DNA from: Ulva prolifera
Taxonomy: Eukaryota > Chlorophyta > Ulvophyceae > Ulvales > Ulvaceae
NCBI GenBank assembly: GCA_023078555.1
Contig: CM041199.1
Location: 8,127,315 to 8,191,314 of the forward strand
Reading direction: 5' to 3'
Length of the DNA stretch: 64,000 bases
The notes beneath the pieces are model-generated. The model saw only the letters and a list, made by a program, of their open reading frames with translations, made no database searches and was not told the DNA's origin. Below, one piece after another: positions 1 to 64,000 of the stretch (positions within the stretch are counted from its first letter, which is position 1; the number at the start of each line of letters is the position of its first letter). The position numbers were made by a program, and so were the translations under genes.

Positions 1-11
1 CGTGCATGACT

Positions 12-139
12 CGTGCAAGGAGTGCTTGGGGATGCAGTGGACATGCTTGGGGAGTGCTCGGGGATGCAGTGGACATGCTTGGGGAGTGCTTGGGGAGTGC
101 TTGGGGATGCTTGGGGATGCTTGGGGATGCAGTGGACAT
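12..139. repeat. Degenerate minisatellite
   Basis: Short units built from GCTTGGGGATGC, AGTGGACATGC and GCTTGGGGAGT alternate irregularly across the start of the window. Several frames stay open through it, which is a by-product of the repeat and not evidence of a gene. It lies downstream of the permease fragment on the minus strand, where the missing 3' exons of that gene would be expected. Confidence 0.85.
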
Positions 140-737
140 GCCGACTGCACAACGCCATTTCGAGCTGTTGGATGTCCTGGGAGCTGCAGGTTCATGGACG
201 AGGACACTATGGATTGACACCCCTGCCGCTGTGTGGCTCTACACAGTCATCAGCTGGAGTCACAGCTTGCGCCCACAAATGGTATCGGTGCGAGAGCTTT
301 GGCTCGAATGGGCGGCTGTGCAGGCAGCACCGCGGTGTGGTGCACCGGGGGTTTGAGTTGCGAGGCAGCCACGTCATGCACGGGGAGCCTGTGCATCTGA
401 TTCATTCGTGCGAGACCATGTGAACCGCAACAGCGTGCGCTGCTCGGCCACGCTGCTGATGGTTGCCGGGAGTGAGCTGAGTCATTTTGACATCCACTTG
501 TTAAAGCACACATGGCTGGCAGAAGCGTGTGATCAAAGTGACCTGATGGACAGGGTCGCATGAATCTTGCCGACAGTAGGGAAAGCATGGAGGACGTGGC
601 ATGATGCGGTAATGTTGGCAAGGTCATTGCGACCCTGATTTGTGTGTGGGCTGATACAGAGCACGTGCTGGCGTGATGGTGAACAATTCACGGGCACGAC
701 TGGGACTGAAGAGGCATGCTTTGACATGGGAGCGCAC

Positions 738-1211
738 TTTGAAGTCCAAGCCACTGTAAGCCCAGGCACAAAGATCTCCAGGTACTTCACAAACATGATC
801 GGATACAAGGCGTTGTCAGTCACCCCGCTGACCCACGAAAACAGCCCCTCCAGAAATCCGAAGAATGGCCCAAATGCGGACTCTACCCACACCACATACC
901 CCGAATTTTCCGGAAACGCTGTGGCGAGCTCGGCACAGATGAGCGCCTCAGGTATGCTCCATATGAAGGGCAGGAACACGAAACCCAGGATGGCCAGCAG
1001 CGGCCCTGCCGCCTTGACTGCATCCTGTAGACAAGCGGGCCATTGCATCGTAACATCAAAGGCAAACTATGATGGCCTTCTGACAGCTGCCGTACAGCGT
1101 TTTGAGGAGGATGCATAGGCGACTGAGCAGTGGATGCCATACCTCAGTCCCGAAAGGGCCTCCTGCCACCTCCAGGAAAATCAAGCTGATGAGACCGCAG
1201 AGTCCTAGGTG
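738..1211 (-). CDS. Amino-acid/polyamine permease (APC superfamily), 5' fragment
   Basis: Two minus-strand exons, 1211-1143 and 1024-738, join in phase 0 (GAG|gtatgg to ctacag|GAT). They encode the first membrane spans of an APC-superfamily permease closest to the plant PUT/LAT polyamine uptake carriers. The first exon carries [10 protein letters not shown], the TM1 substrate-binding bend of the family. The second carries [19 protein letters not shown] and later [10 protein letters not shown], both typical of PUT proteins. Family members have about 12 spans and 450-500 residues; only about 118 residues are visible. I find neither the N-terminal exon nor any later exon. The next donor is probably AA|gtgcgc at 737, so the rest may lie beyond position 1 across a long intron, or the gene may be truncated. 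In vivo function is therefore uncertain; the family assignment is firm. Confidence 0.72.
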
Positions 1212-2136
1212 CTGCTTATGTGTCATATGCCGTGCAGAAGCTGCAGCAGAGTATTGGCTGCTCGTGCCGAGTAGTTGCCCGCTCATGACGACTGCACAGT
1301 GATCTCCACTACTTCCAACACCTGTGTCGCCCCTGGAGCCACGATTTGCAACCACAGGAGCTAGTAGACGTCATCGAGTTTGTGTGCGCCTCTCGGGAGT
1401 TGCATCAATACAGCCTGGCCACGCCGGTTGCGTAGACATGGCCGCACGAGAAAACAGCTGGATTCGGTCCAACCTATACGTCACTGAGACTAAGCCTTGA
1501 TCAACTCAGAGAAATGCGGCATTAACGCATCGTTTACTGCTATCTCCGACTTTTCAGAAGCTGCTGCGAACGATGTGCTCGAGCCACGGACATGCATGCC
1601 CGCGATGCTCCCACGCAGAGTCGTGCGTCGGGCCAACTGAGTCTTTCAGCCATCAGTTGACGTCCTTTGACAACGACAGTCTACATTTGTGATCTGCCTT
1701 CTGGCAGAAATTTGGCTGTCTGTTTGTTGTGCCCAACACTTGTGGAACACTCGTGTCGCCCAGCACTCGTGAAACATTGAAACGAGGTCTCCAACGCAAA
1801 CACACCGGTAGGGAAGATACGCACTAATTTGACATACGGCATTACGCTCGAACTGCAAAAGGATGGCGGAAGAGGGCGATGTGCCGGTGTGACATATCGC
1901 CCGCTCCACTAAATGTTTCAGGATTATACTCTACAAGTTTCCAGGTTGACAGTTTTGGCAACGTATGACTCGAGATGTAGGTATGGAATGACGCAGAAAA
2001 TGAGAATCCTGGCCCCTTCAGTGAGCAAGGAAAGCCAAACGGGGCGGTACGGTTGTTCCGTGCACGCTGTGACGGTCAATGATGGCAGTGATATGCTTCC
2101 CGAATATCACATACGTGCCTCTCAGCTCTCGATGAC
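1212..2136. other. Intergenic, no gene recognised
   Basis: The missing first exon of the permease (minus) and any 5' exon of the MORN gene (plus) would lie here, but no segment is convincing. No repeat was noticed. Confidence 0.4.
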
Positions 2137-2703
2137 ATGCAGGGTGTCCTTACGTATCCAGCACCTCCTCAGGAGGACGATGATAGTGAAGAGAAGCAAC
2201 CTGAGACTTACGCTGGCACCATGGTCGAGGGTGTCCGCATGGGAAAAGGCAAGTACACATGGCCTGATAGCTCTTCCTATGAGGGAGAGTATCAAGGCGG
2301 CAGTAGGCATGGGAAAGGCACCATGAAGTTCGCCAATGGCACCAGCATCACTGGAGACTTTGTCAATGGAACACTCAATGGAACTGCCCTGGTGAAGTTT
2401 CCAAACGGTGATGTGTACAAGGGTGGCTATGAAAAGGGGCTAAAACATGGTCAAGGCTGCTACCACTTTGCCAAGTTCCAGTGTCAGTTCGTGGGTACGT
2501 TCGAAGCAGGTGCTTTCAGGCAAGGCCGCTGGATCCATCGGGATGGATCATATGTCAAGGGGGCTTTCGAACCGTCTGAGGGACAGCCTGAAAACTGTGT
2601 TCCGGTCGGCCCTGCCACACAATTTTTTGCCCGACCAAAGCTAATGCAGGCAGGGGAGTTTTCGAAGGCCGAGTGGGCTGGGGGCGAGATCACTGCAGCT
2701 TGA
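2137..2703 (+). CDS. Small MORN-repeat protein
   Basis: One open frame of 188 residues. After an acidic head (QEDDDSEEKQ, residues 12-21) come about five tandem MORN repeats of some 23 residues from residue 25 to 135. They show the family pattern Y-x-G-x-(Y/F)-x-x-G-x-x-H/N-G-x-G: YEGEYQGGSRHGKG, DFVNGTLNG and YKGGYEKGLKHGQG are the clearest. The tail is not repetitive. MORN proteins act as membrane-skeleton or axonemal scaffolds and sometimes bind phosphoinositides; which applies here cannot be told. The start is the first ATG after a possible acceptor (ctctcag, about 2124), so an upstream exon is possible. Third-position GC is moderate, unlike the GC-rich genes further right. Confidence 0.7.
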   Translation: MQGVLTYPAPPQEDDDSEEKQPETYAGTMVEGVRMGKGKYTWPDSSSYEGEYQGGSRHGKGTMKFANGTSITGDFVNGTLNGTALVKFPNGDVYKGGYEKGLKHGQGCYHFAKFQCQFVGTFEAGAFRQGRWIHRDGSYVKGAFEPSEGQPENCVPVGPATQFFARPKLMQAGEFSKAEWAGGEITAA

Positions 2704-4465
2704 AACCGACGCATATCTTTGGATCCAGGATTAGATCTTGGTGACTCCAGAATTGAATACACTTTGGTGTGCGAGCTTGGAATGCATCAGATGCAGCTGC
2801 CTGAGGGTGCTGCAAGTTGTTTACCAACATACAGCACAAAACCAATGCAGTGGAACGCGAAAATCGCATGCACGTCATGCTCACATCTTGGCACATACGT
2901 GTGAATTGCAGTGCGAGTCGCAGTGATCCTGGAAGCGTATCGCCTTTTCCATCGTGCCTTTTCAGGTGCATTACTGTCAAGAGCAGAGCATGTTGAATAA
3001 TTTTGCTTAAATTACGTCTGCCCCGAATGTTCCACCGCGTCAACGACAAACAATATCAGATAATGTTGCAGCATACCAGTGATTACCTTTGACTCGTGGC
3101 CTGCGCACATCACACGGCGCTGCCATGTCCACTGCATGTGGGAACGTCGTCATTTGTAAAGGAGGTTTGGCTGGTGAATATGTGATTGCTGATATGGATA
3201 TTCCAAGAAGTATCACATGGTGACATAGGGCAGCATGGGGAGCAATTCGTGTGCCCGGAGGAGCATCTTGCATGCGTTGTCTTGGCAGCATTCCAACGCG
3301 ACACTCCCGCAAATACAAGGAGATCGGCCGCGGTCATATTTGCAAATCCAAGTGTAGGATCATGCGTTTACACGTCTCCGACCCATCGCCAAAGCATGGG
3401 ATCTCAACAGGACGTGGAGAATGCTGACCTAGATGTGATCGCTGACCCCGATGTGATCTCGCGGCAGAACAAAAAATTGTATCGTTGCAGATATAACCAT
3501 CAAGATGATCATACAAATGTGGTTCTGGTAATGAACACGAATGCAGCGAGACCGGGGAGCAGCACCAACAACCACATGAAGGCGAACGACCACATCTCAT
3601 GCGAGACGGTCGCATGTAAAACTTGCAATCTGTTCTACAGCTGCCATTAATTTAGGTGGTTTTGCCGAACGCTCCCGGGTCGCAGCTCACGTGAGCAGGG
3701 CATGCGATGCACCTGCTAGGAAGGTCGCGATCTAGGTCTGGCGATGTGCGGGAACAATTCAAACCACCATGCAGGCTCTGGGCAACATCGACCCCGATAC
3801 GACCCGCAACCCATCGCCTGCCAATAAATACGAATTTTAGCCTCCTTAGATGCATTTCCATGTACATGCGACGTCCGGCGTACAAATTGTGGACAAGTGG
3901 CATTGCGGTACGCACCGATCGAGCGCGATTACACTCTGAACAGTAACACCGGCGTCATCACGCTGTCTGTACGCCATCGGCAGCGAGCACCATAACACAA
4001 ACATGGTACGACACCAAAATGTCGCCATTATTGATCTACCTGTGGTGTCTAAGCCTGTAGCCGCGTGCACATGCGATCGGCTGTGGCTCGAATTCACAAG
4101 TGCTGTCGCACCTACAGGCACGCAGAGAGCTCTCCAGGCGGCCCCGGCAGTGACAGCTGCAAGATTCTTTGGAGGCCGATGTCCAGTTCCCTTCCGCACC
4201 AGAAGATGCAGGACTCCTACGAGGTAACAAGGAGACTAGGCCATCATATCGCTATCTCATTTCCTGATAATATCCAAACAGCAAGCCTAAGATATGGGAT
4301 CAGGTGCAGCCCCACCACGTCTACCATGGCCAAACCTCGGCCATCTTAAACAACAACTGTGTGCAATTCATGAACAAATCCCCGGAAAAGAAAACCGGAT
4401 CATAACACCGCCGCATATGGAGACACCCTTGATCCCGCCATGTTCACACCCATTCGGATGTACAT
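2704..4465. other. Intergenic, no gene recognised
   Basis: Open frames on both strands are short, rich in Cys, His and Arg, and lack domain features. Nothing can be supported here. Confidence 0.4.
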
Positions 4466-4777
4466 ATGCCACCCGTCAGTGATGACGATGCAGGAGACGC
4501 AGCGCTGTGGGCGATGGCCGCGGTGGGGGCGGCCGTCCTGCTGGGGGCCCTCGCCTGGGCGGCCAGGTCATGCGCGCTGTGCTGCCGCCTCTCCGGCTCC
4601 AGCGTGCACCAAGCCACAGCACACAGCACAGAGCATGCGTCGGACGGCGACGCCGAGGCCGGTGCGGCATACCACCACCTTGCAACATGCATGCCGGCCC
4701 TTGCAACACGCATGCCGGCCTTGCAACACGCATGCCGGCCCTTGCAACACGCATGCCGGCCATGCTGTGCACTGTGA
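4466..4777 (+). CDS. Possible small single-span membrane protein
   Basis: A 103-residue frame starting MPPVSDDDAG. An acidic head is followed by an Ala/Val/Leu segment (about residues 14-33, AMAAVGAAVLLGALAWAA) that could span a membrane, then a Cys/Arg-rich SCALCCRLS stretch. The last third is encoded by the 20/21-bp tandem repeat at 4679-4761, so the C-terminus is low complexity. Codon use is as GC-rich as the confident genes. I recognise no family, and there is no splice or neighbour support. It may be one exon of a larger gene or a chance frame. Confidence 0.3.
   Translation: MPPVSDDDAGDAALWAMAAVGAAVLLGALAWAARSCALCCRLSGSSVHQATAHSTEHASDGDAEAGAAYHHLATCMPALATRMPALQHACRPLQHACRPCCAL
4679..4761. 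repeat. Tandem repeat, 20/21 bp x 4
   Basis: Four near-identical copies of CTTGCAACACGCATGCCGGC(C). Copy one has T for C in CATGC, and copy two lacks one C. Each unit carries GCATGC. Confidence 0.9.
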
Positions 4778-4791
4778 TATAGTACATTACG

Positions 4792-4823
4792 CACCAGCAT
4801 GCCTTACGTAAGGCATGCTGGTG
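4792..4823. repeat. Perfect 32-bp palindrome
   Basis: The arm CACCAGCATGCCTTAC is followed directly by its reverse complement, centred on TACGTA. There is no spacer. It abuts a second, longer palindrome. Confidence 0.9.
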
Positions 4824-4904
4824 ACAGACCATATGACCAAGTCCGTGTGTTCAACAAAAATGTACATTTGTGTTGAACACACGGACTTGGTCCTATGGTG
4901 TGTC
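4823..4904. repeat. Near-perfect palindrome of about 80 bp
   Basis: Two arms of about 40 bases meet at TGTACA (4861-4866). The core ACCAAGTCCGTGTGTTCAAC is exactly complementary to GTTGAACACACGGACTTGGT, with only a few mismatches further out. The transcript could fold into a long hairpin. No gene, transposase or poly-T tract adjoins it. Confidence 0.88.
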
Positions 4905-5084
4905 CTTATGACTGCAGCCGTGGGACCGTTGGCATGCATGCACTGCCGTGTGAGCTGAACTCGAGCGGACTCATGCGACGGGGGCCGCCCTGACCACTGA
5001 GGGCGCCTGTAGCAGCCTAGGAGCTCACAGCTTCCTGTAGATGTGTATATACTGTACTCAATTAAGTCCATCGACATCGAGGGC

Positions 5085-5223
5085 AGCGTTGCATGGGGTT
5101 TAGGTCGAAAATTTCAAATCTTTGTTGGGTCACTCACCTCGAAAAATCATGATAAAGTATACCTGGCTGAGTACCTATCGATCGCTCTATAGAAAACCGA
5201 GCGTTACGCTTTACATGTCGATG
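5085..5223. repeat. Dispersed AT-rich repeat, copy 1
   Basis: This block matches 61419-61542 in the same orientation. Shared blocks include CAGCGT, CATGGGGT, TTGGGTCA, GCTGAGTACCT and TTACATGTCGA, in the same order and with small indels. It is clearly AT-richer than its surroundings. It has no coding capacity and no obvious inverted ends; a short non-autonomous element is the likeliest explanation. Confidence 0.75.
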
Positions 5224-7168
5224 CAATTATATTTAGTACAGTATAATACTCAAGCTCGCGTAACATGTAGCATGAGCGTAAGGCCTTTGTTGCATGGCCG
5301 GAGCGGGGGCCCTGTGCGCGTGGCTGAGACCGCTTCCATGATCGTCTGAGTTGCCGACGCTGCGCGGTGCACATGTACATGCACCATGCATGCAGCGGCG
5401 CAGGCGAGGACCTGGCCCGTGTCCCTCCGACCTGCGCTCGAGACATTCTGTGATGTTGCAAGTACATGGGTCCAATGGGTTGAGGACGGATTAAAAGCTA
5501 CCCCCTCCGTTTCAGGAGGTCGTGGGTTCGATTCTGCGTGCGCTTTGGGGAATCGAAACGGCCGTACGTGACCACCTCGCTTAGCACAGGAGGAGGCCCT
5601 GTGAGTTGCGTACGGTCGTCTGAGGGGGGTTTCCAGGTGGTTTACCCCTTCGGCATATGTGGTCCCGTTAACTCGGAGTTGTCAATGTCCAATAGGATAC
5701 GGCTCAGTAAATTTATATTTACTTTACTTTTACATAGGCCTCACTGGCAGAATTCGAAACCTGATTAACCTTGCACCTCGACTCGATGGCACTCGTAAAA
5801 TGAATTGACCAGGCTCGTTCCACAGTAGTGCCTGAATGCTGAACCCGACCGGTGCTATTACGGCCCGGAGCAGCACTATACATGCATGCAGGCCATGCAC
5901 AAGAGGGAGCGCCGGAATCTGACGCCACCCGCAAGGGATGTCCAGCCGTGGTGATACAAGTGGCCTGTGAGATGCCGGATGGCGCCGTCACCATCGCTGT
6001 GCGCACCACCTCGGTCGACCTGGGCGTGGGCGAATCTCAGGGAGCTACAGAGGTCGATGGGGGTGGCAGCGGTGGAGGAGGCCTGCCAGAAGGCGGGCTC
6101 TGTGGACTGGACAGCTAACGTCATCGGTACCAATGTGAATTATTGCTCCGTTTAGTATGGATATGTGGATTACTTATATGTGCTGGTGGCACTGGAGGAT
6201 ATGGCCAATTGAAACCAGATCGTCTTCGGTTTTCTTTGCTGGAGCAAGGGGCCAGAGTGATCTGGTCCTGGCCGCACTCGGTCGCGTGTGGCTGTGGTGC
6301 TACAATCCAAAGAGTGGGTGTGTTTGTGATTTGTGCGTTTGGGTGCAACTGGATTGTGTGTCCTTGCTAGCTGCCTGCAGGAAGTAAAAGCTGGATTGGC
6401 TGTTGTTACAGATGTATACTTGATGCGTTGGGAAGCATGGGCTCCTGAGCGAATAATGTCCGAGACATGGCATTTAGGTGAGTGAGTGATAGCTGTAGGA
6501 CGATGTTCCTAGCGCCATGTACCCTACATGTAGGAGCAGGGCAGAGACATCATTTAGAGTGTGTGAGGGCTTGTATCGGGTCTGTGGACCGATCTGGCAT
6601 CTCCGGACAGCTCCATGAGATAGTTGTGGCGAAGGACACCAACGCGGCCCGAACGGCAACAGGCGGGATGTGTCTCGCGACAATCACTCATACCGCGACA
6701 AGCTCATGGCGCCTGCCTTGATGATGATATCAGAGACAATCACTCATGCCGCTGCATAAATTTTCTCGGTTGTAGCGTGGCTGTAATTAGCGTATTTGAC
6801 AAGCTGTCTCTTCGTCCGTGTTCGTTGAACTTGGCTGTCTACAATGCTCAGAGGGAAGGCAGCGATCGATCTACAAGTTGAATGAAGTGAGCTCGAAGCA
6901 TTGACATGGCTGCTACACGGCATCTGGTCAGCCTGGTCCTATCAAACAGGTGCTCGATAGTCCCCTCGGTGCTTGCTGTTGCTTGTCCAACGATCATGCC
7001 TCCGAGGTAGAGGTGGATGCAGATTTGTATATGCATCATGTCTTCCCTATGGTAAGGACTTCATCCCGGTAGAGCCAGTGAAGCATCTGTTTCAATCCAG
7101 CAGCAAGGACCTACCTGCTGGTGCGCCCCGTGTCGTAGATGCGGCCTACATAACCTAAAACTTGTCAG
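5224..7168. other. Intergenic, no gene recognised
   Basis: The region has mixed composition and no frame with domain features. GGGTTCGATTC at 5524-5534 resembles a tRNA B-box but does not fold into a tRNA. An exon of the downstream uL18-like gene may lie near 7040-7130. Confidence 0.35.
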
Positions 7169-7425
7169 AGAATTATCAGTTTCGGATATTCTGGCACGAG
7201 TCGACCTGTGAACTATTCGAGGCTTCACGTTTAGTGATTGCAGACATGTTCAAGCCCAAGCTGAACAAAGCTGACAAAGAAGCCTGCTCCATTGTAGCAG
7301 CTGACTTTGCGAAGAAACTGAAAGAGTACGGGATCACGCATGTGCAGCTACAAGGCAAGCATAGGTATCATGGTCGAGTGAAATCATTCATAGATTCGTT
7401 GAGGCAAGGGGGGATCAAGTGCTAG
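7169..7425 (+). CDS. uL18-like organellar ribosomal protein, C-terminal exon
   Basis: An 85-residue segment opens after the acceptor cttgtcag and runs to TAG. Its second half follows the C-terminal core of ribosomal protein uL18: a helix (ADFAKKLKEYGI), a strand (HVQLQG), then RYHGRVKSFIDSLRQGGIK, which mirrors the bacterial and organellar YHGRVKALADAAREGG signature. The first half (FRIFWHESTCELFEAS) is less typical and suggests a mitochondrial rather than plastid form. uL18 binds 5S rRNA in bacterial-type large subunits. No upstream exon or initiator ATG was identified, so this is a partial model. The name rests on the signature alone. Confidence 0.5.
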
Positions 7426-8489
7426 CGTACATGTTGTGGTGGATGTGGCACTGAAACGTGCTGTGGCACTGCATATCTTTCTGCGGTGTCGCAGGTTTGG
7501 GTGTGGATGCATGGCGACCGCGCTGATGCTTTCGCCCTTGCAGACCTTGTGGCAAACGATTTCGAAATCCGGATAGAGAGTCTCCTGTAGGGAAAACTCT
7601 ACTTTTCACTCACGCTGCAACCAAACATCGGTGAAAATCGTATGTGGATGCCGGATGAGTGAGGTATCACTCTAGGTGGTGCGAGCTTGCGTTGTGATGG
7701 CACAGTCAATGCACATGACAAGCCTTCATCATGCGGTTAGCATTGCAGCAGGCCAGTCTATTCTGTGAGGCGGATCCGTCAGCCTCATGGACGGAGCCAC
7801 AAGTCACCAAGAGCATGCTAGCTGTTCTCAACTTCCACATCCGCCTGATGTACAGTGTACTACGAGCTCCAGCATCACCCATGCTCACAGATGCACTCAT
7901 ACTGCAGCACAGCCCTTGTTGATATATCCAACAGTGTATGTATGTAGACTGCTGTACACCAGAGTGATCACGCTGCATGTGTGTGGTGCTGCACGTCCAC
8001 GAGACACCGCGATTCCCACATGCAATACGTCACCAAAGGCTTGGGTGCACTACTTTCCCGTAGTATGGTGTGTGTCAGTCTCCAGGCAGAGTCAGTACAC
8101 ACACTCTGTCGCGCCCGCTTGCTGCAGACATTATTCTTTGGTGATCACGTCCATTGCTGCCACTGTCCACAGCGTGACGCATGGCGACATGAAACGCCAT
8201 TGTTGCACTGCTGGCCAGGCACCACTGAGTCGGCTGCTCCTGTAGGCTGTGCTGCTCCAAACGTGGAGCATGGGGTTCGTGGTTCTGCAGCCCAATATCA
8301 TTGCGCTGATCCGTGATCACTTTGCCACTTCGTTCATGCCACCGCCTGTGACCGACACAATGCATACGCAGTCGTCCTTAGCGAAGAACTACATGCATGC
8401 ACCGCATGCGGGCAGCTCTACTCCCAGGCGCGTGCCAACCCACCGCTCCGCTAGCTCCCAACCGACGCCCGCTTTGGTTCCTCGCTCCT
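7426..8489. other. Intergenic, no gene recognised
   Basis: No supported frame. The 3' exons of the minus-strand repeat-bearing ORF at 8490-8972 could lie here, but none is evident. Confidence 0.35.
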
Positions 8490-8972
8490 CAACCCAGGCG
8501 GCGGCACGGCGTCGGTTGCCGCACTCCCCAGCCCGAGCGGCACCACGGCGCTCCTGGAGGTCGTCCCGGGCGGCACCACGGCGCTCCTGGAGGTCGTCCC
8601 GGGCGGCACCACGGCGCTCCTGGAGGTCGTCCCGGGCGGCACCACGGCGCTCCTGGAGATCGTCACGGGCGGCACAGCGGCGCTCCTGGAGGTCGTCCCG
8701 GCGGCATCATGCGCGGCTGCTGGGCCAAAGATGGATCGGCCACGGGTGTGGATGGCGGTGCGGGCGCTGCGGCGGGCGGTGGCGCCGACGCCGGCGGCGA
8801 TCTCGCGCACGCGCGAGTGCAGCTCCCCGTCAGCGATGCGTCGCCACGTCGCGGCGGGAACAACCAGCAGCAGCACCGTGGTGCCGAGGGCGCAGAAGGT
8901 GGAGATGGAGCACAGCACCGCATATGATCGCATGTCCCTGCACCCGGCGCCGTCGGCATCAGCGGTGTGCTG
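8490..8972 (-). CDS. Putative membrane protein with 11-residue repeats
   Basis: A minus-strand exon opens after gggtgcag. It encodes DMRSYAVLCSISTFC and a hydrophobic stretch ending LLLVVPAATW (a likely membrane span), then a basic amphipathic segment (ELHSRVREIAAGVGATARR). Next come five tandem copies of an 11-residue unit of the type TTSRSAVVPPG, encoded by the 33-bp DNA repeat at 8538-8702. The opposite strand is also open, so strand choice rests on the span, the acceptor and the regular Ser/Thr/Pro repeats. Hydrophobic minus-strand segments near 9640-9735 and 9810-9900 may be earlier exons, but the phases do not join cleanly. No family recognised. Ser/Pro repeats outside a membrane anchor recall algal wall glycoproteins, which is only an analogy. 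Confidence 0.35.
8538..8702. repeat. 33-bp tandem repeat x 5
   Basis: Five 33-bp units start at 8538, 8571, 8604, 8637 and 8670. The first three are almost identical; the last two carry a few changes. The period is a multiple of three, so the frames on both strands stay open. Confidence 0.93.
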
Positions 8973-10176
8973 CTGCATGCATGCACGGCTGCTGCGCAAA
9001 TCTACGACATCACCCCGCACGCTGCGCAATCCGCATCAGCAGCGGCATGTACCCGCGGACAGCTGCTGCTTTGTTTGTATGCACCACACGAGTTGTGGGT
9101 GCGGGGTGCCATCCGCAGCAAATCATTGTGAGAAGGGGCAACAGAGTGCTGTAGGACTCATGCATAGTATCGCATGGAGGATTCGCAGTGGCGGCGAAGC
9201 TGGGGGATGGACGGGGCCCCTCACCCCGGTCTCAGGCCGCAGGCCAACAGGCCGCAGGCCAACAACCACTCAAAACAGCGAAGGAGACACGACTGCTGCG
9301 TGATGCATCTCGCGCTCCCGCCACTTCACCATGTGCCAGCAATAGCCCGCCAGGTCAGATCACATCTGAAAATTGGTGTTGTGCCGCAAGTCGTAGCCCC
9401 ATTGGGATTCTGTGACGTCCTGCATTGCTTAGCATGCCTGACTGCGGCCAGGTGCCTGCTTGTGTTGCTGTTTAACTGCCCGGTCATGCGCAGCCGAGCA
9501 ATTGCTCGTTAAGACGTCTTAAGACCAGAGGCAACGTTGTGGTGGCCAAGGTGCGCATGCAATGCTAGCAAGTGTGGACGGCCGAGGAGGATGATCGCAT
9601 GCGAAGGAGGAGGGTGTGGGTAGCCCACCTGGACTCCTCAGCGCCAAGAGCTGCCAGCAGGTTGTGCTTGCAACATCCATGGACACCAGGACTGCACATG
9701 CAAACACCGCAGCCTCGCAGAGCAGCATGATGACCTCTAGAGCATGCTACTTCGTCAGATGTGACACGTTCTCGAGAGCGTGGGTGGGTGCCGTACAGGA
9801 GGACTAAGACAGCGGTCATGTCGAGGACTGAAGCTGTGGTGATAGCGGCGCCGGCGGCCCAATGCGCTGCACAGTTGCTGGAGGAGCGCCATGGACATTG
9901 CGTTGCCGAGCCGCTGCTGTGTTGAGCTGAGCGGAGGACGCGTTTGCCGAGGGCGAGGTCAGCGACGGGGTCTACGATGTGCATTCCGTTGGTGGCATGG
10001 CACGCTATCATGGACATTGGGGTCGTGCCACCTCAAGCGGTGAAAGGCATGGGATTAGTGATGTGATCGACCAGCAGCAGCTATGGTGCCTGCACTTCTA
10101 GATGACTGAAGATTGCGGTGCAGTAGACTTACCCAAAATGGACCAACAAAAAGATCACTGTTCCAAGGCCTAGTCG
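8973..10176. other. Possible minus-strand membrane-protein exons, unresolved
   Basis: Read on the minus strand, about 9735-9630 encodes a hydrophobic stretch (MLLCEAAVFACAVLVS) between a ctctag acceptor and a CCAG|gtgggc donor. About 9900-9810 encodes AAITTASVLDMTAVLVLL. They could be exons of the repeat-bearing membrane protein at 8490-8972 or of another gene. I could not join them without a weak donor. Confidence 0.25.
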
Positions 10177-10944
10177 TCACATCGTGGCTCTGCTGTCAGG
10201 ATGCTCTTGCACATTCTTGCAGATCACATATCCCAACGCAGTTTGTGCTGACATGCTGATTAGCAATAGCACTGCTGACCCTGGCATGCTGGGGTAAAAC
10301 TGGCCAATGGTCACATATTGTGGGACGCTAGAGCAAAACATGAGCAGGCCCTTACCATGATGAACAGGGCCATGGTTGTCAAGGTTGCGCTTTCAAACGG
10401 TAAGGGGATAAAGTTGCTACTCAGTGCAACAAGGACGACGACGGTGATGTAGTGTCCAGCAATAGTCACGGCAGGCTTCCATACACGTCCATACCAGGCT
10501 GATCTCAGCTCTTCCAAAGTGGATCTTAAGCTCCAAAGGATCCCTATAGTCACCTCCAAACCCATCATGATGAGTGTTGGGAAGAAGTACGGTGACCATC
10601 CAGTGCCGTAGCCAAGGACGAACATCTACACCGCGGAACACCTATCGGGGCTCAGTCACGCCTATGTCAGGCATTTCGCATACACAAAACCATGTTACAG
10701 CCAGCAATCAACCGAAATTACACATTGGCATTGTGATATTTAAGGACGGACGTCGTACAATCAACGCCAAAACAGCCCACGCGATTGGAAGAGCAACGAA
10801 CAGCACGAACCAGGCGGAAGATCCCCTTTCTTGCAGATCGCTTTCATCAAGCCCTAAAATCCCGCATGACGTTGTCACTCTCTTGGATACACAGGACACT
10901 CCTGCAGCACTTTGCGAATGCACCGGTGTTTTGTCAGCCATCTC
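10177..10944 (-). CDS. Multi-span membrane protein of unknown family
   Basis: Three minus-strand exons. The first starts at ATG 10944 (MADKTPVHSQ) and ends in a hydrophobic span (WFVLFVALPIAWAVLALI). The second, about 10627-10356, encodes FFPTLIMMGLEVTIGILWSL and ITVVVLVALSS. The third, 10299-10177, encodes YPSMPGSAVLLLISMSAQTA and ends ATM-stop. Intron 2 is 56 bases (ATG|gtaagg to ggccag), phase 0 on both sides, and clean. The junction of exons 1 and 2 is less sure: the only phase-0 donor I see is ATT|gtacga near 10759. Four to five membrane spans and about 200 residues are predicted. No signal peptide or known motif is visible, so no function is offered. Confidence 0.5.
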
Positions 10945-13545
10945 GCTTGACGTGTCAAGCGAGAGCCCGCCACCCAAAAACACCGCAGCGTAAAACCATT
11001 GCGTTCACAGATCATCAAAGTCCTTCTATCTGGGCTGCTCTACTCGCAAGACGCATATCCTGTCTGAGGAGCCGCTGTACGCTCTGTCTGGAGGCTTGTG
11101 CATGGAGACATGTCGTCTGCGGATGCTATTTCAAGCACAGGTGTCGTAAGCTACACCAACCTGCTTCTCAGGCGTTGATCGTGCATCAAAGCATCAAGGC
11201 AGACTATGGCAGCATGTATGTTCAGCACGTTGTACAAAGCAGGCAGCTAAACCCTGCATCGGCTGAATTCACGGTGTGTGCATGCCTGTACTTGCGGCAC
11301 ATGACGCCACAGCCCCGAAACCCTGCGACTATGCACGGCGAAGAGGCCTTCAAGTGAGTGTGTGACGAGCAGAACAGATGGGCATACTTGTGTGCGACTG
11401 TCAAGCACCTGACAGCGATGTGTTGTTCAGCTACCGGATTTGTACGGGTTCACACGGGCTGATACGTCTTCATCCACTCAGCGAACTGTGAGTCACATTC
11501 AAGAGATGCCTCGTATGGGCTGCTGCTTACTGTGCATGGATCCCGAAGAGCTGAATTACCACGTGTAGGTAATTGATCAATTGTATGTCAGATTGCTCAA
11601 ACTCAACATGCTGTATGTTGCGGTAATCGGCTTTGCCGGATTTGAAACCATCACGAATTAAGAAAGTCTACATTTCACTTCCTTTACGGCATTTGTAGCC
11701 CTGCCAAGTGATCTGCCTGTGAAGATTCCACTGACGAACAGGCCCGGCCCACGGATCCTTACACTTCCTTCAGCCGGTGTAGGTCATGTAGAGCTGCAGA
11801 ATCTCGAGCATGAGTCGAACTGGGAGTGTGACGCTGGCCATTGTGTATGCAACACTGCCAGCAGTAGATCATGCCTTCAGTTAGAGTTGTGCTTTCTCCG
11901 CCGTTATCGCACAATCATGCCTGCTGCCAAGATAACAGCGCGAGGTAGCTGCAGCACTCATCATCATTCGCAAGGCTGCAACAAGCACACACCCCATCTA
12001 TCGCAATTTGATATTTAAAGGACTGGCCCATCACGACGAAATCATCGTGTTTGCACTTGGCCAAGAGCATATGGCATCCGAGGTTACTATGCCTCAACAC
12101 CGGTCTGTGGTACAGACTGGCAGTGATTTTGAATTCTGCACATTCCGACACTGCAATGAGCATGAATCGCATGCAATAGAAGACCATACGACAATGCTCG
12201 GGCTGGAAACGAGATGTTGTAAGCCAAGCCAAACAATGCGCATTTGAAGCCATGCATGATTTGCAGCAAATGCACGATGAGGCTACAACTGTTCAAGGGC
12301 TCGCGATCGCCAACACATGCAGAAGACTGTCTAATGTGAGGTGGCTCACTCGAGGAGACTGGCGTCAGAAATTGCACACGGACCTGACCAGAGCAGTGAT
12401 TCGCAAAACAACACAGACCCACAGCCTGGCACGTCGCCGTATGCACCCCTAATCTCCCTGGCGCATGCATGTGTACCATGCAAGCATACACGACCAGCCC
12501 CGGTAACAAGCATTGTCCATGGCCCCGCGCCGCGCCATTCCGATCAGGATTATCGGCTACTGAGGCCCCTGGGGGGTGCATGCATTCACGCGTGGCAGCC
12601 ATTGGTGCAGACAGTCTACGACTTCATTTCATCAGCCAAATGTACCACAGGGGACTCGCTGGTGAACCGAATCCAGCAGCACGCACACCTCTGGCCAGGG
12701 TGTGCCGGGTCTGCCACCCGCCTCTGCCCCACCCAGAGGCAAATGCATGCACCCATGCATGCCGGCCATCCATCCCCGAACCAGTACGCCCACCCACGAG
12801 CACGCCGTCTCGATTTCTATGCTCCCCCCCAGCTCACGCACAGCGGCATGCATCGACGCCCCTCACAACACGCTTAGCCAAGGCGGCCAAAACCGCCGCT
12901 GTGCTGCCGCCCGACACACGCATGTTGCCCATGCATACTGGAGAGCTTCACATATGGGCTGTGCGTTCAGGCAGAACGCCCACGGACGGTGTTGCGCATT
13001 TGTCGCGCCCATGTAGGACGCAACGCGCCGCCATGAACACCTGCTTGATGCCTACATCATACAACGCCGCTGCTGGGCCCAGCGTGAGCGGTCACTGTGG
13101 AGGGAGAGGCAGCGTGCTGTGCGTGCTGTGCGCCGGCCCAGCTGTGGGGGGAGTTACGGCAGCTCGCTGCCATTGAAGCAGAGTTGAGCAAGCTGGACAG
13201 AGATGGGCGCTGCTGCATCGTGCTGGCGTCTTGTGGGGAGCCCTGGCATTGGAAAGAGACGACGTGCGAGCGTGGCGACATCCCCCTGAGTCCGCATTCC
13301 GCCGCAATTTTGCCGGCTTCTCCCTGCGTTGAGCTTGGAATGGTGTTCCCTGTGCCACGCATGGCAGCCCCTCCCACCCCTCTCATTATCTCAGACCGTA
13401 GCCCTGCATCACAGCACCTGCAGAAGACCGGCACAAAGTCCACGCCCCCGCTCCCGCCTCCCCTCCTCGCCCCCGCCTCCGCATGCACCCAGAGCAAACG
13501 CTCATGTGGCCGCAGTAGGCGGCCGACGCGCTAACGGTGGCGGTG
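10945..13545. other. Intergenic, no gene recognised
   Basis: About 2.6 kb with overlapping frames on both strands, especially 12.4-13.5 kb. These are rich in Cys, His and Pro and without domain features. GCATGC is frequent. Nothing can be supported. Confidence 0.35.
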
Positions 13546-15313
13546 TCACGAACTTCGCGTGTCGCCCGACTTTTCCGCGGACTCGCGGCCCCCCCCCGCC
13601 GAGCCGCTCGCGGCAGCGTCGGCGGCTTGGCGCGCAGCGTCCGTCGGGTCCCCGTGGGTTTCCCGCCACTTCTGCGCCTCGTCTGGGTGCTCCTCATCGA
13701 GCCGCTCCTTGGCGCGGTAGACCTTGGACAGCAGGTAGTGTGACGTCTTGGTGTTGGCCTTGAAAAGGTGCTGGTATTTCTACATTGGCGTCAGCGTTTG
13801 AGAAACAAGGACCGAGGGTTGATGACGTCTTGGTGTTTGCGTTGAAGAGGTGCTGATATTTGCGCATAGGCCTCAGCATGCGTGCAGCATGGAGCAAGGT
13901 GTTCATGCACAGCACATCAGCATTAGATACGAAAAAAAGAAAAAAAAATCCATACTGGACAATGCATACGTTGAGATGCATCGTGGATAATACCCAAGCA
14001 CAGGATCCTGTGCAGGAGTGGATCCTGGACCAGGTGGTTTGAGGCACTGCTGTGGTAGTCGGGGCCGATCACACAGATATGAGCGTGTTCGTCGGGTCTA
14101 GTGTTGGTAGTGCTGCCCACACAAACCAACGACATGATGTGAGGTTGTCTTGAGTGATGCGTAACCGAGGACGGCCGCCAGCCCTGCAGGTCCAGCGCTG
14201 CCCGTCTCGATACAGGCGAGTCTGGTGCAGACTGTTTGCAAGTGTCGGGGCGGTCGTCATATCCAAGATATAGAGGTTGTGGCCACGGCGTGCGCAGCGC
14301 GGCAGAAGCATGGAGATAGTGGAAGGGGGTTTCCATACGGGGATACTATGGTGAGGTTCAAGATTGACGTGATAGATCGGTGCAGCATGTGATCAAATCA
14401 GCAGGAAAGTGCGCTGGTTTACTGGCTGCTGCTCGATGTGATGGTCGAACAGCACTCAGAAGCCTGACGAAAGAGCCCTGGGTACAACTGCAGCTTACTG
14501 CAGGTGAAATTTTATCATGAATCTCAGCAACGATGAACACGAAAAGCTGAGAGCCCATGCTGCAGCACACAGTAGATTGTCCACAACCAATGTGTGTACC
14601 TGAGAATTGTTGATGCACAGCAGGCGACTCAACATGTCAACACATGGACCAAAGGAAATCGAACCTTCTCCACGACATCCCATGCAGATCCTGCCTCGAC
14701 ACCCAGGATTTGTCGTGCCTCGTCAAGGCTGATTCCTGACCTGCCAGCAGCTTTCTTGAGAGCCTCTGCGCCTCCGGCTTTCTGACCATCTGCATACAGG
14801 CAGCAGAAGTCAGCAGAGTGTAGAGCCTGAAAGACTTCTGCAACTAATTTGCAGTGATCACAGCGCTACAATACAGGAATACGCCGGGAGGGTATGGTGA
14901 AACGAGTGCACCACAGCATTCACATGTTTCCCGACACAGCCTGTGGCGTACAAGTCGGGGGCGGCCAATTGCATCGGACAGCATACTTGACATTGCATCA
15001 CAACAATTGCGAATGATCGCCGCAACTAGAGCAAATGCTATAGGCAGGTGGAACCGGCAGCCACGGTCACGGCGTGGGAATGCAGCCATGTGCATAAGCA
15101 AACGAAACACAGATTACACTGAAGACAGCGAATCTTGATTGCTTGACATTTCTAGAAAGCAGACGAGTCTTGCGGAATACAGGGCCTCGCGCCAACATTC
15201 TGGAAGTGGGTGTGCGTACTCGCAAGCGCTTGTTGGTATGCTTGAGCAGCGGCCCGGAGGACCATGGCCCCGCCGGACAGCAGTAGCTGTGCTACAATTC
15301 TTGATGCCTGCAT
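13546..15313 (-). CDS. Mitochondrial import motor subunit PAM16/TIM16
   Basis: PAM16 is the J-like partner that holds PAM18 at the TIM23 channel on the matrix side of the inner membrane and restrains Hsp70 stimulation. Three minus-strand exons, 15313-15220, 14789-14665 and 13779-13546, join in phases 1 and 0 to give 150 residues. Exon 1 encodes the hydrophobic N-terminus typical of the family (ASRIVAQLLLSGGAMVLRA, then AYQQALAN). Exon 2 begins the degenerate J domain (ISLDEARQILGVE). Exon 3 continues with KYQHLFKANTKTSHYLLSKV and YRAKERLDEE. As in all TIM16 proteins, the HPD motif of true J proteins is absent: KANTKT occupies the loop. A Gly/Ala/Ser-rich tail ends GDTRSS-stop. Exon 3 is far GC-richer than exons 1 and 2. 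The acceptor of exon 3 is preceded by a decayed duplicate of itself. Confidence 0.92.
13741..13905. repeat. 82-bp tandem duplication over the PAM16 exon 3 acceptor
   Basis: The 39 bases 13741-13779, which are the start of PAM16 exon 3, recur with few changes at 13823-13861, offset by 82. Similarity continues into the flanking intron (CATTGGCGTCAGC against CATAGGCCTCAGC). The outer copy still encodes KYQHLFNANTKTS. On the coding strand its acceptor position reads GCGC instead of GTAG. Confidence 0.85.
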
Positions 15314-15989
15314 AGATACAAATTGAAAATATGTGCCGTGCGAAATCAGCTCTGCATATACGCCAGCACACAGAAACAGCAGATGGCGCACCATCTCCCC
15401 TCCTCCTGCACGCTGGGCTTGCGACTGCGGCACAAAGAGAATAATCAGTGACCTTGAATACAGCTCTTTTGACTGCTCACAGAAAACAGCTGTCCGTTTC
15501 TGTCCTGCTCAACTTGATAAAACGTGATGGTGCCGCGACGGAGACCACAGCTCAGATTAATATGTAGATTTGGAAACAAGATTTCTTAACTTCGCAGGTT
15601 CAGGCACAGTTTGTGCTGCTTTGACATGTGCATCTGAATATAGGTGGAAAGATCTCGCCAAAGAAGCATAGGGCGCCATGGCGCGGGTGCGTACTCAAGT
15701 GGATGTCTCACGCACAGTCGCGTTGCCAGGAGCGGCCGCAACACCCGGACTTGCGCCAGGCCTTCGCTGCACAGGATAATGTGCTCTGCTCTTCGGCTAT
15801 CTTTTCTTTTTTTGCTTGCGTGGTGTAATCGTCAACACCTTCCCAGCACGACCAACTGTTTGACTTTCCCCGAGTAATCTGATTCGATTTGCAGAAGCCC
15901 ACTCTACCGAGAGCCTTGCGATCCCTTTTTAGATCTGTATATCTCTGCATGTAGAGACGAGGCGTCCTGCGCAAAATCGGCTCGTCGTC
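15314..15989. other. Shared divergent promoter region, PAM16 and POT transporter
   Basis: The starts of PAM16 (minus) and the POT transporter (plus) face away from each other across 676 bases, so both promoters should lie here. No TATA-like or other motif can be assigned with confidence. Confidence 0.4.
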
Positions 15990-18900
15990 ATGTCGGACAC
16001 TCAAGTCCTCCTGGACGAAGGGACTTCGCGTCCACGGAAGTCCAAACTACTCACCGTTTGTCCTTACATCTTAGGTAGGCTTGCTGTACCTTGCGGTCAT
16101 CTCGTGTCCGGAATTCGCAGGAGAAGTCTTCTACAGCATGTGACCATCGTGCGGGACAAGATTTGGACTGAGTATTGAACCGGTCCAAGCAAACAGTCAA
16201 TATCCAAGTTTGATTACTGATCACATGAACGGCTGCTCGGTGGTCTCTATCCGATTAGCTCACATGCGGTGTCTCTTCTTTTTGCAGCAGTGAGCTGCTG
16301 TCTGCATTGCAGGAAATGAGTTCTGCGAACGCCTGGCATTTTATGGGATCTCTACGAACCTGGTCATCTATCTAGAGTCTGTCATGAAGCTCAGCGCCGG
16401 CGCATCCAGTATACAGACCAGCCTCTTCTCGGGAACATGCTATGCGACCCCTCTCCTTGGGGCCTGGCTTGCTGATGGCTATTGGGGACGTTACAGGACG
16501 ATCATGGTCTTCTCAATGATTTATGCTGTGGTGCGTAGGATGTTCTGCCATGCTCCGTTTGTTACACCTTTTCACACTTCTGCAATGCTGGCAACTAGTT
16601 GCACTCTCGAATCACATCAAGCATGCGGTAGTTCGTGGCTCCTACCGAATCACGGTGGCAGCATCTACGGACATTATGTACATGGTGCTGTCACCATGTT
16701 TCGTAGTGAAGTGGCCATGCCCACGAAATTTCCCCTTCTTGGGGCTCCCAGTGTGTCAGCATGCCACCAGGCACAACCCGCACATACATCACCATTCATC
16801 TGCACTGCACACGAACCACACGTTTGTACCTGCCATGTGATAAGCACTGTATATATCTCTTAATTCGTAGCAATTCTTTCGTTGAGGCAACCTTAAGGGC
16901 ATGATTGTGAGGCCTATTTCAGAGTCACCTGCCGCAAACTTCGCGGACGTTGCAATGCTGAGGTGCCACTACAACTTACATGCACATGCTGCTTTATGCA
17001 CCATCAAATAAGTCCCCATCGTGGTCAGGTCCGCTTCTCTCGCCAAAATCCCAAATCCCGAGGCGGCAGACCTGTGTACACAACCAGACACACTCGCCTC
17101 GACCCGCCCCAACAAATCCCTCATCATGCACTCCCGCTGCTCACAGGGAAGCGTATGGCCTGACTGACACGACGAGCTCGAGCTTCAACGCTGCGCATAT
17201 CCGGGGGCCAAGGCTTTGTGGCAGTGCATGCTTGAACACATGCAGGGCATGGCGCTGCTTGCGGCAACGTCGCTTGTGCCGGCGCTGAGCCCGCAAGACG
17301 GCGCAACCCCGACCATCGGCCAGCTGACGCTGCTCTACTGCGCGCTCTATGTCGTCGCCCTCGGCACGGGCGGTATCAAGCCCAACGTCAGTGCCTTTGG
17401 CGCGGACCAGTTTGACGACAAAAGCCGCGTTGAGCGCCGCGAGAAGCAGTCGTTCTTCAACTGGTTCTACTTCTCCATCAACGTCGGTTCATTGATCGCG
17501 TGCACTGTCATCGTCTGGATCCAGGCGCGGCCCCGCCCCCCAAAACCGAGTGCCTGGCAGTTTGGTTTCGTGCTCTCCCATGCTGTAGCCGGTACACTCG
17601 GAACCTGGCTGGCCCCCGGCGCAACCGACCTTCAGGAAGCAGAACTTTAGGTGGTTGCGTGTTTTCCAGTCTAAGATCGGCCCTCTGATTCAGCACATGT
17701 CGGCTGGCCGTCCCATCGCGCATCCCGCTCCCCCATGTACATGCCCGACTCGTTGCGGAACCTCGCCCCGAAGCGGCATCTAGCCCACGAGTGCATGCTC
17801 ACATGGCCATGCCTGCGCCGCTGTCAACACCTCTGGAACGCGCATGTAGCTCAGAGCTGCTCCCACCTATCCCTTCGGCGTGTCTGGATCAATGGCGGCT
17901 TCAGTTATGTGTGTCAGTTTGTGTAGGGCTGGAGCTGGGGCATCGGGTTTGCCATCCCGGCGGTCGCAATGCTTCTCGCTGTCGTCATCTTTGTCGCCGG
18001 CCATGGCCGCTACAAGCACGAGCAACCGACGGGGTCGCCGCTTGAGCGCGTCGCCGACATCACCTGGCACGCTTGTGGCCACTGTGCGCGCCGGTGGCTG
18101 TGCTTCGGCGGGCGGCCGGAGGACGCCCCTATGCCCCGTGCCTCTCAGGTTTGAATCCATCCACCCCCCCCCCCCCCCCCCCCCCCCCCCCCACCCCCTG
18201 GTGCTCTCTGTGTATGACGCATCAGTCACGCAGTCTCCTCTGTATGCAAAGCATGGGCCCAAATGTAACTGGTGCGTGCGCTGGGGCGGCCTCTGGGGGC
18301 AGCAGCAGCGTCAGTGCGCGTGACTTCATCTCCGTGGCAAGGCTGGGAACTGCGGGACGCTAGCATCATACATTGTGTGTCCACAGAGGCAGGGCGTATG
18401 ATGAAGCTTCCGCGTGGAATCAGAAAATTATTTCCTGAGACGATTGCAGGACAACGCGTGGCTGCTGTAGGCATGGGGCTGTCGGCATGGGGTGTTCATT
18501 CGTGTTGGGTCGCCTTGCAGCATTTTCAGGGCTGCCATCCAGATATTAGACCTGAATATCTAGAGTTGTTCTATGTGATCGGGCCCGATGACCCAAACTG
18601 GTGTGCGTAGCACCTTGGCACGTGGCGCAATCCAGCGCCACAGCAGCGAATGCTGCTGCCATGCGTGCACACTGTTGACTTCGGCCGGGGCAGGCACGGG
18701 TGCAGAGAAACGCAAGCGGATCTCTCGTCACGGACGCTGCGCATTGTAAACAAACACCTTCACTCCAAGGTTCAGGGTGCAGATACAAACAATAATGAAT
18801 GATAGGATATTTCACAAGGTCGTTGTGGGGCGGGTGCAGGAGGAGGAGATCTTCACCGGCGCGTTGGCGAGCGCGCAGGCTACCGCGCCGGATGCGCTCG

Positions 18901-19457
18901 ACCTCGCGGGTGGGGCGCGCGGGTACACGCGCGACCAGGTCGACGAGGTGCGCATGGTGCTGCGCCTCGGGCCCATCCTCGTCCTCAGCGTCGCCTACTG
19001 GACGATCTACACGCAGATGGCCTCCGTCTTTGTGCTACAGGTGTGCCGCCCCCTCGGCCGCTGCCATGCTGCACAGCTGCGGTGGCTTCGGGCGAGGCCG
19101 GGGCTTACACGAGGGTGTGTGGGTTTGTGCGCTGCTCGACCCGGCCGGCGCATGCGTGCAGGGGCGGCACATGGATACGACGGTATCCTTCGGCGGCCGC
19201 GCGTCGTTCAGCATCCCGCCCGCGTCGATGGCGCTCTTCGACACGCTCTCCATCATCATCCTCATCCCGATTTACGACGGCATCGTGCACCCCATCATGA
19301 AGCGCCTGCGCTGCGACCTCACGATGCTGCAGCGCATCGGCTGGGGCTTCCTCGTGGCCACGGCGGCGATGGTCGTCGCCGGCGCCGTCGAGGCCCGCCG
19401 CCTCGCTGCACTCACCGCCGACCCCCCCTCCAACATCCCCATCTCCCACCAGGCACG

Positions 19458-19498
<41 letters not shown>

Positions 19499-21305
19499 TC
19501 TATTTCCTTTGCATCACTGTGCTGCTGCATCTGGCAGGGCGGCACTTGACCACCTGTGTTTTGGCGGCTGACAAGGCGGACGCCGCTGCCCTCGGCAGTC
19601 GTGATAGCCGATTGGGTAATACTTGATGAAGGGGTCGTGCGGTGCAGATCCTGCAGTACACGCTGGTCGGCACGTCAGAGGTGCTGGCGTCCATTGGCCA
19701 GATCGAGTTCTTCTACGACCAGGTGCGCTCTCCCCCGATTTTTCCGTGGCCCCCCTCAATGGGCCGTGCTGTGCCCCACCGGCAGTATATGAGCAACCCA
19801 TGAGCCCCTCTCTCCCACTACAATGGGCCGTGCTGTGCCCCACTGGCAGCGTATGAGCAACCCAGAAACTACCATGCCATGTGGCTGTTCTGTCAATTAT
19901 TTGTAATATGTATTTATTTTGACTGTTACTGTTATTTTTTATTCTTGTTTTCTGCATGAGTCGGGCTTCCAATAACAGGAAGCTCAAGCCAGAGCTGCTG
20001 TGGAGCAGCGCTGCTGCGTCATCCGCTTCAGCCGCACACGCTGATCCGCTACTCCAGAGCACACAGCATCTGCGATGGTGCTGGATCCATGCGTGCACGT
20101 CGTCCTCCACACTGCCGCCGACCCCCTGCCAGCATGCCTGACCGCGTACATGCACGCCCCCGCTGCGTGCCAGGAGCTGCATCACTGTTGCGCCTGTGGC
20201 CACACCGGGCATCTTCCCACACGGCCCTCTTCCCACCTCTGCTCGCATCAGCTTCGTCAAACTGCTGCCACAAGTTTATTGCATGCGCAATGTCTCACCT
20301 TCCGGCAGGTGGTCTCAATGATTCGGAGTTCTCCAGGTCGGAATAGGATATGGCCGGTGTGTTAGTTTTACTGTTGTTGTTGAACAAAACTTCCGCACGC
20401 AAGTTCACTTGACACATGCGCCGCCCGCGGCAGCGACCCCACGTCTTTGCCACTGCAGGCCCCCGACGTGATGCGCTCCTGCTGCGGCGCGCTGTCCCTC
20501 CTCACCACCGCGCTCGGCGGCTACCTCTCCGCCTTCCTCATGGCCGCCGTGACCTCGTCCACGCACTGGCTTGATGACCTCGACAACCCCGCGACCGCGC
20601 GCCTCGACCTCTACTTCTACCTCCTGGCTGGCTTCATGCTCGCCGCGACGCTCGTGTTTGTGGGCATCTCGACGCGCTACCAATACAAGACCGTGCGCCA
20701 CCGCGCGCCGCTGCCGCTCATTGGCGGCCAGCAGAGCCATGCGGTGATGCAGCAGCTGCCGCCCGGCGCACGTGCGATCTCTTCCTTCCGGCCTATCCAC
20801 GGCACCCGTGTGCTCTGCTTGCTGCGGCGACGCCGCACTGCGGTACCGCCGCAGCTGGTGTTCCGCCGCGTGAATTGTGCATACCTGTTCCTGTTCTGGT
20901 GACCCCGAATCTTCAGGACCGCCCCGTCGCCGTCTCTATGACGCCTCCGCAGCGGGTTTCCGCCTCGTTGATCTGACTGCGTCGTGTGATCCTGCGTCGT
21001 GTGATCCTGCGCCACCGCGATCTTCTGCTATGGAGCACACTGTGCTGTACGCCCACTGAGGAAGCCACGGCGTGGGCGTCCGCCGTGCCCCGCGCTAAAT
21101 GCCAGCCAACACAAGGCATTGATGACACAAGGGCTTCATGCGTGCAGAGGCCGGCGGCGGCCCGACGCAGGCGATCAACATCGGCGGGGTGCGCCCGGGG
21201 TACGGCTACCAGTTCTCCGGCACCCCAAGCAGCGACGTCGGGCCGTACGGCCGCTCCGTGACTTACATGCCGCAGACGCCGGTGATGCCGCCCAACTTCC
21301 GGTAG
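15990..21305 (+). CDS. POT/NPF (NRT1/PTR family) proton-coupled transporter
   Basis: Proton-coupled symporter of the major facilitator superfamily, for di/tripeptides or nitrate; substrate cannot be read from sequence. Nine exons: 15990-16074, 16313-16530, 17246-17524, 17927-18148, 18840-19040, 19162-19452, 19648-19722, 20459-20771, 21148-21305. They give one frame of 613 residues, normal for the family. Family motifs: NEFCERLAFYG (the ExxER-type proton-coupling motif of TM1), GTGGIKPNVSAFGADQF, FFNWFYFSINVGS, then GWSWGIGFAIP, YTQMASVFVLQ, and IGQIEFFYDQAPDVMRS near the end. The plasma membrane is the usual site. Introns 3 and 6 appear to start with GC (CAG|GCGCGG and CAG|GCACGC). Introns 4 and 6 hold long poly-C tracts. 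Exons 1-2 have moderate third-position GC; exons 3-9 are extremely GC-rich. The donor of exon 8 has an alternative nearby, so a few residues before the tail are uncertain. Confidence 0.92.
18164..18192 (+). repeat. Poly-C tract in transporter intron 4
   Basis: About 29 consecutive C on the coding strand, some 15 bases after the donor of exon 4. The template strand is therefore a long G run. Confidence 0.95.
18505..18596 (+). mobile_element. 92-bp MITE-like element, copy 1
   Basis: Bounded by TTGGGTCG and its complement (ATGACCCAA) and lying inside transporter intron 4. It matches 30053-30145 in the opposite orientation over its whole length: CTGCCA, then ATTAGACCTGAATAT, and GGGCCCGA near the far end. 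Equal length with matching inverted ends points to a short non-autonomous DNA transposon. No coding capacity. Confidence 0.75.
19459..19495 (+). repeat. Poly-C tract in transporter intron 6
   Basis: About 37 consecutive C on the coding strand, a few bases after an apparent GC donor. Length in the source DNA is likely to vary. Confidence 0.95.
19758..19864. repeat. Tandem duplication in transporter intron 7
   Basis: A 43-bp segment beginning AATGGGCCGTGCTGTGCCCC occurs twice, 64 bases apart, with about two differences. Confidence 0.9.
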
Positions 21306-23181
21306 CTCCCCCGGCGTGTGGTGGCCGGGGGAGCCGCGGCGCTTCAGCTGCCGCGGCGCCGCATTTGTCCGGAGCCTACCAGGCGGTGCAATTGTCATGG
21401 CGCCGCGCCTATGCGAGGATGGAGGCTGGTGTGGAGGCGAGTGCTGGATAGGGCGAGAATTCCCGCGGACGTGTGCTGTGAGGTGTTGTTGTAAGGATGA
21501 ATAGGGCGGTTGGTGGGAGAGGGACCGGGTAATTTGTGTTCTCAGATAGGCCCGCATCTGCTGCTAGCAGAGTGTCCGCGGCTTGTTGACATGCGGCGCG
21601 ATTTTACGGTTGGAGGGGTGGGGGTCTCTCATTGTGGCGGAAGCTTTGCGAAGGTATATTCATGTAGTCAGTATTGTCCATGGCATCGCTGGCCACGAGA
21701 GGACGGAGGTGCTGCGTCACCTGAACCGCTGCTGATGCAGGCTGCCATGGGGGCTACAAACCGTTGCTCCTGTGGGCTGAGATGGAACTGCCGATTAAGA
21801 CCTGCCGAGTTTGTGGATGGGCCCCGCAGCCATTGAGCAGTCATTGGCAAACCATGGCAGGAACAGCTGTATACACTCGATTGGAGTGCAGAGGTATGAT
21901 AGAGTGAAAGTTGAGAGACAGATGGTGACTGCGGTTGAGCATGCTACAGGTTGATGTGCAGTGGCCGCGTTGGAGAGTTTTGAGGCCCGAACAGTAAAAT
22001 CGATACAATGCTACTGCGTGAGTACAGCGCAAGACTTACCCAGCGGGTGCGATCTCCTCACGGTTGAAGCACTTGTGATGTATGGCAGGTGCTGATCAGG
22101 ACCTTGAGCAGGGGGTGCATTCGCCTGTTGCATTCGGGATCAATCAATTCTGATGGTACGGATGCATAGCAGCCATCATCAGGGCGCACGGGGTGTTGAG
22201 CATATCATGTACAGCGTTGATGTCATTCTGTTGGCGAGACTGGCTTCGCTGTGATGTTATTCCGTCCTTGACTCAGTTAGATTATGACCCATTGAGATAT
22301 CAAGGGTTTCAGAAGTTGAAGGGACTGGTACATCTTTGTGATTGAACTACAGGCCTCATTCTGGAGCCTATGAACACACATGTACTGTCTTAAAGCTTCG
22401 GACATTACTTGTAAACCTCTTCTCCCTTTTCCACAGCCCTCTGAATTGTGTCTTCTGAGCCTAGCTGCTCCAATACTACATATCACTTCGTGCAGCCACA
22501 ATTGGTCGCCACATCGAGCATGTCCAAGGTGCGGACGCGGGCTCACAGCACAGCAGGAAACGGCGATACAGGCCAGCTCGGGATTCTGCGAGGCCAATGT
22601 GTTGCCCGTGCTGGTTGACATGATTGCGCAACCTGGGGCAGACATCAGCAATTCAGCGAGCTTTGCTCGAACGAATCCCACCGCATATCTCCCCATGGAG
22701 GCAAAGAGTTGTGTTCACCACGTTCTCGGCGATTTTTGCCTCAGATGTATGCACATTGTGTAGCGCTACGACTCGACCGCTAGCAAATTGGTCTGCAGCC
22801 TGCACGCAGGCGACCCGTGCTTGCACATTGCGACAGCAGGCTGATCTGTGCTGCAACAATCCAGAGATCGGGGAGGTATAACATCATCTCGCAAGGATAA
22901 TATGCTGCTGCTGCAGCACGCAGCGCTGGGGACGGGTCAATGTATGTTCCGCACGCTGGCCACAAAGCCGGTGCCGCTAGTAGCCATCAATGGCCTGCTG
23001 GTTGTTGCAGTGCTGCACGTGGGATGAAGGCATCGACTTCATTGCCGAAGTAATCTACGAGGTGTGATTACGTACGGTACCTTTGGTGTCTGATAGTTTT
23101 GCCCCGTAGCTCCCGCACCGCTGCCATCCGCGTCACAGGGGCAGCCGCGAACGCCATTTCAAACGGTAAAGCGCTTTCGAT
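21306..23181. other. Intergenic between transporter and aminopeptidase
   Basis: Holds the 3' flank of the transporter and the promoter of the aminopeptidase. TGTAA, the usual chlorophyte polyadenylation signal, occurs near 21488. Frames on both strands at 22.4-22.9 kb look faintly like helical-repeat protein but could not be supported. Confidence 0.4.
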
Positions 23182-26100
23182 ATGCTTACTTCTATGCACA
23201 CTCGCTTGGGAGGAAGACTTGCGCGTGGATTCGTTCGGGGTGCTGCACCCGCTCCTATCTCCAACGTATTGAAGCTCAACTCCACGTTCCAGGTGCGACA
23301 GCGTACAACATCGTTTTCGCTTAACAACAGGTAGCAGTCGTGTACGACGCTCCAGTGCTTCTTTATAACTGTATTGAATTCTGCATGCTATTTGCTAAAC
23401 CTTTCTGATCGTCTGCTCGTACAACCTCTAAATCTTGGACCGCTGACCGCTGACGCAGAACGTACGCTCGAAACGCGCGAATGCCGTTTATTTGTTGTGG
23501 GTCTTGGTTTGCTGCTATCCACATGTGGTAGTGGATATGGCTACGTGCATGGTCGGGGCGATCTATAAATTTGCTTCGTTTCAGACGTGGCCGTGCGTCT
23601 TCTGTCAATCACGCACAACTCAGACCGCGCTTTACATATCAAATCGTCTATGGTAATATCTTTTTATGGTTGCAGCGGCTTTCCATCGCGAAAAGCGCCG
23701 CTGCCCTTGCAACGGAGCCCGAAACAGCAGAGCCAGAGGCGATGTTCAAGCTCAAGCCCGCAGACCCTGCTGCCACCTTGGCGACCTTCCGGAAGATGAT
23801 GAAGGAGAATGGCGTCGATGCATACATCGTTCCGTCAGAGGATCCACACATGAGTGAGTATCCTCCGGAGTGTTGCGCTCGCCGGGTGTACATCTCGAAC
23901 TTCACCGGCTCAGCTGGGACCGCCGTGATTACAGCTGATAAAGCTCTTCTGTGGACAGATGGAAGGTACGGCCATCTAGCTTCACGCTGCTGTCCACGCA
24001 TTGCTGTTCAGACACAGGACCACCCACTGCTCCCTTGCGGACAGCCATGTCTTGCAGATGCAAGCAGCATCGAGCACGCTACCCAGCATGTAATGAAACG
24101 TATGTATGCTTGGTCTGCTTACTGGATACGCATAGTTGCGTCGGTAGTCCCACGTACTGCTCGTGTGTCGGGCATGGAGCCCTCTGTTCTACTGACAGCA
24201 TCGTGACAGTCAGCCTGCCACACCAGGTACTTCCTTCAAGCTGAGCAGGAGCTCACGTCAGAGTGGGAGCTGATGCGTGCCAACACCGGCAACACCCCAG
24301 AAATAGCGGACTGGCTGGCTGACAACCTGTCAGCGGGTGCGGCTGTGGGGATCGATGCGCTGGTCCACACGATCGGTTCAGCCCGAGAGCTCGAGCGCAA
24401 GCTGTCTGCAAAGGACGTCAACCTCAAATGCATCGAAGGCAACCTCGTTGACGCGTGCGCCCCAGTCTTTTCAGTGCTCCCCTGCCATGGCGTCCTGCTC
24501 CCTGACCTGAGGGTGTGCAGCAGTACCTTCTCAGCCGCGCACAATATTGGCCATGTAAAGGCAAGCTAGCATGTTCCCGAAGCCAGTATACCTCCATGGC
24601 GCCGCCCCTCAAACCGCTATGGACACAGGACATCTTACAATTCGCTCAGCTCAGCCGCGACTCTACATCTGGCAATTCCAGACCCATCACAGGCTACAAA
24701 CTGTTTGTGTTGACGCACCTCGACATGTGTGCTATAGCCAGTGATCAAACTGGCTCAGTCGACACAGCCATGCTGCCATAGCACCTTGAGAGTCATTCTC
24801 TCGCCTGGGTCCATGCCTGGTTGAACCAGTGCTTACGTGCATTTTCATGGTTCTGCTCACCAGGCCCACCGCCGCAGTGCGTGACCGGCGCCACCCACGC
24901 CCACCCGCCCCTCTGCCCGTACAGGGTGTGGACTGACCGCCCCGGCTGGCCGTGCAAGCCCGTCCGCGTGCACACGCTCGACCACGCCGGCGTGTCCGTC
25001 GTCGAGAAGCTCGCGGCGCTCGCGAAGGAGCTCGCGGTAGCCGGCGCCGACGCTCTCGTCGTGAACGACCTCGCCGAGATCGCGTGGCTGACCAACCTCC
25101 GCGGCGCCGACGTCGACTGCAACCCGGTGTTTGTCGCATACGCGATTGTCCGGCCGGACGGCGCGACGCTGTTTGTCCATGACGGCGCTGTGGACAGCGA
25201 GGTCGAAGGCTACCTCAAGGTGAATGGGGTCGAGGTCGCCGCGTATGACAAGGTGGCGCCCCTCCCCTGCTACAGCGCCCACAGCAGTGGCGCACTGCGC
25301 GCTATCAGCGCACCTGTGGCCATGTCTCCGCTCTTGCACTCGCGAGTGGCTGTGGTGCCTGCCTGGCCGTGTGCCAGTCGCTGGGGACAACGGTGCTGGC
25401 GTGCGCGTAGCTGTGCTGATGTCTACAGCATGTATGCGTGTGTACGGAGGGCGCGGCCGCGTCGTTGCTGGGGTGCCGCTGCGGTGTCTGAGGCCGGGTA
25501 TCGCGGGCTGTGCCGCGCCTATCCGCCGCGAGCACCTTCACACATGCAGGGCACTACAGCAAACTTCCCCCGCCCACTCCGCATGCCCACGCGTGCTTGC
25601 TCAGGTGTTCGCTCCAGTGAGCGCGGCTGTGCCCGGCTTGTCGCCGTGGAGCTGACTTGGGACAGGGTGTATGATGGTTTGGACCAACTCATGGCGAGCA
25701 ATTCGACCGCACAGTGCACATCGCATGCATTATGAGTCACAGCGAACAGCGGGTGTTCTCCGCACCTGCAGTTTGAGGACGCGGTGTACGAGCTCGCGAA
25801 GGACAGCAAGAAGCTCTGGCTGAGCCCCAGCGGCGTGTCGTACGGAACGTACCAGAAGGTTCTGGAGGGCGCGGAGGAGGCGCGCGACAGCAGCCGCGGC
25901 AAGCGCCGCAGGACGGAGCACGGGCACTCGCCGGGACAGGCGGGCGTGCACGAGGCCCAGAGCCCGATCCAGCTAGCGAAGGCCGTGAAGGTGTGCCTCC
26001 CCGAATGCGTCAGTGTGTACTACGGTCGGACAGCTTGCCGCTGTGCTGCGAGGGCCACCTGCGGACGCACCGCATCGGGGTTTGCATCGCGTGGCTTGCC

Positions 26101-28200
26101 TGTGAGATGATTGCATTGGCGATGCTGCGAGTCCAAGTGACCAGGAGACTGCGCCAGAGGTATGCCTGCGCCCTCCCGGAAGGTCTCGAGGGTGCGGCGT
26201 CTGCATGCCGCGCTTGAGCACAACAACCCATGGGTTCTGTGTCCCCTCTATACACTTCTGCGACGTCTGTTGTCAGCGCCACGGTATTTTGATGGAACAA
26301 ATTTCAGATCCATCCCTACACTCATGCACCCTCAAGACAGGAAATCAACCCTAGATTAGATCAATACGTGATCTGACACTTGCGTGTCCCCGTAACTCTC
26401 TTTTGATCTCGCTCACGCGTGCAGAACGAGGCGGAGATCAAGGGCATGGTAGAGGCGCACCTCCGCGACGCCGTCGCCCTCTGCGAGCACTTCTCCTGGT
26501 TCGAGGAGCAGATGGAGGCCGGCAAGGAGGTCACGGAGGTCGAGCTCGACGAGCACCTCACCGCAAGCCGCGCCGCACAGCCCGGCTACATCGGCCCCAG
26601 CTTCCCGACGATCGCCGGCTGCAACGGCAACGGCGCCATCATCCACTACCGGTGTGTGCCCCCTATGCCACGTCTGCACTGCCAGGAGAACCGTCACCAG
26701 AAATGCCATGAGAATCGTAGGGAGGATTGTGTCCTGCCGCAGTGCCGTTCAGCCCCCGAGCCTCTGGTCTCATCTGGCCTGTCAAAAGTACTGTCGTGCG
26801 ACGTATGCTGATCCCCCCCCCCCCCCCCCCCCCCCCCTTGGTTTCTCCGCCCCAAAGTACATGCTATTCACAAGTTTCATGCACTTTTAAAATCATCGGC
26901 CCATTTCTTCCTGGAATTTCTGTACGAATCATAGCTTCCAAATGGCTGGTTGTGGCAGCACAGATGCGCTGGCAAGTGGACAGTCCTGCTGCATTTGCTG
27001 CTCTCTCCATCGCGTGTCTCCTTTCCTCACCACTCGGCGGCGGTTCGCACGTGAGTGACAGCCAGGGAAATTCGTAGTAGAGAGTCGGCAGGTGGCAGTG
27101 GTGGCAGTACGAGACATCTAAGCCCAGGCTGGTGCTGTGAGCTTGATTGGGGCTGACACCAGGGTGAGGCGTGTAGGGCGCAGAAGGAGACGTGCAAGAC
27201 GATCGACAAGACGTGCATGCTGCTGGTGGACAGCGGGGGGCAGTATGACTGCGGCACGACCGACATCACCCGCACCTTCCACTTCGGAGAGCCGACACAG
27301 CACCAGAAGGACTGCTACACCCGCGTCCTGCAGGTCCGCCTTTTTTCCTCTATTGCTCCTGCTTCACTGATGCGTATGTGTGACCTTGTTGTGTGGATAG
27401 GGCTGCAGAGTGACTGCCTGCACAGTTCATGGCGGTGTAGCGAGTGAGATAGGCGATGGCGATGGCATGCTGATTGGCTGTCATGGAGGTGGCAGTGCGA
27501 TGGGCTAGTCTCTCAGGTTTTGTCTTTGGCCACGCCATGTGCTTTGAATCGTGTGGCTGTTGCCAGCTAGTGTGTAGCTCGGGAATGTGGCTGGGAAGTG
27601 TCTCATGTCGCTAGAGTGAAACGGGCGATCTGTATTCTTTGCCTGCTTGTCCTGCTGAGAGTGGTGTATGCATATGGTGGTGTGAGTCTGCAGGGACACA
27701 TCGCCCTTGACCAAGCTGTCTTCCCGGAGGGCACTCCAGGCTTCGTGCTCGATGCCTTTGCAAGGGCACCTCTCTGGAGTCATGGGCTGAACTACATGCA
27801 CGGGACCGGGCATGGTGTGGGAGCTGCGCTGAACGTCCACGAGGGCCCACAAGGCATTTCGTTCCGGTATGGAAACCCCCAGCCTCTGATGGTCAACATG
27901 ATTGTTTCGAACGAGCCGGGTTACTATGAGGACAACAAGTTTGGCATCCGCATCGAGAACCTGGCTACCATCGAGGAGGCCAAGACGGAGTACAACTTCG
28001 CTGGCAAGACCTACATGTGCTTGAAGCCGTTGACGGTTGTTCCCATCGAGACCAAGCTGATGGACAAGTCGATCATGTCCGAGGCAGAGGTGGCTTGGGT
28101 GAACAAGTACCACGCAGTCGTCAAGGAGAAGGTCACGCCTCTACTGGAAGGGAAAGAGCGCGCTCTTGCGTGGCTCAACAAGAAGACGGAAGCCTTCTGA
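23182..28200 (+). CDS. Xaa-Pro aminopeptidase (aminopeptidase P), organelle-targeted form
   Basis: A dimetal peptidase of family M24 that removes the N-terminal residue when proline is second. Eight exons: 23182-23292, 23676-23965, 24227-24454, 24925-25252, 25772-25990, 26425-26651, 27177-27333, 27694-28200. They close into one frame of 688 residues with canonical splice sites throughout. Exon 1 encodes a basic, Ser/Arg-rich leader (MLTSMHTRLGGRLARGFVRG) absent from cytosolic forms, suggesting mitochondrial or plastid import. Two creatinase-like domains follow (AYIVPSEDPHMSEY and VWTDRPGWP). The catalytic domain carries the metal ligands: Asp in LLVDSGGQY and GTTDITRT, His in HGTGHGVG, Glu in NEPGYYED and GIRIENL. 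A charged insert (SSRGKRRRTEHGHS) lies before IQLAKAVKNEAE and is longer than usual. Exons 1-3 and 8 have balanced codon use; exons 4-7 are strongly GC-biased. Confidence 0.95.
26814..26837 (+). repeat. Poly-C tract in aminopeptidase intron 6
   Basis: About 24 consecutive C on the coding strand, roughly 160 bases after the donor. This is the third such tract in a sense-strand intron of the window. Confidence 0.95.
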
Positions 28201-28373
28201 TTGCGTGTGGCTTCTGATAGCAGTACATCACCATGTCAATACACTAGCACGAGTCGGTGCTAGGCATGCGGGAAAGCTCGTCAAGCATGCCGAATGCATC
28301 GACGAGACACGGTACACCAGTGCAGCAGATGAGTATGTAACATATATTATCTCGCTGCACAGTCCCGCTTGAC

Positions 28374-29638
28374 ATGGCGGATACCTCTTCCGCGCTTGCG
28401 GAGGTGTGCTTCCACCGTGTCGCGCGATCACCGCAAGTTCAGACGGCAGTAAAGCGCCAGGGCATCGGATGTGCATGTTTGGAATTTTATTCGCGAATTG
28501 TGCAGCTGTTTGAGACGGAACTATCATGTGTGAAGTACCATCAAGGCAACAAGGCGTGGGCATACATCAGCCTGCTACCGCTCTTCGCTGCTGTCTTTCA
28601 GCTCGGTCGCTTTTGGACGTCCAGGTGCGTACGCAAGAGGCATTCCCCGTCTTGTGGATGCACAGTACTTGCTCTGAACAGCACACATCAGCGAAGCACA
28701 TGGAGTTGGCGCCTGATGCAGACAAATCGCACTGAGCACGTTTAGTTTCAGCAGGTCAATCGAAGATGGATTCGTATTCATTGGATTTCTTGTCACAGAA
28801 GCCATCAACAAAGTGTTGAAGAGGCACTTCAAGCAGGACCGCCCGCCTACATGTGAGCAGCTCGGCGTCTGCTCATCCTACGGCTACCCATCGTCGCACT
28901 CTCAGTGCATCTGGTACTTCATCACGTGTGGCTCCTTGGTGTGTGTCCAGGGCAGCTGCTGCGCCTGAGCCTCTGCCTGTGCACTCCAGCCACCCAACCA
29001 CAAGCGAACAGCAAATACAAAGCCTTCCGAAAAGTTCATTAGTTCACATCCACATGCCGACATGCTGCCTGACTGCCTCGAGCCTGGGCAATGCAATTTG
29101 CACTGCAATCCTCAGCCTCCACTGTAGCACAGCTGCTCGCTGCACCCATGCAAATAGCTCTTTGTGTTCTTCTACGTTCCGGCTGGGCCTGCATGTAGAA
29201 GCCTGCTGCTGCTGCTCGTCCAGTCCGCCCGTTTCTGTACAGGTGCTGTGGCGGAGATGGGCCCTAGCACAGCAGAATGGCCACGGCAACGAGTCCAGCA
29301 CCAGAAGGCCCGGTCGCCCCAGCAGCCCCAGAGCAGACCTACCGCCCAACACCCTCGCCCTCCTGGCTGCTGTTTTCACCGGAATCACGGTGCCAGCATC
29401 ACGAGTCGTGCTGGGGTACCACACAGTGGAGCAGGTCGTGGTGGGAAGTGGCTGTGGGGTGTTGTGTGGCCTTGTCGGGGCATGGGTGACCCTCGGGCCA
29501 GTTGGTGTGACAGCAGCTCGCGTGTGCTCCAGCCTGCGGCTCCCGCAGCTGCTGGGAGTGACGAGTTATGTCCACGGTGTCAGTGACAGGGCACCCTCGA
29601 GTGAAAGCGGCAAGGCCACGATGCACAAGCGAGACTGA
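28374..29638 (+). CDS. Dolichyl-diphosphatase (PAP2 family)
   Basis: ER membrane enzyme that recycles dolichyl diphosphate, released when oligosaccharide is transferred in N-glycosylation. Four exons: 28374-28403, 28506-28624, 28755-28938, 29243-29638, giving 242 residues, the usual length. Exon 2 begins with the family head ELSCVKYHQGNKAWAYISLL. The three phosphatase motifs are present: KRHFKQDRPP (motif 1), YGYPSSHSQ (motif 2) and SRVVLGYHTVEQVVVG (motif 3, with catalytic His). Exon 3 has a tandem NAG acceptor (ttcagcag), so a form with one extra Ser is possible. The first 10 residues rest on a GAG|gtgtgc donor and are less certain. The gene starts only 174 bases after the aminopeptidase stop. 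The last coding bases form the first unit of a tandem repeat that runs into the 3' flank. Confidence 0.9.
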
Positions 29639-29808
29639 GCGCATATTGTGAAATTGGTGTTGAGTGTGCAGCACGATGCACAAGTGAGACCGAGTATATG
29701 TTTCAGACATTGTTTTGGGCGTGCCACGCGACGCACAAGCAAGGCCGAGTATGTGTTTCATGTTTCGAGAGGGCAGCACGACGCAGAAGTGAGACTGAGA
29801 GTCGTGAG
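29618..29808. repeat. Degenerate tandem repeat across the dolichyl-diphosphatase stop
   Basis: About four units of some 60 bases share (C)ACGATGCACAAG, GAGACTGAG and TATGTTTCA. The first unit encodes the C-terminal residues of the upstream enzyme and its stop. Later units have drifted. Confidence 0.75.
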
Positions 29809-31300
29809 AGTGCTGCAAACGGGGCCTCTGTGTGTGCATGGGAGACGGGCTGTTCCTCGGGAGCGTTCCTGAAAGCGCCGGATGTTGGCGGGGTCACGGT
29901 GGAGCGTTGGTTTGTCTGCAGGTATGCTGGCACTGCGTCAGATGCTGTACTGGGCTGCCCTGTACGAAACGGACCAGGTCAGAGGCCTGGGCTGTGCTGT
30001 GTGGCGTGGGGCCAACGTCGAGTGCTGTGCTGGCGCTGCCCAGGCACCAGTGTTGGGTCGTCGGGCCCCATCATATGTAACAAAATTCGAATATTCAGGT
30101 CTAATTTCTGGGTGGCAGCCCCGGAAATGCTGCAAAGGGACCCAACCCTGCCAGGCACCTGGGTGAAGTGCCGGCCGACCCTGCCCTGTGCGTGCTTTAG
30201 CAGTGGATCTGGGGGGGAGGGGGGGGTCTCTGGTGCTATACGTTGCAAACACTGGGCAAACATTGACAGGCCGTCTTGTGCTTGCACGCAATGGAGTGGG
30301 AGGCTTGTGGGTGTGTGTTGTCGTGTGTGTGGCTGTGTGGCTTTGGCCGGTGCGGGTGCTGACGTTGAGTGGGTGTGTTGGTGTGTGCTGCATGTGGCCA
30401 CGGCTTATTGCGTGGTGTGCGGTTCCCCTGGATGGTCGCGGCGCTACCTGCCTTGCTTGCTTTGTCCTTGTAACACACACTGGAGTGCCATCCACCTTAG
30501 TCGCAATGACGCCATTGACGTGTGCGCAGAATGATACGTCCACTAAGGACACACACGGAACGGAATCTGGCTCCAGATCTCAGCCAGGTGATGCTGCATA
30601 TCACACGTGACGTGTATGCCACACCGCAGTCACAATCAGGCCATGATGCCCCGGCCACGACCTAGGGCATCGCTGCCAGCAAGTCCACCTGTGGCCACGG
30701 CGTGCCTCTTTCGCATGTGCAGCTTGATCCTGGTCAGGTGATGCTAGGGCTGGCGGACCCTCGACCTCATGAGCCCTCAGCCTTGCTACACCTCAACCCA
30801 TGGCCATGCGTACTACCCGCGTGCGCGGGTTCGATTCTAGTGATTTCCTGAGAAACAAGCACTCATATGCCACATATGCATGCTCGTTGTGGCGTATGCA
30901 TGAGCTCACCGCGAAATACATATGCGTGCGTGGGGCTGCGATAGAGTGTCCAGCGCTGGCATGTGACGCTGGATTCGGACAATATATCGCACATTATTGA
31001 AAAAGAATACACAATAAAGTTGTGACCGCTGCTATTTGACCACGCAGGCCCAGAAAACGCTCGCCATTCAAGTCTGTCAATTTAGCGTAATCTTGTCAAA
31101 GCCAACAAGCGGGCCAATTCGCTTGCAAAGCGCTGATAGTGGCTGCCACAGTCAGGGATCCTGCATTGGACATTGGCATAAAGGCTTCGAAGAGTTCATA
31201 CAGCCGTAGCGCTTCTTTCCACATCGTCTCGTAATCGGCCCGGTGATCGCACGTTCCCGAGCCAAGTCGTGTTGGGACATCAAGCTTCGGATCTCAGGCC
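29809..31300. other. Intergenic, no gene recognised
   Basis: Holds the second MITE-like element (30053-30145), a GT-rich stretch near 30300-30350, and GGGTTCGATTC at 30827-30837, which is not a tRNA. No frame with domain features. Confidence 0.4.
30053..30145 (-). mobile_element. 93-bp MITE-like element, copy 2
   Basis: Reverse-oriented partner of 18505-18596. It is bounded by TTGGGTCG on the left and GGGACCCAA on the right. The interior matches copy 1 at roughly four bases in five or better, so the copies are not recent. Confidence 0.75.
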
Positions 31301-33465
31301 ATGAGTGATTGCTACTGTGGACTGAAGACCCGAGCCAATCGCTGGAAATGGACTACGTTCGGGGTGCTGCTTGTCGTGGGATTCGTCTTCCTGTTCGCAG
31401 CATTTCAACAGATAGCGATCTGCTCGCGGGCACATGAAATTGGTGCGATACGATTGAAAATGTTTCGCACTCCATTATCTCCGCGACAAACCATGGAACT
31501 CTCTATGTGTGGCTCCTGGTTGCGAAGCTTCTGCGAAAGGCTTGCCCGAGCGGGATTCGCCTGTGTTGGTCGGACCGCAGGCGCTACCACATGAAGCCTG
31601 TGCACATGTGAGCGCCAAATGTGCCTGACATGAGCATGCCCTTTTGCGCTGCAGCTTCATGTGCGCTTGTGCGTGGCTGTCAGCACGCCCAGTCGCGACC
31701 GGGGTCCAGCGTATGGCTCCATGAACCCATCCCATGGTTACAGTCGCCCTTGGTGAGGAAATATTACAACAGTTAAACAGTGTATTCCAATACGCACATC
31801 AATCTCGCTGCAGTTGCCGACCATGCCATCACAGTGCACAAGGCTCCCGACACCACCAGCATACGCCCGCTTCTTTCAGCTCATCGACTAATAGCCATCC
31901 CAAGCGAACTGTCCACTCTTGGAATAGTTTGCAGCACACATCACTGGGAACAGGCCTCCCTCGTTATTTGTCTGAGACAGCTGGTTCTGTTCATGCTCCC
32001 ATACCTCCTGCCAGTGCGGGCAAGCTGCACCACAGCAGTGTGTATGCAGAGGACTGCGAGCTGTCAGCTGAGTCAGACGACGCCAGATGCGAAGCTCTGG
32101 AGCAGGCGGAGAACGACTGCATCGGGGAGCGCTACGTGCTCCTGACCGGCCTGTACCTCTTCTGGGTGATGTCGTGGATCGGGGCCTCTGTCCCACTCTA
32201 CATCATGTGCTGCTGCACAGAGCGGCCCCAAGAGGTGTGTTCACACCACCGCCTGCTGCTCAACCATGCTGCTTGACCATGACTGTTGCATGAAGACAGG
32301 GAAGGGCAGTCACCCCTGCTCCACATCACATACATCACATAAGTGTGTACCTCGTGTCTGTCGGCCGCGCATCCACTGCAGTAGAGCACCATTTGATGCG
32401 ATCATTGTTCGTTGAATCATCATCATACTGTGGTCGATGTCTCTCGAAGTTGTGTTCTTGCACCTGAAACTGCCCGACTGCGACAGGCACAGGTGACCTG
32501 CAATTTTTTTTCTCGAACTGGGGCACATTCCGCTTCAACTATCAGCTCGCTGTATCTACATTCTTCTCCGGCAACGTGGTGTCTGCATGGCTCACTCAGT
32601 CAAAAGGTGACAAATCAGCAGTCCGGGCGCGGCTCTGCTTGTCAATCCAATCATGTGGCTGCCGCCCATGGCGGCACCGTCACTGACACCATTCCATCCG
32701 TCTGTTGGTGTCATAGCTATTCCCATTGACCATTGAGTTGTATAGCCACCCATTGCAGCACCCCGAGCCCAGGCGCACTGTTCCGCTGCGAGCACGCACG
32801 TCCACTGCATGCTCAATGACCTCATCCTCCGACTGCGTAGCATCCGTTTTGAAAAGCTCAACGTACGTGAGACATCACTGGTCAAGGTCGCTTGCAGCAC
32901 GCTCACGTTCGCACCCGACTTGCATCCACATGCATCCCTCCAATGCGAGCACACGACACAGTTGCACCCGGCCCAAGCGAGCCTAAATGTTGCCATGCTT
33001 GCCCCAGCTTGCTCTCAGTGCGACTCAGACAGAACCACCCTTACAATCACACACACGCACCCATTACCACGTAGAGCAATGCCGGTATATGTATATCGCG
33101 ATAAATCGCTTCGTCAGGCCTCTCTCGAAGCGCACAAGCCCTCCACACACCCGCACCGAATGCTGCGCTCTGCGTCCGCCAGCTGCGACGGTCTGCATCG
33201 CACAGAGACACCCCCGTAGCCACACTGAATGCGAGCCGTGGCACTGCAGGAGCAGCCGCTGCCAGAGGGTGTCCAGATGGGCGTCCCGCACACCTTCCAC
33301 ACCATTGCCACGGCGCCCCCCTCCGGCTACCCTGCCTTTCCCCAGCACAGCCACGGCCGGCCAGTGCAGGGCTTCCTCACGACGCCGACGGCGCCAGCCG
33401 CCACGCCTCCGGCCGGCGCCGACATGCCGCCCGACATCCCCATGTACACCGCAACGATCAAGTAG
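31301..33465 (+). CDS. Two-span membrane protein with CCC motif, paralogue A
   Basis: Three exons: 31301-31442, 32050-32234, 33250-33465, giving 180 residues. Intron phases are 1 and 0, identical to paralogue B downstream, which supports both models. Order: a Cys-rich head (MSDCYCGLKTRANRWKW), a first span (about residues 20-37, FGVLLVVGFVFLFAAF), an acidic Glu/Ser/Cys loop, a second span ending WIGASVPLYIMCCCTE, and a Pro-rich tail (EGVQMGVP, later PPAGADMPPDIPMY). The three adjacent Cys after span 2 look like an S-acylation site. If both termini face the cytosol, the loop is lumenal or extracellular. No family recognised. Exons 2 and 3 are GC-richer than exon 1, and the tail is longer than that of B. 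Confidence 0.72.
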
Positions 33466-36253
33466 AGCGTGCTGCGCGTGCTGTGGCGGGGGGTTCCGCC
33501 GTGGCCCTGCGCTGCCGAAGAACCCGTTGAGTGTTGCGCAGTGCAGTGGGCACATGCTGCGGGCGCATGCATTTACGGCAGCGGTGTCCCCTGCGTGCAA
33601 TGTGGCAATTCTGTGTGGTAGGGCGGAGTGGCAGCGAGGTGACATGCGAAGTGGCTACGAGGGGATACGGCCGCACGCATGAGCACGTGCAGAGAAAGGA
33701 GTGCGATTAATATGCTGGCGTGATCCCACAGCAGGAGGGGATGTGTGCTGGGTGTTGTAGGGACGTGGGCACGGGTGGGGGGCCTGTCGGGTGTGACGTT
33801 ACATGGCAGGTGTAGGGAAAACGGCACGATGTTGTGGGCGGGTGCAGAGCCAGGGGATGCCATGCCGCGCTGGAGCAAGAGAGGAAGCGTTGCAGCACTG
33901 GTGTTGTTGGTGCTGGCACCTAAGTACATACATGCTCCTGATGCCCGAGTGTTAGTGTTGCGACGACAAATTCGGAGAGCCAGGTAGCACTCTGGCGAAA
34001 CGCACCAGGTCAGCAATGCCACCAGACGTCGTCACACGTCAGTCCCTTCCATGGTGCTCGTGCCGGACAGCTACTCTCGAGCGTGGGTGTGGGCGTCGCC
34101 AAGCGTGGTTCATATGGCACGATGGCTGGTGGCCATGCATGAGCTGTGGCTGTGAGGAGCCCACTCGAACTGGCTTTGTATCACCCCGAGTCTGGCCCCA
34201 TCGCAGAGCTGAGACATGGCTGCAAAGGAAACCGCACGCTCGCCACAGTTTTCATTCTGCCGCAGAGCCTTGCCTGGTGGCAGTGCACCTAGATCTAGGT
34301 GCATCTAGATCACATGGCTGACTGTGCTTTCTGTATTGTGAGGCGAAAAGACTTGACCAGATTTGCAGGTTTGATCCCAGTAGGGCATAATCGGTTTTAC
34401 CCGTATGCACGGTCTCAGACCAAGAGTCCCGTGCACTGTCAAATCACCATTCATGTCTCTCACTGTGTAGGGCTGACTAGGTCACATCAGGCTGTCTCTG
34501 TCTGCTACCTGTCTGTAAAGATGAGCGTTGCCGTGGCGAAGTCGGACCAGCAAAGGTCAGGCGCTGCCGCCGGCAGGGCATTATGTTGTGCAGATCGTGG
34601 CACGCGCTGGCTTTTGAGGCAGTGTAATCAAGCGTGCTCTTTGAGTGATGCTGACATCACACCAGCAGCGTAGCAGATGGGTCATGCAGAAGCGGCGTTT
34701 GTGAGTGTGATGCTGGGTTTGTGCACGACGGCACACAGTAGATCCAGGTTTATTTGCCTTGACACAGCAGCGGGAACGGACGTCTCTGCAGATGCATGGC
34801 CATCCAGTCAGTCGGGCTGCCCGGGCCTCGGTTCAGTGCAGGACAATAGATATCCTGTCACTCACAGACAGGCACGCCAACTTGCGAGTCGGAAGAGGCC
34901 ACCACATCACAAAATTACTTCCAGCAGGACTGTATGTATTCGATTGGGCTCGCCATTGGGCTGCCACATTGGCACGAGCAGTTTGTTATTTGTACACGAT
35001 TTGTACACGATCATTGCCAGTGTCCATGTATCCATCTCACTGTGGCTGGCGAAACGACTGCACCACATCCTCACAGGGCCACACAGCCCCACAGTTCACT
35101 GTGCAGCACACTTGCCTCGTGTGCCAAGCATGGTGTGGTTGTCTCGGGTTGGCGGGTGAGCATCTGGGGAAGGACCGCAGCTGGCTCTGATGCAACCTTC
35201 ATTGCATGTGAGTTGATGTCACGTCCCCACAAGTAATCACCATCAAGCTGAGTTAAAAGCAGGTGTAGGTGTACTGCAGCCGTCGACGATGATCAGATAG
35301 CAGGCTTGACACTGCATGTAACATGCCAGCTTCTGTAGGACTGTGGTCACACCTACCAGTTGATGTTGCTGCCATTGTGAGTGTGTGGCAGCACAACTGA
35401 CTTAGCACACCTTTCGTGGATGCACTAGTACCACCGGCATGAGACACTTGCACAGGCTATGCCACCATGCTGATACATGCACAGCTCACGCAATACTGTG
35501 CAGGGCCAATCGAGATCGCCTAAATCGTTCTCAGAATGCTGGTGAGAACGGAGTAGCTGTAATGCGCCGATCCGTGGGTTATAAGGGATGCAGTGGGTGA
35601 GGTAGCACCGCAGGCATGGCCCACCACCAAAGCACAAACTCATATCTCTGCGCAGACCACTGCAGGCCTGCCCCAAACCAGGACCGTCTGTCTATGTGAG
35701 ACATCCTTGCATCGCAAAGCATGATGGCACACCTACAACGTATGGCACCATTGATGGACATGCATGGGAACAAAAAATGATGAGAAGGGGTAGTCATAGC
35801 TGTGCCCATTTCACATTCGCAGCTGACGCGTCTCACGGCATTGATCGAGGATAACAGGAGTGCAGCTTGTAACGAGGCCGACCCTCGTTTCGCATATGCC
35901 TTTCGGCGGCCTCATACCTGAATTGGGCTGGTTCCGATTGACCGTTGTGCTAGTTGCGCGTAGAGCTGAGAGCTGCTCCGGAAGACCATCTGGAGAAACA
36001 TAGCTCGCAATTCCTCACAGGTGGGTGCTGTCCCCAATTGTGGACAGATTCTGCTTGTATGCTTTGTTCACACTTACATGCGCCTGATCCAAGACAGCGC
36101 CAGGTCGGAGGATGTGAGGCGACCCCGTTACCGTTTTGAGATACATCTATTCGATGGTTTCTTGGCGCGGCAGGATGAAGCATGCCCCTTCACTGAGTCA
36201 GTACGGTATGCTGCAGTTCGCTTTCGGGAAGGCTGCCTGCTCAAGGGCGCGCC
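33466..36253. other. Intergenic spacer between the two paralogues
   Basis: About 2.8 kb with no supported gene. It contains an 18-bp perfect palindrome (GCACCTAGATCTAGGTGC) near 34287-34304. A short hydrophobic frame at 33745-33987 (VAALVLLVLAP) has no further support. Confidence 0.35.
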
Positions 36254-37534
36254 ATGGCGAAGTCTTGCAACTGCTACTGCGGTGTGGCCACCAAAGCGAA
36301 TCGTTCCAAGTGGACAGCTTTCGGAGTATTGCTGACATTGGGGGCGGTTTTTCTGGTGGCCTTATGTGCGCGGTCTACCAGATGCATCAGCGGTGACACG
36401 TTAGGTGCGACGCTGGCTTAAAGCTCGACATGGCACCATCATGGACGGGCCGAGAAGCCGAACGGCCGTTCGAACATATGTGAGATGCTTGCTCTAGTGT
36501 CTGTGTCGCAGTGGGATCCATGTGTCAACCAAAACATGGCGTCACCCGCACTGCGTATGCAGAATGCCAGCAACAGCAAAGGCACGGACCGGTGTCGACA
36601 TATTGCCAAGGAGTGATGACACAGTATGATGATTGTGTGCTGGACGACATGTCCGCCATTGCTAGCTTGGAAATCTTCTGGCTGCTCTGCTGGATCGGGG
36701 CCAGCATTCCTCTGTACATGATGTGCTGCTGCACAGAGCCCCCACACATGGTGCGCCCCTTCACAACGTCCATCATCTCAAGGGGCCAGGCGTGTGTGCT
36801 GATTGGCATACTTGACATACAACAGTACAGCCATGAATAGATAATGGCAGGTTCTATTGTCTTCTCACATGCTGCATTACACTCACGTCCGATCTATGAT
36901 GTCGGTTTAGTCCCATGCACCGGATGTGCAAGTGTTGGGCTCGAATGCACCTGCTGTGCCACTGTACAGCGGCAGCCTGGTTGACTGTATGAGTGCCAGC
37001 TAGGCCGCAATTTCAATTCTAATCCATTTCTGACACCCCTGGGGACACGTAATCGCACTCATCGATCTTCTGACGGGAAGAGCAACACTGATTTCCAATC
37101 GTGATGTGTGCATCAAGAGTTTGATCCTCAAACCGCTCTCCAGCATTCCTGCCAGGCGAACTGGACCTGGCAAACGGGAGCCTCCAGGCACCTCGCTGAC
37201 CCACACAGTTCAAGAGCGCGCTACACTTGTGCAAAAGCATTTGTGGGTCCACATTATTTAACATGAACGCGTTCGTGCTTGCTTACATTGCCAAAACGAT
37301 CCAGTCAAGCAGCTGTGTGATCGATAGCGACTAGACTTCGTTATCGATGCCACTTGCCTGTTCGTGCTAATATGTATTTACACCCTTGACAGGTCCATTG
37401 TGCAGGTATCTGTGGAGGGCATTCAGATGGGCATGCCCCCTGATTGGAGCGATCCAAATGCCCAGGCTCTGCATGATTCGCCAGATGAAGAGGCTCTGCT
37501 GGGCGATCCCTACGCCTCCTTGACCCGCAAGTAA
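36254..37534 (+). CDS. Two-span membrane protein with CCC motif, paralogue B
   Basis: Three exons: 36254-36404, 36563-36750, 37406-37534, giving 155 residues with the same intron phases as paralogue A. Head MAKSCNCYCGVATKANRSKW, first span FGVLLTLGAVFLVALCA, a Gln/Asp-rich loop, second span LLCWIGASIPLYMMCCCTE, and a short acidic tail (GIQMGMPPDWSDPN). Shared with A: CYCG, K/TxANRxKW, FGVLL, WIGASxPLYxMCCCTE and GxQMGxP. The loops and tails have diverged widely, so the duplication is old. Unlike A, codon use is balanced in all exons. Function unknown; not lost, since both copies keep an open frame and matching splice sites. Confidence 0.72.
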
Positions 37535-40016
37535 CAACAAACAGCGACGGCAGCACTTACACAGCAGTAATATGGTTATCAGTGATCAGGACACCTCCGT
37601 CCGTCGCAGCACACAGGTGGTACGAGACAGGCTGAGCCAGTTCTGTTCTACATTTATTCCCAACAAGCACACCATAGTATGGTCAAGAACAATCAAGGCG
37701 AGGATGCGATGCTTTGACAGCCAGGCCCACCTCAGCTCATGCCGCGGTGACATGTATCTTTTGCATGTTCCTGGGCGGTGCCGCATTTATTTCAACAGAT
37801 TTGGCAGATATCCCCAATTTGAGGCATGTCGTGTGCATGAGATGTCTTTTGCACACATCTCTGCCGAGATCAATGTGGCTGTTCCCCACAGATCAGCACT
37901 CTGGCGGCAACACCGGTGGTGCTGTCAAGTATTACAGTGCATCGCTCTGGTTGTGTGCATGCGCGAGAATCCCGCAACATTCTCGAGAATGCTGCGGGGT
38001 TCTCGCGCAGTTGTGTAGATATGGTGCAGAAAGCATTCTTCAGTCCCAGGGTTACAGCCAGGCCTCATCACTATACCACTGCCCAGGTCGATGTGGTCTG
38101 AAATTCACCTCTGTAAAGGCACTGCGTGAAGCCATTTGGCACCGTCCACCTTTATGACCAAAGGTTGACCGACAGCTTAGGATGTACGATGCGGGCAAGA
38201 CCTTCGTCACAGGATGCAAAAGTACGGCTGCGCATCTCGGAGGGAGTGGAGAGGTCTAAAGCGTCGATTGCAGCAGTTCTGTTACTGTGATGCCAGTAAC
38301 ATGTGATTGCTTCAGGTATGATTGCATCAGGTAGAAGCCTTGTGGTCGTTGCCCTGGGGAAATGGAGACACAGAGGGTATGTGACATGCTTATTACGAAC
38401 CAGTGGTATTGTGCCAATCAAATTGAAACATCAGCTGTATGTGATCAGCAACAGCGAACATCCATTGCTACATCCGGACGTCGACTGTTCGGAGACCTCC
38501 ATATGAACATGCGCACGGATGCATAAAGCTGAGCATCACCTGTGCCTGCCCAGTAATCGCAACATCCAATAATGGTGCTAACCCCTGAACAATACATGAC
38601 TGAAGTGCCTTTGGTAACGTTTTCATGTGTAATGGTGGGATTCAAACCATGCTTGTGTCTACCTCTAGCAAGAAAGCATGCATGGCCTGAGACAAGCCAC
38701 TGCTCCAAGACATGCCACCAACTCAACGAGCGCAGGTTTTGCGCAGGACTGCAGCAGCAGCTGCTGCAATCAATTCAGACAGGCTTGACGCCTGAAATAT
38801 ATGTACACGACATCATGATCTTCAGGGACTGCTACAGCACATGATAGCTTTCAAGAGGAGTTGTGACTGTGTGGGCTGTGGTAGCAGTGAACACGGGGCA
38901 CGGGCATATCAAGAGCTACAACCTGATGTACTACCTGATGTACTAAATAACTGTATATCTCTGCCTACATAGTGTATGTCTGTTTGATATTGAATAGTTC
39001 AGTTGACCCGTGCGGCAGGTTGGCCGACGACGCTTCTGATTAGCTCTTCGGTCTATGGTGAAAGTGTGTTCAGCCTAACCAAAACACAAAAGCAAAGCCT
39101 TGTGAGCCTAGCGCACCAATTACAAATGCTTTGTGTACCGTGCATGCCAGCGCAAGCGGACCACGACCTGCAGGTCGTGAGAGTCGGCCGCATACCTGGG
39201 ACCTCCGGGATCATATGTTTTTCTACTGTCATGCCTAACTCCAGGTGCAATTGAAAAGTTGCATCGAGACGGCCACTATCAGCGCTTGAAGTCGCTCGTT
39301 ACCCCAGAACCTTGCAACCACGGATCATGCAGACAGGTAACCTCATCTCTCAGCCCAAAGAGCAAGGTCAAATGAGTCCATAATATGATGCGACTACCTA
39401 GCCCTACAGCAAATGTTCACCGATGGTACGCAGCAAATCCTGCTCTCCGTGCTGGCTCGATCGGGCTCGCTCGCATGCAATGCCTCTGCGCATGGCCGCG
39501 AACAAGACGTAATCATGTATTTCCTGGTGGCATTCATGACAATCAGACGCATATGTAGCCGCTGCCAGTTCATGTGATGCTACCAGGGCGCGACCATGGA
39601 CACCGCAGCCTGGGTCTGGGCCGCTGCATCAATCGAGACGTCGCAGATCCCGATGATGCACAACCATGAAAATGGATCCATTGCTTTGGCGTGCGCGCTA
39701 CACTCGGCAGGTCGCAGTACACAATGCTGCTATCTGCTGCTGAGCGGGCGACCCAGATTTGAACTGAAAGCGCGCAACAACACGCGTGCGACGCGCTGCT
39801 GTGGGCCGCTCCGCATTGTTTATTGGCGCAACGCAATCTGTAATTGCGATGCCGAAAGACCGAAAGATGCATCACCGGGTCTACCGCTACGAGGATCTCA
39901 GCCGATGATTTATTCTTCCTGATCGTTTCAGTGCACACTTGGGTGCGATGTAAACAAGTGTAGCCTCTGGGCACATCATCAACCATGGCATTCGTTGATG
40001 CGGCTGAATATTGAAA
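37535..40016. other. Intergenic, no gene recognised
   Basis: About 2.5 kb. Apart from the 48-bp palindrome at 37961-38008 nothing stands out. Frames are short and lack domain features. The promoter of CAP-D3 should lie at the right end. Confidence 0.4.
37961..38008. repeat. 48-bp near-perfect palindrome
   Basis: Arms of 24 bases meet at TCGA with no spacer: GCGCGAGAATCCCGCAACAT on the left mirrors ATGCTGCGGGGTTCTCGCGC on the right, with two mismatches. Confidence 0.88.
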
Positions 40017-43000
40017 ATGAATAGTTTGTTAGATACAGTCGAGTTCCTGGTCGCCGTCGGCTCTGATGCAGGCAACCAGGAGCTTGTCCAGCCTGACAGT
40101 CTGCTGGACAGTGAAGGCTGGCTGCGTCAGGAAGACGCCGCACAAGTGTGGGAATCATTAGATGTAGATGTATCGTATCTTGCACCCGGGATTCGTGCGC
40201 TCTTGAGGGATGCAGGTACAGAGGCGAAGCTCGGAATCTGCCTTCTTTACTTCCGAATGCTGAACAGTGCGGGATGTCCGGTACGACACATCAATTGCTT
40301 GCACTACATTGAGAAGAATGGTTGGGCAATTCGAGCTGCAGGTGAGCGTTGGTGCAGGCGCAAGACGTGTTTGACGTCTTCTGCTTCACGTTGTGCTGGC
40401 AAGCGCTTCGTGAGTGTTTTGCATCTTCGAAGACAACAGCTGCAGGCGCTTGTGAGAATTCCGACGGTGCTGAGGCTAGTACATCACGTCAAGCCTCAGG
40501 GCCGGAATGGAGCTGGGACCGCAGGCAAGCAGCAGTTCAGGCCGCTTGTGTTGTCACCAACCGCGATTTTTTAGAAGGCCGTCCAGAAGCACTGCAGTCA
40601 ACATTCGATCATGCTGCAGCAGTCATGCGGCTGACTTTGGGCCACAAGGACGGAAAAACTCCCGCTGCTCAAGGTAAAGGCCATCATAGCTTGCCATAAA
40701 CATGCCAGTATCATCAGCCTCGAGCCTGTTGCTACGAACGGCGATGCTGATACTCCATTGTGTCTGAATTGAATTCTCATTGATGTAGGCATAGCCCAGA
40801 GCATCCAGGATGCACTCACTGCTCTGCTCTCTCTCGACTGCTGCACCTCGGACACAGCAGCAGGCACAGCCCTGCTTGCCACTCTTACTCCAGGCCTGTA
40901 TGGTTGCATGGTAATGCCAAGAGGCTCTGAAGCCCCGAGACCGCACCCGTCAATTCTCGATGCAACAATGTCCATCCTGATCAATGCGCCCCGTGAGCTA
41001 CACCCACTCCTTCCCCCATTCCTTGAAAACTGCATCCTGCGTGCTCCTGAGAAGGCGCCTCCGCGGGCCACGCTCGCCAGTGCCTGCGCGACGGTCCTCA
41101 CGGGCTTTGGGAATGATGTCTCAGCACAGCTGCTTCATTTCCTGGCAGTACTGACGTATAGCCCCTCTCAGGGCCTGCGTAGCCTGGCGCTGCTGTGCCT
41201 CGAAGCCATGGTAGTTCAGGTCCTGGACACCATCAATCCCCAGGTCCGGCCCTGCCCCTCATCTTTTCTCACGCTTCCTGCCCATCACTTGTTCGGCATG
41301 ATACACCGACATGTGGTCCGCTCTCTGCGATCTGGAATGCCCTGGAGTGTGTGTTCTTCCCGCTGCTTGCGCTGGCTTCGCAGATGGATATTTCGCCAAA
41401 AGATGGACCAGATAGGTCACGTGTCGCCCTGCTCTGCGCTTGAACGTCTCCTGACCTGATGTGGATGCTCCAGTATCTCTCGCCTGACTCACCGGGCACT
41501 CATCCATCACATCGCGCTGGACACCTTTGCATCGTCTTGAACACCGTTGCGTATTCCTGATCCTTCGCTCTGCTTTCGGGCATGTTGCCTTGTCTAAAGC
41601 ATAAGCGTGTCCTCAGATCACGTGTTACCATCCTGGACTCGGTGCCCTGGCGCTGTCCCGCTGAGCGTTGCGTTTTGTGGGACAGCTTTGCCTTGTTCCT
41701 GTTGTCATCCTTCTCCGGTCCCACCACTTGTGCGCCCGCACGGCGTGTGACGCATCACCAGGCGGATCCCGTGCATTCTCCCCGCCCACTGCGCCTGGCG
41801 GCACGCCCACCAGGACATGCGCCTTGCACGCAACATCAGCCACTGCTATCCTCTATGCGTGCCCTGCTGGCCTCACCTACAGCATCCAGTTGTGTAACAA
41901 GTCCGCAGTCGCATGCATGCACGCTCCAAATGCAGGCGACCCATGTATGCTTGCATGCAGGACGCCGAGCAGCCCGTGGACGACACGTACCTCCAGGCGC
42001 CCGCGACGGAGTTCATCCTCGCGGTATTCGTGCAGCGCTGCACCGACAAGAGCTCGACCGTGCGCGCAAAGGCGATGGCGTGCCTGTCGAAGGCCGTCGG
42101 GCGGCTCGTGGCCGCGCACGTCGCCGACGCGGCCCGGCCGCGCTGGCTGCAGGCCCACACCGCGATCCTCACCGGCGACCGCTTCCTCGAGTTTGACCTG
42201 TCGAAGCTCCCGCGCCGCGCCGGCGGTGCCAGCGGTGGCGGTGGTGCGGAGAGTGATGGGGAGGACGGCCACCCGCGGCGGTCCCCGCCTCCCGGAGACA
42301 GGTGCTTTGCCATGCCACCAGTGCTGTCCGAGTTGCACGCGGATCTCGCGTTGGGCTCACAGTGCTCTGTCCACTTTTTGTGGCACCCGGTGCTCATGCT
42401 TGCTGACTCCTGCGGCAGCCACACCACCCGCTACTGAACAGTTTTGCGGAGCGACGTCCTGCTCACCTGAATCTGGCTGAACAAGATGGGCCTGGCTGCT
42501 GTGCGAAATCGTCTAGTGTACAGACAGCGCTCTGGGTAGCCATTGCGACAGCTGGTGACACACAGCACCCTCACATCTGAGGTAGTGTGGTAGCTTCCAC
42601 TTGCATGGACACCTCTTGGCTGAGCTCGATGTGTGTGCCCGCCAACCCCGAAGGTCCGTCCGCAGTGTCAGACGTCGGAGGCGCCGCCTGAGACGGCACC
42701 GCGGCGGCTGTGCAATATGGTGCCAATCATCCAAGCATACGGATGCGTGTGTGCGTGCCAGCTACTTGCAAGGGGTGCCTTGCTAATGCAGAGATGACGT
42801 CAATCCCGACTCCGCTCCAGGCCGCCCCCCTCCCCCACCCTCCATGTTCAAATGGCATAACACCGCAGCCGCGGCGCCAGATACAGCCGGGACGCCCGCG
42901 CGCACGCCCTCCGCGGCGCCGCCGAGCCCCCTTGGCGCGACCCCCGCATCGTTTGCTCCCGCCGCGGCTCCAGCGGACGAGCGCGAGCCTGACGCCGCCC

Positions 43001-46000
43001 CGGCCGCGGCGCCTCTGCCGGCCGGCCCCCGCCCGCCCCCGCACGTGCTGGACCTGCTCGCATGCCACGCGGCGGACGGCCGCGCGGCCGCACGCAAAGC
43101 CGCAGTGCAGCTCGTGGCGGTGCTCGTGTCGCTGTTTGCCATTGCGCGGTGCCCGGCGCCGCTGCAGGCGGCGTCCGTGCAGCGGGGCCTGCCGCTGCTG
43201 TCAGCCCTCGCGGCCGACACCAGCGTCTCGGTGCGCATTCGCCTCTCTACATACCTCCCGCGCTGCTGCCACGGCGGGTGTTCTGCGGTGGCTGCTCATG
43301 AGCTCTCGCCTACGTGGACCTGCGAGCTCGTCTGGGTCTCTGTTGGATCAGTGAGGTACCACTGCTCTTATCGTGCTGTGTGCAGCATTTGCTTGGGGTC
43401 GACCTGTCGCATGCCGCAGGCGTAGTGGGCGATGGCATGCATGCGGTGTCAGTGAGGTTTTGCATGTGTTAGGTGTGTGTTACAAGGACAAAGCCGTAGT
43501 GGCCGGCTGGGGGGCGTGCAGACGTGTGAGCTATGTGGTGCGTGTAGTGATGCTGCAGTGGCCAAAGAGGCAACATGTTCGGTGTGGGACGGGCGGGCTC
43601 CGGCCTACCCTGAGAGCCTGGCTTGTTACTTGCAGCACGGAGGGATGCTGTGCCCATGCGGCTAGCGGTGTTTGTGCCTGCGTGAAGATCTCAGTGATGC
43701 ATCATGATGCAGGCATGCTTGATGCTGGCCCCTGCATGCAGGTTCGGAGAGCGGTTCTGGACGCGACGGTGCAGCTGACCCAGGAGGACAGCCAGGACGG
43801 CGGCCGTGCTGCTCAGGATGGCCTGCTGCGGCTGTGGGCCTCGATCGTCATCCCGTTCATCCAGGACGCCGAGGCCGGCGTCAACGAGGCGGCCATGACC
43901 GAGGTGCGCCGCCGCCCTCCTGCATCGTAGCTCAGAGATAGCTAGAGGTAGCTCGTTATATGACACAAACAAGAGCTCGGGCCGTCGCATGGCAGAGCAC
44001 TGAAGCACACTACCATGCATTGCAATCAGCATCGATCCAAACACCCACACAGTATCCAGGATTGCACAATGACCCTCGGCGGGCCCCAGTGCGGCCACGA
44101 ATTCATGCGTCTGCAACACTGTCGCTGACCCCGTGGGGCCCCCGAGATTTCCAGTGGCTCGCTCATGGGATGCGCCTGTAGCACTATGGCTCTACTCTCG
44201 GTCCACCCTCAGCTCAGGGTAGGGCAAGGTTCTGCCCTGGTGGCCCCGTCGCCGACACGATGCGTGTGCAGGCGTTCCGGTGCCTGCTGCAGCCCGCGGC
44301 GTCCCTCAGCCTGAACGCGGACGTCGCGTCGGAGGGCGCGAAGCGCGGGGTCGCGAAGCTGCGCACGTTTGTGGTGGCCGCGTGCGCCGAGGCGCAGACC
44401 CACGACGGCTACCTGCGCAAGGTCTGCGCCCTGAAGAAGGCCCAGCTGAAGGGGCCGGCCACGATCCGGGCGTTCCAGTTCCTCCTGGGAGGTGCGCCAG
44501 CTCGCCTTCTCTTCTGGATGCCACCGCTGCACGGCCTTTCGTGTCCGGCTTTGGAGCCCTCGCCAGCCGCGTGTCGGTGGGAGCCGGCGCCACTGGTGGT
44601 GGGCTGCTCATCTACGCGTCTTTTCAAAGCCGTGTGCGTCGGCGGGGTTGCAAAGCCGTGCGCGTCGGCGGGGTTGTCCAGAAAGGCGTTACGCTGAAGT
44701 GTTTCCTGAGAGTGCGGCAGTGAGCGCAGCAGTATCAGCTGAGGGAATGTCAGAAGATGTTGGGGCGCATATGAATTTTGTTGGGTCTTGGCGAGTGGGG
44801 TTACTCTTGGAGGGCGCATGTCGCCCTGGGCAGCCTGGATCCATTGCTAGTGGACGGGCTGGGGAGTTTCCCTGGCACACGCACACACTATTTGAGGGGG
44901 GGCCTGATTGCCCAGCTCTACAGAAATCTGATCGATGAAGAATCTCGCCACTCGCACTCATGCCTTGCTCCCTGCCTGCCCTGATTGAATCAACGTTGCG
45001 TTGATCAGCCTTGCTGTGCTGATGGTCGTGCCTGGTCAGGGCACGTGGGGGAGTGCGGTAGAGTTGGGACGCCAGGCGCAATCACGCACCACGATTCCAA
45101 AGGTATAGGTCGGATTTCCGCGTGGCGACCCACCGCTGGCGTGCAGGTGTCCCCGGGGTGCTGCCCCTGAGCTCGAAGGAGCGCACCTTCTGCTGGGCGG
45201 TCATCTCGGAGGTGTGCTCGTGCGCCGGCAGCGGCGGCTCCGTCGCTTTCATGATGGACTCCTGGCGCACCATCTGGGCGCGCCTCTCCGGCCAACGGCA
45301 GCATGTGCGGGCCCCCCTCGGCCTGACCCAGTGGCGTATGCCGGGAGCGCTACCCCCGTATGGCACGGCCTGGCGTGTGTATACGTGCGCATGTATGCAT
45401 GATTACGTAGCCGTTTTTGTTGGGACACCCCTCCAACTCACAAAACCCGAGCCGGACCAGGGGCCCAAGCTACATGCTGTGGCAGACTGAACCGTCGTTT
45501 GCGCCCATAGCTGAGGATGACCGGGATCCCTACCAGCGCACCGCTCAGAGTCGGAGCTGCGTGCAGCGCTCCGAAGAAGCGCTTGAACCCCCGCGTCCAC
45601 GCCTACCCTCGTGCAGCATGCTGCTGTGTCGCTCGACACTCCATGTGATCGCGGCTCGGCGAAGAGCCCCCACCACCTGTGACGCGTGTGCCGTGCTGTG
45701 CAGGCGCAGGGGGACCTCGAGGAGGCGGCGGCCATCTGCCGGGCCCTCGTGTCGGCACTCGACCAGCTCTCAGATGACCAGGTGCTGACGCGCTCACCCC
45801 TGCAGGCCGTGCCGTGGAGTCTGCATATGCTGCATGCATTGTGTACGGGGTGATGTGAGGAGGCTGGCCCTCTCCGGCATGAGCGTCGGGCCTGTGAACA
45901 TGCTGCCAACGTTTCGTTACAACTTTGCGAGTGACTGAACTGATGATTGCATGTTGTCGGCCGTACTGAGAACGCTACAGGCGTATCATGAATGCGCGAG

Positions 46001-49000
46001 TGTCTGTTGGTTTGACTCGGCATGGCGTCAGCCTACTGGCAGGGACGGTTGAGACCGGGCGATGCTGCGTGTATCTGGGGGACAGTGGCCATGCCGTGCT
46101 GTCGTCAGCGTGCTGTGCTGTGCAGGCTGTTGAGGTCCTCGCCGGTGGCTTCCAGTGGCTGCAGGACGCGTCCCTGGACGCGGAGGTGGCGGCCCCGCTC
46201 GTGCGCCTCGTTGCCTTCATCGCCATGAAGCGCCGCCTGCGGCCACCCTCGGCCGCGGCGCCATCTGGCCGCAAGGGCAAGCAAGCTGCCGGGGGCGAGG
46301 GCCCAGCTGACATCGCGTGGCTCGACTCCGTGCATGAGCGGTGCCAAGGCCACATCATCGAGTTCCTGGAGTGCCTTGCGGAGCCTCCGACAGGTGCGGC
46401 TGCGTGCTGTGCGGTGTTGTGCTGCCTGCTATGGCGTCTCGTAGCCTCGATCCATCCGCTTGAGGCAAGCTCGTACATGCTGCGCTGTGCTGCCCACACT
46501 GAGCATGCATGTCAATCGTACAGGCGGCGGCCTGTTGGTGCACCTCACAGCAGGACGCACCTACAATTGCGTTTGAACAGAGGGAGGGAGGGAAGATCCC
46601 GCTGCGTGCCACAGATGCATGTCGCATACGTTCACCTGCGTCTCTGCCGGGGAGCTGGCTGGCTTCCCGGTCCAATTGGTATCCCCGCGAGTGTGTGCAC
46701 ATGGAGTTACCTGCAAGAGCAGCACCGTCGTGCCGCGGCGACTCAGCCACGGCGGTGTGTGCAGGCAGGACAGCGAGCCGCGAGGCGGCGCTGACGGCGC
46801 GGGCGGCGCGCGCCCTCTTCACCGCGGGCCACCTCTCCCTCGAGACCGCGCGCATGCCCCCTGCAGACACCGTGAAGGCGATCCAGGCGCTCACGCTGCC
46901 GAGCCACCTCGACAAGCACGCCGCCGCGCTGTCGCCGAAGCTCACCCCCGGGTACGCCGCACCCCCGTCCCTGGGTTGCGCGCAGGTGTGGGAGGCCGCG
47001 GGTGCCAGGTTATCGACGTGATCAGAACACAGTCCACAGCCGCGCACTCCACGGCGCTGAATGTCAAAGCGGGCGCAGTGCACCAACTCTGGCCCCCCGT
47101 GCTGGGAGGCTGCGGGGTGGCTGCCCCGTTGCTGCACAGATGGCCGGTCGCACAGCCCGGTTGTGCGTGACCCAGCCTGACACGTGTGTGGCCGGTCAAG
47201 CGCGAGTGGTCGACAGGAGGGTGACGTGCTGGGCGTGCTGTGCAGGTGCGCGAGCAGGCAGCTGGCGGTGCCGTCGGTCGTGCAGGCGCACGCATGGGCC
47301 GCCCTCGGCAAGGTCTGCCTCTGCAACGAGGCCCTCACGAACTCCACGGCGCCGCTGCTCGTCCAGGTGTGTGCCCGCCTGCCCCATCCTGAGCACACGG
47401 ATCACACGCCCCCTGCACCGCCGAGCCCCTCTGTCTGCTGTCCCGCGCCGGCAGTACTTTATGAAGTTGCCGGGTTGGCCGCATGCGCTGTTGGATGACT
47501 TCGTTCATCAGCTGTGAGACTTGTGGCTCTAGAGGCTGCCCTCATCCAGGCGATGCCGATCACGTTGATCAACATCCCTCTTGGGAGGTCTGGATCGTGT
47601 GAGGTATGAGGTGGGGGAAGCTGCACGCACCAGAGCATGCGAGCGAGCTCGGCACACAGTGTAATGCACACGCATGCGAACGTCCGCGAAGCTGTGGCCG
47701 ATGCACCGCGCACGCACGCCCCGGGGAGATGGCCATGCTGCATCCCAGCAGTGTACATGAGCTCGGGCAATTGCATGGCAGAGCACCAGTGCAGACTACA
47801 ACGGGCGGTGCAGTGAAAAGCGAAAGCGCTCAATGCGATCGTATGTACACACACGCGTACGCACCGGGTTAACGGCACGCCGCGGTGCAGGAGCTGCAGC
47901 GCAGCGTGAGCCCGGCGGTGCGCAACAACGCGCTACTCGCGCTGTGCGACATCTGCCAGCAGAGCTCGTCGCTAGTGGACACGCACCTGCGGCAGGTGGC
48001 CGCGTGCATGCGCGACCCGCACCCGCTGCTGCGCAAGCAGGCGCTCGCGTTGCTGGCCGGCCTCCTGCAGAAGGAGTTTGTCAAGTGGCGCGGCCCGCTG
48101 TTCGTGCAGTGCGCTCCCCCTGCTGCCTGATTGTTCTGCATGCCGGTGTCCGCTTGCAGGGTGCGGGGCGGCATCGGAATCTGAACACGCCCCGTCTAAA
48201 CCCTGTGCCGATTTGCACCGGGCGTGCAGAAGTGTCGCGGAGCGCTCTTCCTGGGCGTTCGCTTCCCTACCATCGTGGCACGTTTTGCTGCTGCTCATGT
48301 GTGTACCCTCTGTACACATCTTGCAGCGCCTGTGCATGCGCTCATAGTGGTCGGCCCGTGCCTCTCAAACCCCCACATCAAAACGTTGCACCTCTAGCGA
48401 TGTAGGTGCCTTGCTGGCCACTTCGACTGCTTCAGGCGCAGAGCCACATGCTGAAGCGCTATACATTCGGGGAGGTGCATACGGGGACTTTAACCAGGTA
48501 TCCTTGTTGGTCAGGGTTCCCTGTTGGTCATGGTTCCCTGTTGGTCATGGTTCCCTGTTGGTCAGGTATCCCTGTTGGTCACGGTTCCACGTGATCACTA
48601 CAGGTACCTGCTCTCTCTGGTAGACGACTCCCCAACGGTGCGCACGATGGCGGAGCACCTCATCGTCGACGCGATGCGCAAGGCCCCCAGCCTCGCCCAC
48701 AACCACTTCCTCGAGGCCGCCTTTGTGCTCAACAACGCCAAGGCCGCCTGGCTCGCGATCCGGCGCCAGGGCGGCGGCGGCGGCAGCCAGGCGCTGTCGA
48801 TTGCATCGTCCGGGGACCTCCCCCGCGCGCTGCAGCGCCACCTGGCCGGCCCGACGCCCGAAGCGCAGGCACGGCGCTTCGTGATCTACAAGGTGCGTGC
48901 TGTGCGCTGGACACACGCTGGGCGTTGCGGGGGCTTGCGCTGAAATCGCAGCTGTCACGTCCAACACGCCTATGTGTGCACCGCAGCTCGGTTGCTCTGT

Positions 49001-51593
49001 GGTGTGGTGATTTGTTGGCCTATATCTTGCCACAAGATACACAGTGGAGTATGCCTGCTCGGTTGTACCTGCCGCTCGTCGATGTGCTAGTGTCCTCTTC
49101 GTTGCATATGCACGTGCTGCATGATCTACCCCGGTGCAAGGGGCAGACCCCGCACCGCAGCGCGTGCTGCATCATCGGCATCCGCAGCTGTTCTGCGCAA
49201 GGCTGACAGCAGCGCCGCGCTGCTGCAGGTGCTGCTCACCGCGATGCAGCCGGCGTACAAGTTTGCGCTGGTGGAGCGCATCAACGAGGAGGTGCTCGCT
49301 GCGGCCGCGGAGGGCACGCTGCCGCTCGACGCGTGCGGCGCCGTGCTGTCCGACATGCTGCGCGTGCTGTGCGTCAAGGAGATGGCGTTTGACGTCAAGG
49401 CGGCGCTGCCGGTGGACGAGAGCGACGACGCCGGGGGCATCAGCGCCTCGCAGACGCAGGTCCGCCCGCCTCCACCCCTGGCCTCACCGACCACTTGGTC
49501 ATGCGTAATGTGTGTACGCGAGTTATGGGACTTTCGGTACTCGTGATTGTACTGCCAGCTGCCTTGGGATCCTGAGAAGTGTTCACGCGATTGCGCACGG
49601 GTCTGGGCAGATGCGCGTGCATCCCGGTGTGGGCATGTGGCCTGCGTTAGCCAGCCGCCCGGACAGCACCCCGCCCACCAGTGTATTTTAGAGTGTCAGG
49701 CCAGCTGCAAAGGACGGTGGAGTGCGTGGCACGATATCCACCTCACAGTACATTGGCTCGGGCGCGTGCATTGTGCACCGCGACGGTGTGGCAGTGCAAG
49801 TCACATGAGAGCGGGCCGTTGTATGGCAGAGCACCAAAAATGAAAAACAGCGCCACACCGCAACCAACAACATGTACCCAAGCTGCAATCTGCCAGCACG
49901 AGCACCAGCCGATGAGCCTGAGTACAGCGCATTGGCACGGGTGCGCCGTGACGGCGGGCGGCGCGGTGCAGGTTGCGGGGTCGGTGGCGCGGCTCAACCA
50001 GACGGTGCGGCGCATGCTGCTTGAGAAGCTGGTGCCGACGCTCGCGAGCCTCAAGGCGACGCTCGAGGAGGCGCACTCGCCGCTGCAGCAGCCCGCGACC
50101 GACACGCTGGTGCACCTCTGGCGCGAGCACGAGGCCGAGACGGAGGACATCCTCGTGTCCCAGCGCCAGCTCAGCGCCGAGATCCGCTTCAAGGCGCAGG
50201 TGCCGCACCGCTTCTCGTAGTTCCGATTCAACCTCAGTAGACCGCGCTTGCTGTTGTCGCTCAGCACCTTCCATGGGTGAAAGGACTCTGTGTTGGCGCC
50301 CTGCTTGCTTGGCTTTGTCCTTGTGTCACACAGTGTCAGCCCACTGGATCGGCACGCTCTGCGTGCTGTATGTGCTCTACGGCTTCACTGCCGTGCAACA
50401 CCCTGCACTGAATGCCCGACACCTGCCATGCCTGTCTCCTGTCAAGTCCCCGTACGCTCGGGGGTTCGTGTTGGACAGTCTATGTGGATCGCGAGATGTA
50501 TGTTTGGGACAGGATCGCGGGCATGTGCAAAGCGCACCCTGCCCGGGCGAATAGTCTCTCTGCTCCCATTGCAGCTTGCTTGTGGCGAAGCATGCAGCAT
50601 ATGGCGCAGAGTGAGCGTTGTGTGGGCTGTGCAGGAGGCGCAGAAGGCGAAACGGGCCAAGCCGGCCGCGGCGGCAGGGCGAACCACTCGCACCGCTGCA
50701 AAGCGCGGCTCGACGCCGATGGCTGGCGGCGTCCTGCATGCCAGTGCGCCCCCCCTCCCCCATGGCCCCAGCATGCCACGTGAACGGCTAGCCAGCACAT
50801 AAATTGTACTGCCGTGATATCCCGCACGCACTGTATGCTGAGCACAGTCACATGGAGACTGATGTTTGGAGGCAGAAACAGAAAGCATGATGAGTGTGAC
50901 TCGACCCTGGCCTCACACAGCTGCGCGCCGAGCACATTGCACGAGACAAACACTGTCGATGGAGCGCTGTGCATCGGACATGTCGCGTGTGCGGTGCGTG
51001 CAGGTCTGCCCGCAGCGACCCCCTGTGGCCTGCCGCCGGGGGCGCTGTCCCCTGGCGCCGCCCTCGGGGCCCTCGTGGACGAGAACGCCGCCATGAACCT
51101 CCCACAGTTCGCTGCCCCGCACACCCCGGCGCCATGCCCGCCGCCGCGGCAGAGTCCCTTGGCCACCGCCGGCCCCCCGGCCACTGCGGGCCCCCCCGAC
51201 CTCAAGCCCTTTGGCAGTGTTCAGTTCAACACAGGCGTTGCGGCGGGTGAGGCCGCGACGCCGGTCCTCTCGGGCGTGCGCGGCGGCGAATACGCTGCGA
51301 CGCCGCAGTTGGCCGCGGGTGCAGGCGCGGCCGGGGGCGGCAGCGGGGCGGACTTTGCGTTTCCGGGTATTGCGACTCCGGGATCAGGGCTCACTGGGTC
51401 CGGTAGGCTGGGGCGGCCCGTGCGGACGCCGGCGCTGCGCCGCGGCGTGGTTGAGGCGGGTGCAAAGGTGCAGCGCAGTGCGGGCCACAGCGCAGCGCGC
51501 AGCGGGGCGGCGCTGCCGCTGACTCCGCCGCCGCCGCCCGCGTCGGCGATGCGGGACCCGCAGGACGTGTGCCGCATCGAGACGATGACATGA
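40017..51593 (+). CDS. Condensin II complex subunit CAP-D3 (NCAPD3)
   Basis: HEAT-repeat subunit of condensin II, which shapes mitotic chromosomes in the nucleus. Nineteen exons: 40017-40280, 40358-40673, 40789-41243, 41348-41422, 41961-42243, 42821-43230, 43742-43903, 44272-44491, 45147-45304, 45704-45781, 46126-46393, 46765-46951, 47246-47366, 47891-48103, 48566-48892, 49229-49459, 49972-50199, 50635-50743, 51004-51593. One frame of about 1,564 residues results (human about 1,500). Diagnostic: QRCTDKSSTVRAKAMACL, the condensin signature in exons 13-14 (AHAWAALGKVCL, VRNNALLALCDIC, RDPHPLLRKQALALL, EFVKWRGPLF), and VERINEEVL with GTLPLDACGAVLSD in exon 16, which favour D3 over D2. The Gly/Pro/Ala-rich tail is low complexity. 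Least certain: exon 4 (weak acceptor ctggag), the end of exon 5, and the start of exon 15, which lies inside a tandem repeat. Exons 1-4 have moderate, later exons extreme third-position GC. Confidence 0.9.
43975..44001. repeat. Recurring intronic motif in CAP-D3, copy in intron 7
   Basis: GAGCTCGGGC, five or six bases, then GCATGGCAGAGCAC. The same arrangement recurs at 47759-47786 (intron 13) and 49811-49836 (intron 16), with a partial copy near 49743-49772. Confidence 0.75.
47759..47786. repeat. Recurring intronic motif in CAP-D3, copy in intron 13
   Basis: GAGCTCGGGC, a short AAT-containing spacer, then GCATGGCAGAGCACC. Preceded by CAGTGTACAT, which is also found before the partial copy in intron 16. 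Confidence 0.75.
48508..48592. repeat. 17-bp tandem repeat x 5 at the CAP-D3 exon 15 acceptor
   Basis: Five units of the type TTGGTCATGGTTCCCTG. The fourth unit reads TTGGTCAG|GTATCCCTG and supplies the in-frame acceptor used in the model. Confidence 0.9.
49743..49836. repeat. Recurring intronic motif in CAP-D3, copies in intron 16
   Basis: A partial copy (GGCTCGGGCGCGTGCATTG) is followed some 60 bases later by GAGCGGGCCGTTGTATGGCA and GAGCACC. Confidence 0.6.
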
Positions 51594-53281
51594 CGTGGCG
51601 AAGGGGTGGGTGAGCGTGGGTTGTGCAATGCTGAAGGAACGCTGGAGCCGTCGGCGAGAGTGCGGCGCTCGTGAACAGATGCTGATGCACCCTCACCAGC
51701 AGGCTGGGGCAAGCAGTTAATGGCTGAGCTCCGGGCAACGGGGATCAGGTGGCAGGTGTGCCGTGGCTGTGCTGGGGTTCAAGAGGACAGATCAAACCAG
51801 AGCAAATCCACATATTTCTCACGGGCACGGGGATCTGAGGTGGGTGGTGGGTAGCTGTGACGCCGCCTGATGGAGAGTAAGGTGCCTTCCGGCATCGCTG
51901 GGGGCGAGGAGGGGGCGTGAGACTTTCTTGAGAAGACGGCAATGGGGTCCTTGTATGAAACCACCAGTGCAGAGCCTGCTTTGCCGGTGGCCAGTGATAA
52001 CGTCAGACCTGATGGACAGGTCTTGGACGATCCTGTGACATTGTCAGGATTTTGCTCAGACCATGCGTGGTCAGATGAAGAAAAAGCCAGGGCAGGCAGA
52101 AACACTGCTGCGGTGATGATGGTGAGGTCTGGCTTGATTCATTTATTCGTGCAAAGCTTTCGCATGGGCGTGTTGGTAACAGTCGCACAACACCTCGACC
52201 AGAATGCAGTTCTGGTGTAGGAGTGGGCCTGGTTGATGCGAGTGGTTCACGGCAGGCAGTTTGCAGCGAGCTTGCTGGACGTCAGTGCCAAATTTATCCA
52301 GACTTACCGAACGACGTGTAAGGTGTACATGATAAGTACAGAGAACGGTACTCCGTCAGCGGCGTGGCGGTCGCATGTCTGCAACATGGGCAGCGCTGTG
52401 AACGTATGCCATAGTTGCTAGGAAGGTGGAGGGCATCTGTCTGAAGTCCACGCGTTTTGTGCATCCTCGGAGACAGCTTCATCACGCCTGAAGGCTGAAA
52501 TAGTGGCACGGTGGCGTCAGGTATAATAGCGTTGCTGTATACAAGGCGCGAGGTATCTCAATGTCCACCAGGCATCTGCCACGACAGCGATCAGCGTTGC
52601 GCTTGCAATCTCCTCTACGACGTTTGCAATCGCAAGCTGCCTTCAGGTTGGCAGTATACGCAGATAAGTAAACAATTTGGACGCTTTTGTTGGTCCCAGA
52701 GCCTAAGAGGACCTGTTGGTAATTGGTGAGATTCCTACCTATACCAAGTAGGATGCCCAGCGTATTTGTACCTCTCAATTCTCTAGATTAACAGAGACTA
52801 AATTTAAAATTTCACAGGCTTAGATTGCTTTCGCATTGTTCAAACTGCTATCCAGTGCATCAGCGTCGCATAGACATGTGTTTGTGTTGGAATTCGGAAG
52901 GCCGCGCACTGCTGCAGGCCTGAAATGCTGCAGTGTTGCTTCCTCAGAGATACATATAGCGACATAACTGTGTTGTCTGTGTGCGTGTCACGAATGCTGA
53001 GGGCGGTACCGATCGTTCCCGGTGATTGCCGCGTGCAGCAGGTCACGACATTCTGCATAGACAGTGCTAGGCTACGATGGTCCGCACCATAGTATGTATC
53101 GGTAGTTTTTAATTTTTTCCACGCGTTCATATGTCAGAAGGTCTGAGCGTGAGTTGTCTGTGGAGCGCTGTGCTCACAGCTATGCATGTCTACTCACAGC
53201 AGCTTTTTCCTCCGTCACAAGGCTAAGTCGCGTCGAGTGTGACAGTTTCTCTCGTATGTACATGTATGGCTCCGCCACAGG
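51594..53281. other. Intergenic, no gene recognised
   Basis: About 1.7 kb, AT-richer towards the right. No supported frame or repeat. The beta-helix promoter should lie near its right end. Confidence 0.4.
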
Positions 53282-56200
53282 ATGAGGGCTGACAATATTG
53301 AACGCTGGCGCCAATTGATTCGGGATGAACTTCGAACAGACCTGCAAGACAATTCGCGTCCAGGTTTTATGTACCATGGTAGTTCATCCGGCCGTCGCTA
53401 TGTGCTAAAACGGCGTCCGGACAGGAGGCGTCTCGCACTCTCGCCAGAGCACTGCCTCTCGGGTCGTTCGGTGACTTCCCTGTCCCTGATAGTCACTTGT
53501 GAAGCATTCGGGTCGTGCGTGTTTCACCAGTTGTCACCGGGCGTCAGCTCAAACGCATGCAGTGCAAACTGCAGGAACGCATTTGACCCATATCGGGCGT
53601 CGTACCATACCTACCAGGGCCGAAGCGCTGCCTGTCATCTGCACAGCCTAAGCGTGAACATGCAGGCGATCCCGAGTCCCCCGGTATGTCGAAGTCTCCG
53701 CAGCACGCGGCCGCCGCGAGCGAAGACAACTACGTCATGGTGTCCCCGGCACACAGCACGGGTGATCCCACCAGTCACGAGTCCGCCTCGGAGCCGGGGG
53801 ACGCCAGCGTGGCATCGGACGCTTGCGGTTCAGCCTGCGGCAGCGCCGCATCTTCCTCCGCCTCAGAATCAGACGACGACACGGACATGTGGTTCACGTA
53901 CTCCGACGCGGGCTCTGATGTTAGCTCTGATGCCTGCTCTGATGTCGCAGTGGAGGCGGGAGGCGCAGCGGCGTACGAGAGACGTGGCGTGGGCGACACG
54001 GAGGCCTCGGCGGCGCACCTCGTGCACGTGAACCTCGTCGTGTGGCACTGTGGCGGGAGACGCAGCGGCGACGACCAGGCATCGGTGTGCTGTGTATGCT
54101 TTGCGCGCTGAGCTCCTGGGGGATACAGGCGCTCGTGTGTTGCGGCGAACTGGCCTCGCATGCTGCGGCATGCATGCACTCCTTGAACAGTGGGTGTTGG
54201 GGTCGATAGGGGCCGGGAGCACGTGGTCTAGACCGTGTCGTTTGAGGGCCCGAGGTCTGGACCACTTGGATCCGCAGCTGGCAACGCCGGTGCCGTGTAT
54301 TCTGTGGGAGTGCATGATTTCGAGCTGCTCACCAGAAGCTCCGTCGCGCTGCCGCAATGCATGCTCTACATGCATGTCCTCGCAGACTCCAACACCTCCC
54401 CATCACTTCTCAACGTGTCGCCTCCCGCCTGCAGGCCCCCGTCTGGCTGCATATCAGCCACTGCCCGCCCGCATCCGTCCACTCCGCCCCCACCGCAGCT
54501 CGCACTGCGACCTGCAATATCCCCTGTACCAGACGCTCCTCCGCGGCCGCCACCCTGGGCCCTTTGCCCGTTGTGCCGGTGCCGCTCGGCTGCAGCAAGA
54601 GCGGGCAAGGGGCCGCGGAGCGCGCGGTCCCCCTGGCCACTGCTGACGGCGGTGTAGCCGTGTGGCTACTGGCTGCCCGGGAGCCACACGAGCGCGCCGT
54701 CTCTGCTCCTGAAGCAGTGCGGATCCCCGAGGGATCCGTGCTGGTGCTGGGCGACGCGCGGCGATGCGGCGGAGAGCTAGGGTTTGAAGATGTGCACTTC
54801 ACCGGTGCGGCTCACGAGACTGCCTTCCCTACACCTGCCTGTCACCTGCCCTACACCTGCCTGTCTCCCCTCCATAGCCACTTGTACGGGAACTCGCTGT
54901 ACAGGAAAAGCCAAACAACGTATTCCGCCGCCTCTCTTGTACAGCATGCATGCATGCCCCCTCCACTGCTGTGTCTCCGCAATGCATCAGAGCCCGTGCC
55001 GCTGCCAGCGCCACGCGGCCCTGCGGTGTGAAAGTGGCTTAGGCGTAGCTGTGTCTACAGGTGGCATCGTCGCCGTTCTCGGCTGCCAGGCCACCTTCTT
55101 GCGCTGCAGCTTCACCGGCTGCAGTGCCGTTGTAACTGCTGCGGGCACGGCCAAGTTTGCGGGGTGTGAGTTTGCGGAGACAGCCGCCCCGGCAGTCGTG
55201 GCCTGCGGCCCCTCAGCCACCGTCCGCCTCTGCAGTGGCCCCCACGGCCAGCGCACCCGCTTCCGCGGCTGCGCGCAGCCGCTCGTTGTGGCCGCAGGCG
55301 GCGAGGGCGACGTCACCCACTGCGACTTCTCTCAAGGGCCTGCCTCCGGAGACTGCATCGCCGCGACCGGCAAGGCGACGCGGATCCAGGTTGAGGATAA
55401 TTCGTTCCACAGCATGGAGACTGCGGCGCGTCCCGCAGCGTGCGCGACTGCAGTGCGCGCAGCGCCAGCGTGGGGGGTGAGGGTGTCCGAGGGCGCACGT
55501 GCGATCGTGCGCAGCTGCCGCTTTGCCGGGCTCGCGGGCGGCGGGGTCAAGGCCGCGGACGCCGCGGACGCGATCGTGAGCGGCTGTGAAACCTTCAGGT
55601 CGCGCCGCGCAGGGTTCTTGGTGGCTGCCGGCGCACAGATGCACCTGAACAGCTGCCGCAGCAAGCGGGACAGCCGCGCAGCTGTGCACGCCTCCGGCGC
55701 AGACACGCGCCTTCACGCCACAAATCTCGCCGTGAAGGCTGCGGCTGTGGACGGGGTGGTCGTCCAGAGCGGCGCGCATGCATGGCTGCAGGACTGCACT
55801 GTGACAGATGCCGTTGACACTGGGGTTCAGGTGGCGGGGATGGCGGCCTTTTTGTGGCTAGAGGGGTGCACAATCTCGGGCAGTGGCCGCGATGGGGTCT
55901 GCGCGGCGCAGGGCGCGACCATGCATGCACGCGCGTGCTGTGTCGATCTCGCGGCGAAGTGCGGCATGCATGTTGACGGGGAGACATCGCAGTGTACTGC
56001 CGCGGACTGCACCATCCGCGGGAATCGCATGGCCGGCATGCATGCGATTCAGGGCGGCAGCGTCACAATGAGAGACTGCAAGTCGGAGCTCAACGGGGTC
56101 GCACTGCTGGTCAGAGACGGCGGCGATCTGACTGCGCATGCATGCGAATCGCTGAACGAGGTCGGCGGGTGGCTGTCCGTCTCCGGGGAGCACAGCACAG

Positions 56201-57153
56201 CATACGGGCGGGACTGCGTGGCGCGGCGCGCGGTGTCGTCCGCCGTGCTTGTGGCTGATGGGGCTGCTGTGCAGCTCCATGCATGCAGCCTCATGCAGGC
56301 TGTGAGCCACGCCGTGACCGTCCGCGACCCGGAGTCGGCGATCGATATGTCGCTCTGCACCATTGGGGAGAGCGGGGGCACGGGGGTGCTTGTGGCTAGA
56401 GGGGGCACGGCCGTCATGCAGGAGACCACGCTGGCGAGCAGCGGTGGAAACGGCGTCGAGGCGATTGACGAGGGCGCCGTGGGCATGTACCAGTGTGTGC
56501 TCCAGGGTTGCGCAGATGCGGCGCTCAGGGTTGAACGGCGAGGCGTGGCGATTGCGCAGGAGACTATCTTTGCCAACGCAGGAGCCCACGGTCTGTACGC
56601 GGGCACCGCAGCCCTTGCCGTCTTGCAAGGGTGCACCCTAGAAGACACCGGCGCCGCCGCAGTGCTCGCGAAGGACGGCGCGCTCGTAGCCACAGTCTCC
56701 TGCAAAGCCTCCGGCTGCGCGGTCGACTTCTATCTTGCGGGCGTCCTGGCCGCGGCGGACGGCGGCGCCGCAGAAATCGGTCAGGGTGTGATTGCCAGCG
56801 GGGGGCCTGGTCCGTGGATGCACAACGGGGACGAAGCCGCCCTGCCGGTGCGGCCGGGGGGCATGGCCACCCTGCTCATGTCAGAGTGCGAGCATCTGCC
56901 GCGGGCTGGGCCGTATGCGGAGTCGTGGGCGGGTCAAATGGAGACTCATGCGCTGGTCGTTCGCAACCGCTCAGTGAAGGGCTGCGGCTTGGCGGTGGGG
57001 GTGCCTCTGAGTGCGCTGATGTATGAGCAGGCGGCGGCGCTTCCGGAGCGTTTCCAGGCGCGATTTCAGCAGCAGAGGGAGGCTCGCGAGCGCTTTAGGA
57101 AGGTGGTGGTGATGGCGGCCGTAGTGCTCGCTGACAAGGCGACACCGCCATAA
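53282..57153 (+). CDS. Right-handed beta-helix repeat protein
   Basis: Four exons: 53282-53363, 53666-54084, 54435-54804, 55061-57153, giving about 987 residues in one frame (phases 1, 0, 1). The N-terminus (MRADNIERWRQLIRDEL) is helical and charged. Exon 2 encodes an acidic Ser/Ala/Asp region (SASESDDDTDMWFTYSDAG). From exon 3 on, some twenty short rungs of the beta-helix type follow, each with a Gly turn and a buried Cys or Ala: CTISGSGRDGV, CTIRGNRMAGMHA, TLASSGGNGVEA and IFANAGAHGLYA are typical. This matches the parallel beta-helix fold of carbohydrate-active enzymes and F-box/SHCBP1-like proteins. No signal peptide, F-box or clear catalytic residues are visible, so an intracellular scaffold is as likely as an enzyme. 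The long last exon is unusual for this window. The end of exon 2 may instead be CAG|GC at 54078. Confidence 0.8.
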
Positions 57154-58910
57154 GCGGGGCGTGTATGCTACATGCTTTAGAGGCGGCTCTGATGGAGGGG
57201 GGTGTTGGGGGGCTGCTGTATATGTGTCTTTAATGTTAATATATTAATCTGTGCTGCAACAATTCTGGCCCCTCTGGAAGAAGAGATTTGCCTTGGGAGT
57301 GGCCTCGTGCGAGGCAGATCTGATGTTTGAGACGTGTCCTGCTGATTCGTTCAGGCGAACGTGTGTTTGTGTACTTGCTTGCTGGTGCACGGAGGGAGGC
57401 TGCGGGAGAGCGGGGTGCTAGCAGTCATGCGTGTCTGCAGTGAAGACTTGAGCGCTCCACCATACAAAAGAACGTCATACGCGGTGACTGTATGCTTTGT
57501 CACGCAGGACTGGCACCCCGGCACATGGTCTACAGGCCGGCGTCATATGTCACCACGGATTCGAATCTGGCACTGCTGCACGGCTCGGCTGCCGTGCGGC
57601 AGTCACCACCGCCGCCGGGGGATCTGTGCTTGTAGAGCCTGACCTGTCATTGCTCGACCCTCTCGAAGCATCTGTGTTCCGATACAAGTATCATACAACG
57701 GGAGTTGTGTGCTGAGTGGTGACCGTTGTCGGTTAGCACCGTGGTTACTTTGGCATAATAAAAGATCCTGCACGCTGTCAGACTTTAGGCAGTTTGTAAA
57801 CACACAAGACGATCTGGACGTCTTCAGTGCTTCCCCATGCGACCTCCCAGATGCAATATCGCAAGTGTGTGCGGCCATGCACCCTCCTGCATGCAAGCGT
57901 TCCGGGCGGCAACTTGTGACGCGGCCGCTGTGGCATCGCGGGAGCATCACTTCGAGCAGGTAGGTAGCTGACCGGGTGCACAGCAGGTAGCTGACCGGGT
58001 GCACAGCAGGCACCGCATGTTGCCCGGATGACACAACAGGTTACAGGCACCTCATAAGCGCTCGCTTGGCTTGATTTTGCCGGCTCAGATAGTGTTTCAG
58101 ATACACATGAACCCGCGACGGTCACACGACACACCACACAATCCCTCATCCCCCATTCCCCCACCCTGCGCGCTACTGTATTCACGCTGCCCCAGCGGTG
58201 CCACAGCACACAGCACGCAGCATGCCTCGATCCCAGCGCATCACCTCTGGCACTGTCAAAATTGATGCGCGCGGCACTTCAGCACATGCTGTGCATGCTG
58301 CGTGCACGCAGCACGCAGCATGCACCCTCAACGCTGCTCATCCCAACAAAGCGATACACAATCACGTGCATGCATGCGTGTTCCGCCCGTGGCGGCGGGG
58401 GGGGACGCGGCCCCCACGGCAGAGGAGCCTTGCGCCGCGCAATCGGCGCGCACGTGTGGCGGCGATGCCATACAATGAAGTCTCTCATGCATGGTTGCTC
58501 ATTCTGCTCTGGCAGAGTTGCCTGAAACCCCCAGTGTTGCCCACGGGGCAGCGGCAAATCGTACCCGAGACGCCTCCGGGCACACCCTGAACCGGGTCCG
58601 CCGCCGCCCCTCAAACGGTCCTCCATTCTGCGCGCCCACCCCAGCGCGCCACACTCACAGCACGTCATGCGGCGGATACTCTAAAATGGTCGATCATACT
58701 CATAAATCACCAGCCGGCAGGTCGGCCAGGTCTGCGGTGCATACGCAGCCCACAGCCACGTACAGCGTGCCGGCATAACAGCTCCATCTCACCCGGTGCA
58801 TTCAATCACAGGCCGGCCTCTCACAAATCAATCCACGGGCCGCACGGCGGCCACGCAGCATGACGCACCCGCCGCGCGCGCCGACAAACTCGCGCCCCAG
58901 CACACCCCCG
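57154..58910. other. Convergent intergenic region
   Basis: The beta-helix gene (plus) and the coiled-coil gene (minus) both end here. It contains a 25-bp direct repeat (GGTAGCTGACCGGGTGCACA, 57960-58010) and alternating CAGCA/GCATGC-rich sequence near 58200-58330. No gene is supported. Confidence 0.45.
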
Positions 58911-61900
58911 TCACCGCGCCACCGGCGCTTTGTTGTTCTGCGCCGCACCCACAGCCGCCGCCACGACCCCCCCGGCGTCCTCCGACGAGGACCCCTCGCC
59001 GTCAATCGCGGCCGCCGCAGACGCGGTCAGCCGCAGCGCCTCGGCCTCCGTCTCGGCATGCACCACGGCCTCGACCTGGCCCTGGATGCGGTCGAGGGCG
59101 GTGGTGAGGGTGGCTAGGGTGGCCTCAGACTGCTCGCGCTGCCGCTGCGCGTCGGCCTTGGCGGCCGCGAGCGCGGCGCGCGTGTCAGAGAGGTCCCCGG
59201 ACAGCGAATCGACGTCGCGGCGGATCATGGTGTTCTCTTCGCGCAGGAACGTGTTTTCCATCTCGGTCGCCTGCAGCTTGCTGTCCAGGCGCGAGATCTC
59301 CCTCTGCACAGCGGGCTGATTCATTACAGCATACAGATACGGGCTTGGGCGATACAGATACGAGCTTGGGCGATTGCACCACTGAGGACTGAAGACGGCC
59401 TCAATGCGTTGCGCGACCAAAAGCAGGTGCGCCGCTAGGTCGAAAAGATCCACGGGTAAGCAGAGCAACGTTCGCAAAGGCGTGATGCGGGCGGGAACCG
59501 CGGCATGCATGACAGCCGTGTAGGTGCTCCTGCGATGGTAAAATCAGGCCGGGATGACAGCAGAGGCGGGTGGCCGCAGCATGCACGTGGGGCTTGCCTG
59601 CTTGCAACATGTGCATGCACGCATGGCAGCGCCGCAGGTGTGTGCAGGCGATGGCTGCATGCATGCATGCATGCATGCATGCACGTATGCATTATCACAG
59701 AAACATATATCGATTTGGACATTAACGACATGCACAGAAAACACTCAGTACATGCATGCGTGTGGCGGACCTTCATGCGCATGACCGCCGACTGCTCCGC
59801 CTCGACCGAGTCCTGGGCCTCGAGGTAGCGCTTCTTGACCTGCCCGGCGTCCGCCAGGAGCTTCTCGTTCGCCGCGTCGGCCTCCGAGAGCTTCGCCTCG
59901 GCCGCCGTGAGCTCGCTGCGCATTGCCGCGAGCGACTCGGCCGCCTCCGCGGCCGCCGCCGCCGCCGCCGCCTGCTCTGCGGCAAGCTCCGCGCGCGTCC
60001 GCTCGAGTTCCGTGTCACGCAGCGCGCGCGCCTCCTGCTCAGCCGCGAGGTTCGCCTGCACGCGAGGGGGGGCTCAGCACAGCACGCGCAGCACGGCATG
60101 CACCAGACTGCTGTGTCTCGTGTGCTGGACTGCTTGCGTGGGAATGCCATGGCAGCGTGAGCCTGGCTCTCACGTCTCATGCGGATTTGTACAGCTTTCG
60201 CAGCGATTAGGGTCGGGACAGCCTCAGCGATGGGTCTACATACCAGCAGCCCTCCCAGCGTGGCGCCTGGCCACTCCCATCCAAGAGGAGACGAACCAGG
60301 CAAAGCGCCAGCAGACTTACATGCATGCGGCACAGCACACGTACCTCGGTGGATTCGAGCTTGCCCTGGAGGTCGTCGCCACGGAGGGTCGCGGCCTGCA
60401 GCTGCGCGTCGAGCTGCGCGGACAGCTCCTCCTCGGCGGCGAGCACCTTTTCGAGCTTCGCGCGCCGGGCGGCCTCCTCTTCGAGGTCTTCGCTCAGCTG
60501 CGCCCTGCTCTCGTTCGCGGCCTTCAGCCCCGCCTGCAGCCACACGGCAGTCGGGTGCAGCTATGACCTCGCCCCGCTTCCAGCGTTACTTGGTACACAT
60601 ACATAGCATACTTTCCAACAGCGCTGAAAGGACTTCTATTTGCTCTTTTTCTGATGTGTGTGTGCTGGTGTGAGACCGCGGCACTTCACAGGGGTCACAT
60701 GCATGATGCCAAGGCACCCTGGAGAAGAGGTAATGAGTCATGTCATCAACACAGAGCCTCGTGGGACGTCTGGGATCAGCACGGCCATTCTGGATGGTTC
60801 AATCAGGGAACATGTACTTGCATGGCAGCACCGACGGGACACCTGTCCCCACTGCACTGCAGTACCAAACAGGTTCCTTTCTTTGACAAAGATACAACAT
60901 GCAGACACCAGCACAGCTTTTGTTATTCGCCACGTTCGACTATTCATTGCTCAAGATACAACATGTACAAAAACAAACCTAAAATTGAATGAAATCGAGG
61001 GAGGCGCACCTGCAGCTTTGCCGCGGCGGTGGTCGTCGCCTCGAGGTCGCTCTCGAGCGCCGCGGAGCGCCGCGTCTCGGCGGCGAGGCCGCTCTCGAGG
61101 CCGGCGGCGCGGCCCTCCTCGGCCTTCAGGTCCGCCTGTAGCCGCGCCGCCTTGGCCTCCTCCGACTCGAGCGACGCCGCGAGCTGCTTGCTGTGCTGCT
61201 CCTCCTTCGCCAGGTCAGCCTGCGCATTGTGTGTCTTGCTCAACAGCGCACGGCCGTGTCAGCGCTTGCGCGCACACGGCGCACGCGGCGGCGGCCCATG
61301 CACGCCGTGGCGCTGTTGATCAGGTGCCTGCGCAGATCCCAAGTGCACACCCGGGGGCCGCTTGGCCAGGACCACCGGGAATACACCGTACTTCATCACA
61401 AGGGCCGTCAGAGTGACCAGCGTGACATGGGGTCTAGTTCAGATTGTTTTATCTTTATTGGGTCAGTCACCCCGAAAAAATATGATTTAATATACCTAGC
61501 TGAGTACCTTTAAAACGCAGCGTTTCGCATTACATGTCGAGGATTTTGATGAAGTACGGCACACAGGGATCTTGGTACAATTGTGGGGGGGTATGGAGTC
61601 GTGTCATACCTGCAGGTTCGCTCCGCGCTGCTCCGAGGCGCCGAGCGCCTCCTTCACCTTCTCCCGCTGCGCCTCCACGCGCTCCTTCTGCTCCCGCAGC
61701 TCGGTCCGCTCCTGCTCCACCTGCACGCCCCCAACACCCGCATTGCCAGCCGTACACTCATCTGTGCCTCCCGATCTGCCGGCTTGAAACCAGAATGCAT
61801 TTCGTCGTTGTTGCGGTGCTCAATATGGCACTGTGTTCTCGCAACCGCCTGTTCAGCGGTGTTTGAATGAATAGAATGAGTAGCGAGGCTGTTGAGAGCT

Positions 61901-64000
61901 GCCTTTAAGTGACAAATCGAACGCCCCTGGTTTGAGGAGACATCGGGGCTACAAACCCCTGAGGCTTAGACCTCACAAGCCAGAACTTGTTCCGTGTTGT
62001 CGTCATGGACGGTCAGATCCAGGCTGGCAGGGCTGCACACCATGACCCTCGGAGCTGGACAGCACCAGAGCTCCAGGCATTGAGAGGTTGTGAAGCGCAT
62101 GCGAACATGCGTGGCGCGGCGCAGTGTGCTGCGTGTGCTGAATTGCGGCGGCCGGACGGTGGGCGCATGCATGACTGAATCGCCCAACCCAGAGCACCGC
62201 TGAAATGAGACATGATGAAGCCACGGTGAGGCTGGGAGATCGGCAACATCGGCGAGGAACATGCGCGGCGTTCGGCAGCGCCACGGGGGATTACAAAGGG
62301 CATGCTATGCTCGCTTAACGCAGCCTCCTGGTGAGGCTGTATGCCAGCACAAAATGCTGCTTATGCCGGCATCTGTCTGCCAACAGGACCGGCGAATCGT
62401 ATTGTCACATCACTCACGCATCGTGTGTTACGAGGAGAAGGTCAGAGAGGCGGGAGATACGGGATCCGGGCGTACGGCATGCATTGTGCAACATTGACAG
62501 TGCCAAGAGGCGCCAGCAGGCGTACCTTTTCACGGCGAGCCTTCTCCTTCCCTCGCAGGCTGTCCGCCCACTTCACCTCCACCTGCACAAGCCGCACACG
62601 CACGATCGTGACCATGAAAGCGACCGCCACCCGCACCCACGCTTTCACGTGGTATCTGGCATGAACGACCCCAACAGGGCCCGTGTGCGCCGCACGCCGC
62701 TGCGGCACAGCCACCCACCAGTGTGTGAAGTGAAACAACACGTCCAGGTACAGGGGGCGGACCTGGAGGGCTTCGTTCAGGCGCTGCCGGTCGGCGAGCT
62801 CCGCGGCCGTCTCGGCGCCGGCGCGCTCCGCGGCGGCGACGCGCGACCGCTCCGCCTTCACGGCCTGCGCGGCGGCACGCCGCTCGTCTTCGAGCTGCCC
62901 CTGCAGGGCCGCCTCAGCCCGCGCGCGCTCCGCCACCTCACCCTGTGTCTCCGCCACCTGCTCCTGCAGCTTCGCCGCCTCCTGCAGGGCCGCAGTGCTC
63001 TCAGCCACACCGCATGCGCACGCGCCCGTCTAACGAACCCTGACTCTCTGGAATTTTCTGTGCAGAATGTCAATGCATGGGCTGCGAGGTGGAGGCTGGG
63101 GCTGACATCCGGGCGGACACAGCACTCACGGAAACAGCGGCTTTACCCCCGTCACGCGTGCCGGACAGCGCCGAACACCTGATGGGCGGCGGGGTTGCAG
63201 CGACTCGACAATGCCACACCGATCAGCATGAGCGCATGGCGGTGCTCGACACAGAGGCAGCCAAAGGAGGCACGTCACTCCATGCTGCTTTGCAGCACGT
63301 AACAAGATCACTACCACCCGCGGTGACTGCGGATGCGTCGGGTACCGGGCGTGTGCGTGTATTCCACGGCTGCCGCCCGGGACCGAGTTGCACGTGTACT
63401 GCGGGATGTGTGGCAACGTGTGCTCCCTGGGTGCTCTGCAGAATTGTGCATGAGGTTGGGCAGTGCTGAGCCTTGGCAGCTGCTGGCCATGCTGGTGAGA
63501 TGCAAGGGGGATGCAGACAGGGCTGCGAGGCCTCGTGGCATGGAGAGTGGCCTCTGTAGGCGCGATAGAGGAGACGGCAACGGGGCGAGAGTGTGAGGCA
63601 GCCAGGGCTGCGATGATAAAAGCAGCACCTGCTGCTTCGTCACAACGGCACTCTTCAGCTGCTCCTCGGTGCGCTTGGCGCCCTGCTTGTTCTGGTACAG
63701 CAGCCCCCCGAGGACGCCGGCTGCGAGGATGCCGATGACATTGACAGCGCCGAGAGGATCGCCGCCCTGTGCTGGAGCTGCTGGGGCTTGCGTGGACTGA
63801 GGTGGCGCTGCAGTGCTGGATGTAGCTGCTGCCTGACTTGGGGGCTCAAGTGGCTCTGGTGTTGAGACTGAGGCGGGCACTTGTGCCTCGGCGGGACGAG
63901 GAGCTGGCGCAGGAGCTGCTGGGAAGACAGAAGGTAGAGTAGGAGCTGGAGCAGGAGCAGGTGCCTGGGGTGGAGGAGTGGCTGGAGTGAGCGACCGGCT
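58911..64000 (-). CDS. Long coiled-coil protein with one membrane span, MFP1-like (5' end outside window)
   Basis: Nine minus-strand exons are visible: 64000-63629 (continuing beyond the window), 62981-62763, 62582-62526, 61720-61610, 61219-61010, 60533-60345, 60055-59771, 59303-58911, giving 519 residues to the stop; the count is eight internal or terminal exons plus the open first one if it is split outside. The visible N-terminal part is Pro/Ala-rich, then comes a probable span (AVNVIGILAAGVLGGLLYQN) and a continuous heptad coiled coil of Glu, Ala, Lys, Arg and Leu (for example LAASLESEEAKAARLQADLK, ENTFLREENTMIRRDV), ending in a disordered tail. This order recalls MFP1, a thylakoid-anchored, DNA-binding filament-like protein of plants; a Golgi or other tethering protein is an alternative. 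All visible introns are phase 0, and every internal exon is a multiple of three. Confidence 0.7.
59657..59683. repeat. (ATGC)n microsatellite
   Basis: About six uninterrupted ATGC units in an intron of the coiled-coil gene. Confidence 0.95.
61419..61542. repeat. Dispersed AT-rich repeat, copy 2
   Basis: Partner of 5085-5223, lying in an intron of the coiled-coil gene, on the strand antisense to it. It reads CAGCGTGACATGGGGTCTAG at the left and ends near TTACATGTCGAGG. Slightly shorter than copy 1. Confidence 0.75.

Follow-up and report, generated by a model that had tools for sequence, protein, structure and literature searches.

Results

Gene models in the window

The window analysed here, a stretch of 64,000 nucleotides (positions 8127315-8191314 of contig C4, from a genome of 88.9 Mb in 44 contigs), carries two predicted genes on the plus strand, gene A (31301-33465, 203 amino acids) and gene B (36254-37534, 172 amino acids), each with three predicted exons. 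The ATG of gene A lies at 31301, and the stop codon of gene B ends at 37534. In the predicted models all introns of both genes are bounded by GT-AG, and the phases 1 and 0 are common to the two genes. The acceptor of gene A exon 2 at 31981 is a choice among several in-phase sites, with 31954 as an alternative. An initial annotation of this DNA had described two three-exon genes with shared intron phases, a description that the coordinates and junctions fit, and the motifs CYCG, FGVLL and WIGASxPLYxMCCCTE, which it had read in both genes, match letter for letter. The features of the two genes are collected in Table 1, together with the positions of related loci on the same contig.

Table 1. Features of genes A and B (window positions) and distribution of the family loci along contig C4 (contig positions in Mb).
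Feature	Position	Strand	Basis
Gene A exon 1 (head MSDCYCG, span 1, first loop Cys; phase 1 end, G/GTGCGA)	31301..31442	+	gene model
Gene A exon 2 (loop, span 2, CCCTERPQE; phase 0 end, GAG/GTGTGT)	31981..32234	+	acceptor chosen among several in phase
Gene A exon 3 (tail with EGVQMGVP; stop TAG)	33250..33465	+	gene model
Gene B exon 1 (head MAKSCNCYCG, span 1, first loop Cys; phase 1 end)	36254..36404	+	gene model
Gene B exon 2 (loop, span 2, CCCTEPPHM; phase 0 end)	36512..36750	+	gene model
Gene B exon 3 (tail with EGIQMGMP, YASL, DEEALL; stop TAA)	37406..37534	+	gene model
Gene A head CYCG	31310..31321	+	motif read in sequence
Gene B head CYCG	36272..36283	+	motif read in sequence
Gene A Cys1, head Tyr +36 residues	31421..31423	+	spacing count, pattern scan
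Gene B Cys1, head Tyr +36 residues	36383..36385	+	spacing count, pattern scan
Gene A C-x9-C (Cys3, Cys4), 40 and 30 residues ahead of CC in MCC	32088..32120	+	spacing count, pattern scan
Gene B C-x9-C (Cys3, Cys4), 40 and 30 residues ahead of CC in MCC	36604..36636	+	spacing count, pattern scan
Gene A WIGASVPLYIMCCCTE, end of span 2	32175..32222	+	motif, BLASTP alignment
Gene B WIGASIPLYMMCCCTE, end of span 2	36691..36738	+	motif, BLASTP alignment
Gene A tail motif EGVQMGVP	33265..33288	+	shuffle test, tail pattern scan
Gene B tail motif EGIQMGMP	37415..37438	+	shuffle test, tail pattern scan
Family loci on C4	J 0.09 Mb; L 5.20; F, G, H, M 6.20-6.30; I 6.50; A, B 8.16; C, D, E 8.24-8.25		

Relatedness of genes A and B and selection

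The proteins encoded by genes A and B are identical at 56 of 145 positions (39%) in a BLASTP alignment with E=2e-32. Their local alignment scores 265, against a maximum of 98 over 1000 shuffles of the gene B protein within blocks of 10 residues, a procedure that roughly keeps the hydrophobicity profile. Moreover, dN/dS between the two genes is 0.28 over 166 aligned codons, with a dS of 2.3 that is near saturation. The pair is real, old and constrained, and the alignment, the shuffle test and the dN/dS bear out the old duplication under selection that had been claimed for it.

Other parts of the initial reading stood in part. It had placed the strongest constraint on the membrane part, which agrees with dN (0.43 for the head and span 1 and 0.30 for span 2 to CCC, against 0.96 for the loop) but is not clear in dN/dS, at 0.40 for span 2 and 0.41 for the loop; for the head this ratio is not estimable because synonymous sites are saturated. 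The loops and tails had been described as unrelated, and the whole-loop alignment is indeed no better than shuffled, with 629 of 2000 shuffles reaching its score, but the loop cysteines are in register and the tails share EG[VI]QMG[VM]P, the one element through which they are related (10 of 2000 shuffles score as high). Finally, the two genes had been presented as a tandem pair, which is correct as far as it goes, but they are not merely a pair, since 13 loci of the same kind were found in the genome.

The family in the genome

Exon-by-exon searches of the genome, with eight of the 13 members as queries (B, F, D, J, H, K, E and M), recovered at least 13 family loci (A to M), 12 of them on contig C4 and one (K) on contig C5, a number that is a lower bound because only the best candidates were scored. 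Weak matches at C7:2901008, C3:1428890, C4:4177606 and C8:4242793 (E 0.13-0.49) stand outside this count, and a match on contig C9 at 1276004 (E=0.18) was dropped, as the three frames read there held no family features. A DNA pattern for CCCTE, which matched 96 times where its reversed form matched 25 times, was set aside as not diagnostic. The other family loci, the loop cysteine register, the common tail motif and the loop-less paralogues had been missing from the initial annotation.

Eleven members (A to K) were modelled, while L is represented by exon 1 only and M by two exons placed by eye. The junction phases 1 and 0 occur in nine of the 11 modelled members. F and I lack both the first intron and the entire loop, and exon 1 of J measures 145 bases. 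In J and K neither the acceptor of the second intron nor exon 3 was found, a tail-motif search gave no convincing candidate for exon 3 of J, K or M, and a motif search did not find exon 2 of L. Judged by homology alone, C, D and H would have a GC donor in their first intron (GC-AG). A tandem copy of the 3' part of H is also present.

Between F and I, dN/dS is 1.06 overall and 2.19 in exon 1, which indicates that these copies are not under clear constraint; among C, D and E, dS is 1.5 or more, or saturated. In a gene tree of 12 cores none of the nine inner branches reached the mark for strong support, and the tree offers no basis for conclusions.

Spacing rulers and cysteine register

The members follow one sequence plan: the head is fixed (Y-x4-T-x6-W) and leads into span 1, most members then have a loop, span 2 ends near MCC, and a fast-changing tail occupies an exon of its own. 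With the head Tyr counted as 0, all 13 members have Thr at +5 and Trp at +12, and all 11 loop-bearing members, but neither of the loop-less F and I, have a Cys at +36 (Cys1), so that the full head ruler of the loop-bearing members reads Tyr-x4-Thr-x6-Trp-x23-Cys. A scan with this pattern in six frames of 165,311 bases, made up of the window and the other loci that hold members, matched exactly the 11 loop-bearing members and nothing else. An alignment of the two exon 1 pieces alone opens a gap and brings Cys1 out of register; the 10-row alignment and the gap-free count keep it in register.

A second ruler runs back from the CC of MCC. In all seven members of the subgroup A-E, J and K a Cys lies exactly 30 residues ahead of it, and in six of the seven a further Cys lies exactly 40 residues ahead, C having it at -42. 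A scan of the same 165,311 bases for C-x28-MCC returned these seven and the loop-less F, whose Cys sits in the first hydrophobic stretch. The total distance from the head Tyr to MCC ranges from 96 to 119 across this subgroup. The spacings within the first and second Cys pairs are 9/9 in D, E and J, 11/11 in C, 10/9 in B and 7/9 in K; gene A has no Cys2 at the expected place, its loop cysteines being spaced 31, 10 and 9, and B and J have one additional loop Cys each. Outside the subgroup, H and M have a Cys at -27 rather than -30, H, L and M have cysteines at +36 and +39 (C-x2-C), and G has a short loop with two cysteines.

The constant length of two segments, one running from the head across span 1 as far as Cys1 and the other from Cys4 across span 2 as far as MCC, suggests two rigid, gap-free helices. 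Where the Cys spacing is equal on both arms, the 11/11 of C included, it agrees with an antiparallel hairpin that Cys1-Cys4 and Cys2-Cys3 disulphides would clamp. Such a hairpin would not be required by every member, since the spacings of H and M differ, the loop of G is short, and F and I have no loop. As read from the sequences, the family and its register are solid, and A and B belong to one multigene family of predicted two-span membrane proteins.

Predicted membrane topology, putative cytosolic cysteines and tails

A hydropathy scan predicted two spans in eight of the 11 members (A, B, C, E, G, H, J and K) and one hydrophobic stretch only in D, F and I. The heads of the eight two-span members have one to four basic and no or one acidic residue, and acidic residues outnumber basic ones in all eight loops (basic/acidic counts of 4/12 in A, 2/13 in C, 4/11 in H and 4/5 in K). 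A basic head with an acidic loop would place both termini in the cytosol and the loop outside. Sequons were found in the loop of H (NGT) and, once, in the head of B.

In the 10-row alignment the cysteine at the centre of the head never varies, nor do the first two that follow span 2, and none of the His, Asp or Glu columns is invariant. The central head Cys is replaced by Ile in K and by Tyr in L, and CCC by CCR in E and by CCA in M. According to the excerpted text of one source, accessible cysteines on the cytosolic side can be palmitoylated without a sequence motif (PMC5668376); judged by position only, S-acylation of the head and CCC cysteines is plausible. The initial annotation had suggested either lipid modification or metal binding for these clusters.

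The tails of A-E contain YxxPhi motifs, and that of B an acidic dileucine as well, and F-I have neither; both kinds of motif are short and prove nothing. The pattern [VIA][PQE][VML]G[VMAT][PA][PAH] is present in seven of nine tails, those of C and H being the exceptions, where shuffled tails give a mean of 0.035, a statistic that is overstated because the pattern was written after viewing the tails and several tails are close kin. The tails of B or A compared with those of D or E are no better than shuffled, and the tails of C, D and E align mutually, with 1, 0 and 0 of 2000 shuffles scoring as high.

Predicted loop fold and comparison with databases

An AlphaFold model of the exon 2 piece of A predicted a single helix over residues 33-78, which includes Cys3 (36), Cys4 (46), span 2 and CCC (76-78). 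This model was built from two rows, B being the only other row (mean pLDDT 62, pTM 0.35), and its block confidence, 85-90 in span 2, was lower around Cys3 (54) and Cys4 (61). The exon 1 piece of B, modelled as a single sequence (mean pLDDT 62, pTM 0.28), gave a helix at 23-40 only, with Cys1 (44) beyond it, in a short strand. In these models of separate exon pieces the second arm of the putative hairpin finds some support, and the first arm none.

When isolated loops were compared with Pfam, CX9C matched those of E (E=0.0014) and J (0.021) and CHCH that of B (0.022), all below the cut-off, and the loops of D, C and K had no Pfam match (three of six loops matched). Among the whole proteins, CHCH matched D (E 0.0054) over residues 27-54, half inside span 1, and CX9C matched E (0.014) over the Cys1-Cys2 arm only, again below the cut-off. 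The best PF16860 score was 19.0 bits against a cut-off of 26.4 (isolated E loop), and PF06747 reached 17.3 bits with D and 15.3 bits with the isolated B loop against 27.2. No Pfam match spans both Cys pairs of the proposed hairpin. Two C-x9-C pairs are found in three of the seven subgroup members (D, E and J), and A has the second pair only. Strict CHCH membership was rejected, as the scores are below the cut-off and the spacing fails for A and B.

None of the proteins A-K (J and K without exon 3) reached a curated Pfam cut-off, the best whole-protein E being the 0.0054 given above. No NCBIfam cut-off was reached by A, B, C, D, F, G, H or J, in a comparison that took E and I as E-values only and left out K, L and M; its best E, 0.0024, belongs to TIGR04086 with G, at 18 against 30 bits. 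A profile of 10 members gave a single match among PDB chain sequences, alpha-sarcoglycan with E=1.1, and none that was significant. Within Pfam, NCBIfam and PDB sequences, the initial statement that the proteins could not be placed in a known family holds. Scans of viral contigs, each with one short peptide pattern, gave 12 and 6 matches, and a scan of prokaryote genomes with one such pattern gave 8, none of them confirmed. The literature matches listed included no description of such a family.

Discussion

The explanation that we prefer, tentatively and with slightly more doubt than belief, is that A to M form a multigene family of two-span proteins with a clamped outer hairpin in one subgroup, acylated cysteines at the cytosolic edge of the membrane and a role as membrane adaptors. 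The head and the tail would lie in the cytosol and the loop outside it, and in A-E, J and K the two spans would carry the loop, folded as an antiparallel hairpin of helices. That this loop folds as a disulphide-clamped helical hairpin is likely; the disulphides would be Cys1-Cys4 and Cys2-Cys3, as in twin-CX9C proteins, and the pairing in gene A must differ, since it has no Cys2. S-acylation may occur on the cysteines of the head and of CCC, which would lie where the membrane meets the cytosol. The weakest step is the role itself, a guess: the proteins would act in the endomembrane or plasma membrane as small adaptors or scaffolds. In such a role, assembly or a partner on the outer side would be determined by the clamped hairpin and the lipid domain by acylation. 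The tail would use its motifs, GxPVGxP-like, proline-rich or of the YxxPhi type, to draw in cytosolic partners, different ones in different paralogues.

The cysteine spacing also raises the possibility of a mitochondrial membrane protein, with the CX9C-like loop in the intermembrane space, where it would be oxidised by the Mia40 relay, and the head and tail facing the cytosol (in the outer membrane) or the matrix. The twin CX9C spacing of D, E and J and the weak CHCH/CX9C profile scores are consistent with this location, and the 9-9-9 arrangement of J is near the 9-10-9 of CHCHD1, as calculated from the disulphide pairs stated in the excerpted part of PMC12114033. In addition, four of the 13 members (C, D, J and K) start with MGC, a start that can be set beside the N-myristoylated mitochondrial CHCH proteins reported in the excerpts of two further sources (PMC6362269, PMC6235283). 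However, the 9/9 spacing is found in just three of the seven members of the subgroup, the profile scores are all under curated cut-offs and cover one arm, nine of the 13 members have no MGC start, and the NGT sequon in the H loop is more at home in the secretory pathway. We consider a mitochondrial location unlikely.

By analogy with the BK beta subunits, the proteins could instead be auxiliary two-span subunits of a channel or transporter, in which the clamped loop would cap the partner and the tails would tune gating or traffic. The topology plan would be the same as that given for BK beta in the excerpted text of PMC6298698, but no sequence relation was found, alpha-sarcoglycan being all that the PDB profile search returned, and such a function seems improbable as well. 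Binding of a metal ion by head cysteines and CCC meeting at the cytosolic face would agree with the invariance of the central head Cys and of the first two Cys after span 2, all of which the proposed topology would bring to one side of the membrane; the missing invariant His, Asp or Glu, the replacements in K, L, E and M, and the absence of any metal-binding family from the Pfam lists count against this possibility, to which we assign a distinctly small probability. That the genes are degenerate or mispredicted, their open frames being relics and their conservation the result of recent copying, is highly improbable, for although dN/dS of F and I is near 1, L was found as exon 1 only and the 3' part of H is tandemly copied, A/B and C/D/E are old (dS of at least 1.5 or saturated) and yet keep the frame, the junction phases and the cysteine register.

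The family would be of a kind that may escape notice, as annotation easily misses small membrane hairpin proteins, which are short, encoded in several exons and quick to change at all but a few positions. With the two spacing rules as a precise signature, the family can be sought in other eukaryotes. Besides, loop-bearing and loop-less paralogues stand next to each other, a natural experiment on the contribution of a disulphide-clamped ectodomain to a protein with two spans.

Comparison with known systems

Tetraspanins and claudins are small membrane proteins with four spans, disulphide loops and juxtamembrane palmitoylated cysteines. The proteins described here would resemble them as small membrane proteins with a putative disulphide loop and putative juxtamembrane cysteines, but they have no Pfam match to them, and each of the 11 modelled proteins has at most two hydrophobic stretches, in contrast to the four spans of a tetraspanin. 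Plant CYSTM proteins carry a run of cysteines at one C-terminal membrane segment and a PVGVPPP-like proline-rich stretch. A Cys run at a membrane segment and a stretch of this kind are also present in the family, which differs from CYSTM proteins in having two predicted spans instead of one C-terminal segment and in having no Pfam match to them.

To our knowledge, BK beta subunits (KCNMB) have no cytosolic Cys clusters or proline-rich tails; this family has proline-rich tails and Cys clusters that would be cytosolic. The likeness is one of plan, since the excerpted description of BK beta gives two spans, intracellular termini and a Cys-clamped outer loop (PMC6298698), a topology that the family would share. 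The same excerpts describe large loops, with eight cysteines in beta2 and four in beta1 (PMC6298698), a cysteine plan other than that of the family loops, and membership by descent was rejected, as the family profile gave no sequence match to these subunits among PDB chains.

With CHCH and twin CX9C proteins (PF06747, PF16860), the family shares the Cys pairs nine apart on two arms in D, E and J, continued as 9-9-9 in J, and its loop would allow the Cys1-Cys4 and Cys2-Cys3 pairing, comparable to the outer and inner disulphides that the excerpted text of PMC12114033 gives for TRIAP1 (8-47 and 18-37) and CHCHD1 (45-76 and 55-66). On this analogy, a twin-CX9C-like way of working is possible. Unlike those proteins, the family has its loop between two predicted membrane spans, its spacing varies (A without Cys2, 10/9 in B, 11/11 in C and 7/9 in K), and its profile matches are partial and below the cut-off. 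There is some chance, though we hold it doubtful, that the proteins represent an architecture not described so far, in which a CHCH-type clamped hairpin would be built on a transmembrane hairpin and the four helical arms would make one long pin through the membrane. Two exact rulers would keep its register, and gene duplication along one chromosome would diversify the cytosolic tail and the outer loop, which some members lack. If it is true that a twin-CX9C-like hairpin stands on two spans outside mitochondria, this fold would be extended to a new setting.

Family members outside the window

Genes F and I, two members of the two-span membrane protein family on contig CM041199.1 (C4), constitute a recent segmental duplication that includes their flanks, with 89-95% identity between the duplicated pieces. 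The dN/dS of F versus I was 1.06 across the coding sequence as a whole and reached 2.19 for exon 1, values which point to either relaxed or fast change in the membrane part of this pair. On the same contig, gene H has a tandem partial duplication of its 3' part (99.4% identity over 2966 bases), which begins near the 5' end of intron 2, takes in exon 3 and extends past it, reflecting either a recent event or an assembly effect. Judging by homology, intron 1 of genes C, D and H seems to carry a GC donor (GC-AG) where the other members carry GT.

Coordinates of the features (L, genome stretches beyond the window, positions counted within each)
Feature	Stretch	Position	C4 (Mb)
Putative GC donor, intron 1, C	L021	3351	
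Putative GC donor, intron 1, D	L022	2939	
Putative GC donor, intron 1, H	L025	4416	
H 3' part, copy	L025	4751-7709	about 6.278-6.285 (both copies)
H 3' part, copy	L032	3036-6001	
F	L023		6.204
I	L026		6.495
Transporter-like frame	window	18750-19568 (+)	
Creatinase/prolidase frames	window	23532-25732 (+)	
Phosphatase-like frame	window	28820-29635 (+)	
Beta-helix frame	window	54781-57150 (+)	

Other open frames in the window

Creatinase/prolidase N-terminal domains were matched by two open frames, at E=5.3e-12 and 2e-34, and these frames are probably exons of an aminopeptidase P-like gene. In a 790-residue frame, the right-handed beta-helix family of Pfam (Beta_helix) matched at four places (E=1.5e-37). 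Two further frames, both slightly under the Pfam cut-off, resemble a POT-family transporter (E=1.5e-5) and a PAP2 phosphatase (E=1.4e-5).
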